A stretch of DNA of 43,129 nucleotides, from assembly GCA_002899765.1 (NCBI GenBank), contig PPDH01000015.1, forward strand, positions 1 through 43,129, read 5' to 3'. The position numbers and the translations under genes are program-made. Under the pieces are notes generated by a model that was given only the letters and a program-made list of their open reading frames with translations, was not told where the DNA came from and made no database searches. This DNA is from Sulfurimonas sp. (lineage in GTDB: Bacteria > Campylobacterota > Campylobacteria > Campylobacterales > Sulfurimonadaceae). Numbering within the stretch: position 1 is the first letter of the stretch; each line of letters starts with the position of its first letter. Shown piece by piece: positions 1-43,129 of the stretch.

Positions 1-93
1 ACGATAGTCAATAGAAATGAAGATTTCATGAGTATCATCGCTACACTACGAAGTGCAACTCAAGAATTGTTAGGATTTAGGTGCGAAAGCTGA
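1..93 (+). CDS. C-terminal tail of an unidentified protein (partial)
   Basis: Frame 1 is open from the window edge to a TGA at 91-93, giving 30 residues that include the stretch SIIATLRSATQELLGF. I do not recognise the family. The base composition is closer to the bulk of the window than to the AT-rich DNA that follows. The GTG of the next reading frame lies inside this tail, so this may mark the edge of an inserted segment. Confidence 0.35.
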   Translation, partial: TIVNRNEDFMSIIATLRSATQELLGFRCES

Positions 94-458
94 GTAAAAA
101 AACTTTTATTGAAAAATTAAATTTATTATTTGCCATATATATTAATGATGAAGATTGTTATATTGATTTTAAAAAATTGATTATAGATACTATGCATCTG
201 TATATCAACTCCAATAATCGTGAGATAAGAGAATTTAACAATACAATGTATCAAACTATTTTTACCATTTTAGAAGAGATTTTTGATGAAGAGATACAAA
301 AAAGTAATTTTCATAAAAATTCAAAACCTATAGCTAAATCAATTTGTGCAACTGCCGATGGGATGTTTTTACAATCTATTATGGTAGAAAATTATGATTT
401 AAAAACAGAGTTAACAAACTACTTTTTAGAGATTGAAAAGTTATCAAAAAGAGATTAA
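81..458 (+). pseudogene. TetR-like regulator remnant lacking the HTH
   Basis: The frame opens with GTG and encodes 125 residues. The C-terminal part (about 75-125, ATADGMFLQSIMVENYDL) resembles the ligand-binding half of TetR-family repressors. The family is normally about 190-200 residues with an N-terminal HTH of about 50. No HTH is present, and the frame upstream of 81 is closed by several stops. It sits 10 bp before a MATE exporter, the usual arrangement for a local repressor. My reading is that the 5' part was lost at the left edge of a transferred AT-rich segment. The domain-only product could still be made, so calling it a pseudogene is an inference. Confidence 0.5.
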
Positions 459-468
459 AAGAAATTAT

Positions 469-1791
469 ATGAATGTAACAAAAGATAAAATATCATCCGT
501 TTTTTTCCAATATTCAATCCCCGCAGTATTAGGAATGTTGGCAATTTCATCAGCGAGTATAGTTGATGGATTTTTTATAGGAAATTATGTGGGAGATTTT
601 GGACTTGCTGCAATAAATATTAGTTTACCTATTTTTTCTTTGTTATTTGGATTTGCTTTGATGTTGGCTATTGGAGGAAGTGTAATAGCTGGAAAATTAA
701 TAGGTGAAGAAGATATTAAAAATGCTTCAATTATTTTTACAAAAACTATTGTTTGTATTACTTTTTTTAGTTTTATAGCTTGTACAGTTTTATTTTTAAA
801 TATAGAGACTATCTTACATCTTTTTGGTGCAGATGAAAACTTGACAAAAATAGCAATAGAGTATTTATCTATAATGTTAATTTTTATTCCTTTTTTGATG
901 ATAGGAGTTGTTTTAGATTATTTTGTAAGAGTTGATAATAGACCAAATTTTGCTTTTATAGCTTTACTTACAAGTGCAGTTATAAATGTGATATTAGATT
1001 GGTTTTTGATTGTATATTTACAAAAAGGTATTTTTGGAGCAGCATTAGCAACTGGTATTTCTCAACTTGCTTTAATATTTATTTTATTACCTCATTTCTT
1101 TTCAAAAAAAGCAACTTTAAAATTTGTAAAACCAATAGGAAGTTATATGCAAATTATAAAAGCTTCATATAATGGAGCTTCTGAGTTTGTAAATGAAATT
1201 TCAATAGGAATAATGACTTTAATATTTAATTATGTAATGATAAAAAATTTAGGAGTAGAGGGACTTGCAGGATTTGCAGTTGTAGAATATCTTTTATTTA
1301 TTGGATTAATGATAAGTTTTGGAATAAGTGATTCTTTACAACCAATTATTAGTAAAAATTTTGGTGCAAAAAAGAATAAAAGAATAGAAGAGTTTTTAAA
1401 ATTAGCTTTTATAACTACTAGTTTGGTGGGTGCTGTCATGATATTGTTAATTATATTTACACCCAATACCCTTGCAAATATTTTTTTAGAAGATAATAAT
1501 TATAAAACAAAAGAGATAGTTTTAAAATTTGCTACATATATATGGATAATTTTTCTTTTTGATGGTTTTAATCTTGTGATTTCTTCTTATTTAACAGCAA
1601 TTCATAAACCTTTGGCTTCAATGATAATTGCAATATCGAGAAGTTTTATTTTGCCAGTATTTTTTATATTTACTTTGCCCTTATTCTTTGATTTAGATGG
1701 AATATTTATGGCAATACCCATGGCTGAAGCTATTACTTTTGTAATAGCATTATTTTTATTTAGGAGATTTAGCCCTAAAAAAATAGTTTAA
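469..1791 (+). CDS. MATE family multidrug efflux transporter
   Basis: A 440-residue integral membrane protein with about 12 hydrophobic segments and the duplicated MATE architecture. The N-terminal motif IPAVLGMLAISSASIVDGFF is typical of the first MatE half. Members exchange Na+ or H+ for cationic drugs at the inner membrane. The frame extends upstream to a TTG at 433, but ATG 469 is preferred because it follows the TetR-like stop by 10 bp and begins the conserved N-terminus. Codons are extremely A/T-rich compared with the genes from 1832 onward, which suggests transfer from an AT-rich relative such as an Arcobacter-type genome (inference). Confidence 0.9.
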   Translation: MNVTKDKISSVFFQYSIPAVLGMLAISSASIVDGFFIGNYVGDFGLAAINISLPIFSLLFGFALMLAIGGSVIAGKLIGEEDIKNASIIFTKTIVCITFFSFIACTVLFLNIETILHLFGADENLTKIAIEYLSIMLIFIPFLMIGVVLDYFVRVDNRPNFAFIALLTSAVINVILDWFLIVYLQKGIFGAALATGISQLALIFILLPHFFSKKATLKFVKPIGSYMQIIKASYNGASEFVNEISIGIMTLIFNYVMIKNLGVEGLAGFAVVEYLLFIGLMISFGISDSLQPIISKNFGAKKNKRIEEFLKLAFITTSLVGAVMILLIIFTPNTLANIFLEDNNYKTKEIVLKFATYIWIIFLFDGFNLVISSYLTAIHKPLASMIIAISRSFILPVFFIFTLPLFFDLDGIFMAIPMAEAITFVIALFLFRRFSPKKIV

Positions 1792-1831
1792 TTCTAAAAA
1801 AAGCGAGTAAAAATTTCACTTTTTTAAAACC

Positions 1832-2965
1832 TTACCCCGCCATCCAAACCAAAATATTCCCGACCGCCAAACCGCCGAAAGTTCCTACCAGATAACCCAT
1901 TACCGCCATAAGCACGCCCACGCCCACAAGTGCTTTGTTATAAGTTGCCGCCAAGATGGAAGCTGAAGCCACACCGCCGATATTTGATAGTGAGGCTATG
2001 GCTATGCTGAACAAATCAATCTTGAATATTTTTGCACCCACTATCATGACAAGAGCATGAATGAGCAAGATACAAAACCCTGCAAAGACCAAAACTCCAA
2101 CGCCGCTAAAGTTCTCAAACACCGCTTTTGAGCCGATGAGTGCTATTAACATGTAGAGCATTGTTGTAGCAACTTCGCTAGAGCCGTTTATAGTTTTTAG
2201 ATTTGTGAAAGAGCCGAGAACTCCAAGAATAGTTGCCAAAACAACCGTTGTCGTAGTGTAGTTCAAAACTACAAATCCGCTTGAGGCTATAAGGTTCGTC
2301 GCAAACGCGACGACGATTGCCAAAAGTATCAAAAGCCAGTATCTCTTTGCTCCGATGGTACATGCGCACCCTATTTCACTCAGTTTTGCCATCTGCTCGT
2401 GTGATGCGGTAAAGCTGTTGAACCTGTGAGCAAAAGGGGTTAAAAAGAGCAGAAACATTATCCAAACTGTGTAGTTTACACTGTCGACTATCAGTGCGTA
2501 GCCGAACGCCTCTTGTGAAACGCCAAGAGCCGAGCCGACGGCTACCATATTTGCCACTCCGCCCATCCAGCTGCCGCTCAGCGCTCCAAAAGCGGACGCT
2601 GTCTCTGCGTTAAAATCAAATGTGAATGAGATAAATATAAAAGCAAAAGAGAGCGAAAAAAGCGCCAAAGCATAAGCGATAAGAAGAGATTTTCCGAGTT
2701 TAAAAAAATCCCTGATATCAACCTGAAGAAGCATCAAAAAAAGCATGGCGGGGAGAAGATTTTGTTTTGTATTTTTGTAAATGGCATCAATTGCCTCATT
2801 TTGTTCAAACACTCCAAAAGATGCCAGCGACATGCTAAAGAGATATATAAGCACGAACGAGGGAACAAACTTAAAGAACTTTGAGCCGCTTTTTTTCTCT
2901 ATAAGCGCGATAACTGCGGCAAGAAGTGCCAAAGAAAAGAGGTAGAGAAGCGGTGAGCTAATCAT
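1832..2965 (-). CDS. DUF819 family membrane protein
   Basis: A 377-residue polytopic membrane protein with about 10-11 hydrophobic segments. Glycine-rich stretches such as GALSGSWMGGVANMVAVGSA and SLSNIGGVASASILAATYNK are hallmarks of DUF819 (YjcL-like). The family has a transporter-like fold without an assigned substrate. Its ATG overlaps the stop of the upstream amidase gene (ATGA), so the two are translationally coupled. This block is visibly richer in G+C than the MATE gene next to it. Confidence 0.85.
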   Translation of the reverse strand: MISSPLLYLFSLALLAAVIALIEKKSGSKFFKFVPSFVLIYLFSMSLASFGVFEQNEAIDAIYKNTKQNLLPAMLFLMLLQVDIRDFFKLGKSLLIAYALALFSLSFAFIFISFTFDFNAETASAFGALSGSWMGGVANMVAVGSALGVSQEAFGYALIVDSVNYTVWIMFLLFLTPFAHRFNSFTASHEQMAKLSEIGCACTIGAKRYWLLILLAIVVAFATNLIASSGFVVLNYTTTTVVLATILGVLGSFTNLKTINGSSEVATTMLYMLIALIGSKAVFENFSGVGVLVFAGFCILLIHALVMIVGAKIFKIDLFSIAIASLSNIGGVASASILAATYNKALVGVGVLMAVMGYLVGTFGGLAVGNILVWMAG

Positions 2966-3624
2966 TTATGCCCTTGAGCACAAGGCGCGCCTTTGAAACC
3001 ATTTATCTCTTCTCTTAGCGCATCCATAAACCGCACGGACGGGTCATCTTTAAATGTTCTGTATCCGTCATTTACTTCAAGCCAAAGCGGAGTACCCTCA
3101 AAACATCTGTACTCATAATGCCCTATTACGTACTCTATAGTATCAAAACGTTTTTTAAGCTCTTTTACAAGAAAAATATTTGCCCGAAGCTGCTCTTTTG
3201 TGAGGTTGTCCGCAGAGTTTGCTCCGCCGACGTTTTCTATGCCGATAGAGTTGTAGTTTAGCCCTATGACATGTCGAGCCATAAAATCAAGCGGCATAAG
3301 CTGATGAATGGTTCCATTACGCTCAACCATAAAGTGAGCAGAGACGTTTAACGCTCCGCCGCTTGTAATGTCGGGTCTATCAGTTGGTAGAGTCTCTGAG
3401 ATAAAACGCGAAATAGAATCCTCAAAATCATCTATCGCCGTATGATGAATTACTATAATTTTTGGAACGATTTTTATATCTTTTACATGTAAGGCGTAGT
3501 GTGATTTTATATACTGCTTTGTAAGCTCAACTCTTACATCGCCAAATTCTATTGGAGTCTGCTCAATTTTTAGTGCAAACAAAGATAACGGAATAAAAAA
3601 ACAGATAGTTATAAGATGGTACAT
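2962..3624 (-). CDS. Periplasmic N-acetylmuramoyl-L-alanine amidase (Amidase_2)
   Basis: 220 residues with an N-terminal signal sequence (about 1-17) and an Amidase_2/AmpD-like zinc hydrolase domain. Visible motifs are IVIHHTA (His60/61), SAHFMVERNGTIHQL, IGIEN (Glu120), VIGHYEYR (His169) and KDDPSVRF (Asp193/194), matching the His-His-Asp zinc site of the family. It should cleave the amide between MurNAc and the stem peptide, in wall turnover or recycling. The export signal sets it apart from cytoplasmic AmpD. It overlaps the DUF819 gene by 4 nt and is read first. Confidence 0.88.
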   Translation of the reverse strand: MYHLITICFFIPLSLFALKIEQTPIEFGDVRVELTKQYIKSHYALHVKDIKIVPKIIVIHHTAIDDFEDSISRFISETLPTDRPDITSGGALNVSAHFMVERNGTIHQLMPLDFMARHVIGLNYNSIGIENVGGANSADNLTKEQLRANIFLVKELKKRFDTIEYVIGHYEYRCFEGTPLWLEVNDGYRTFKDDPSVRFMDALREEINGFKGAPCAQGHK

Positions 3625-3680
3625 GTAAACCTTTTTAGATAAAATTATATCTTAAAAAAATTTTACAGGGTATTCACCAA

Positions 3681-4421
3681 ATGGCAAGATATATTATTTT
3701 AGATACAGAAACGACGGGCACGGGCGAATTAGACAGAGTAATCCAACTAGGATATATGGTTTTAGGACAAAAAGAGCCTGAAATCCATAACGAGTTTTTT
3801 AGCACTCAAGTCCCGATCAGCTTTGGAGCTATGGAAGTGCATGGAATCACTCCGAGTATGCTTACAGGCAAGACGCCATGTAGCCAAAGCGAATCCTATA
3901 AAAGACTCTTAGAGCTAAACACAAACGACAACTACCTCATCATCCATAATGCTCCTTTTGATATAGGAATGCTTGAAAAAGAGGGTTTTAAAACACAGAT
4001 GAAAGTCATTGACACACTAAGAGTCGCTAAACATATATTTCCCGATGAAGAGGCACACAGACTTCAATATTTTCGCTACAAAATGGGTCTTTACATGGAT
4101 GAACAAAAAGAGGCTGATGCACTGGGCATAATCATAAAAGCACATGATGCAATCGGCGATGTATTGGTTTTAAAACTATTTTTAAGCAAGCTGAAAGAGG
4201 CTGTTTTAACACAATTTCCCAAAGATAATCCGGTTGAGAAGATGGTAGATTTAACCCTCACACCGATTCTTATAAAATCATTTAACTTCGGAAAGTATAA
4301 AGGCAAAACTTTACAAGAAGTAGCACGCAGTGATGCTGCATACTTGAGATGGATGTTAAGCAGTATGGAAAATCTTGATGATGATATGCGTTACTCAATT
4401 AACATCGCCTTGGGTATTTAA
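3681..4421 (+). CDS. DnaQ-like 3'-5' exonuclease with DUF3820-type tail
   Basis: 246 residues with a DEDDh exonuclease fold. Asp8 and Glu10 lie in LDTETTGTGE, Asp94 in HNAPFDIGML, and His155 and Asp160 in HDAIGD, so the catalytic set is complete. Residues from about 200 (FGKYKGKTLQEVA, then AYLRWMLSS) match the small C-terminal module seen in exonuclease X-like and DUF3820 proteins. It is probably a DNA repair or proofreading nuclease acting in the cytoplasm. The gene is convergent with the kinase gene, and the two 3' ends overlap by 27 bp (4395-4421). Confidence 0.85.
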   Translation: MARYIILDTETTGTGELDRVIQLGYMVLGQKEPEIHNEFFSTQVPISFGAMEVHGITPSMLTGKTPCSQSESYKRLLELNTNDNYLIIHNAPFDIGMLEKEGFKTQMKVIDTLRVAKHIFPDEEAHRLQYFRYKMGLYMDEQKEADALGIIIKAHDAIGDVLVLKLFLSKLKEAVLTQFPKDNPVEKMVDLTLTPILIKSFNFGKYKGKTLQEVARSDAAYLRWMLSSMENLDDDMRYSINIALGI

Positions 4422-5642
4422 AATTATCTCAAAACAGTTAACCCCTAAAGCATAGCTATAATCAAGTTTATAGTTATGCTTTTTAAGAATCGCATCCGTT
4501 ATATACAATCCCAGACCCAAACCGCCGTTTGAATTTTCATAACTGCGGTTAAATGGTTTTGTAAATATTTTATTTTCTTCACAAAGCATATCTCCCTTGC
4601 TGCATATTTTTATTCTATTTGCAAGAACAGATAAAATCGGTTTCTCATTTGAGTATTTAAAAGCATTATCGATAATATTTTTTAGAGCTACGGTAAAGAG
4701 CTCAAAATCGGCATCGATTAGAAGAGACTTCTCTTGCGCTATTATTACTAAACTATTTTTGTCACATAAAAGTAAATCGCATGCATGGTCTAACAAATCT
4801 ACAAAACGGTACTCTTGAAAATTGAGCTGCCACTCCCCGCTGTTAAAACACTCCATTTTGGAAAATTCCCCTAAAAGATAATTCATTCTTTCAAATATCT
4901 GTTTTAATCTCTCTTGATGTTCGGAACTATCCAAACACTCGGCTGTAAGCAGACCTTTCATAATAGGGGTTTTAAGCTCATGTAAAATATTTCGCAAAAA
5001 TAAAGAGCGTGCTTGACGCATTGAAGCAATCTTTTGTAAAACTATATTGAACTCTTTTGTTATTTGAGAAATCTCATCTCTGCCGCTAATGGGAAGATTT
5101 AAAAAACTATCTTGGTCACTGAAATTAACGATGGCGTTTTTAAGATTATGCAGAGGAAGAAGTTTTTTAATGATATATCCAAAAAATAGCAAAATAAATA
5201 AATCAATGGAGACAAAAGTAACCCAAAGAAGCCATAAAGACTCCTTTTTTAAATCTTCGAGAACTAGATTATCAAAATGTGGCGGCGGCGGCAATAAATT
5301 GGCTATTTCTAGCGGCGGCAGCGGCGGTGTAGTTTTTATAAAATAGACTCTTTGTTTATACTCTATAATTTTTCCAAAAGGAAATTCAGAGAGTTTTTTT
5401 CCCTCTTTTTTTATTAATGAAAGGGAGAGATTTGAAGGAGTTATTAACAGATGTTTTAACTCTTCGTCAAAATTTCCGCTTGAACGGTGAATAAGTCTGC
5501 CTGCAAGTCCAAAACGATGCATTCTATCGGCTTCTTGCTCTTTTATAAAATGCTCCCGTGCTATAAAAAAAAGAGTGTTTATAAGAATAAAAATAAAGAA
5601 AAAGAAAAAAGTTATTATCTTGATAATAGAATAGTTACTCAT
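4395..5642 (-). CDS. ArsS-type sensor histidine kinase
   Basis: 415 residues. Transmembrane segments at about 8-28 and 136-158 flank a periplasmic sensor loop. A HAMP-like linker precedes the H-box NILHELKTP (His221), followed by the N-box KNIIDNAFKYS and the G-box NGGLGLGLYI. A classical DxGxG box is not evident, as is common in the compact ArsS-type kinases of Campylobacterota. The sensor loop is unusually proline-rich (PPLPP at 106-110 and PPPP at 118-121), encoded by short GGC-rich tracts near 5281-5330. It overlaps the upstream regulator gene by 8 nt. The signal sensed is unknown. Confidence 0.88.
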   Translation of the reverse strand: MSNYSIIKIITFFFFFIFILINTLFFIAREHFIKEQEADRMHRFGLAGRLIHRSSGNFDEELKHLLITPSNLSLSLIKKEGKKLSEFPFGKIIEYKQRVYFIKTTPPLPPLEIANLLPPPPHFDNLVLEDLKKESLWLLWVTFVSIDLFILLFFGYIIKKLLPLHNLKNAIVNFSDQDSFLNLPISGRDEISQITKEFNIVLQKIASMRQARSLFLRNILHELKTPIMKGLLTAECLDSSEHQERLKQIFERMNYLLGEFSKMECFNSGEWQLNFQEYRFVDLLDHACDLLLCDKNSLVIIAQEKSLLIDADFELFTVALKNIIDNAFKYSNEKPILSVLANRIKICSKGDMLCEENKIFTKPFNRSYENSNGGLGLGLYITDAILKKHNYKLDYSYALGVNCFEIILNTQGDVN

Positions 5643-6303
5643 TTATAAATTTATACCCTACCCCACGTACAGAGACTATATAACGCGGATTTTTAGTATC
5701 ATCGCCTATTTTTTGCCTTATTCTGCCGATGATAACATCTATACTTTTTAAACTGCTTTCATACTTTATCGAACCTATATTCATAAGCATCTCTTCGCGT
5801 GAAATAACAAATCTATCCTTTTTTATCATGTAAGAGACAATATCATACTCTGCTTGCGTTAAATTTAATAAAACACCGTTTTTGGTAATCTCATGTCTAT
5901 TTTCGTCAACTTCATAAGCTGAGATTTTTTTAGAAATCGCAGGATTGATACGACGCATAATTGCATTAATACGAAAAATAAGTTCTTGCGGGTCATAAGG
6001 TTTTGGAAGATAATCATCCGCTCCGCGTGAAAATCCCATTATCTTGTCTTTTATGTCTGAACGTGCAGAAGAGATGATTATTGGTATGTTACTCTCTTGA
6101 CGAATAAGACGGCATATCTCCATTCCATCCATGTGAGGAAGTGATAAATCAAGAATTAACATGTCAAAAGTCCGAACCTGAAACAGTTTTAGACCCTCTA
6201 ACGGCGTAGAAGCGACAATCACATCTATGTTTTTTTTATACAAGCTGCTCTTTAAAAGCCCTGCCAACTCAACATCATCTTCAATCATCAAAATGCTTAT
6301 CAT
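5635..6303 (-). CDS. OmpR/PhoB-family response regulator
   Basis: 222 residues. The receiver domain (1-115) has acidic pocket Asp9/Asp10, phospho-acceptor Asp52 (LDLSLP), switch Ser79 and Lys101 (KPYDP). The winged-helix effector (about 125-220) has the usual ending IVSVRGVGYKF. It is co-transcribed with the kinase downstream (8-nt overlap) and lies 63 bp after the EF-hand gene, with a terminator-like hairpin between. It probably binds 11-bp-spaced direct repeats, possibly including those upstream of the EF-hand gene. Confidence 0.92.
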   Translation of the reverse strand: MISILMIEDDVELAGLLKSSLYKKNIDVIVASTPLEGLKLFQVRTFDMLILDLSLPHMDGMEICRLIRQESNIPIIISSARSDIKDKIMGFSRGADDYLPKPYDPQELIFRINAIMRRINPAISKKISAYEVDENRHEITKNGVLLNLTQAEYDIVSYMIKKDRFVISREEMLMNIGSIKYESSLKSIDVIIGRIRQKIGDDTKNPRYIVSVRGVGYKFINE

Positions 6304-6339
6304 TTGCCGATTATATCTGCGGATAAGTAAATAAAAAGT

Positions 6340-6361
6340 AACATGCCCAAAAGGGCATGTT
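6340..6361 (-). terminator. Hairpin between EF-hand gene and response regulator
   Basis: A perfect 9-bp stem (AACATGCCC with GGGCATGTT) encloses a 4-nt loop and is followed on the minus strand by a T-rich run (ACTTTTTATTT). It lies 5 bp after the EF-hand stop. It can end that transcript or act as an attenuator that makes the downstream regulator-kinase pair less abundant than the EF-hand product. Confidence 0.7.
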
Positions 6362-6366
6362 TTGTA

Positions 6367-6978
6367 TTATGCGCTGATACTTAACAAAGATGTGGTATCT
6401 GTCGTAGAAACACTATTACCATAGTATGATAATATCTTTTCAAAGATATCTTTTTTCATTTGTGCAAGCTTATCTTCATTTGTTTGAGAAGAATTTTCTG
6501 TCTCTTGTGAAGAATCGTCTGCAAAAAGCGCTTGAAACTCCTCTGCGCTTATGGAACCGTCTTCATTCGTATCAAGTGCAGCAAAAACTTCACTGCTTGT
6601 TGAATCTTCAGAAGATGTCGCTTCATCTTGTGGAGGAGGCGGTGGCATTGCCCCTTGAGCCATCCTTTCTGCACCTTCTGCCGGTTTCATATTTTTAAGT
6701 GCACTCATTAGCTCCTCACTACTCATACTTCCATCACTGTCCGTATCCAATGAACTAAATATCTCATCTAATTCACTTGTATTATCGGATTGTGATGCCA
6801 TACTCTGTGCCGCTGCGCTAAACTCTGCTTTATCGATAGAACCGTTACTGTCACTGTCCATCGAAGCAAGCAACTCATTTGCCATCTCTTCAAAATTTGG
6901 TTTTCCTCTTTGTAAAGAGGCGTTAACACTTGAAGAACCGTAAGACGAATACACACTATTGTTAGAATTAACTGTCAT
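6367..6978 (-). CDS. EF-hand domain protein with three calcium loops
   Basis: 203 residues, low in hydrophobic content, without a signal peptide. Three canonical EF-hand loops are visible: DSDSNGSIDKAE (from Asp41), DTDSDGSMSSEE (from Asp78) and DTNEDGSISAEE (from Asp136). Loops 2 and 3 are separated by a MPPPPPQ linker. The frame extends to a TTG at 6996, but ATG 6978 has an AAAGGAG ribosome-binding site 7 bp upstream and is the real start. It is read into the regulator-kinase pair, so it may be its target or accessory calcium sensor (inference). The proline run echoes the proline-rich sensor loop of the linked kinase. Confidence 0.8.
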   Translation of the reverse strand: MTVNSNNSVYSSYGSSSVNASLQRGKPNFEEMANELLASMDSDSNGSIDKAEFSAAAQSMASQSDNTSELDEIFSSLDTDSDGSMSSEELMSALKNMKPAEGAERMAQGAMPPPPPQDEATSSEDSTSSEVFAALDTNEDGSISAEEFQALFADDSSQETENSSQTNEDKLAQMKKDIFEKILSYYGNSVSTTDTTSLLSISA

Positions 6979-7029
6979 GGTATGCTCCTTTTTCAAATGT
7001 AATAAGAAAAAAATTCTTACCCAAACAAA

Positions 7030-7061
7030 AGAATAGTGCCAATAAGGTAATTATTTAGTAA
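7030..7061 (-). promoter_or_regulatory. Promoter and possible regulator site for the EF-hand operon
   Basis: On the minus strand two TTAC motifs (plus-strand GTAA at 7047-7050 and 7058-7061) are spaced exactly 11 bp. A -10-like TATTCT follows at 7030-7035. OmpR-family regulators commonly bind 11-bp-phased direct repeats over the -35 region, so autoregulation is plausible. The motif is short and the call is tentative. Confidence 0.35.
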
Positions 7062-7086
7062 CATGAAAAATTTATAACTGATTATG

Positions 7087-8460
7087 TTAAGATATAAAAC
7101 TAAACACTACAAACAAAACAAGAGATATTACCCCGCTGATGAGGGCATAGGGCATTTGAGTCTTTACATGTTCTATAACTTCACAATCCGCCGCCATTGA
7201 AGATATGATGGTCGTATCTGAGATGGGTGAGCAGTGATCACCGAATATCCCGCCCGATATTACCGCTCCGATACACAGAGCAATATTTGCATCCATAGCA
7301 ACAGCCATAGGAACTGCAACAGGTATCATGATGCTAAAAGTTCCCCAGCTTGTTCCGGTTGAGAATGATATAACGGAACTTATAAGAAATATCATTCCTG
7401 CCAAAAGATAAATACTCAGATTTTCATCTGCCAACGATGCTAAATAGTGACCCGTTTTAAGCTCTGTCGTAATCTCTCCTATCCCAAATGCAAAAAGCAG
7501 TATAAGTGCAATGGGTGTGAGTTTTTTAGCTCCCAGATATGCAGTTTTACCCCAAGTCATAAAACTCATGTTTTTTGTACCGACAAAATAAAAAAGGGTA
7601 AAGATAAGAGTACAAAGCATTGTATAAAAGATAGAACTAGAGCCGCTCCCCCTTAATATATTGCCTTCACCCGTAAGGTATAAAAAAACAAAAACAAAAA
7701 TAACCATCAATATAATCGGCAATAACATGTAAAACATACTAGCACCGTTACTTTGCACGATATCAGTTTCTTTAGGGATATATTTTGCATTTTTCATAGC
7801 TCCCAAATCTATATTAAACCAAATTGCTGCGAAAGTAACTACAAGTGCAGCCATCGAGTAAAAGTTATATAAAATTGAGTCGATAAGAAGAGATACGGCG
7901 TCAGCCTCTATGATACCTAAAGATATCTGCGTAGCGATAAGACCAAGAAGAAGCGCTCCCCATCCGTTTAAAACGATAAGAGAGCTAATAGGTGCCGATG
8001 TAGAGTCGCATACAAAAGCAAGTTTTGCGCTTGGTATCTTATACTTGTCACATAACGGCTTTCCTACCGCGCCCGATATTAGAGCAGTAATAGAGGACTC
8101 CACAAAAATAATTACACCTACAATATAACTAAGTATCAAAGCAGAACGTGCAGATTTTACAATCTTAGTTTTATGCAGCATATAATCTACAAAACCCTCA
8201 ATGCCTCCTGATTTTTCAATCAGAGCCATTATGCTCCCTACTAAAATTGCAAAGGCTAATGTTTTAAGTATCCAAGCTTCCCCAAGCAAAGAGACAAAAA
8301 GAAAGAATATATTTTAAAGCGAGCAGAGAAGCGAAAAATCATTTAAGACAAAAGTACCTAAGACTATTCCGCCAAAAAGTGATAAGAGCACATTCCTTGT
8401 ATAAAGCGCCAGCGCAATAGCGAGAAGAGACGGAAGAAGAGAGAGTGCGGAGAGTTCTAT
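7087..8460 (-). pseudogene. NhaC-family Na+/H+ antiporter interrupted by in-frame TAA
   Basis: The frame from 8460 to 7087 encodes a full-length NhaC-type antiporter (457 codons), about the usual family length. An N-terminal part (LSALSLLPSLLAIALALYT) leads into the large part with WGTFSIMIPVAVP and FGDHCSPISDTTIISS, both typical of NhaC. One TAA at 8314-8316 (codon 49) interrupts the frame, with no frameshift on either side. The position where translation should begin, 10 bp after the GNAT stop, reads ATA (8458-8460) rather than ATG, and no ATG, GTG or TTG lies in frame nearby. A TTG at 8289 could start only a truncated product. Two independent defects support a pseudogene. Confidence 0.75.
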
Positions 8461-8470
8461 GGTAAACCTA

Positions 8471-9094
8471 TCAAAACTCTACAGACAACAAAACCAAACC
8501 GGGTCTGCCGAAAATCTCTTTATACGGATCACACTCTTTTTGCTTAACCTCTTTAAATCCAAGTTTTTTATAGTACAAAAGAGTCTCTAAAGAGCCGATT
8601 TCAACGACTGTCTGTGCTATACGATAGCCCTTTAATCTAGCATTTAAGAGACTTTTATGCATAAGCGCTTTTAAGATGCCGACATCCATAAAACCCTCTA
8701 ACTCCTCCATATAGTCAAAAATCAGTGTTCTAGTATTTAGAACGAACCCGCAAATATTCATAAGACCGAAATACTCACTCTCTTCACCATCGATGCCAAT
8801 CTCGCTAAGAGCTTCTAAGAAAACCTCTTGTGTGGCGATTCTAGGCTCATAACTGCAAAGAGAACCTACTTTTTTACCATCTATCTCTGCAATTAAAAAG
8901 TTGCTGTAATGACAGCTTGATTTTGCTTTTGTATTTGTTAATTTTTCTATATAGTTCAAAACATCTTTATCATTGCTTGTTTTAAAAATCAAATCATATA
9001 TTCCGATTTTTTTATCAGCTCTAGTACTCTGCAAAATCATCTGTGCCAAAAAAGAGGCATCATCACTAGTAGCTTTTCTTATATTTATACTCAT
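8471..9094 (-). CDS. GNAT family N-acetyltransferase
   Basis: 207 residues. The N-terminal INIRKATSDDASFLAQMI and the core (SNFLIAEIDGKKVGSLCSYEP, then RLKGYRIAQTVVEIGSLETLLYYKKLGF) show the GNAT beta-strands and the C-terminal YYKKLGF acetyl-CoA fold motif. The substrate is unknown. It precedes the broken NhaC gene by 10 bp and probably formed an operon with it. It is divergent from the L,D-transpeptidase gene. Confidence 0.8.
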   Translation of the reverse strand: MSINIRKATSDDASFLAQMILQSTRADKKIGIYDLIFKTSNDKDVLNYIEKLTNTKAKSSCHYSNFLIAEIDGKKVGSLCSYEPRIATQEVFLEALSEIGIDGEESEYFGLMNICGFVLNTRTLIFDYMEELEGFMDVGILKALMHKSLLNARLKGYRIAQTVVEIGSLETLLYYKKLGFKEVKQKECDPYKEIFGRPGLVLLSVEF

Positions 9095-9156
9095 AAAATC
9101 TTTTCCATTTCTAAAAAATTAACCTGTTTCATATTTTGGTAATAGTAACATACTTT

Positions 9157-9837
9157 ATGGTAAAAAGTTTCTTAATTATTATAATTTGTCACATGTTTGT
9201 ATTTGCGGGCGAACAAATCATTTTAGTCCTTGGCAATGACTACAACTCCACTAAAGCAAAGCTCTACTGTTTTGAAGACCGGGCGCAGGTTTTTGAGCCT
9301 ATAAAAGTCAATGTAGGTAAAAATGGATTTGGGTTAGGTCTTGGTAAAAATAGTCTCTTTGCAAAAGATGATGAGCCGATAAAGCATGAAGGAGATAAAA
9401 AAGCACCGATAGGAATATTTACGCTTGATGCCATATTTGGTTATAAAAAGGATTTGAAATTTAAAATGCCCTATATTCAAGCAAAAAAAGATCTTATCTG
9501 CGTTGATGACTCTGATTCGAAGTTTTACAACAAAATAATTCAAGAGCCAAAGATAAAACCAAAAAGCTTTGAAGAGATGCGAAGAGATGACGCTCAGTAT
9601 GAACTGGGGATTGTCGTAGGACACAATAAAGAGCAAATTAAAAAAAGAGGTTCTTGCATATTTATGCATGTACAAAAGTCAAAAGATGCACCGACGGCCG
9701 GATGCACATCTATGACTCTTGAAGAGATTGAAAAAATAGCATCTTGGCTTGATGAGAGTAAAAATCCGATTTTAATACAGATTACGAAATTTCAACTAGA
9801 GGAAGTCTTAAGGCTCTATCCTAGCCTTAAGTTTTAA
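9157..9837 (+). CDS. Exported L,D-transpeptidase (YkuD-like)
   Basis: 226 residues from ATG 9157. A TTG 21 nt upstream is in frame, but ATG 9157 begins a clean signal peptide (about 1-17, ending FAG). The catalytic motif is HVQKSKDAPTAGCTSM with His171 and Cys183, the HX11C spacing typical of YkuD enzymes with TAGC rather than SHGC. APIGIFTL is the usual upstream strand. It should act in the periplasm as a peptidoglycan transpeptidase or carboxypeptidase; Campylobacterota use related enzymes in cell-shape control. The 3' end overlaps the argS stop by 4 nt. Confidence 0.85.
   Translation: MVKSFLIIIICHMFVFAGEQIILVLGNDYNSTKAKLYCFEDRAQVFEPIKVNVGKNGFGLGLGKNSLFAKDDEPIKHEGDKKAPIGIFTLDAIFGYKKDLKFKMPYIQAKKDLICVDDSDSKFYNKIIQEPKIKPKSFEEMRRDDAQYELGIVVGHNKEQIKKRGSCIFMHVQKSKDAPTAGCTSMTLEEIEKIASWLDESKNPILIQITKFQLEEVLRLYPSLKF
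9807..9835 (+). terminator. Terminator overlapping the transpeptidase 3' end
   Basis: A 9-bp stem (CTTAAGGCT at 9807-9815 with AGCCTTAAG at 9823-9831) is followed by TTTT at 9832-9835. It lies inside the last codons of the L,D-transpeptidase gene, so the coding end doubles as a Rho-independent terminator. It could also slow convergent transcription from argS. Confidence 0.6.
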
Positions 9838-11429
9838 TCTTCCTCTTTTGTCATGTAATCTTTTGCCGTTATCCCCATTAAAGAGAGTCCCATGCGAAGC
9901 GATAGCCCCACAATCATTAAAAGTTTTAAAAGTTTTGCTTCATCTTCTGTTCCGATAATTCTACAATCATAATAAAATTTATGAAGTGATGCGGCAAGCG
10001 ATTTTAGATATTCGGGAAGTTTTTTAACCTGTCTTGAACTAAAAGCATCTTCAATAATTTCAGGCAAAAGCAGTGCATCAAACATCAACATGTCTGCATT
10101 CTCATCCAAATTTTTCAGAGTCGCAGACATAATCTCATCTTCACTCAAATCACTTTTTGAGATAATGGTTTTAATCCTTGCATGTGCATACTGAATATAA
10201 AAAATCGGGTTTGAACTATCCTGTTTTTTAAACTCTGCAAGGTCAAACTCCAAGGCAGTATCGCTCTTCTTTGAAGCAAAGATAAATCTAAGAGCATCAG
10301 AGCCGATCTCTTCGACAATATCGCTCATAAGGATAACATTGCCGGCACGTTTGCTCATTTTGTAAGGTTCGCCGTCTTTTAAAAGACTTACCATTTGAGA
10401 AAGCTGAACTTCCAGCTTAGAACTCTCATATCCCAAAAATTCGACAGCAGCTTTTACTCTGGCAATATAACCATGATGATCAGCTCCCCAGATATTTATA
10501 TAGTGATCATACCCGCGTTCAAATTTTTGATTATGATAGACTATATCGCCGGCAAGATATGTAGGACGTCCATCTTCACGGACAACCACTCTATCAGAGT
10601 CGTCGCCTTTTTGTGAAGATGCTATAAAAACTTTACCCTCTTTTTTGTAGATACCATCACCCATTTTTGCCATAACTCTATCCCAGTCTTCATAAAGAGA
10701 AGATTCATAGACAAAAGTATCAAAAAAGATGTTGGTATCTGCCAAATCATTTTTTATAATCTCCATAACACCGTCTTTTGCCCAAAGGGCGAGCTCTTTT
10801 TGGCGAGACTCGTCACTCAAAATCTCTATGCCGAACTTCTCAACAGCTTTTTTTGCCAAAGGAGCAAGGTAGTCACCTCTGTAGTAACTCTCCGGGTACG
10901 CAACACTCTCTTTGAGTATATTTTCACGACCATAAAGTTGAATGGAGAGACCAAGCAAGTCTATTTGATTTCCTGCATCGTTGACATAATACTCGGCAGT
11001 TATATCATAGCCTAAATGACGTGCTAGTCTATAAAGCGTATCTCCGTAAACTGCACCTCTGGCATGACCTATATGAAGCGGTCCCGTCGGATTTGCACTT
11101 ACAAATTCCAAAAGTATTTTCTCGTTTTTTTCCTGTTTTGCAAACTCTTGGGGATTGTCAAGAGCCCATGTTCCGTAGTCGCTTAAAAAATTTTCACTAA
11201 GACGAAAATTAAGATAACCTTTTACGGAATCAACACTGCTAAAAAAATCAGATTCTTTAAATGAGGAAGCTAACTCCTCGGCAATTTTCATAGGAGACTC
11301 TCTAAGTTCCTTTGCCATTGAGAAAGCAATGGGTGTAGCGAAGTGACCAAAAGTTCGGTCACGAGGCTTCTCTAAAACAACTTCACGACCAAACTTTTCG
11401 CGCAAAAGCGCCGATACTCGTTGTTTCAA
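9834..11429 (-). CDS. argS: Arginyl-tRNA synthetase
   Basis: 531 residues, a class I synthetase charging tRNA-Arg. The HIGH motif is in SANPTGPLHIGHARGAVYGD, the KMSK-type motif in GEPYKMSKRAGNVILMSD, and the DALR anticodon-binding domain occupies the C-terminus. The start is TTG (11427-11429), since no ATG or GTG is in frame nearby and the N-terminus aligns with the family. The tatA stop is 3 bp upstream. First gene of the block also found in C. jejuni (argS, tatA, gmk, acidic protein, fliR). Confidence 0.96.
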   Translation of the reverse strand: MKQRVSALLREKFGREVVLEKPRDRTFGHFATPIAFSMAKELRESPMKIAEELASSFKESDFFSSVDSVKGYLNFRLSENFLSDYGTWALDNPQEFAKQEKNEKILLEFVSANPTGPLHIGHARGAVYGDTLYRLARHLGYDITAEYYVNDAGNQIDLLGLSIQLYGRENILKESVAYPESYYRGDYLAPLAKKAVEKFGIEILSDESRQKELALWAKDGVMEIIKNDLADTNIFFDTFVYESSLYEDWDRVMAKMGDGIYKKEGKVFIASSQKGDDSDRVVVREDGRPTYLAGDIVYHNQKFERGYDHYINIWGADHHGYIARVKAAVEFLGYESSKLEVQLSQMVSLLKDGEPYKMSKRAGNVILMSDIVEEIGSDALRFIFASKKSDTALEFDLAEFKKQDSSNPIFYIQYAHARIKTIISKSDLSEDEIMSATLKNLDENADMLMFDALLLPEIIEDAFSSRQVKKLPEYLKSLAASLHKFYYDCRIIGTEDEAKLLKLLMIVGLSLRMGLSLMGITAKDYMTKEED

Positions 11430-11432
11430 AAG

Positions 11433-11675
11433 TTACGCTTGTTCTGTGGTTTTTGGAGCTTCTTTTGAAGCAGTTTCATCACCGGATTCTACTTTTTTAG
11501 GAGTCTCACTCGAAGCAGTTTTTATCTCTTCATCATCATCGTTTTTCATCTCAGCTTTAAAGTTTTTGATTCCTTTTCCGAGTCCTTTTGCCAATTCAGG
11601 TATCTTTTTTGCTCCAAAAAGTAAAACCACGATTGCTAAGATTATTAATAGTTCTTGTCCGCCAGGCATTCCCAT
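11433..11675 (-). CDS. tatA: Sec-independent translocase TatA/TatE
   Basis: 80 residues: one N-terminal membrane helix ([22 protein letters not shown]) with the conserved FG at the hinge, an amphipathic helix ([13 protein letters not shown]) and an acidic Ser/Thr-rich tail. It forms the pore component of the twin-arginine pathway, which exports folded cofactor proteins. No tatB or tatC lies in the window. It sits between gmk and argS, 3 bp before argS. Confidence 0.93.
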
Positions 11676-11761
11676 TTTTATTCCTTATATAAATTTAAGT
11701 CCGAAATTATAACCAAATTAGCTGTAACTTCTCTTATCGTAACTCTATTGTTCTTTTCTTG

Positions 11762-12382
11762 TTATATATCTTCCCAATTTCTGACAAAATCATTTATCTC
11801 ATTACCTGGAATTTTTACTCTTGCTGCATTTGCTATAGTTTTAAGAACCTGTGCTGCTTCATGAAAATCATCGTTTACAATAAGAAAATCATACTCGCTG
11901 ATTCTTTGTATCTCCCTCTTTGCCATATCTATACGGCGATCAATAATCTCTTGAGAATCGGTAGAGCGAGCCTCAAGGCGCTTTTTCAGCTCAGAAAGTG
12001 TCGGAGGAGAAATAAATACAGATGTTGTTATGTCGCCAAGTCTGTTTATAATAGTTGCATTTCCCTGTACGTCTATGTCAAAAATAACCAATTTGCCATT
12101 TTTCAATGCCTCTTTTACAGGTTTTATAGATGTTCCGTAGTAGTTGCCATGTACAAAAGCATACTCTAAAAAAAGTTCTTCTTCTATATCTTTTTTGAAT
12201 TCAGCTTCATCGACAAAATAATAATGCACTCCTTCTGCTTCACCCTCTCTCATAGAGCGTGTCGTAGTTGATATAGAAAAATAACATTCACCGATATCAC
12301 CTATTACTTCATTGAGTAAAGAACTTTTTCCTGCTCCGCTAGGACCTGAGAGAACTAAAATTGCTCCTGATTTATGATTCAC
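11762..12382 (-). CDS. gmk: Guanylate kinase
   Basis: 206 residues. The P-loop is GPSGAGKSSL (residues 10-19), followed by the GMP-binding stretch SISTTTRSMREGEAEGVHYYFV. It converts GMP to GDP with ATP in the cytoplasm. The start is GTG at 12380-12382, overlapping the stop of the acidic-protein gene by one base (TAGTG), so it is translationally coupled to it. The pairing of gmk with a poly-acidic protein is conserved in H. pylori and C. jejuni. Confidence 0.95.
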   Translation of the reverse strand: MNHKSGAILVLSGPSGAGKSSLLNEVIGDIGECYFSISTTTRSMREGEAEGVHYYFVDEAEFKKDIEEELFLEYAFVHGNYYGTSIKPVKEALKNGKLVIFDIDVQGNATIINRLGDITTSVFISPPTLSELKKRLEARSTDSQEIIDRRIDMAKREIQRISEYDFLIVNDDFHEAAQVLKTIANAARVKIPGNEINDFVRNWEDI

Positions 12383-13926
12383 TATTTGTCACCTAAAGTT
12401 ATATTTATACTGATTTTCATCCCTTTAAGTGAAGCTGCGATATCCTCGTTTGACAATGCTTTTAATAATTTTTTTAGAGCTTCAACTCCCTCATCGGAAC
12501 TATCCTCTGAACTCTTTTCGTCACTTAAGATATCTTCATCATGTACGATTTGGGGCTCTTCAAAATCAAGTTCATCTTCTTCCGTCTCAACCTCATCAAC
12601 CTCTTCTTCATCAACCTCTTCACCTATAGCGAGTTTTAAGTCTCTGCTTGTCAAAGAGTCAATATCCAGCAAGACATCTTCATCAATCTCACTCTGCAAA
12701 TCTTCATTGCTAAGCTCTTGAACTGCCTCATGAATTTGTGATTCTATATCATTTTCATCAAACTCTTCATCTTCAAAATCAAGTTCATCTTCTTCCGGCT
12801 CTAACTTCTCAAGCTCAGGCTCTTTATCCTCAAAATCCAACTCATCATCTTCAAATTTAACTTCTTCTTTTGATTTATCTTCTTCAGGCTCAAACTCTTC
12901 ATCTTCAAAATTAAGCTCATCTTCTTCAAGTTTTAAGTCCTCAGACTCTAGCTCTTTATCCTCAAAATCCAACTCATCATCTTCAAACTCATCTTCTTCT
13001 TTTGCTTTATCTTCTTCAGGCGCTAACTCTTCATCATCCATTTCCAAATCTTCTTCAAGTTCTAAATCCTCAGTTTCTAACTCATCATCCTTGAAATCCA
13101 ACTCATCCCCTTTAAGTTCATCTTCTTCTTTTGATTTATCTTCTTCAGACTCTAACTCTTCATCATCTATTTCCAGATTTTCTTCAAGTTCTAAATCTTC
13201 AGATTCTAGCTCTTTATCCTCGAAATCCATATCTTCATCTTCAAATTCTGACTCTTCTGACCCACTCTCTTCTGATTCAGTCTCTTCTAAAAGGTTTTGC
13301 ACCTCCTGAAGCTCATCTTTATCTAAGATATTCATCTCAGACTCATTTTCAAGCTCATCAAAATCTTCTATATCATCTTCATCTTTAAGCTCATTTTCGA
13401 GTTCATCTTCATCTTCGAGTTCATCTTCAAGCTCATCTAATACTATGTCATCTTCATCTAAAATATCCATATCATCAAGCTCTTCCACCGCATTCAAGTT
13501 ATCAATAGTATCTATTTTACCGAAATCTTCCATATCTTCATCAAGAGCAAAAGCATCTTCAGTATCTATATCATGACCTTCTTGAACCTTTTTACTTCCT
13601 GCTGCATTTGCTTCTTTAGCAAAAGCTATAAGTGTCTCAACCAAGTCTGTAGGTAAAAAAGGTTTTTGCAAAGTTTTTGTAAAACCATCTACCGCTTTAA
13701 CATCTTTTGCATAAACATAAAGAGATTTACCATATTCTATTTTAGCGTTTAATTTTTCTAACAATTCTTCACTATATACACCGTCGTCTACAATTAAAAG
13801 ATCATAAAATATCGATTCTACCTCTTCAAGATTCTCTGCTTTATCTAACTCATCTGAAGTTTTTTGTGCGCTTAAGGTTACTAACTTATCGACAACCGGA
13901 TTATTATTTAACAGTAAAATTTTCAT
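12382..13926 (-). CDS. Highly acidic repeat protein with degenerate receiver-like N-terminus
   Basis: 514 residues in three parts. Residues 1 to about 105 resemble a response-regulator receiver (LLIVDDG, then a C-terminal LQKPFLPTDL with the Lys-Pro of the fold) but lack a clear phospho-acceptor Asp context. Residues about 120-430 are almost wholly Glu/Asp and contain imperfect tandem repeats of about 43-45 residues built on DELDFEDKELESEDLELEE. The tail (SNEDIAASLKGMKISINITL) is conserved-looking and non-acidic. It corresponds by position to C. jejuni Cj1178c and the H. pylori poly-E-rich protein. Its function is not known to me; the fliR linkage hints at flagella or the cell pole. Confidence 0.85.
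   Translation of the reverse strand: MKILLLNNNPVVDKLVTLSAQKTSDELDKAENLEEVESIFYDLLIVDDGVYSEELLEKLNAKIEYGKSLYVYAKDVKAVDGFTKTLQKPFLPTDLVETLIAFAKEANAAGSKKVQEGHDIDTEDAFALDEDMEDFGKIDTIDNLNAVEELDDMDILDEDDIVLDELEDELEDEDELENELKDEDDIEDFDELENESEMNILDKDELQEVQNLLEETESEESGSEESEFEDEDMDFEDKELESEDLELEENLEIDDEELESEEDKSKEEDELKGDELDFKDDELETEDLELEEDLEMDDEELAPEEDKAKEEDEFEDDELDFEDKELESEDLKLEEDELNFEDEEFEPEEDKSKEEVKFEDDELDFEDKEPELEKLEPEEDELDFEDEEFDENDIESQIHEAVQELSNEDLQSEIDEDVLLDIDSLTSRDLKLAIGEEVDEEEVDEVETEEDELDFEEPQIVHDEDILSDEKSSEDSSDEGVEALKKLLKALSNEDIAASLKGMKISINITLGDK
12775..13240 (-). repeat. Tandem repeats of about 130 bp inside the acidic gene
   Basis: At least four imperfect copies of a unit of about 129-135 bp encode variants of DELDFEDKELESEDLELEE followed by an acidic spacer containing EEDKSKEED. 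The copies share long nucleotide blocks, so the array is a likely site of recombination and copy-number change between strains. Borders are approximate. Confidence 0.75.
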
Positions 13927-13974
13927 TACAGGTTCCCTTTGGAGGCTCTTTTTACATTATTGTATCAAAAAAAA

Positions 13975-14739
13975 CTAAAAAAACGTCTCTAAAAAGTTAA
14001 AAGCTTCCAGCATTTGAGACTTTAAAATTAGCATAGTTGCGCTCAGAGTCGCGATTAAAACAACAAATGAAACCATGATTTTTATCGGGAAACCGATAAC
14101 TAGAAGGTTGAATTGCGGCATTGTTTTCATAAGCATCCCAAATATAACATCCGCAAGCCATGAGAGCGCAATAATAGGAAACGCAATCATAAACCCGACC
14201 ATAAACATATTGGACGTAGCCGTGATGATATACTTGAAAAGATTCTCGATCATTAAAAAGCCGCCAAGAGGAATGTTTTGAAGAGAGCTGTCAATAAAAA
14301 GCAGCAGCCAGTGATGCATATCCATCGCAAGAACTATCATAAGAGCGATAAGAGACAAAAATTGCGAGATGATAGGCATAGAGACCCCTGTTTGCGGATC
14401 TATTGCACTTGCCATAGAAAAACCCATCATAAACGATATTTGTCCGCCGGCAAAGGTTATAACATTAAACGCTATTTGAAGAACTACGCCTATTGCCAAG
14501 CCAAAAAGAAGTTCGCTTAAAATTGCTAAAACAATATTCGGCATTGTTATCTGCATCGCAAGAGGCGGCATGGAAGAGTAAAAAACTATAGTAAAAAAGA
14601 ATGCCAATGCCGCTTTTATATTCATAGGGATACTGTTATGAGAAAAGATGGGTACCGCCATAAAAAGTGCGCCAAATCTAAAAAACAGAAGTATAAAACC
14701 TACTATATATGTTTCACTAAAGATTTCCGGCCAAGCCAT
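13975..14739 (-). CDS. fliR: Flagellar export apparatus protein FliR
   Basis: 254 residues, about six membrane helices. The FRFGALFMAVPIF N-terminus and the segment GGQISFMMGFSMASAIDPQTG are characteristic of FliR/SpaR. With FliP and FliQ it forms the export gate of the flagellar type III secretion system, so the cell is probably flagellated. It lies 48 bp upstream of the acidic-protein gene and 20 bp after the ABC ATPase gene. Confidence 0.93.
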   Translation of the reverse strand: MAWPEIFSETYIVGFILLFFRFGALFMAVPIFSHNSIPMNIKAALAFFFTIVFYSSMPPLAMQITMPNIVLAILSELLFGLAIGVVLQIAFNVITFAGGQISFMMGFSMASAIDPQTGVSMPIISQFLSLIALMIVLAMDMHHWLLLFIDSSLQNIPLGGFLMIENLFKYIITATSNMFMVGFMIAFPIIALSWLADVIFGMLMKTMPQFNLLVIGFPIKIMVSFVVLIATLSATMLILKSQMLEAFNFLETFF

Positions 14740-14759
14740 TGTTAAATCCTTTCTAAAAA

Positions 14760-15404
14760 TCAGTTAATTTTTACAAGCTCTTTATCTATAAGTTTATAAA
14801 CATTATCACATTTGTGTGCAAGATCTTCATCATGAGTTACCAAAACCATTCCCGCTTTATGCTCTTTTATATACTCAAAAAATATATCCATTACCTCATT
14901 TGCGGTAATTTTGTCTAAGTTTCCTGTCGGCTCATCAACAAAGAGAATCTTAGGCTGCTTTGTCAACACTCTTGCGATAGATACTCTTTGCTGCTGACCG
15001 CCTGAGAGTTCTGTAACTTTTTGATTTATCACGTTATCGATTTTTAATCTTTTTAAAAGATTTTTATCTACATTTTGTCCAGAAAGTATTGCCGCAATCT
15101 CCAAGTTTTCCAAAGAACTAAAACCTTTAAAAAGGTAATGAGACTGAAAAACAAGCCCCAAGTCATCTCTTTTTATTTGCGATAGTCTCTTCTTGCTCAT
15201 ACATGACACATCTTCGCCAAAAAGAGACACAACACCATCATCTGGCTTTAAAAGGGTTGATAAAATATTAAGCAAAGTTGATTTTCCGCTTCCGCTTATA
15301 CCTATAATGGATATAGATTCTCCCTCTTCTAAATCAAGCGATATATTAGAGAAAAGCTCATAATCAAAACTGTGTGATAAATTTTTTGCAGATAGTAAAT
15401 TCAT
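14760..15404 (-). CDS. ABC transporter ATP-binding protein (LolD/MacB-like)
   Basis: 214 residues. Walker A is GISGSGKSTL (about 35-44), the signature LSGGQQQRVSIARVL, and Walker B ILFVDEPTGNLD, followed by the H-loop VTHD. The compact form and EPTGNLD motif place it in the LolD/FtsE/MacB group, which powers MacB-type permeases. No permease gene lies beside it. Its position next to fliR matches C. jejuni Cj1180c. Confidence 0.88.
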   Translation of the reverse strand: MNLLSAKNLSHSFDYELFSNISLDLEEGESISIIGISGSGKSTLLNILSTLLKPDDGVVSLFGEDVSCMSKKRLSQIKRDDLGLVFQSHYLFKGFSSLENLEIAAILSGQNVDKNLLKRLKIDNVINQKVTELSGGQQQRVSIARVLTKQPKILFVDEPTGNLDKITANEVMDIFFEYIKEHKAGMVLVTHDEDLAHKCDNVYKLIDKELVKIN

Positions 15405-15422
15405 AAGATGATTATAACCAAT

Positions 15423-16619
15423 TTAATCACAAATTATCTTTTTGCAGCCTCTACGTGATCGAATCTCTAACCTTTTTTCATAAACCTTCTCAACTATCTT
15501 TTTCACTATATAAGCAAAATAACCGTTAAAATAAAAGCCATATATTTTAGCTGCGGCATAACCTCTTCCAAGTGCAATTAAGATTCCGCGAGATTTTATT
15601 TTATGAGACAATAAAGGTTTTTTATTTGCAAGTCTATTTATGTTTTTATAACAGATATCTGCCATCTGTTCTGCCGTGTCTGCCGTTGGAGCCACAACCT
15701 TGTCGTTGTTGTAAATAGTTGTACAGTCGCCTATAGCAAAAACATTACTATAGCTTTGTGTTTGAAGATGACCGTTTGTCACTATATACCCCATCTCATT
15801 TTTATCCAAATCAAGCGCATGAACTAAACCGTTTGGCTCAATTCCTCCTGCAAATATCATAAAATCCATGGGCAGCACTTCTCCGCTGCTGAGCTTTACG
15901 CTCTCTTTTGTTACTTCTACGGCTTTTCTCTCATTTTTTATAACTACACCCAGAGTCTTTAATCTTTTATCACTTTTTTCAACCAGTATTTTATCAAGAC
16001 CATTTAAAATATGCTCGCCTGCATTTACAAGCACGATATTTAACTTCCTGCATATAAAATTATTTCTGCGATAGAATTCTTTGGAAAACGATGCCATCTG
16101 TGCTGCTATTTCAACTCCGCTAAGACCGCCGCCTGCTACAATTATACTAATTGGCTTGCAGCTTGTTCCACTCTCTTCTACCCTGTTAAAAAGCGACATT
16201 TCAAACTTTTGCTTAAAATACATAGCGCGATGCAAAGCTTTTACGCCGTAAGCATATTCACGAAGCCCGATAACGTCTGTTCTAAATTTAGTACGCGCAC
16301 CGACCGCAATTACAAGATAATCATAACCGTATCTTTGAATAGAAGTTATAACCTTGTGATTTTTAAAGTCTACGTTTTTTGCCTCTTGTTTAACGAAGGT
16401 TACGTTACCGTCAAAACCACTGCAAAATGTAAAAAGGTCAACAGTTACTTGCGCAAAATCATTCTCATTTGCTATTAAGTCATAGACATCTGTTTGTGCA
16501 AAATGGTAGGAGTTCTTATCTAAAAGCAGTATTTCGTTTTGAGGATTTTTTGCGAGTTTCTCAACTGTGCGAAGTCCGCCATAACCTCCGCCGATTACAA
16601 TGATTTTATTTTTATTCAA
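15423..16619 (-). CDS. NDH-2-like FAD-dependent NAD(P) oxidoreductase
   Basis: 398 residues with two dinucleotide-binding motifs: GGGYGGLRTVEKL near residue 9 (FAD) and VAGGGLSGVEIA near 165 (NAD). Also present are the VIAVGARTKF strand and the C-terminal FAD contact FAIGDCTT. It resembles type II NADH dehydrogenases, with some relation to sulfide:quinone oxidoreductases, although the Cys pair of the latter is not evident. The C-terminal basic, amphipathic end could bind the membrane. The start is TTG at 16617-16619, with a TAAGGG ribosome-binding site about 7 bp upstream. It interrupts the Campylobacter-like order between the ABC ATPase and tsf. Confidence 0.8.
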   Translation of the reverse strand: MNKNKIIVIGGGYGGLRTVEKLAKNPQNEILLLDKNSYHFAQTDVYDLIANENDFAQVTVDLFTFCSGFDGNVTFVKQEAKNVDFKNHKVITSIQRYGYDYLVIAVGARTKFRTDVIGLREYAYGVKALHRAMYFKQKFEMSLFNRVEESGTSCKPISIIVAGGGLSGVEIAAQMASFSKEFYRRNNFICRKLNIVLVNAGEHILNGLDKILVEKSDKRLKTLGVVIKNERKAVEVTKESVKLSSGEVLPMDFMIFAGGIEPNGLVHALDLDKNEMGYIVTNGHLQTQSYSNVFAIGDCTTIYNNDKVVAPTADTAEQMADICYKNINRLANKKPLLSHKIKSRGILIALGRGYAAAKIYGFYFNGYFAYIVKKIVEKVYEKRLEIRSRRGCKKIICD

Positions 16620-16715
16620 AATGTACCCTTAATGGTTTATTTGAAAAAATTATATCATCTTTGGTTTGTTTAGTTAAATAGTATTGAAATTTTTGATTGT
16701 AGTTTAATTAGAAGA

Positions 16716-16739
16716 GAGTTAAGGAAAAATCCTTAACTC
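16716..16739 (-). terminator. Terminator of the rpsB-tsf operon
   Basis: A perfect 10-bp stem (GAGTTAAGGA at 16716-16725 with TCCTTAACTC at 16730-16739) with a 4-nt loop overlaps the tsf stop codon. On the minus strand it is followed by TCTTCTAATT, a moderate U-tract. Position and symmetry support transcription termination after tsf. Confidence 0.7.
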
Positions 16740-17785
16740 ATTTGAGCAGCAACTTCTGCAGCGAAGTCATCTACTTTTTTCTCAATACCTTCACCTACTT
16801 CAAAACGAACGAAGTCAACTATTTCAGCTGTTCCGCCAAGATCTTTTGCAGCAGCTTGAACAGCCTGTGCAACAGTCATTTTGTCGTCTAAAACGTATGT
16901 TTGGTCGAGAAGGGCAAGCTCTTTATCTAGAGTCGTGTTGTCATCTATAAAACGAGCAAGTTGCCCTGGAACGATTTTATCCCAGATTTGCTCAGGCTTA
17001 CCTTGAGCTTTTAATGCTTCTTTGATATCAGCTTCAGCTTTAGCTAAAACTTCATCACTAAGCTGCATCATAGAGATAAACTGAGGAATATTTTTGAGTG
17101 GTTTTTTCAAACGAGCCAACTCCTCATTCTCTTTTTTAAGAGCTTCGATTCTGCCTTTAGTTTCACTCTCAACAAATTCAGGATCAAAATCTTTATATGA
17201 AAGTGTTGTAGGTTTCATTGCAGATGCATGCATAGCGATATTTTTGAGTGTTGGAACTAATCCCTGCGCAGTTTTTTTGCTGTCACATTTCGCCAAAACG
17301 ATAACCGCAATACGGTTATTTGAGTGGATATAGCCGTTAAGCGCAACAGTTTCATCATCAGCTTTTAGCGTAGCAAAACGACGGATGTCTATCTTCTCAC
17401 CGATTTTTGCAACAGTCTCAGAAAAGTATGAACCAAAAGATGTCGCTTTTAGACTCTCTACATCTGAAGGAGAAGTTTCGTAAATCTCTTCTGTTGTTTT
17501 AATAATTAAATTTTTAAAACCCTCATTTTGAGCAACGAAATCTGTTTCAGAGTTGATTTCAACTATTGTTGCTTTAGAAAAATCGTCTGCAAGTTTAAAG
17601 CCTACAAGACCTTCAGCAGCAACTCTGTCAGCTTTTTTAGCTGACTGAGAGATACCTCTTTCTTTTAGCCACTCAGTTGCTTTTTGCATATCTGCATTAC
17701 ACTCAACTAAAGCTTTTTTACAATCCATCATAGGTGCATCAGTTGCTTGACGCAACTCTTTTACCATTGCTGCTGTAACTTCCAT
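16733..17785 (-). CDS. tsf: Elongation factor Ts
   Basis: 350 residues. The N-terminal UBA-like domain ([19 protein letters not shown]) and the [10 protein letters not shown] motif that inserts into EF-Tu are clear, and the dimerisation region follows. It exchanges GDP for GTP on EF-Tu. The length is usual for the epsilon lineage, whose EF-Ts is longer than that of E. coli. It starts 2 bp after the rpsB stop, in the conserved rpsB-tsf operon. Confidence 0.97.
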
Positions 17786-17787
17786 AA

Positions 17788-18573
17788 CTACGCTTCCTCT
17801 TTTTCTAAATCTTCTACTTCAACTGCTTTAATATCTTCAGCAGCAACAGACTCATCTGCCGCTAGTTCCTCTTCAACTTCAATTTTTCCGCCTTCTCTTA
17901 GAGCTTTACCCTCATTGATAGCTTCTGTCATTTCACGACAAAAAAGTTGAATAGAACGAATAGCATCATCATTTCCCGGAATCGGGTAAGTGATAAGGTC
18001 AGGATCACAGTTAGTATCAAGCGGAGCAACAACAGGAATACCTAAACATCTAGCTTCTAAAACAGCAATGTGTTCTTTAACGGCATCTACGATGAAAAGC
18101 ATGTCAGGAAGTTTTTTCATGTTACGGATACCGCCGAAATATATCTCTAATTTCTCTTTTTGGCGAGTAAGCATAAGTGCTTCTTTTTTTGTTAAAAGAT
18201 CAATTTGACCATTTTCTTGCATTTCAGTAATAACATCAAGCTTGCGGATAGACTTTTGAATAGTCGGGAAGTTAGTAAGCATACCGCCTAACCATCTGTT
18301 GTCAACGTAAGGCATTCCACATGCGATAGCTGCATCTCTTACAGATTGACGCGCTTGTTTTTTTGTTCCTATAAAAAGAACTGTTTTACCTTCAGCTGCA
18401 GCATCAACAACGATTTGGTAAGTGTTACGGAAGTAACGAAGAGTTTTTTGTAAATCTATAATATAGATATTTTTACGAACACCGAAGATATATTTTTTCA
18501 TTTTCGGGTTCCAACGACGCGTTTGGTGTCCGAAGTGCACACCACACTCTAGTAAGTCTTTCATAGTTACCAT
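17788..18573 (-). CDS. rpsB: 30S ribosomal protein S2
   Basis: 261 residues. [20 protein letters not shown] and the [18 protein letters not shown] segment are diagnostic of S2. The C-terminal 30 residues are strongly acidic (from about residue 228). S2 binds late to the 30S subunit and bridges to S1. A structured leader lies directly upstream, and tsf follows by 2 bp. Confidence 0.97.
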
Positions 18574-18706
18574 AATAGGTCCTTAAAAGGCTGTTTTTCA
18601 AGCCAGAAATTTTGTCAGTTAGCTTTGGCAATGTCGAACAATTATTCCTTAAAAAAGGAGTTGCACTGACTTTTTGACATATACCTGTTAATATTTTCAT
18701 GAGCAT
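18574..18706 (-). promoter_or_regulatory. Structured leader upstream of rpsB
   Basis: The transcript would form a long-range stem. On the plus strand GTCAGT (18614-18619) and GCAA (18628-18631) pair with TTGC and ACTGAC (18661-18670). It encloses a TCCTT/AAGGA hairpin (18646-18659). A second hairpin, GGCT/AGCC (18589-18604), sits just before the ribosome-binding site. A -10-like CATAAT lies further upstream. This is the layout expected of an autoregulatory ribosomal-protein leader, but there is only one sequence here and no covariation to test it. Confidence 0.4.
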
Positions 18707-18760
18707 TATGCAAAGGAAAAATCCGCGAATGTTACCTAAAAAAAGTTTAATTTAAGCTTT

Positions 18761-19399
18761 TTACAGTTTTAAGTATTGATAATAAACTAAAAATCCTATA
18801 ACAACCAACAATAATGAAGCAAAAATTTCTATATGTTTTTTATATTTTGCTAATTCTATAGCGATACTTGAACTGATTTTGAAAACAAATAGATAAAAAA
18901 ACAGAAATGGTATTATAACGACACCTAAACCAAAAGAAATTCCATACAGTAGCGATATGCTAAAATCTATAGTTGTAGAACTAAGCAGCACAAGAGACAT
19001 CGTAGGAGCACAAAAACTAAAAGAGCTAAAAAATCCTATTCCTAAATACCCTAATGTAGATATTTTTGAACTTGTACAATCTTTTATGCAAGATTTTTTA
19101 ACTCTTAAGGCTGTAAAAAAAAGCCAACTACCAAGCAGAATGATAGAAGTACCTAATATTTGTTAAAAAAAAGAGTTCTCAATCATAGATTTTACTAAAC
19201 CGGCTCCAAAAAAAGCTAAAACTGCTATAAGAGTGTATGCAACTACTTTAGCTCCAAAAAACTGAATTAAAATTTTCAAAGTTCTCGATTTGTTTTCTCC
19301 ATTAGCCAATAAAACAGGACTCATTACGGGCATGCAGCTAATAGCGCAAGCGGTTGCACCCAGTTGCAGACCCATAAAAAAGATACTTAAAAATATCAT
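18761..19399 (-). pseudogene. CcdA/SafE-like membrane protein interrupted by in-frame TAA
   Basis: The frame from ATG 19399 to 18761 encodes 212 codons with about six membrane helices. There are two related cysteine-proline motifs, AISCMPVMSP (Cys22) in helix 1 and SFCAPT in the second half, matching the pseudo-symmetric CcdA/DsbD core that moves electrons across the membrane. A single TAA at 19163-19165 (codon 79) splits it. The 54 codons between that stop and the internal ATG at 19000 stay open in the same frame and encode helix sequence. Last gene of the TonB operon, overlapping the double-cubane gene by 4 nt. It could be an inactivated gene or a base-call error. Confidence 0.7.
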
Positions 19400-20613
19400 C
19401 TGTTTTTATTTCTTCGTCTAGTCTTTAATGATTCTACAAAAGCTTCAATCCTTGTACTTAACTGCCCTTGTTGAGAAGGACTATAATCGCTTTCAATGTA
19501 TAAAATAGGAATGCCGGCTTTTTCCATAGCATCCAGCACACTTCTTTGTTCCATCTCATATACCGTACATCCTGCAAATGCCTGATATACAACAGCATCA
19601 GCTTTATAGTTCTTTACAAGATCAATAATTCTTCTTATACGATCATCGTTGGTTGTGAAAATTGGGCAAGTGCAGGCTTTTAGATACTTATCTGAAATGG
19701 AATCTATCATATCATATAAATTCCACTCATCAACAGCTACCATGTCATTAAACATTCTATTTGAACTACATGTTTCATCAGCTACAATTAAGGCGTCTGA
19801 TTGTTCTATAATAAGCGGTATTTTATAGTTTGGAAATATAGGCGGTGAGCCTGTAAAAACAATTCTTGGACTCATTTTGCCTGCGACATTTATTTTTTCA
19901 TCCACCCTTGTTTTCATCTCTTTAAGTAGAACTTCCATGGCTTCTATCCAGCTGTCTATCTTATCAAAGAAAAAAGCGTTTGTTATCAAAAACATATCTA
20001 CCCCTAAGATAGGAGCAATTTCTTGCTTTCTATATTCTGATAATTTATGATAAAGTGATTGTGCATAACCTATCTTTTTTATTGAAACTTCTAAATTTGA
20101 TTTTGTGAGTTTTTTGTTTTTAAACTTTGATAATTCAACAGCAAACTGTTTTATGCTTTTTCTCCAGTATTCACGGCTTCCCTCACTCTCTTTTGTACGA
20201 GGAAAATCTACATCGACAACCTTGTAACCAAAATTTTTTACGATAGCCCCGGCTTTTGTTTTTTGATCACATGTAGTAGGAGAGAATACAATATCTGGTT
20301 TATCGGTAAAATTATTTGATGCGAAATGTCCGACAGTAGCTTTTACTAATGGACAAGCTTTCTGCGTAAGTAAATCGCTTCCTATTTCATCATCTGTATA
20401 AAAACCATTACATAGTCTTATAGGAACTCCATCAAGGGCATAAATAATTTCAGATGGTATTTGGATGCACATAGTTCCTATTTTTGTTTTACCGTTATGA
20501 AGCGGTTCATTTTTACAGTAAACCTTTTCAAATAATTCATAAAAATAATTCATACTTTGAATTGTAGATTTAAAATCATCTTTAATACTGTTTATAATCT
20601 TTATTGCTTCCAT
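19396..20613 (-). CDS. Double-cubane-type reductase, HgdB/2-hydroxyacyl-CoA dehydratase family
   Basis: 405 residues from ATG 20613. Conserved-position cysteines are Cys87 (KACPLVKA), Cys115 (TTCDQKTKAG), Cys282 (DETCSSNRM), Cys314/Cys316 (ACTCP) and Cys349 (FAGCTVYEME), and the tail SDYSPSQQGQLSTRIEAF is typical. The pattern fits HgdB-like and double-cubane-cluster proteins, which drive low-potential reductions after ATP-dependent activation. No BadF/HgdC-type activating ATPase is present in the window. The frame remains open upstream to GTT at 20671-20673, adding 20 coding-like residues (SSIERAIETPKDKQ) after a good AAAGGAG site, but without a standard start codon. Translation may therefore begin there or at a non-standard codon. 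Confidence 0.8.
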   Translation of the reverse strand: MEAIKIINSIKDDFKSTIQSMNYFYELFEKVYCKNEPLHNGKTKIGTMCIQIPSEIIYALDGVPIRLCNGFYTDDEIGSDLLTQKACPLVKATVGHFASNNFTDKPDIVFSPTTCDQKTKAGAIVKNFGYKVVDVDFPRTKESEGSREYWRKSIKQFAVELSKFKNKKLTKSNLEVSIKKIGYAQSLYHKLSEYRKQEIAPILGVDMFLITNAFFFDKIDSWIEAMEVLLKEMKTRVDEKINVAGKMSPRIVFTGSPPIFPNYKIPLIIEQSDALIVADETCSSNRMFNDMVAVDEWNLYDMIDSISDKYLKACTCPIFTTNDDRIRRIIDLVKNYKADAVVYQAFAGCTVYEMEQRSVLDAMEKAGIPILYIESDYSPSQQGQLSTRIEAFVESLKTRRRNKNR

Positions 20614-20668
20614 AGCTTTATGTCTATTTTGTTTGTCTTTTGGCGTTTCAATTGCGCGTTCAATACTG

Positions 20669-21664
20669 CTAACTTGATTCTCCTTTTTTATCCATAGCCA
20701 TTCTAATTATAAATCCCTCTTTTGTTGATTCAAAAATAGTTTTCCCTGCAAAATTTGCTTCCAAACAACCCTCTTCAGGACAAGCTGCTACACATTTTAA
20801 ACACAATGTACAGTCTTCGGTAACAAGATTTTTACTGGTAACATCATCAGCTATTTCTAAAATATCCATATCACATGCTCTATAACAATCACCGCACTTT
20901 GTACATTTGCTGCCATCCTTATAGAGCTTTAAAAGAGCCGGTTTTGAAAAGGTATACTGCAGTGCCGCCATGGGACAAAAATAACAAAAGAATCTTTTTT
21001 TTATAAATGAGCCAATCAAAAACAGACCAACTATAATCATTCCTAAAGTAGTCATTACAAGATCTGTTTTAGAAGAAAAATCAATATAAAATTGACCGAA
21101 ATCACCTGTAAAAGCAGGTATCAGCATCCTTCCCGGACAAATGTCACAAAAAGGCATTGATAGTCCATTTGGAAGTTTTGGAAGTCCAAAAACAGAGTTT
21201 GCAATCATTACCGGAATTATCAAAAGCAAAATTAATAAAATCCATTTAATCGGTTTTATCTTTGCTCTACTAGACCAGTCATACTGTGAAAATCTTATTT
21301 TTAATTTTGTTCTAAACGCTGTGATCCAGTCCTGCATTGTACCAAGTGGGCACACATAGCCACACCAAGCTTTATTTAAAAGCCAAAGCCAGCCTATAAA
21401 TATTCCCAGTGAAATTAAAAAAGCATAACCTGCAAATCCTAAAAAAGTTTCCCAAGGGTGTTTTAAATCATGCTGCAACATCCCCAAATAGCACTTTCCA
21501 CCAGTAAAATCACCATTATATACGCACGCAAAAGTAGGCAATTTATTGCCCAAATCAAATCCGATATACCCGCCGTAAACAATCAATAAAAATGCAACTA
21601 TTTGGAACCAAAAACGAAATCTTACAAGATTCATATTATTAATTTTTCTTTTTAAATTTGACAC
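20669..21664 (-). CDS. NapH/MauN-type membrane-bound 4Fe-4S protein
   Basis: 331 residues with about five membrane helices. CGYVCPLG (Cys101, Cys105) and CYFCPMAALQ (Cys217, Cys220) are the cytoplasmic CxxxCP motifs of NapH-like proteins. Two ferredoxin clusters follow: Cys244/247/250/254 and Cys275/278/281/285. Extra cysteines at 47, 58, 163 and 166 face other parts of the membrane domain. It likely carries electrons between the quinone pool or cytoplasm and a partner. The start is GTG (21662-21664) with AAGGAG 5 bp upstream. It lies between a TonB receptor and the double-cubane gene, which may be its electron partner (inference). Confidence 0.88.
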   Translation of the reverse strand: MSNLKRKINNMNLVRFRFWFQIVAFLLIVYGGYIGFDLGNKLPTFACVYNGDFTGGKCYLGMLQHDLKHPWETFLGFAGYAFLISLGIFIGWLWLLNKAWCGYVCPLGTMQDWITAFRTKLKIRFSQYDWSSRAKIKPIKWILLILLLIIPVMIANSVFGLPKLPNGLSMPFCDICPGRMLIPAFTGDFGQFYIDFSSKTDLVMTTLGMIIVGLFLIGSFIKKRFFCYFCPMAALQYTFSKPALLKLYKDGSKCTKCGDCYRACDMDILEIADDVTSKNLVTEDCTLCLKCVAACPEEGCLEANFAGKTIFESTKEGFIIRMAMDKKGESS

Positions 21665-21673
21665 TAATTCTCC

Positions 21674-23371
21674 TTAAAATAAATAGTTCATACCAAAAAG
21701 ATATACTCTTCCGGCAGATGGATACCCGACATGTACTTCATATTGTTTATCAAGCAAATTTTCTATTTCTACATAAAATTTCATGCTTTTATGCTTATAT
21801 TCAACTTTTGAATTAGCTAAAAAATATCCTTGTAAAACTTCGGTATTGGAGCTATTGTTAAAACTGTCACTCACATAATACCCGCCGATATTTGCTTTAA
21901 AATTGTTATAAACCGCATAAATGTCTGATTGAATTTTATGCTTTTGTTTAGCCGGCAAATATAGCCCTGTGTCATCATTTTTAAATAATAAATACAAATA
22001 TGAAGCATCGATTTTAAATATACTATTGATTTTCAAATCTAAACTCACTTCACAACCTTTTCTTGTGCTTGATGTTACATTTTCATATATATAAATACCA
22101 TTGATATCGTAAGAACCACTTATGGCATCATCGATTTTGCTGTAAAATAAATTTAAATTGCCATTTAAACTCTCTGTTATCGCTGATGACAAACTTAACT
22201 GATAATTTGTTGTAGATTCCATTTTTAAATCAGGATTGCCTTTTACAGTAGTGTTTTCATAGTATCTTTGTTTAAATGTTGGAGTTTTTGATGATTGAGT
22301 GATTTTAATACTGGATTTAAAATCATCTGTTTTATAACTCATACCAGCTTCAAAATTTATTGATTCTCCAAATTTAGAATGAGAATTTGCTCTCAATCCA
22401 AAGTTATAGTAAAGCCTATCAAAGTTTAATTGCTTCATGCCGTATAAACTATACAAATTTTCATCATGACTGCCTGAATTTGTAGCTTCTGCCGTTCTGT
22501 TTTCTAGATTTATTCCAACGATTGATTTGCCTATAAATAAAATATCACCGCTATATTTGAAATCACTTCCCAAAGTTTGTGTTTTTAAAAAAGTATCAAG
22601 ATTACTATCTGAATCTTTATTTAAATCATCATTTTTATTTGCATATACTCTACCCTCAAATCCACTGTTTTTAAGGAGCATAGATGTGCCGACTGACTCT
22701 TTTTTGTATCTGGCATTGGGTGTTGGATTTGTAATCCTTCCTGTAGTTCCGCCCTCATCAGTTGTATAACTTGAAGCAATGCTTATATCTATGTTTTTTA
22801 ATAGCAATGTATTTATGTCAAATTTTGCGGAATTGATTTTACTATCACCGTTTAGCCTATGCCCATTTGTATTTTCGTGATTTATGTCAAGAGAAAAACC
22901 AATATCATTAAATGTCTCTCCTATATTTAAACCATACTTATTTGTATCCAAAGAACCTTTTGCAATATGTATCTTATTTACATAAGATTTATCATTTTTT
23001 TTTGAAGTGATTAGTATTACTCCGCCGCTTGTATTGTCTCCATAAAGCGCTGCACCGGAACCTTTTATAATCTCTATTTTTTCTAAATTTTCAGTAGAAA
23101 TTCCACCCAGTCTAGCTGTTCCGGTAAGAGAATCAGTCAATGGTCTTCCATCGAAAAGGACTAAAACTTCATTTGTAGTCGAACCTTGTAAACTAATAAA
23201 GCCATCAGATGCTTTCACCCCCGGAAATTTATTTAACAAATCCACTAGCATTTGTACATTTAAAATTTTTATTTCCTGTGACGAAATAACAATTGAGCCA
23301 TTGTTTAAAGTAGAATCTGCACTTAAGAAAGTGCATAAAAATAGAGAAATGATTAGACTTTTATTTTTCAT
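21674..23371 (-). CDS. TonB-dependent outer membrane receptor (short form)
   Basis: 565 residues from ATG 23371, which starts a signal peptide (MKNKSLIISLFLCTFLSADS). The longer frame upstream overlaps the preceding gene and lacks such features. The plug domain shows VLVLFDGRPL and ALYGDNTSGGVILITSKK; the rest is beta-barrel with a terminal aromatic (MNYLF). It is shorter than its two neighbours. The ATG overlaps the end of the Cys-pair protein gene by 11 nt. It imports an unknown ligand across the outer membrane using TonB energy. Confidence 0.88.
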   Translation of the reverse strand: MKNKSLIISLFLCTFLSADSTLNNGSIVISSQEIKILNVQMLVDLLNKFPGVKASDGFISLQGSTTNEVLVLFDGRPLTDSLTGTARLGGISTENLEKIEIIKGSGAALYGDNTSGGVILITSKKNDKSYVNKIHIAKGSLDTNKYGLNIGETFNDIGFSLDINHENTNGHRLNGDSKINSAKFDINTLLLKNIDISIASSYTTDEGGTTGRITNPTPNARYKKESVGTSMLLKNSGFEGRVYANKNDDLNKDSDSNLDTFLKTQTLGSDFKYSGDILFIGKSIVGINLENRTAEATNSGSHDENLYSLYGMKQLNFDRLYYNFGLRANSHSKFGESINFEAGMSYKTDDFKSSIKITQSSKTPTFKQRYYENTTVKGNPDLKMESTTNYQLSLSSAITESLNGNLNLFYSKIDDAISGSYDINGIYIYENVTSSTRKGCEVSLDLKINSIFKIDASYLYLLFKNDDTGLYLPAKQKHKIQSDIYAVYNNFKANIGGYYVSDSFNNSSNTEVLQGYFLANSKVEYKHKSMKFYVEIENLLDKQYEVHVGYPSAGRVYLFGMNYLF

Positions 23372-24320
23372 CAAACCATATCTCTTTTGGCTCTTTTTTC
23401 TTTTTTCGTCTGTAATAATAAATACCCAATGAAAAAACAAGCATTACGCCGATAACTACATAAAAACCAGAGAGTTGTGATGAATATTCAAGAGGAGATG
23501 AGCTAAAAGTAAGCGGCATACTCATAGAATATTTGATTTTTGAATATTGTTTGCCTAAATATTCACCCGACTCATCAACGGTATAATTTGCTTCAACAAT
23601 CATTTTTTCAGAAGTTCTTTTACTGTCCTGAGCTTTTTCGTAAGTAGTTCTCGGTATTTCAAATGAGATAAGTCCATCTTCTCCCGGTTGAACAAAACTA
23701 TTCCATCCTGTTTGAGTAAATACTTTTAAGGGTATTTTATCCGCTGAAACACCTCTATAATAAATTTTAAATCTAGCTATATCACCGGACCATAAACAAC
23801 AATTTATCTGATGCTTTCTGATTGGTTTTAACATTACTACCTCAAAATCCAACTCTTTTAAAGGTGGTTTGTCATAATGTGAACCAACTGTTCTTCCTCG
23901 GATTTCTTTAAGAACGGAATCCTGAATATTTGCATCTTTATTATAAACCCGTATAGTTGTAGCTACGACATTTAAAACATCATTTTCAACATTTTTTTGC
24001 TCAAAAAATATATGATAACTCCCCTTATTTGGAGTAGCCACTTCAATAAAATTGTCTAAAATCTTTCCATTAGCCAAAGAATCGTCAAAATCTCTAACTA
24101 AAACTTTTGATGAATTTAAGTCACTTACATGTACGGCATCTTGAAGATTGCCATTTTTTACAATCAGTTCCTTATAACCGATTTTTTTTTCAGAACCGCC
24201 ACTGCAGCAACTAGCACTATCATCATTTTTTTTCTCTTCTATCCATATTGAAGCGTTCAATATAATAGGTAAAAATAAAAGCACTATGAAAATAGTGCTT
24301 TTTAAATTAAAGGTTTTCAT
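23361..24320 (-). CDS. Membrane-anchored periplasmic protein with Cys-Cys motifs
   Basis: 319 residues: a signal peptide (1 to about 23), a periplasmic beta-rich domain, one membrane helix near 285-303 (GFYVVIGVMLVFSLGIYYY) and a short basic cytoplasmic tail. Two vicinal cysteine pairs are striking: SASCCSGGSEKK just after the signal peptide and INCCLWSGD in the middle. The second half (FKIYYRGVSADKIPLKVFTQ, then DGLISFEIPR) resembles DUF4198-type domains linked to nickel/cobalt uptake, but only loosely. It lies between two TonB receptor genes, so a role in handing a metal or metal complex across the periplasm is an inference. Confidence 0.6.
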   Translation of the reverse strand: MKTFNLKSTIFIVLLFLPIILNASIWIEEKKNDDSASCCSGGSEKKIGYKELIVKNGNLQDAVHVSDLNSSKVLVRDFDDSLANGKILDNFIEVATPNKGSYHIFFEQKNVENDVLNVVATTIRVYNKDANIQDSVLKEIRGRTVGSHYDKPPLKELDFEVVMLKPIRKHQINCCLWSGDIARFKIYYRGVSADKIPLKVFTQTGWNSFVQPGEDGLISFEIPRTTYEKAQDSKRTSEKMIVEANYTVDESGEYLGKQYSKIKYSMSMPLTFSSSPLEYSSQLSGFYVVIGVMLVFSLGIYYYRRKKKKEPKEIWFDEK

Positions 24321-24322
24321 GA

Positions 24323-26308
24323 TTAAAAACTCATTTTAAGAGTTGCCATTACAACTCTGCCGGGAGAGTTATAGTATTCTATATAGCCTTTATCAAATAG
24401 GTCATCTACACTTACTTCAAATTGACTATTTTTAGTTATTTTTCTTGATAATTTTAAATCATACAGAGTGTAACTCTCATAAGCTTTAGATTCAGTATTT
24501 AAATCATCGCTATATCTTTTTCCTGCATATCTTACACCGGCATTAATTGTACCAATATCTGAGTTTTCATAGGTCAGAGTAGCAGAAGCTTTTTGTTTCG
24601 GGATATAGGTTAAATACTTGCCTTCTAAATCTGTATTTGCTTCAAATTTTTCAATTGTGGACTTGTTATATGTATAGTTAGCTAACAGTCTCCATTGTGT
24701 ATTAAATTTGTAATTAAATTCTGTTTCAATCCCTCTGATTAACACTTCTCCTACATTTGTTTTTTCTTCAAAATTGGTACTAGTAGGGTCTAGAGGTTTA
24801 ATACGGTAAATAAAATCTTTTGCATCACTTTGATATGCAGTAATATTTATAGCTCCATTACTGCCTAGTTTTTGATCAAGTCCGATTTCATAAGAAATCA
24901 CTTCTTCAGGTTTTAAATCGGGATTTGCTGCATAAACTCGTCCGGAAGTATCAATCCAATCCCTGTATAGATCGCTTACTGTAGGTGCGCGAAATGCTTT
25001 TCCAATCGATGTTCTTAGTGAGGTATCTTCTGTTACATGATACACTAAACCAATTTTTGGACTAAAAGCATTAAACGATTTTGTTGCATGGTCAGTGTAA
25101 ACATTGTTGACTTCATCATACATTTTACCACCGTGATTTTTATAATAATCTAGTCTGGCACCGATATTTAAGATAAATTTTTCATTTATAAACCACTCGT
25201 CTTGCCCAAAAAATGCATAATAATCTTGCTTTCCTTCAGTTGCAATAATATCTGAGTTTGAAAGATAAGTATCAACCTTTTCTGCAAAACTTGTTTTACC
25301 TTCAATTCCTGTAGTAATAATATGATTACCTATAGGCAAAGTATATTGAAGAGTAGTCCCATAATCACTTGTTTCTCCATCATCTTTGTATTTTATAACT
25401 GAACCTGACAAAGAGTCGTAAGTAGTCTTAGTCATTGTATTATAAATTGTAATTTTCATATCAGATGAGTTTTTAAAAAACTTGTTGTAGTTTATCTGAG
25501 CAGTACCCATAGAATTTGTATAGGGATTATATCCTCCGGGAATATCTAAAACACCAGTGGTTTTTCTATCCATATAATTGTATGAAACACCTATACCAGA
25601 GCTATCATCTATGTCATAGGTTAACTTTAAATTTGCATTTGCTTTTTCTACACCTCTTTTTATGGAGTTATCTTTTGGCTTCACATCATCTATGTATCCA
25701 TCACTATCGGTAAGTTGCCCTAACAAGTAATATCCAAATTTTCCGTTTTTACCACTTGTTGAAATTGAACCGATTTTTGTATTCATACTTCCATAACTAA
25801 GGTTTATATTGGTTTGTTGCTTTTGAGGTTTTTTAGTAATTATATTAATAACACCGCCCATTGCATTTGAACCGTATAAAGATGATCCAGATCCTTTTAC
25901 AACTTCTATTCTTTTAATAGCATCAAGTGGAATCTGAGTCCACTCTACCGCTCCTCCGAAAGCATCATTAAGAGGTACACCGTCTAATAATACTAGAGTT
26001 CTAGCGTCATTTCCTCCGAAACCTCTCATGTAAACTTTGTTGTTAGAACTTGTTGACATAACCCCCAACGGATTACGGATACTGACTCCAGCAACATTTT
26101 TTAATAATTCGTTTGCATTTAAACTTGTAGAGTTTTTTATATCTTTCTCAGTTATAACCTCAATGCTAGCAGGAACATCAGCAACTTTTCTCTCTGTTTT
26201 TGTTGCAGTTACAGAAACATCACCCAAATCTATTGAATCTGCATTTGCTACATTTAAAAATGTTGCAGCAGCAACTAAAGATAAACTTATACCATTTACT
26301 TTTGTCAT
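24323..26308 (-). CDS. TonB-dependent outer membrane receptor
   Basis: 661 residues with a signal peptide, a TonB-box-like stretch (LGDVSVTATK), a plug (VYMRGFGGNDARTLVLLDGV, then SLYGSNAMGGVINIITKK) and a 22-strand-type barrel ending in MATLKMSF. The CirA/BtuB-like form gives no clear ligand. Its first 24 residues, and their DNA, are nearly identical to those of the receptor at 27817-30009, while the remainder has diverged strongly. First gene of the operon that runs to 18761, led by a structured 5' leader. Confidence 0.92.
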   Translation of the reverse strand: MTKVNGISLSLVAAATFLNVANADSIDLGDVSVTATKTERKVADVPASIEVITEKDIKNSTSLNANELLKNVAGVSIRNPLGVMSTSSNNKVYMRGFGGNDARTLVLLDGVPLNDAFGGAVEWTQIPLDAIKRIEVVKGSGSSLYGSNAMGGVINIITKKPQKQQTNINLSYGSMNTKIGSISTSGKNGKFGYYLLGQLTDSDGYIDDVKPKDNSIKRGVEKANANLKLTYDIDDSSGIGVSYNYMDRKTTGVLDIPGGYNPYTNSMGTAQINYNKFFKNSSDMKITIYNTMTKTTYDSLSGSVIKYKDDGETSDYGTTLQYTLPIGNHIITTGIEGKTSFAEKVDTYLSNSDIIATEGKQDYYAFFGQDEWFINEKFILNIGARLDYYKNHGGKMYDEVNNVYTDHATKSFNAFSPKIGLVYHVTEDTSLRTSIGKAFRAPTVSDLYRDWIDTSGRVYAANPDLKPEEVISYEIGLDQKLGSNGAINITAYQSDAKDFIYRIKPLDPTSTNFEEKTNVGEVLIRGIETEFNYKFNTQWRLLANYTYNKSTIEKFEANTDLEGKYLTYIPKQKASATLTYENSDIGTINAGVRYAGKRYSDDLNTESKAYESYTLYDLKLSRKITKNSQFEVSVDDLFDKGYIEYYNSPGRVVMATLKMSF

Positions 26309-26463
26309 ATTTTTCTCCTAATTTATGCTTTGATAAAACAACACCAAAATATATATTATGATTAAATTAACGAAAGTAATGATAAAACAATATTGGTGCT
26401 TGCCGCCATTCCTTGCCTTGTAGTCGCCAAACTAAAATCATAACAAGAAACTTTGAGATGCAC
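26309..26463 (-). ncRNA. Structured 5' leader RNA, copy A
   Basis: The leader of the TonB operon A shares about 100 nt with the leader at 30010-30152. Stem 1 in plus-strand coordinates is 26442-26450 (AACAAGAAA) with 26409-26417 (TTCCTTGCC). In RNA this is UUUCUUGUU pairing GGCAAGGAA with three G-U pairs. The loop contains the invariant UUUGGCGACUACAA. Stem 2 joins GCACCAA (26393-26399) with UUGGUGU (26341-26347). It ends near the ribosome-binding site AGGAG. It matches none of the riboswitch signatures I know. Confidence 0.55.
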
Positions 26464-26495
26464 AGTGTAGCAGTAGAGTGTTACTTTTGTGTTAA
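26464..26495 (-). promoter_or_regulatory. Promoter with 11-bp direct repeat, TonB operon A
   Basis: On the minus strand TTAACAC (26489-26495) and GTAACAC (26478-26484) are spaced 11 bp and cover the expected -35 position of a TACACT -10 (26464-26469). The same geometry occurs upstream of the other receptor operon. It suggests a shared DNA-binding regulator acting at the -35 region, in addition to the leader RNA. Confidence 0.5.
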
Positions 26496-26542
26496 GTTTA
26501 ATTTTTAAAATTAAATATATTTATAAATTTATATTAAAGGAT

Positions 26543-26580
26543 ATATATGCTTGCTGATTTTTTCTTCAGCTAGCATATAT
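26543..26580 (-). terminator. Hairpin downstream of the PepSY gene
   Basis: A 15-bp stem with one mismatch (ATATATGC... with ...AGCATATAT) encloses an 8-nt T-rich loop, 33 bp after the PepSY stop. It probably ends the TonB-PepSY operon before the promoter of the next receptor operon. The rest of the 26496-26613 gap is plain AT-rich sequence with no other feature I can support. Confidence 0.6.
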
Positions 26581-26613
26581 TTATTTATAGATTGATGCAC
26601 AAAATCAATCGCG

Positions 26614-27774
26614 TTATTTTAAAAGCTTTAGATACTTCATTCTTTTTTTTCTATACCAAATAATAGTACCCGTTATTACCAATACCGTCGTTGCAATGCC
26701 TGAAAAAAATACTAATAGCCGTCCAAACATACCAAAAGCTTCACCCGTATGAAGAGGAAACTGCCAATTAACAAAGGTTTCACCCGCTGACATGTTGTTT
26801 GGATCTTTAATCTTAATAATATTTGCACTGTATTGATCTATCCACACGACGCTTTTGCCTTTTGATTTTCTGACTTCTCCCTTTTGACGTTTATAAATTC
26901 TATATGTATCTTTTTTATCAAGAGGCAGTCCGATAGCCATTAGTTCTGCATTTGGAAATACTTTATTTGCCATACTTAGAGCTGTTTCTATAGGGATGGT
27001 GCTACTCTCCGACTCTCTTTGCGATGTTATATTTTTTAAGTTCTCTTCGATTGGAGAAAATATCTTAATAGCAGGCTTTATGTATTGCGGATATACGATA
27101 TAAACTCCGGTAAACGTAACCACAAAAACAATCACCGCACTATAAAAACCGCTTACTCTATGCAAATCAAAATTAAACCGGATAGGATTGGCATCTTTTT
27201 TTAGAGTCAGTGCCGATTTAAATTTTCTATTTTTCGGCCACCATAAATAGATACCGGTAATAGTTATTATCAGCCACAATATTCCTGCTATGCCTATAAT
27301 ATTTCTTCCCGTACTTCCCATTAAAAGATAAGAGTGAAGTCCATGCATTGTTTTGATAATATGTTTTCTGTCAAATCCATACTCGCTTTGATTACGCCAT
27401 CCTAAAACTTCGCCGCTTACAGGATTAATCATGACTTGATACCAATCAAATGCACTGCAGCATTTAGCTTTATCTTTGACTAAATTATCTTTTGCTACCT
27501 TAAACCATACGACAAACACCCCGTCATCCCCTTTTGGCGGATGTATAATTGCAGGAGTTTTATCGGGATAAACATCTTTGGCAATTTCTAAGATTTCAGA
27601 AGCAGATCTGTATTCACCTTTAGAAGCAACACTTAAGAGATCAGGATTTAACATCTTATCCAATGCTTCGTCAAATACAATAATACTCCCTGTTAATCCT
27701 ACAACACCAAGTATTATTCCTAAAAAAAGACTTAAATATAAATGAATCTTTACAAAAAGATTTCTTATTTTCAT
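26614..27774 (-). CDS. PepSY-associated TM protein (siderophore-uptake type)
   Basis: 386 residues with four membrane helices: one near the N-terminus, two around 150-210 and one at the C-terminus (FGMFGRLLVFFSGIATTVLVITGTIIW). The periplasmic segments are PepSY-like. HTGEAFGMFGR and GIYLWWPKNRK are hallmark stretches of this PiuB-like family, often found beside ferric-siderophore receptors and thought to be an inner-membrane reductase or transporter. A CC pair (AKCCSAFDW) occurs in its first periplasmic segment. It follows the upstream receptor gene by 42 bp. Confidence 0.88.
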   Translation of the reverse strand: MKIRNLFVKIHLYLSLFLGIILGVVGLTGSIIVFDEALDKMLNPDLLSVASKGEYRSASEILEIAKDVYPDKTPAIIHPPKGDDGVFVVWFKVAKDNLVKDKAKCCSAFDWYQVMINPVSGEVLGWRNQSEYGFDRKHIIKTMHGLHSYLLMGSTGRNIIGIAGILWLIITITGIYLWWPKNRKFKSALTLKKDANPIRFNFDLHRVSGFYSAVIVFVVTFTGVYIVYPQYIKPAIKIFSPIEENLKNITSQRESESSTIPIETALSMANKVFPNAELMAIGLPLDKKDTYRIYKRQKGEVRKSKGKSVVWIDQYSANIIKIKDPNNMSAGETFVNWQFPLHTGEAFGMFGRLLVFFSGIATTVLVITGTIIWYRKKRMKYLKLLK

Positions 27775-27816
27775 TTTTATTCCTGCTTATTAATTTATGA
27801 TTTTATCGATTAGTTT

Positions 27817-30009
27817 CTAGAATTTAAACGATAATTCACCGTAAATAGTTCTGCCGGGTGTCATATCAGATTGAAAATATTCCTTATCAAACAAATTATT
27901 TATAGAGAGTGATGCACTTAAATAATCTCGTATTTTATATCCTATTTTTGTATTAACAATAAAATACGATTCGTATGCTCCATATACATCTTTTACTATA
28001 TCAGAGTTATCATCTTTTGTGTACATGTCATCAACATACGAGCCGATTACAGAACCATTCCATAAACCATAATCTCCATTTATGCCTATGTTATATTGTG
28101 TCTTTGGAACATAAGTCAACTCTTTGCCGACACTATCCGGATAGGAATCATTCTCAATCATTTCTGTATTGTTGTATGTGTAGTTGGCAAATATATTTAT
28201 CTTGTCTGTAATTGCTTGTTTAACCTCAATTTCAAGCCCTTTTATCTCTGCTTTACCGGCATTTCTTTTTTCCCTTAACGTAGAACTCACATCTGTTGAG
28301 TACATCATATCAGATAAAACATTCTCATAATATGTTGCTTTTAGCTGAGTTTTTGTGTTAAATGTTTGTTCAAAACCGATTTCCCAAGACTCAACCTTTT
28401 CAGGCGCTAACCCTGGACTTGATTGAATTAACTTTGCTCCTGAATAGTATGCAGAGTACAAATCACTCAAAGACGGTGCTCTAAAAGCTTTTCCCCAAGA
28501 AGCCCTTAGAGTCGTGCTTTTTGTAGGTAAATATACTAATGATACCTTAGGGCTAAAATATGAGTCATCTCTTTTTTCGTAAGTTGTATAAACATCATTT
28601 ATATAATCTTTAAAATCACCTTCCGTTTCCCAATAATCGTATCTTCCGCCAACATAAGCTATCAAATTTTTTGTTATATCTATCGTATCTTGTATAAAGA
28701 ACGCTTTTGTAATACTCTCTCCGTTGTTCTCCCTTTGCAAAGTTGTTTTGCTATCATAATCTCTCCAATTCGTTAACGTATTGATATCTTTTTGTAGCTC
28801 GTTTTTAGTTATATCCATACCTACGGTTATATAATTATAATCGCCCAATGAAAAGTTTAATTGTGCCGACGCAAATGTCTTTTGACTCGGCACATCCGTA
28901 AAAGTTCCGGAACCGCCCGCAGAAACAGCCCCCGTTGTTTGAGAGACATACCAATAGTTATTATCAAAATAGCTTGCCTTAACATCTATATCTATAGAAT
29001 CATTAAATGTGTTTGTATAATTTATCGTGAATTTATCAGATGTTTCACCGTTTGGACCGAATAAAAAATCTTTTTCTGAGAGTGTTGCTTTATGTGTTTC
29101 ATCAAGTTGAACACTTCCGCTATAAATGGGATTTCCTGAGCTATCAGATAAATAGGTATTAAAATCATTATATTTAGCTTCATCTTTATGATGATTATAA
29201 TCAAATGTTACTTTTGAATTATCATTAATATTGTAAAACAGTTTTAACCCGATATCATTTTGTGTCCAGGATTTTTCACCTTTATCCCCTACTATATACT
29301 TTGCAGCTCCTTTATAATCAGTAGTTAATTGCTGTCCTACTACATCAACTCCACCTGTACCGCTGCTTGGTGTCTTTATAGCAAGATCACTTGTATATCC
29401 ATCACTTTTTTTATGCCCATAATTAACACTAATGCCTAAAGAATCAAAAAGTTTATCTTTATATGATAATTCTAAATTTTTATAATTGTTGCTTCCATAT
29501 CCTGTTTTTATGTTAAATTCTTGTTTTGTCGGTTCTTTTCGTATGATATTAATTACACCGCCCATAGCATTTCCACCGTATAGTGATGAAAAAGGTCCCT
29601 TAACGACTTCAATTTTTTCTATATCATCTACAGCTATACTAGACCAGTTCACTCCGGAAGAAAAAGCATTGTTTATTGATACGCCGTCAACTAAGACAGC
29701 AGTTCTAGTATATTGCGGAATACCTCTTAATGATACTGCGTTACTCCAACTATTTGGTGCATGATCTGCATCTGATCTGACATATACTCCCGCTACATCC
29801 TTTAATGCTTCATCAGCTCGCTGTACCTGCTTATTTTCTATCTCTTTTGAAGTTATTATCTCAACACTTGCAGGTGATTCAGATGTAGTAATCGCTGTTT
29901 TTGTAGCGGTCACAGAGACTTTTCCCAAATCTGTTGAATCTGCATTTGCTACATTCAAAAATGTTGCAGCAGCAACTAAGGATAAACTTATACCATTTAC
30001 TTTTGTCAT
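27817..30009 (-). CDS. TonB-dependent outer membrane receptor
   Basis: 730 residues: signal peptide, TonB-box-like LGKVSVTATK, plug (AVSLRGIPQYTRTAVLVDGV, then SLYGGNAMGGVINIIRKE) and a barrel ending GELSFKF. The barrel has longer loops than its paralogue at 24323-26308, implying a different ligand or larger external loops. The signal-peptide DNA and the 5' leader are shared with that paralogue. It is followed by the PepSY gene, which makes a ferric-siderophore or related metal chelate the most plausible ligand (family inference). Confidence 0.92.
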   Translation of the reverse strand: MTKVNGISLSLVAAATFLNVANADSTDLGKVSVTATKTAITTSESPASVEIITSKEIENKQVQRADEALKDVAGVYVRSDADHAPNSWSNAVSLRGIPQYTRTAVLVDGVSINNAFSSGVNWSSIAVDDIEKIEVVKGPFSSLYGGNAMGGVINIIRKEPTKQEFNIKTGYGSNNYKNLELSYKDKLFDSLGISVNYGHKKSDGYTSDLAIKTPSSGTGGVDVVGQQLTTDYKGAAKYIVGDKGEKSWTQNDIGLKLFYNINDNSKVTFDYNHHKDEAKYNDFNTYLSDSSGNPIYSGSVQLDETHKATLSEKDFLFGPNGETSDKFTINYTNTFNDSIDIDVKASYFDNNYWYVSQTTGAVSAGGSGTFTDVPSQKTFASAQLNFSLGDYNYITVGMDITKNELQKDINTLTNWRDYDSKTTLQRENNGESITKAFFIQDTIDITKNLIAYVGGRYDYWETEGDFKDYINDVYTTYEKRDDSYFSPKVSLVYLPTKSTTLRASWGKAFRAPSLSDLYSAYYSGAKLIQSSPGLAPEKVESWEIGFEQTFNTKTQLKATYYENVLSDMMYSTDVSSTLREKRNAGKAEIKGLEIEVKQAITDKINIFANYTYNNTEMIENDSYPDSVGKELTYVPKTQYNIGINGDYGLWNGSVIGSYVDDMYTKDDNSDIVKDVYGAYESYFIVNTKIGYKIRDYLSASLSINNLFDKEYFQSDMTPGRTIYGELSFKF

Positions 30010-30152
30010 TTCTTATCTCCAATGATGTAATAATTATATATGGCACCAATGTTGATTAACTAAGATAATGGTAAAATCATGTTGGTGCTTGCCGCCATTC
30101 CTTGCCTTGTAGTCGCCAAACTAAGATCATGGCAAGGAACTTTGAAGTGTCA
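30010..30152 (-). ncRNA. Structured 5' leader RNA, copy B
   Basis: The counterpart of copy A. Stem 1 is a perfect 9-bp pairing of plus-strand 30131-30139 (GGCAAGGAA) with 30098-30106 (TTCCTTGCC). The enclosed loop carries the same UUUGGCGACUACAA. Stem 2 pairs GCACCAA (RNA sense, plus 30082-30088) with UUGGUGC (30043-30049), where copy A has a G-U pair at its end. An inner UGAUU/AAUCA pairing extends stem 2. It lies directly before the ribosome-binding site of the receptor gene. Confidence 0.55.
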
Positions 30153-30184
30153 AGTGTAGCAGTGAAGTGTTAATTTTGTGTTAA
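30153..30184 (-). promoter_or_regulatory. Promoter with 11-bp direct repeat, TonB operon B
   Basis: Two perfect TTAACAC copies (plus GTGTTAA at 30167-30173 and 30178-30184) with 11-bp spacing overlie the -35 position of a TACACT -10 (plus AGTGTA, 30153-30158). The arrangement is identical to copy A. Upstream of it, 30185-30317 is AT-rich and holds nothing else I can support. Confidence 0.5.
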
Positions 30185-30317
30185 ATTTAATCTTCACAAC
30201 TAAACATATTTATTAATTTTTATTAAGATATTTAACTTTTGCATATAAATTAATCTAGTATAAATATAAACAATGAAAATAATTTTGAAAGATTTTGATA
30301 ATACTTGAGGATGTAAT

Positions 30318-30349
30318 GAGTATATATTTTTATAACAAAATATATACTC
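30318..30349 (-). terminator. Terminator after bcp
   Basis: A perfect 13-bp inverted repeat (GAGTATATATTTT with AAAATATATACTC) and 6-nt loop lie 15 bp after the bcp stop. It is A/T-rich but long, and the arms supply the U-tract. It separates the bcp transcript from the promoter of the TonB operon. Confidence 0.65.
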
Positions 30350-30364
30350 TCTATTTATAAAAAT

Positions 30365-30838
30365 TTACTCAGATTTTTGAAGCAGTTCCAGTTTCTCTTT
30401 TACCTCATCTGCATGACCTTTTACTTTCACGTTTTTCCACAATGCCTTTACAATACCCTCAGGATTTATAATGAGTGTTGAGCGGACAATCCCCATGTAC
30501 TCTTTGCCGTAATTTTTCTTTAGACTCCAAACACCGTAATCTTGAAGCATTGTAGTACTTTCATCGCTTAAGAGAGTAATACTCAAATCTTTTTTCTCTA
30601 TAAAGTTTCGATGTTTTGCCGTACTATCTGCACTTACACCGATTATAATCGCATTTAGGTTGCTAAAATCCGGTGCGGCTTCGCTAAAGTCACATGCCTC
30701 GGTCGTGCATCCTGGAGTGTTGTCTTTTGGGTAGAAGTAAAGAACTATCCACTTCCCTTTTAAATCTCTTAGACATATCTCTACATCATCTTGGTTTGGC
30801 AGACAGAACTCCGGCGCTGCTGTATCTATTTCAATCAT
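30365..30838 (-). CDS. bcp: Peroxiredoxin PrxQ/Bcp
   Basis: 157 residues, thioredoxin fold. The motif KDNTPGCTTEACDFSE gives peroxidatic Cys44 and resolving Cys49, the CX4C pattern of the Bcp/PrxQ group. It reduces hydrogen peroxide and organic peroxides in the cytoplasm with thioredoxin. It lies 15 bp downstream of the cytochrome b gene and is likely co-transcribed with it. Confidence 0.94.
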   Translation of the reverse strand: MIEIDTAAPEFCLPNQDDVEICLRDLKGKWIVLYFYPKDNTPGCTTEACDFSEAAPDFSNLNAIIIGVSADSTAKHRNFIEKKDLSITLLSDESTTMLQDYGVWSLKKNYGKEYMGIVRSTLIINPEGIVKALWKNVKVKGHADEVKEKLELLQKSE

Positions 30839-30853
30839 TTTATTCCTTGTAAA

Positions 30854-31435
30854 TTAAAAATTATTTTTTGTTTTTCCATTTATCATGGTAGAGATTATGC
30901 CATGTTCTTCTCTTATATCCGCTATTACAACACCTGCTACATGTAGAGGGATAAATAGTAAAAAGTAGTTATAGACCAACTCATGAAGCTCTTTTATACT
31001 TTTTACGGTAGCTTCTGCCAAGCCCAACTCTTCATGAAGATACAAAGCAAAACCGCTGATAGTCATAAAAATGAGTGCTGCGTACAAAATATAGTATAAC
31101 ACTCTGACACCTTTTTTATGAAACTCTAAAGAGCCAAAATCCTCTCTTTTGCTTTTATCAAAAAATATTAACGCAATTCTGTAGAGAACTAAAAATGCAA
31201 GAGCATAGCCGAGTATAATATGCCACTCCCACATTCCCGCACGAATAGCTTTTGCTATGGTTACAGCATCCTCTTTAAAAATCTCGACTCCAATATCGGA
31301 TAGTTTTGTCATGATAATCTCAGAGTTGGTTCTCCAACTTAAAAAACTTTTTCTAAGCAGAACAGTTCCCACTAAACCCAAAACAACTATAGCATTTAAC
31401 CAGTGCCAAATTCTAAAATTTGCAGTGTATTTCAT
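30854..31435 (-). CDS. Cytochrome b561-type membrane protein
   Basis: 193 residues with four membrane helices. Histidines suited to axial haem ligation are in FRIWHWLNA (helix 1), WEWHIILGY (helix 2), HELVYNYF and FIPLHVAGV (helix 4), the pattern of Ni/Fe-hydrogenase-type cytochrome b subunits and related b561 proteins. It would pass electrons between quinone and a partner, which is not evident nearby. It precedes bcp. Confidence 0.85.
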   Translation of the reverse strand: MKYTANFRIWHWLNAIVVLGLVGTVLLRKSFLSWRTNSEIIMTKLSDIGVEIFKEDAVTIAKAIRAGMWEWHIILGYALAFLVLYRIALIFFDKSKREDFGSLEFHKKGVRVLYYILYAALIFMTISGFALYLHEELGLAEATVKSIKELHELVYNYFLLFIPLHVAGVVIADIREEHGIISTMINGKTKNNF

Positions 31436-31539
31436 CTTAAACTCCTACTAATAAATCTCATATAATCTGAACAAAGTCCAGATTATATTCAGTCACAAAA
31501 TGCTTGCATTTCTTTAGAAAAGCTTTGCCTTGCGGCAAG

Positions 31540-31560
31540 AAGGAGTCATTTTGACTCCTT
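31540..31560 (-). terminator. Hairpin at the end of the UbiA-to-DUF420 operon
   Basis: A perfect 9-bp stem (AAGGAGTCA with TGACTCCTT) with a 3-nt loop touches the DUF420 stop codon. A second, weaker hairpin (GCCTTGCGGC region) follows. There is no strong U-tract on the minus strand, so terminator strength is uncertain. Confidence 0.5.
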
Positions 31561-32026
31561 AATATATAAACATTAAAAAGTATACCCAGATTCCCGTTAC
31601 GGAGGTAAGAACCACTCCCCCAAACACCACCAGACCCATTTTTCTATGAACTCCTAATTGTAACAACTTTTTAGCCCCAAAAATAGCGATTGCCCATAAA
31701 ATAACCGTTATGACAGAAATGAAGATGTGAAAGACAAGCACCATTAAAGCATAATCATAAGAGACTCCACTCTCTTTCATAAAAGCGCTAAATCCGCCGC
31801 CGACTCTTACTCCATACTCAAAATATGAGAGGACTATCACAGAAAAAGCAAATATAATAATCTGAATATACGAGTGGGTTTTGTAGTGTTTGTTTCTCGC
31901 AAAAGAGATTGCAATAGCTACAAGAAACGGCAAAAGCGAAACGATAAGAGTCACTAAATCCATAAATATCGGGGCACGCGTTCCAAAAAAACCTGCTTCA
32001 AACATATAACCTATATTGTTGTTCAT
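31559..32026 (-). CDS. DUF420 family membrane protein
   Basis: 155 residues, four membrane helices, with the conserved histidines of DUF420 (KHYKTHSYIQ, LVFHIFISV, LGVHRKMG). The family is often encoded near respiratory oxidase or cytochrome genes and is presumed membrane-redox related; its activity is not established. Its start overlaps the dedA stop by one base. Last gene of the operon that begins with ubiA. Confidence 0.8.
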   Translation of the reverse strand: MNNNIGYMFEAGFFGTRAPIFMDLVTLIVSLLPFLVAIAISFARNKHYKTHSYIQIIIFAFSVIVLSYFEYGVRVGGGFSAFMKESGVSYDYALMVLVFHIFISVITVILWAIAIFGAKKLLQLGVHRKMGLVVFGGVVLTSVTGIWVYFLMFIY

Positions 32027-32631
32027 TATTCAATCCTCTTTGTTTTTTGATAATAAATATACCATGAAGCCAATAAAACTAAAACTATAAGAACGGCTAT
32101 AGTTATCTGTTTTAAGTAGCTATCAATTAACTCTTGATTTTCACCTATAAAATAACCAAGCATCACGAGTATAAAAGCCCATATACCTGCCCCTAACGCC
32201 GTATATGTTGAAAAAACCGCCAGATTCATGCGAGCCAAACCCGCGGGAATAGATATAAGTTGACGAATCCCCGGAACAAGTCTACCTATAAAAGTGGAGA
32301 TATGCCCATGTTTTTGGAAATAGATGTCCATCTTCTGAAGAGAATACCCATTGATAAAAAAATATTTTCCATATTTACGAAGAATTTTTCTGCCAAGTAA
32401 TAAAGCTAAATAGTAGTTAACAAATGCTCCCGACATGGAGCCGCTGAGTGCACTTAGCATAATCATACCGATATCCATATCTCCATTTGATGCCAAATAC
32501 CCCGCCGGAATGAGGACTATCTCACTCGGAAAAGGTATAAATGAACTCTCTATTGTCATAAGCAAAAATATTCCCAAATAGCCCCATTCAAAAATAAGAT
32601 CTACCAAATCTGCCGCCAACTCTCTAATCAT
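32026..32631 (-). CDS. DedA family membrane protein
   Basis: 201 residues. ESSFIPFPSEIVLIPAGYLAS and GRLVPGIRQLISIPAGLARM are the two family signatures, each in a re-entrant-type helix pair, with a C-terminal hydrophobic segment. DedA proteins are inner-membrane lipid transporters (undecaprenyl phosphate or phospholipids) that support envelope integrity. Linkage to murG and ftsW fits a role in undecaprenyl phosphate recycling. It overlaps the murG stop by 8 nt. Confidence 0.92.
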   Translation of the reverse strand: MIRELAADLVDLIFEWGYLGIFLLMTIESSFIPFPSEIVLIPAGYLASNGDMDIGMIMLSALSGSMSGAFVNYYLALLLGRKILRKYGKYFFINGYSLQKMDIYFQKHGHISTFIGRLVPGIRQLISIPAGLARMNLAVFSTYTALGAGIWAFILVMLGYFIGENQELIDSYLKQITIAVLIVLVLLASWYIYYQKTKRIE

Positions 32632-33646
32632 GCAGTGCCTTACATGCTTCCTGTATCATCTTCTTAGCCACATCTTCGCTGGATTGTTCCAAAAGAGCAC
32701 TGCTTTTGTCTTGAAGGTTTTCATCCAAAAGAAGAAGAAGCTTCTCTCTTAGGTTTTCACTCTCTCTCTCACACCATCCCAACTCTTTATCGACTATAAA
32801 TTGTGCATTGAAATATTGATGATCCGAGGCTGCATGAGGAAACGTAATAAAAAGAGCAGGTAAACCATTTGCGCAAAGCTCCCAAAGCGTACTGGCACCG
32901 GAACGGCTAACTGCCAAATCTGCTTTTGACATTAAAGAAGAGATCTCTTTTGTAAAGGTATAAAGTTCTGCCTCTACATGTAGCGCATCATACTCCTGCT
33001 TTACTCTCTCATAATCTCTCTCGCCCGCTTGATGGATAATTTTTATACCCCTGTTTTGAAGCTCATTTGCCACGCTCAGAGCCAAATCATTAATGGCTTT
33101 TGCGCCCTGAGAACCACCGAGAAAGATTATTGTTTTGACCTTTTCTCTCACTCTGGCGCTCTTAAAAAACTCCTCTTTTACGGGATAGCCTTTGATGGGC
33201 GAGTTTACATCATAAGCCGATATAAAACTTGAGGCAAAAGGTATTAAAAGTGAGTTCAATCTTCCCGCTACGGCATTTTGCTCATGTATAAAAAGAGGGA
33301 TAAATCTGCTAAGTGCCCCAAACGATGCGGGAGCTGCCGAAAAGCCGCCCACACTGTAAACTGCCGCAATATTGTGACATTTTAAAATTTTTCTTGATGC
33401 AAAAAATGCCTTTAGTACCAGCCAAAGCGCTTTTACTTTTTTAAAACCCTTTTGATTTACAACGCCTGACGTTTCTAAAAAATAGACATGGCTGAATGTG
33501 CTGTGCGATTCAAAATATTTTCTATCCTGTCCACTGGTTGAACCTATAAAAATAGCTTCATGACCCTCCTGTGCCGCAGCTTCAACTAAAGCCTCGGCAA
33601 TCATCAAGTGCCCGCCTGTTCCGCCGCCTGTTATACAAAACTTCAT
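32624..33646 (-). CDS. murG: UDP-GlcNAc transferase MurG
   Basis: 340 residues, GT-B fold. The N-terminal loop is TGGGTGGHL (6-14), with HEQNAVAGRLN, then the donor-site motifs FLGGSQGAKAIN and SRSGASTLWEL. It makes lipid II from lipid I on the inner face of the membrane. It follows ftsW by 21 bp, the normal pairing of lipid II synthesis with septal glycan polymerisation. It would be affected by polarity of the ftsW stop codon. Confidence 0.96.
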   Translation of the reverse strand: MKFCITGGGTGGHLMIAEALVEAAAQEGHEAIFIGSTSGQDRKYFESHSTFSHVYFLETSGVVNQKGFKKVKALWLVLKAFFASRKILKCHNIAAVYSVGGFSAAPASFGALSRFIPLFIHEQNAVAGRLNSLLIPFASSFISAYDVNSPIKGYPVKEEFFKSARVREKVKTIIFLGGSQGAKAINDLALSVANELQNRGIKIIHQAGERDYERVKQEYDALHVEAELYTFTKEISSLMSKADLAVSRSGASTLWELCANGLPALFITFPHAASDHQYFNAQFIVDKELGWCERESENLREKLLLLLDENLQDKSSALLEQSSEDVAKKMIQEACKALHD

Positions 33647-33667
33647 CTCTTTTCCCGTCTATTCATA

Positions 33668-34831
33668 TTACTTCATTTTCGCTTTTTTAGATGCCATTAA
33701 AACCATACCTATCCCGATTGAGGCTGCCAAAATAGAGGAGCCTCCATAACTTAAAAACGGAACAGAGATTCCTTTGATGGGAGTTATTCCGCTGATTCCG
33801 TACGCATTTACCAAAAAAGCAAAAGATAACAAAAGCCCGACTCCCAGACTAAAGAGATAGACTCTTCTGTCTTTTGTGCGATTGGCTATCTTAAAAATTC
33901 TCTGAAGCATCCACATGAAGATAATTACAACACTAAGAACTCCGATAAACCCGAACTCTTCTGCAAGTCCTGCTAAAACAAAGTCGGTGTGAACTTCACT
34001 TAAAAAACCGAGCTTGAATGTTCCGTTTGCAACTCCTACGCCAAAGAGTCCGCCATTGTGTATGGCATTGAGCGAGTGCCCTATCTGGTACGGTTCAACC
34101 TCCGTCGGAACTCTAAGCTGAGCGGCGATGGCATCGGGGAAAAGCTCTAAAACGCTGTTTTGCGCAAGCGCCCACCAAGATTTAATCCGTAAGATTCTAT
34201 GTTCCGCACTTACGATAAAAAAGATAAAAAACATCAATGTTCCGAGTAAAAGCGTCAAGAAAAATCTAAAACTGCTTCCTGCAAACATAAGCATAAACAA
34301 AAGTGTTAGTCCGATAACTACAACCTGCCCCAAATCATTTTTAACAAAAGCTATAATAAACATGACACCTACAAAAACTATGCCGTAAGGGGCAAATCTA
34401 ATGTACTCCTCTTTAACTCCCATTCCGTCATGATGACCCAATTTTCTAGAAAAACTCCATGCCAAAAAATATACAAATCCGATTTTAAAAAACTCAACGG
34501 GAGCAAGAGAAAATCCAAAAACTTTTATCCATCTCTTTGCTCCTCCGACTGCTGAGACAAGATACTCAGGCAAAAAAGGCATGGCAATCATGAGTATTGC
34601 CGAACCGATAAAGAGTGTAAACCCTATCGGTGTAAGAAGTTTATCAGGATCGCCTTGTGCCAAAAGCCAGATGACAAGTACGCTAAATATCCCAAAGAGT
34701 GCCTGACGAATTGCAAAATGAAACTAATTTACACCAAAAAGCAGCGTTGTATAAGCCGAGAGCGTATATGTCAGAACAATACTTATGCCGATAAGTATAG
34801 AAACAAGAGTAAAAAGTTTTCTATCCGCCAT
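33668..34831 (-). pseudogene. ftsW: FtsW SEDS glycosyltransferase interrupted by in-frame TAG
   Basis: The frame from ATG 34831 encodes 387 sense codons if one stop is ignored, the normal FtsW length. SEDS motifs are intact: VKNDLGQVV, LNAIHNGGLFGVGVANGTFK, EVHTDFVLAGLAEE and VPFLSYGGSS. A TAG at 34724-34726 (codon 36) lies at the end of the first helix region, between LLFGVN and FHFAIRQALFG. The surrounding frame is continuous, so one substitution explains it (for example CAG or GAG to TAG). The downstream part alone could start only at a TTG inside helix 2. FtsW is needed for division in most rods, so true loss is unlikely. A base-call error or readthrough must be considered. Confidence 0.8.
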
Positions 34832-34837
34832 GAAAAA

Positions 34838-35356
34838 TTACTTTATTTTGTTGATTTTAAGAACAAACTCAACTTCTGCTTTAGATATATGAAGCTCTTT
34901 TGAAATGGTCTCTAAAGTGACCCCCTGCTTATAAAGTGAGATGATTTTTTCATCATCGTTTCCATGAATGGAAGCGGGAATAGAAATCTGTTTGACTCCG
35001 CTCTCGAGTGAAGAGATTCTTAAATTTATATGTTCATCTATAGTATGAATACTCTCTTCAAGTCTTTTTAGACTAAGAGATATCGGCTTTACCATGTCAT
35101 AAACCGTTCTCTCAACTTCTTGATAAATTTCATCGTCGCTCATGCGGTTTGTATTTTTTTTGATACTGACCTGAGTATCGCTTAGCTGTTTTTTGAGATA
35201 AAAAATCTCCCTGTTTAGCTCCTCTGCAACCGTTGCCACCGAACGAATATTTTTGTTGTACTCCGAATCTTTTGTAAAAACATAATATATAAGATATAAA
35301 ATCATGATTGCCATTGCAATAACTAAATACTCAACGTTTATGGCTTCTAGATTCAT
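34838..35356 (-). CDS. Hypothetical protein: membrane anchor, coiled coil, HTH-like tail
   Basis: 172 residues. One N-terminal membrane helix (about 8-27), a long helical region likely to be a coiled coil (about 38-125) and a C-terminal helix-turn-helix-like segment (LYKQGVTLETISKELHISKAEVEFVL). The combination resembles DUF6115/DUF2802-type proteins that often neighbour motility or envelope genes. I cannot assign a function. It overlaps the upstream gene by 4 nt and ends 6 bp before ftsW. Confidence 0.7.
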   Translation of the reverse strand: MNLEAINVEYLVIAMAIMILYLIYYVFTKDSEYNKNIRSVATVAEELNREIFYLKKQLSDTQVSIKKNTNRMSDDEIYQEVERTVYDMVKPISLSLKRLEESIHTIDEHINLRISSLESGVKQISIPASIHGNDDEKIISLYKQGVTLETISKELHISKAEVEFVLKINKIK

Positions 35357-35874
35357 TCTTTACTCTCTCTGGCTTCACGGATAAGAACTCTCTCTCTTGC
35401 AGTAAGATATGCGCCCCACTCTCTCTCGTCACGTTCATGTATCTTTGTAATTTTTGCCAATGATGAATCAAGCGCTATAAAAAATATGCCCACGTCTCTC
35501 TTTGGATGAACAGGCATAGAGACCCTTCCGTAATACACAGTGCCTTTTTGCAAAATATCTTCGCTAAGTTTAAAATGTTCAAATACGATAGATTCTATAG
35601 CCACTTCATGCGTTAAAGATACCCTCTTTGGCTCTTCATTTTTCAAAAATCTCTCAAGCGCATCTATCTTCTTGTGCAGCTCTACCATGAGATTTAGTAA
35701 AACAGGATCCGTATCGCTTGTCTCACCTTTGGCACGTGCGAGTTTTAGCCATTGATTTATCGGGTCGTCATCACTCTCGCTTAACTGCTCGTACTCTCTC
35801 ATGTACGCTTCTTTATCTGTCTCTACTTCACTAAAAAGTATATCGATAGGTGCTTTTACTAATCTGACGCTCAT
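35353..35874 (-). CDS. Hypothetical cytoplasmic protein, possibly PilZ-like
   Basis: 173 residues, no membrane segments. An acidic N-terminal half with a helix around VLLNLMVELHKKIDALERFL is followed by a beta-rich half (KRVSLTHEVAIESIVFEHF, GTVYYGRVSMPVHPKRDVGIFFIALD) with a PilZ-like strand order, but the RxxxR and D/NxSxxG signature is not convincingly present. It is placed between ubiA and the coiled-coil gene, with ATGA overlaps on both sides, so it is firmly an operon member. Function unknown. Confidence 0.6.
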   Translation of the reverse strand: MSVRLVKAPIDILFSEVETDKEAYMREYEQLSESDDDPINQWLKLARAKGETSDTDPVLLNLMVELHKKIDALERFLKNEEPKRVSLTHEVAIESIVFEHFKLSEDILQKGTVYYGRVSMPVHPKRDVGIFFIALDSSLAKITKIHERDEREWGAYLTARERVLIREARESKE

Positions 35875-36731
35875 AATAAAACCTTATCTAAAATAATCAA
35901 AATGAAAAAAACGATTCCAAGATAGCCGTTAACCGTGAAAAAAACACGGTCGATTTTTGTAAAATCTTTTCTTACGAGATAGTGCTCATAACTAAGCATA
36001 AAAGCGCTTAAGAGCACCGCGAAATAGGCAAATGTATTTAGTTCTGCCACCCAGACAAAAAGTGCCCAAAAAACTATAGTTAAAACATGAAAAAGGGATG
36101 AGAGAAGCAAAGTCGCTTCAGAGCCGTATTTTGAAGGAATCGAGTGAAGTCCTTTTTCTTTGTCAAACTCCATGTCCTGCAAAGAGTAGAGCAGATCAAA
36201 ACCTGCAACCCAGAAAATAACACCCAGACTAAGCATAACAGACCACTGCGTTATTTCGGCACTTACCGCTACAACACCCGCAATAGGGGCAAGTCCAAGC
36301 GATAAACCTAAAACAACATGTGCCAGTGATGAAAATCTCTTAAAGTAGGAGTAACTCCCTAAAATAAGCAGTATCGGAAAGCTCAGAGCAAATGCCAAAG
36401 GATTTATCATGTATGCCACCGCTATAAAAACAAAAGCATTGACAAGTGTAAAAATCATAATACTTGAAGCATCCAAACGTCCGTCAACATTTGGTCTTGA
36501 AGCGGTTCTGGGGTTAAGAGCATCTATATCTCTATCTGCAAATCTATTAAGCCCCATCGCAAAATTTCTTGCACTTACTGCAGCAAATACGCCTAAAATA
36601 AGCAGCCAAAAACCAAACCAGCCATCTGCTGCTACTATCATGGCAATAAAGATAAAAGGGAGCGAAAAGATAGAGTGTTCAAACATGACGAGTTCGTTGA
36701 AATCTTTAAGTTTACTTATATATCTTTGCAA
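35871..36731 (-). CDS. UbiA-family polyprenyltransferase (menaquinone pathway)
   Basis: 286 residues, about eight to nine membrane helices. The first aspartate motif is NRFADRDIDALNPRTASRP, the second DLLYSLQDMEFDKEKGLHSIP. Both bind the prenyl diphosphate through magnesium. In Campylobacterota the likely role is the MqnP step of the futalosine menaquinone route. The start is TTG (36729-36731) with AAGG upstream; the conserved N-terminus (KLKDFNELVMFEHSIF) supports it. First gene of the operon running to 31559. Confidence 0.9.
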   Translation of the reverse strand: MQRYISKLKDFNELVMFEHSIFSLPFIFIAMIVAADGWFGFWLLILGVFAAVSARNFAMGLNRFADRDIDALNPRTASRPNVDGRLDASSIMIFTLVNAFVFIAVAYMINPLAFALSFPILLILGSYSYFKRFSSLAHVVLGLSLGLAPIAGVVAVSAEITQWSVMLSLGVIFWVAGFDLLYSLQDMEFDKEKGLHSIPSKYGSEATLLLSSLFHVLTIVFWALFVWVAELNTFAYFAVLLSAFMLSYEHYLVRKDFTKIDRVFFTVNGYLGIVFFILIILDKVLL

Positions 36732-36801
36732 ATTGAACCTTAAAATTATTTTTGTTTGATTTTACCCAAAGTTTATTTAAACTTTCGCAATAACAATTTA
36801 A

Positions 36802-38034
36802 CTAAAAGTCTAATTCTATTATAAATTTATTTACACCGTTTTTATGTTCATATTTTAAATGCAATGAATGTGCATCAAGTACATGTTTTACAATATAGAG
36901 TCCAAGCCCAAAACTCTGAGGTGATGTTGAATTATCTCCTTTGAAAAACGGTTCAAAATAATTTTGCAGCTCATAAGAGAGCTTTTGCCCTACACTCTCA
37001 AACACTAACATGTTCTCATCTGCTTTAACAACAACCTTTTTATCTTTTGAGTACTTTATCCCATTATCAAGCAGGTTTTTAACGGCTATAGAGAAGAGAG
37101 TAAAATCAACACCAATCTTAATATTCTCAAACTCTTTTACTACACTATCTTCTTCACACATTAAAATATCCATGGCGTTGTCTATGATATCTTCTAAAAA
37201 ATAGCTCTTTTTTTCTAACTCTTTTTTTGTTGATATCAGCTCTTCTATGGACGCAAACTCTTTTATCAAAGACTCTAATCTGTAAAAAACTTTTTGCATG
37301 CTCTCAACATTCTCTTCTGTTTGAGGAAGCCGGGTTAAAAAATTTCCTTTTGTTATAGGTGTTTTTAGTTCATGCATTATATTTCTGATAAAAACATTCC
37401 TTGACTCTTGTAGTTTTTTTAATTTTTGCGCTGCTTTATGAAACTCGTTGGCAAGCTGAGATATCTCATCCTTGTTTGATGTCATGCACTCTAAATCAAA
37501 ATTTTCATTGCCAAATTTTTTCACACTCTCTTGTAAAATTTTTAAAGGTTTTAGCTTATTTATAATAGAGAGATACAACAAAATAAATATTAAAAAAATT
37601 ACCGCATAAGCGATTAAAATAATATTTTTATCATCCGATGTGATGCTCTGGCTTGTTAATATAATTTTGTCACTTGGTGTTTGTATAAAGATAAAGCGGT
37701 TCTCTCCTAACTCTAAGTGTCTGATTTTAAACGCTCTGTTTGATTTGAACTCCCTGCTTTTTAACTCTTTTGAAGTGAGTATATTTTCTATCTCACCGGC
37801 ATCCAAAATAACCAAAAAACTTAAACTTTTCATGTACTCTAAAAGTTCATCTGAAACGCCGCCTTCTCTATACTGATGCATAAAAATCTTTGTAATTTCT
37901 ATATCTCTTTTATGATTAAAACGTTTTTCTTTTTGCTTATAGACACCATAAAGCAGTGCAAAACTCACACTTATAAGAAGCAGAGAGATTAAAAAGATGA
38001 TATTGATTGTAAAAAGAATAGAGTACTTTTTCAT
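36802..38034 (-). CDS. ArsS-type sensor histidine kinase
   Basis: 410 residues. Transmembrane segments at about 7-30 and 138-157 bound a periplasmic sensor of about 105 residues, with the H-box NIMHELKTPITKG at His221, the same position as in the kinase at 4395-5642. N-box KNLLDNGIKYS and G-box FGLGLYIVKHVL are present. The first stretch of the gene overlaps its regulator gene by 4 nt. Linkage to a Spy/CpxP-like gene suggests sensing of envelope or metal stress (inference). Confidence 0.88.
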   Translation of the reverse strand: MKKYSILFTINIIFLISLLLISVSFALLYGVYKQKEKRFNHKRDIEITKIFMHQYREGGVSDELLEYMKSLSFLVILDAGEIENILTSKELKSREFKSNRAFKIRHLELGENRFIFIQTPSDKIILTSQSITSDDKNIILIAYAVIFLIFILLYLSIINKLKPLKILQESVKKFGNENFDLECMTSNKDEISQLANEFHKAAQKLKKLQESRNVFIRNIMHELKTPITKGNFLTRLPQTEENVESMQKVFYRLESLIKEFASIEELISTKKELEKKSYFLEDIIDNAMDILMCEEDSVVKEFENIKIGVDFTLFSIAVKNLLDNGIKYSKDKKVVVKADENMLVFESVGQKLSYELQNYFEPFFKGDNSTSPQSFGLGLYIVKHVLDAHSLHLKYEHKNGVNKFIIELDF

Positions 38035-38711
38035 TCTGCCAACTTATAGCCGGAGCCTCTTATGGTTAGAAGATATTTGGGATTTTTAGGGTCTTGTTCT
38101 ATTTTTGCCCTGATTCTGTTGATGATTACCGCCAAAGTGCCGCTCTCTTCATTGGTATTTACAAAAGAGCAGTTTTGCAAAATATCGTACCTTGAAACGA
38201 CAAAACCTTTTCGCTTGCACATCAAAGACATTATCTCATACTCCGCGGGAGTAAATTTGATAAATTTTGTATCTTTGTAAATCTCCTGTTTTTTCTCATC
38301 CAAAACAAACAGCTCTTTTTTTGCCTCAGGCTTTAAAAGTTCAAGCTCTTTTGAACATCTGCGTAAAATCGTCTTTATTCTTACTTCAAGCTCCCTTGGA
38401 TCGTAAGGCTTTGGAAGATAATCGTCGGCTCCAAGTTCTAAGGCTATTACCTTATCGGTTATGTCGCTTCTCGCACTTGATATAATGATAGGGATATTAT
38501 GTTTTAAAAGCAGCTTTTTACATACTTCAAGCCCGTCCATACCCGGAAGCGTCAAGTCTAAAATAATCAAATCATACGGATTCAACGCTATAGCGCTCAA
38601 AGCTAAAAAAGGGTCTTCGTAGTTTGTGATTTGTATATTATATTTTGCTAGATACTGAGTTAGGACATTCGCCAACTCAGCATCATCTTCAATCATTGCA
38701 ATTTTTATCAT
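38031..38711 (-). CDS. OmpR/PhoB-family response regulator
   Basis: 226 residues. Receiver with Asp9/Asp10, phospho-acceptor Asp52 (LDLTLPGMDG), Ser79 and Lys101 (KPYDP), then a winged-helix domain ending LTIRGSGYKLAE. Co-transcribed with the kinase (ATGA overlap) and 34 bp downstream of the Spy-like gene. The phased TATTAACG repeats upstream of that gene are a good candidate for its operator. Confidence 0.92.
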   Translation of the reverse strand: MIKIAMIEDDAELANVLTQYLAKYNIQITNYEDPFLALSAIALNPYDLIILDLTLPGMDGLEVCKKLLLKHNIPIIISSARSDITDKVIALELGADDYLPKPYDPRELEVRIKTILRRCSKELELLKPEAKKELFVLDEKKQEIYKDTKFIKFTPAEYEIMSLMCKRKGFVVSRYDILQNCSFVNTNEESGTLAVIINRIRAKIEQDPKNPKYLLTIRGSGYKLAE

Positions 38712-38745
38712 AATCCATATCCATGTAGTAGTGGGTAATTTTACA

Positions 38746-39210
38746 CTATTTACATGAATTTTTAGATTTACCGCCCATAGACGATTCCATTCTCATCGCC
38801 ATTTTCTGATCAATCATTTTTCTTAACTCAGCTTTTTGAGCAGGCGTTAAAACTGCATACACGCTAGCAATCATTTGAGCTTTTCTCTCAATTTTCTTCT
38901 CTTGTCTCTCTTTTGAGAGTTTAATAAAAAGCTCTTTGTCAAAATTTGTGTCACTAAAAGCATTTGAGATTTTTGGCATATTTTGCATATTTTCTCTCAT
39001 TATTGCTCTTACCTTATCTCTTTGTTAATCACTTAGATCAAGAGACATTATCTGCGCTATAAGAGGATTTCTATGGCTTTTTTGTTTCATGTTGCATTGT
39101 TGTGATTTTGCACAACTGCCTCTGTTTTTATCACAATTCATCTGACCTGCCACCAAAGAAGATGTCAGCAACACTGCCAAACCTAAACTCATTATAATTT
39201 TTTTGTTCAT
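38746..39210 (-). pseudogene. Spy/CpxP-like periplasmic protein interrupted by in-frame TAA
   Basis: The frame from ATG 39210 to 38746 holds 154 residues plus one TAA at 39025-39027 (codon 62). Upstream: a signal peptide (about 1-21) and a Cys-rich segment (CDKNRGSCAKSQQC). Downstream in the same frame: QRDKVRAIM, a long helix, and the LTPAQKAEL motif. The stop falls exactly inside the first LTxxQ-type motif (LSD, stop, QRDKV), where Glu, Lys or Gln is usual. Such proteins are envelope chaperones that also restrain a sensor kinase. The operon order Spy-like, regulator, kinase resembles cpxP-cpxRA. Confidence 0.72.
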
Positions 39211-39239
39211 CGTGAACTCCTTTTGTTTTTTGTAGTAAA

Positions 39240-39295
39240 AGTATAGAGTAGTGTTATTAACGGTATTTTAATTTCATATTAACGATTTATTAACG
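39240..39295 (-). promoter_or_regulatory. Operator array and promoter of the Spy-regulator-kinase operon
   Basis: Three exact TATTAACG copies (plus strand 39255-39262, 39277-39284, 39288-39295) and a weaker one at 39266 form a ladder with an 11-bp period. On the minus strand they sit just upstream of a TATACT -10 (39240-39245), covering the -35. This is the classic layout for activation by a PhoB/OmpR-type regulator, presumably the one encoded in the operon. The array also borders the miaA promoter. Confidence 0.6.
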
Positions 39296-39301
39296 CTAGG
39301 C

Positions 39302-39307
39302 TATAAT
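39302..39307 (+). promoter_or_regulatory. miaA -10 element
   Basis: A perfect TATAAT lies 28 bp before the miaA ATG, with an AAGG-type ribosome-binding site between. A clear -35 is absent, which is normal in this lineage. The adjacent TATTAACG ladder ends 6 bp upstream and could also influence this promoter. Confidence 0.55.
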
Positions 39308-39335
39308 TTTGTTTTAAAACAAGGCAAAAAAAAGA

Positions 39336-40223
39336 ATGACTCAACTAGCCATTATCGGACCGACAGCATCGGGAAAAAGTGATTTGGCGATAAAAATCGC
39401 AAAAAAAATCAATGCCTGTATCCTCTCCATAGATTCGCTTAGTATCTATAAAGAGATTGACATCGTTTCGGCAAAACCATCACCCAAAGAGCTTCAAGAA
39501 GTAAAACACTTTGGCATAAATCTTCTTAACCCCGATGAATATTTCAGCGTGGAAATTTTCATAAATCTCTATAAAGAGGTAGTTGAGACATGTAAAAGCG
39601 ATGCAAAAAATCTCATCATTGTCGGCGGAACATCCTTTTATATAAAGTCTCTTATGAGCGGTCTATCAGAGATTCCAAAAATAACAAAAAAAACAGTTCT
39701 ACATGTAGAACAAATGCTAAAGAATCTCGAAAACTGTTATGATTTTTTATATAAAATTGATAAAGAGTACATGAGTAAGATAGCGCCAAACGACAGATAC
39801 AGAATTGAGAAAGCACTCCTTATTTACGAGGCTTCAAAACTCACTCCAAGCGAATGGTTCAGACAAAATCCTCCAAAACCGATAATAGAAAATCTTCCTG
39901 TTTATAATATTGACGTCTCTAGAGATATTTTGCGAGAAAGAATCACAAAACGCACCTATAAAATGCTTAAAGCCGGTCTTATAGATGAAGTTTGCCGCTT
40001 AGAGCAAAAATACACAAGGCTTCCGCACTCCATGGGCTCTATAGGCATAGTCGAAGTTTTAGAGTATCTTGATGGCAAAGTAACAAAAGATGAGATGCTC
40101 CAAAACATCTCAACACACACGGCGCAGCTCGCAAAAAGGCAGCAGACGTTTAACCGCACTCAGTTTGAGAATATAACAAGCGCGCCGCTTGAAGAGCTAG
40201 AAAAAATTATTTTGCTTCGCTAA
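39336..40223 (+). CDS. miaA: tRNA dimethylallyltransferase
   Basis: 295 residues. P-loop GPTASGKS (8-15), the DSLSIYKEIDIVSAKPS substrate stretch and the GGTSFYIKSLMSGL motif identify MiaA. It adds dimethylallyl to A37 of tRNAs reading codons that start with U, stabilising weak codon-anticodon pairs. This matters here because A37 modification alters readthrough of UAA and UAG. It is one of few plus-strand genes and is convergent with the nuclease-like gene. Confidence 0.95.
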   Translation: MTQLAIIGPTASGKSDLAIKIAKKINACILSIDSLSIYKEIDIVSAKPSPKELQEVKHFGINLLNPDEYFSVEIFINLYKEVVETCKSDAKNLIIVGGTSFYIKSLMSGLSEIPKITKKTVLHVEQMLKNLENCYDFLYKIDKEYMSKIAPNDRYRIEKALLIYEASKLTPSEWFRQNPPKPIIENLPVYNIDVSRDILRERITKRTYKMLKAGLIDEVCRLEQKYTRLPHSMGSIGIVEVLEYLDGKVTKDEMLQNISTHTAQLAKRQQTFNRTQFENITSAPLEELEKIILLR

Positions 40224-40229
40224 TCACAC

Positions 40230-40769
40230 TTATTTTTTCTTCTCATCAGGTTCACATCCGCAAGCTACGACATCCTTTTGCTCAAGCATCCGCATCTCTG
40301 CATATATACCCCAAAGTCCTATTTCCTTCTTTTTGGCATGGTCTTGAGCAATCAACATTCTGTTTCTCAATCCTCTAGGCAGAGATGTGTCTTTAACATC
40401 CGTTAAGGCGTAGCCGTCTCTAACTATTTTGTAATTGAAATCGTTATCTTTTATCCAGGCATATTCAATGCCATGTTCATCTTTTAAAAAAACCTGATAT
40501 GAAATATTTGAGCCTTTTGGAAACATTTTATTCATGTATGCTAGTGCTTTGTTTTTTAACTCTTCTCTTTTGTCATAATCTACAAGCTGGATGCTTCCTT
40601 TCTTATTGTTTGCCTTTGCAAAAAGTTCTATACCTGTTAAGTGAAGCCTTTTTTCAACACCGTTTTCATCTATTTTCAGAGTGTTTTCAGCGATAAATTC
40701 AACTATTTTTGCTGACTCGGCGAAAGTCAAAGAGGTCAACAAAACCATAAGCAAAACAAATTTTTTCAT
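40230..40769 (-). CDS. Secreted thermonuclease-like (SNase) protein
   Basis: 179 residues with a signal peptide (about 1-17). The SNase-type fold is suggested by RLHLTGIELFAKAN, YAWIKDNDFNYKIVRDGYAL and AKKKEIGLWG, which align with the usual RLxGIDAPE, nuclease core and A...GLW elements. The catalytic Asp of the first motif is replaced by Glu, and the second Arg/Glu set is unclear, so activity is uncertain. The C-terminus has a CGC stretch. Periplasmic location is inferred from the signal peptide. Confidence 0.75.
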   Translation of the reverse strand: MKKFVLLMVLLTSLTFAESAKIVEFIAENTLKIDENGVEKRLHLTGIELFAKANNKKGSIQLVDYDKREELKNKALAYMNKMFPKGSNISYQVFLKDEHGIEYAWIKDNDFNYKIVRDGYALTDVKDTSLPRGLRNRMLIAQDHAKKKEIGLWGIYAEMRMLEQKDVVACGCEPDEKKK

Positions 40770-40851
40770 TTGTGCTCCTTCATAATATTTTAAAATAATA
40801 ACAAAAAAATACTGATTTTTCTTTTGAATATATAGATTATAAACAAGATGG

Positions 40852-40874
40852 CTTTAGGGAGGGTATCCCTAAAG
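40852..40874 (-). terminator. Hairpin after groEL
   Basis: An 8-bp stem (CTTTAGGG with CCCTAAAG) and 7-nt loop lie 33 bp downstream of the groEL stop. It is GC-containing and compact. The minus-strand sequence after it is not a strong U-tract, so termination may be partial. Confidence 0.5.
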
Positions 40875-40906
40875 GAGGAGAGAGTTTAATGTAATTTACA
40901 AAAAAA

Positions 40907-42550
<1,644 letters not shown>

Positions 42551-42555
42551 TTAGT

Positions 42556-42819
42556 TTATTTTTTTATGATTCCAAAAATATCTTCAGTCTCTATTACCAG
42601 AAACTTCTCTCCATCAAGTGAGATTTCACTCCCTGAAAATTTACCAAAAACAACTATGTCCCCGCAAGAGACTTCACTAACTTCAGAACTAACCGCTACT
42701 ACTTCGCCTTTTGACGGTTTTTCTTGTGCATTATCAGGAATAATAATACCACTGCTCGTAGTATTTGCCTCTTCTACTCTTTTTACTAGGACTCTTTTTC
42801 CTAATGGTTGAAAATTCAT
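42556..42819 (-). CDS. groES: 10 kDa co-chaperonin GroES
   Basis: 87 residues. [21 protein letters not shown], the mobile loop [20 protein letters not shown] and the roof and C-terminal strands are standard. A strong AAGGAG ribosome-binding site lies 6 bp upstream of ATG 42819. It caps GroEL. First gene of the groESL operon. Confidence 0.97.
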
Positions 42820-42853
42820 TTAAACTCCTTAAATAACATAATTTACGAGCGCA

Positions 42854-42882
42854 ATAATACACAAAAATAGTAACAAAGTCAA
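42854..42882 (-). promoter_or_regulatory. Sigma-70-type promoter of groESL
   Basis: On the minus strand TTGACT (plus AGTCAA 42877-42882), a 17-bp spacer, and TATTAT (plus ATAATA 42854-42859) form a near-consensus vegetative promoter 35 bp before groES. Such a good -35 is unusual in this lineage. No CIRCE element is present, so heat control would rest on another repressor, if any. Confidence 0.7.
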
Positions 42883-43027
42883 CGTCTTTAGTCTACTACA
42901 CTAAGCTCTTCTTACTAAATACAGTCAATATTATTGATATAGATGTTCATTTTTTACTTTTTGGGTTACATTTTTACTTTTTTGTTGACTTTTGTTCTAT
43001 CTTAGCTTATTTAAAGTTTTAAAAAAG

Positions 43028-43033
43028 TATAAT
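43028..43033 (+). promoter_or_regulatory. tRNA-Met -10 element
   Basis: A perfect TATAAT lies 17 bp before the tRNA. Upstream there is a series of phased T-tracts (about 42950-43000) but no good -35, which matches the usual Campylobacterota vegetative promoter. Confidence 0.6.
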
Positions 43034-43050
43034 TCTGCCTCTTAAAAGAT

Positions 43051-43127
43051 GTCAGGGTAGCTCAGCTGGTTAGAGCACTGGTCTCATAAGCCGGGGGTCG
43101 CGAGTTCAAGTCTCGCCTTTGACACCA
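43051..43127 (+). tRNA. tRNA-Met (anticodon CAT)
   Basis: A 77-nt cloverleaf with encoded CCA. The acceptor stem is GTCAGGG pairing CTTTGAC with two G-U pairs, the D-arm lies around GCTCAGCTGGTTAGAGC, and the anticodon loop CTCATAA has CAT. The T-arm carries GTTCAAG. The paired first base (G1-C72) indicates an elongator rather than initiator methionine tRNA. An isoleucine tRNA with modified CAU cannot be excluded by sequence alone. Confidence 0.9.
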
Positions 43128-43129
43128 TT

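Follow-up and report, generated by a model that had tools for sequence, protein, structure and literature searches.

The window analysed here is the whole stretch of 43,129 nucleotides (positions 1-43,129) of contig PPDH01000015.1 from Sulfurimonas sp. (GCA_002899765.1). An operon on its minus strand (18761-26308) and the unit directly upstream of it contain the following features.

27817-30009, minus strand: TonB-dependent receptor C, neighbouring unit, leader in common with receptor A
26614-27774, minus strand: PepSY_TM protein of the FoxB/CrpH metal reductase family, neighbouring unit (PF03929, E=6e-66)
26393-26431, minus strand: 39-nt conserved leader element upstream of receptor A (identical copy at 30082-30120 upstream of receptor C)
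24323-26308, minus strand: TonB-dependent receptor A, plug and barrel (Pfam PF07715 and PF00593)
23361-24320, minus strand: Cys-pair protein with a predicted DUF4198-type fold, periplasmic, C-terminal membrane anchor, motifs SCC and HxxxCC
21674-23371, minus strand: TonB-dependent receptor B, BtuB-like and smaller (Pfam Plug; the ORF opens at 23440, likely ATG at 23371)
20669-21664, minus strand: NapH-type membrane polyferredoxin (PF12801, PF13237)
19396-20613, minus strand: double-cubane cluster protein (DCCP/HGD-D) paralogue (NF040772, PDB 7yyl/6eno)
18761-19399, minus strand: CcdA/DsbD-TM-like protein with an in-frame TAA inside
19163-19165, minus strand: premature TAA in the CcdA frame

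All genes named here by the first-pass annotation were found, and the short gaps or overlaps it had described between most of them were borne out; only the CcdA-like gene departs from its account, being broken by the in-frame stop. From receptor A to CcdA the spacings were 2 nt, an 11-nt overlap, 9 nt, 55 nt and a 4-nt overlap, which makes co-transcription plausible. A promoter scan did no better than chance (65, with a mean of 60 in shuffles). The nearest PDB relatives of receptor A were Cir, PhuR and BtuB, without a clear substrate call, and the best scores of receptors A and C were to heme/siderophore families. Receptor B reached 133.9 bits against TIGR01779, far under the cut-off.

Other genomes were compared using 50 loci with full flanks beside this NapH, from Campylobacterota, Beta- and Gammaproteobacteria, Bacteroidota and others. 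A DUF4198-type gene was present at all 50, DCCP at 49, an HgdC-type ATPase at 48, a TonB receptor at 44 and CcdA at 41, with dedicated TonB/ExbBD genes at many; in several Campylobacterota families the module was kept as a unit. The association of the HgdB-like gene (the DCCP) with TonB receptors at dozens of loci in several phyla excludes a gene order unique to this strain, and the conserved order strongly supports the earlier proposal that a low-potential redox chain is coupled to TonB uptake. Its companion statement, that no characterised system has this composition, held in the literature searched, where no paper joining double-cubane proteins and TonB was found. The operon is one copy of a widespread bacterial module that has apparently not been described before and that links an outer-membrane nutrient receptor with an iron-sulfur reductase driven by ATP; the module would be a form of TonB-dependent uptake with a reductase of its own. 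No conserved inner-membrane importer was found within it. This gene context is absent from a separate clade of DCCPs at about 30% identity; a selenium role (PMC5322559) was rejected because the selenium context belongs to that clade. Exporters (RND, MacAB) lie near some module loci, and assignment of the neighbouring exporter to the metal-type RND (CusA) was rejected, as its best score was to multidrug RND, under the cut-off.

The PepSY_TM gene and receptor C lie directly upstream of the window operon. No PepSY_TM gene was seen near the other module loci searched, so this gene probably belongs to a separate unit. The 39-nt leader precedes the first receptors of module operons and was detected in 4 of 120 genomes of the genus, all four of them module carriers. 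It had no match in Rfam, and its predicted fold (z=-0.76) was not convincing as a single structure. Rfam searches of six sources returned no cobalamin riboswitch and no other module-related match.

The window operon is a reduced paralogue that lacks the HgdC activator; a complete copy with one lies on another contig (C26) of the same genome. In the CcdA gene, codon 79 is TAA (19165-19163) where two relatives (L032 and L033) have TCA. The DCCP start codon is GTG in a close relative and GTT in the window, and the window ORF therefore starts some 30 residues late. It is possible, though on balance unlikely, that the window copy is decaying without a function of its own and that only the paralogue on C26 matters. 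The nonsense codon, the lost start, the missing HgdC and a genome (G011) that retains only a 159-bp remnant point that way. Against decay, dN/dS was 0.06-0.26 in all five genes compared, both CcdA halves included, which indicates purifying selection; the leader element is intact, and both lesions could be assembly errors of this 45-contig genome. Decay of the window copy is compatible with any reading of the module.

The DCCP matched PDB 7yyl over residues 39-397 (phmmer, E=1.6e-59), which covers the catalytic length, and 7yyl and 6eno both scored about 1e-59. Against NF040772 the window protein reached 323.5 bits and the canonical copy 340.7 bits, both under the NCBIfam equivalog cut-off of 350, which places them in a divergent subfamily. 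Residues C49, C68, C87, C115, C282, C316 and C349 were invariant in alignment A2 and aligned with cysteines of 7yyl. The window NapH carries Fer4_5 membrane motifs and a dicluster ferredoxin domain and scored under the curated cut-off of TIGR02163 (66.9 vs 213 bits). All 16 of its cysteines were invariant in 68 sequences across phyla. Hydropathy predicted an N-in/C-in topology in which four of them (C47, C58, C173 and C176) would lie in periplasmic loops. Canonical NapH lacks these four, and so does another NapH-family protein encoded in the same genome. No PDB relative was found for the NapH model (pLDDT 75). The AF2 model of the Cys-pair protein (pLDDT 84.6) matched Zcp and the Ni-DUF4198 structure 9gcb in Foldseek (prob 1.00, TM-score 0.44-0.49 by query), and the Zcp matches include Zn-, Co- and Cu-bound entries; a DUF4198-type metal-binding fold is predicted, and solved structures of this fold have Ni, Zn, Co or Cu bound. 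The window protein had no match to Pfam PF10670, and its homologues had sub-cut-off matches. H170, C174 and C175 were invariant in 15 of 15 window-like homologues; Cys/His ligands are kept by clade, and some Beta/Gamma members are Met-rich.

The earlier suggestion that the imported substrate is a metal or metallo-cofactor gained support for a metal, and context in relatives makes copper the best candidate. A DUF2946/CruR leader gene (CxxC-45-RGPP) heads the module operon in two betaproteobacteria (L092 and L098); CruR, which has the 45-residue spacing, is established as a copper sensor (PMC9426467). The gene order in L098 is PCuAC, CruR, TBDT, CruR, module, CruR, cydAB; PCuAC also lies within 10 kb of the module in L104, L116 and L120, and in L122, L124 and L127 the module adjoins nos genes or lies among them, being embedded in a nos cluster in the first two. 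Among 34 genomes tested, only 2 had CruR at the head of the module, and a motif scan of the window found no DUF2946 leader gene with CxxC and R(A/G)PP. We infer the copper reading for Campylobacterota from these relatives. Within the window genus, nosZ was present in 21 of 23 module carriers and 44 of 97 others (p=4e-5, not corrected for kinship), and nifH showed no such co-occurrence (p=0.15). Dependence on nosZ as a general rule was rejected, since nosZ was missing from 24 of 44 other module genomes.

Scans for Fur, NikR, Zur and FNR consensus sites found no strong common box; L104 and L120 alone had perfect FNR-type sites at the module. Upstream of the Beta/Gamma loci, Fur boxes reached at most 13/19 and controls up to 14/19; the mean score was slightly higher than in controls (10.7 vs 10.2, p=0.002), which counts against copper. 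So does the heme de-chelatase context (CobN/HmuU/HmuV) adjoining the Methylococcales copies in four operons.

The module may be a reductive TonB-dependent metal-acquisition system, most likely for copper, a proposal we hold to be evenly balanced between right and wrong. The receptors would bring a metal chelate into the periplasm, where the anchored DUF4198-type protein (Cys/His, or Met-rich in other lineages) would take up the metal. The HgdC ATPase (for the window copy, one supplied in trans) would push very-low-potential electrons into the DCCP, from which they would pass to the cytoplasmic ferredoxin domain of NapH and across the membrane to its periplasm-facing four-Cys site. The chelate would be reduced there and the metal set free for periplasmic cuproenzymes (N2O reductase, heme-copper oxidases, perhaps pMMO), with CcdA keeping periplasmic cysteines reduced. 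Reductive release or remodelling of a metal or metallo-cofactor, as suggested in the first-pass annotation, would take place at this step. More tentatively, and with somewhat less than even confidence, this DCCP subfamily may serve to inject electrons across the inner membrane at the expense of ATP, HgdC-DCCP energising NapH so that its periplasm-facing Cys site strips metal from TonB-imported chelates. We know of no transporter-coupled reductase that uses ATP hydrolysis for such potentials. Copper reduction needs no ATP-boosted electrons, so copper alone leaves the DCCP unexplained. Also counted against this explanation are a sister system that operates without a DCCP, the module genomes without nosZ, the small number of operons headed by CruR, the 159-bp remnant in G011 and the state of the window operon, where HgdC is missing, CcdA is interrupted and the DCCP has lost its start.

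The same architecture could instead serve a ferric siderophore or heme, with ATP-driven electrons needed for very-low-potential chelates and Fe(II) leaving via FeoB. We consider this improbable, although a low-potential donor would then be chemically sensible, and the receptor A and C scores, the FoxB-superfamily PepSY_TM neighbour, the Methylococcales CobN-HmuU-HmuV genes and the need of HmuS for reduced heme (PMC12583661) agree with it, as do nearby exporters (RND, MacAB) that could recycle a chelator. The Fur-box maxima, the CruR, PCuAC, nos and cydAB context and the nosZ association argue against it.

Decidedly less probable is a role in cofactor assembly, in which N2O reductase or some other copper enzyme of the periplasm would mature with electrons or reduced thiols from the chain. 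Embedding in two nos clusters, the nosZ association and the presence of CcdA would suit it; receptors at 44 of 50 loci, often with dedicated TonB/ExbBD, point to uptake, nosZ is missing from more than half of the other module genomes, and CruR responds to copper supply. An inward flow of electrons, in which the DCCP would be the last enzyme and would reduce an organic or corrinoid molecule after its import into the cytoplasm, is about equally doubtful. Receptor B is BtuB-like, and characterised DCCPs reduce small molecules, reactions whose physiological relevance has been called unclear (PMC11971306). However, the module has no conserved importer, the six sources gave no cobalamin riboswitch or other module-related Rfam match, and the extra NapH cysteines are predicted to face the periplasm.

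Structures of DCCPs have been solved and their reactions observed in vitro (PMC11971306), and a conserved cross-phylum operon, with copper-sensing leaders in some members, offers a first testable physiological role for them. If the copper proposal is true, ATP-powered reductive metal acquisition would operate in sulfur and iron oxidisers, denitrifiers and methanotrophs, which rely on copper to turn over N2O and methane.

In reductive siderophore uptake, a receptor delivers a chelate to the periplasm and an inner-membrane protein reduces it and frees the metal. The module would follow the logic described in part for FoxA-FoxB and FpvA-FpvG (PMC13038864), but its electron source would be an ATP-driven DCCP. 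The closest known analogues appear to be CrtA-CrpH, CcoG (a cupric reductase, as cited in PMC13038864) and FoxB. In the available parts of PMC12914433 and PMC13038864, the cruR-crtA-crpH operon of Bordetella likewise joins a TonB receptor to a putative membrane metal reductase and shares with some module members a CruR leader and a copper-enzyme link; its reductase is a heme-based PepSY_TM protein rather than NapH/DCCP/HgdC, and those parts do not mention DUF4198 or CcdA. Receptor C and the PepSY_TM gene, adjoining the window operon, are a candidate pair of this kind. As in PepSY_TM-DUF2271-DUF4198 flavinylated clusters (PMC8238504) and Ni-binding DUF4198 systems (PMC12537917), DUF4198 adjoins a membrane electron conduit or TonB receptors, whereas the N-terminal His of the Ni-binding protein was not seen in the module sequences read, which have Cys/His or Met-rich ligands. 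The module NapH resembles NapH/NosR/CcoG polyferredoxins in its four TM helices, CxxxCP-type motifs and dicluster ferredoxin domain, and differs in its four extra invariant cysteines, predicted to be periplasmic, and in lying nearly always beside a DCCP. Complete copies of the module share with known DCCP systems (6eno, 7yyl) a DCCP homologue and an adjacent BadF/HgdC-type ATPase, but in the module the DCCP is linked with a membrane polyferredoxin and with uptake through TonB receptors.

Six genes encoding, in order, TonB receptor A, a periplasmic DUF4198-type protein (the Cys-pair protein), TonB receptor B, a NapH-type polyferredoxin, an HGD-D/HgdB-like double-cubane cluster protein (DCCP) and a CcdA-like protein were confirmed on the minus strand at the coordinates assigned by the first-pass annotation (18761-26308). 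The genes are separated, in order, by 2 nt, an 11-nt overlap, 9 nt, 55 nt and a 4-nt overlap, a spacing that fits a single transcript, and a promoter scan returned matches only at chance level. Two changes had been overlooked: the CcdA-like frame carries TAA at codon 79 where the relatives L032 and L033 carry TCA, and the DCCP start codon is GTG in L032 and GTT in the window. Either change may be an assembly error in a genome of 45 contigs. Across all five operon genes compared, dN/dS was 0.06-0.26.

The possibility, raised by the same annotation, that this gene order is unique to the strain was excluded, as the module (NapH, DCCP, its ATPase partner HgdC, DUF4198, TonB receptor and CcdA) is kept across many named genomes. 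Scanning with a NapH alignment returned 79 loci, from Sulfurimonas, Sulfuricurvum, Sulfurovum, Thiobacillus, Sideroxydans, Gallionella, Rhodoferax, Methylomonas, Bacteroidota, Nitrospirota and others. At the 50 loci with full flanks, NapH was accompanied by DUF4198 (50/50), DCCP (49/50), HgdC (48/50), a TonB receptor (44/50) and CcdA (41/50); because loci were picked by NapH similarity, the non-NapH genes are the independent observation. DCCP matches were found in 24 of the 120 genomes of the genus and 70 of the 397 genomes of the phylum. When 20 DCCP loci were inspected, the module was present at those close to the window protein, and DCCPs at about 30% identity formed a separate clade without it. 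The module is real and conserved, and apparently undescribed. Its gene content would make it a new variation on the linking of a dedicated reductase to TonB uptake, and its main value is that the role of DCCPs becomes testable.

A second DCCP-HgdC pair, at about 30% identity, was observed in Campylobacterota (L199-L203, L208, L218). Several loci of the distant clade have selenium genes as neighbours (for example SelD or TusA/YedF-like), which suggests a selenium role for this second pair; a selenium link of DCCP is also found in PMC5322559.

The window DCCP was matched to 7yyl/6eno (phmmer, E about 1e-59), and seven cysteines are invariant throughout the set and line up with cysteines of 7yyl; its score falls under the NCBIfam cut-off, hence it represents a divergent subfamily. 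In NapH, 16 cysteines are invariant among 68 sequences across phyla. Hydropathy and the helices of the model predict four TM segments with both termini inside, placing C47, C58, C173 and C176 within two predicted periplasmic loops; all four are missing from the canonical NapH and the second NapH-family protein of the same genome. The Cys-pair protein had no match to Pfam DUF4198, and its predicted structure (pLDDT 84.6) matched Zcp with Zn, Co or Cu as well as a Ni-DUF4198 structure (PMC12537917). H170, C174 and C175 are kept in window-like members of the family, and other clades carry H(S/N)CxxGH or Met-rich N-terminal stretches.

A related NapH variant was found in 19 of 80 Gallionellaceae genomes, with similar cysteine loops as judged by eye in L076 and L087. 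It is part of a sister system (L076, L087, L235-L239, L241) with a TonB receptor, CcdA and a DUF4198-like protein but no DCCP; in L076 and L087 the DUF4198-like protein is His/Met-rich. In six of the Gallionellaceae loci examined, ExbB accompanies these genes, and DCCP is again absent. This composition suggests a common core of NapH, receptor, DUF4198 and CcdA, with DCCP-HgdC added as an electron source.

The window's genome also holds a complete module copy on contig C26, comprising a TonB receptor, ExbB, ExbD, CcdA, a large protein whose C-terminal domain is a relative of the Cys-pair protein, NapH, DCCP, an HgdC-type ATPase and an RND-sized protein. The same arrangement occurs at L037 in genome G011, where Pfam assigns Fer4_5/ferredoxin and DUF4198 to the large protein, BcrAD_BadFG to the ATPase, AcrB-type RND to the gene after it and TonB to the last gene. 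As the HgdC-type ATPase is present in the C26 copy and absent from the window operon, the latter is a reduced paralogue, for which such an ATPase would have to work in trans. Between the window and L032, dS was about 1.5 for receptor A and the DUF4198-type gene and 0.4-0.6 for NapH, DCCP and CcdA; divergence between L032 and L033 was more even among genes. This looks like a receptor and metal-binding cassette swapped onto a constant redox half. At the syntenic site of G011, a 159-bp remnant of the DCCP end (L038:9366-9524) has 96% identity to the window, so the operon was probably lost there.

Receptor A and receptor C, the latter in the neighbouring upstream unit, have near-identical starts and share a 39-nt element:

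26393-26431, minus strand, 39-nt leader element before a TonB receptor gene
30082-30120, minus strand, 39-nt leader element before a TonB receptor gene
C12:9722-9760 in the window's genome (G000), further copy
Loci L032, L033, L034, L129 and L194, further copies

Of the 120 genomes of the genus, just 4 contain the element, and all 4 carry the module. In G036, G069, G040, G463 and L129 it precedes the first receptor of a module operon, and in the window's genome it also precedes an orphan receptor (L193); in G276 it stands, with 3 mismatches, before a receptor and polyferredoxin. An inverted repeat (TTCCTTGCC/GGCAAGGAA) covers its upstream half and reaches upstream. It had no Rfam match and may act as a regulatory RNA, encode a leader peptide or bind a protein. 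The orphan receptor at L193 (G000:C12:1-12000) lies in convergent orientation to an SsuA-like ABC importer and an NnrS gene.

Several neighbourhoods point to copper. A DUF2946 gene heads the module operon in Comamonadaceae L092 and Rhodoferax L098, and its product has CxxC, then 45 residues, then RGPP near the C-terminus, the hallmark of CruR, a leader that senses copper and has been shown to regulate an operon with a TonB receptor (PMC9426467). Gene order in L098 is PCuAC, CruR, TonB receptor, CruR, module, CruR, cydAB, and PCuAC also lies within 10 kb of the module in L104, L116 and L120. The module of Bacteroidota L122 and L124 is surrounded by nos genes (in L122 NosZ, NosD, NapG-type, ABC ATPase, weak NosL and NosY-like), and L127 has a NosY homologue nearby. 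Within the genus, with kinship ignored, nosZ was present in 21 of 23 module genomes versus 44 of 97 others (Fisher p=4e-5) and nifH in 7 of 23 versus 16 of 97 (p=0.15); G048, which has a distant DCCP, was set aside, and strong nosZ fragments were scored as present. Separately, cydAB in L098 (L098:16082-19477) is headed by a DUF2946/CruR gene, which suggests that a copper-free bd oxidase may be under copper-responsive control.

Against copper, ATP is not needed for copper reduction, nosZ is missing in 24 of 44 other module carriers, and upstream Fur scores were slightly above control, yet none exceeded 13/19. Four Methylococcales operons (L101, L113, L125, L128) also adjoin CobN-like, HmuU-like and DUF2149 (HmuV) genes. 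CobN-HmuU-HmuV is a heme de-chelatase context (PMC12583661), and its position beside the Methylococcales module is not accounted for by copper. With the evidence on both sides weighed, copper stands ahead of any other single candidate metal; it is best supported in Betaproteobacteria and would extend to the window by homology.

No inner-membrane importer conserved in the module was found. HgdC-type ATPases are able to drive electrons to very low potential (PMC11971306), and for NapH-like proteins a transfer of electrons across the membrane is presumed (PMC8238504). Judging from these families, electrons would run from HgdC through DCCP and NapH to the periplasm, where the imported chelate would be reduced. 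Such a mechanism would parallel FoxB and CrpH (PMC13038864).
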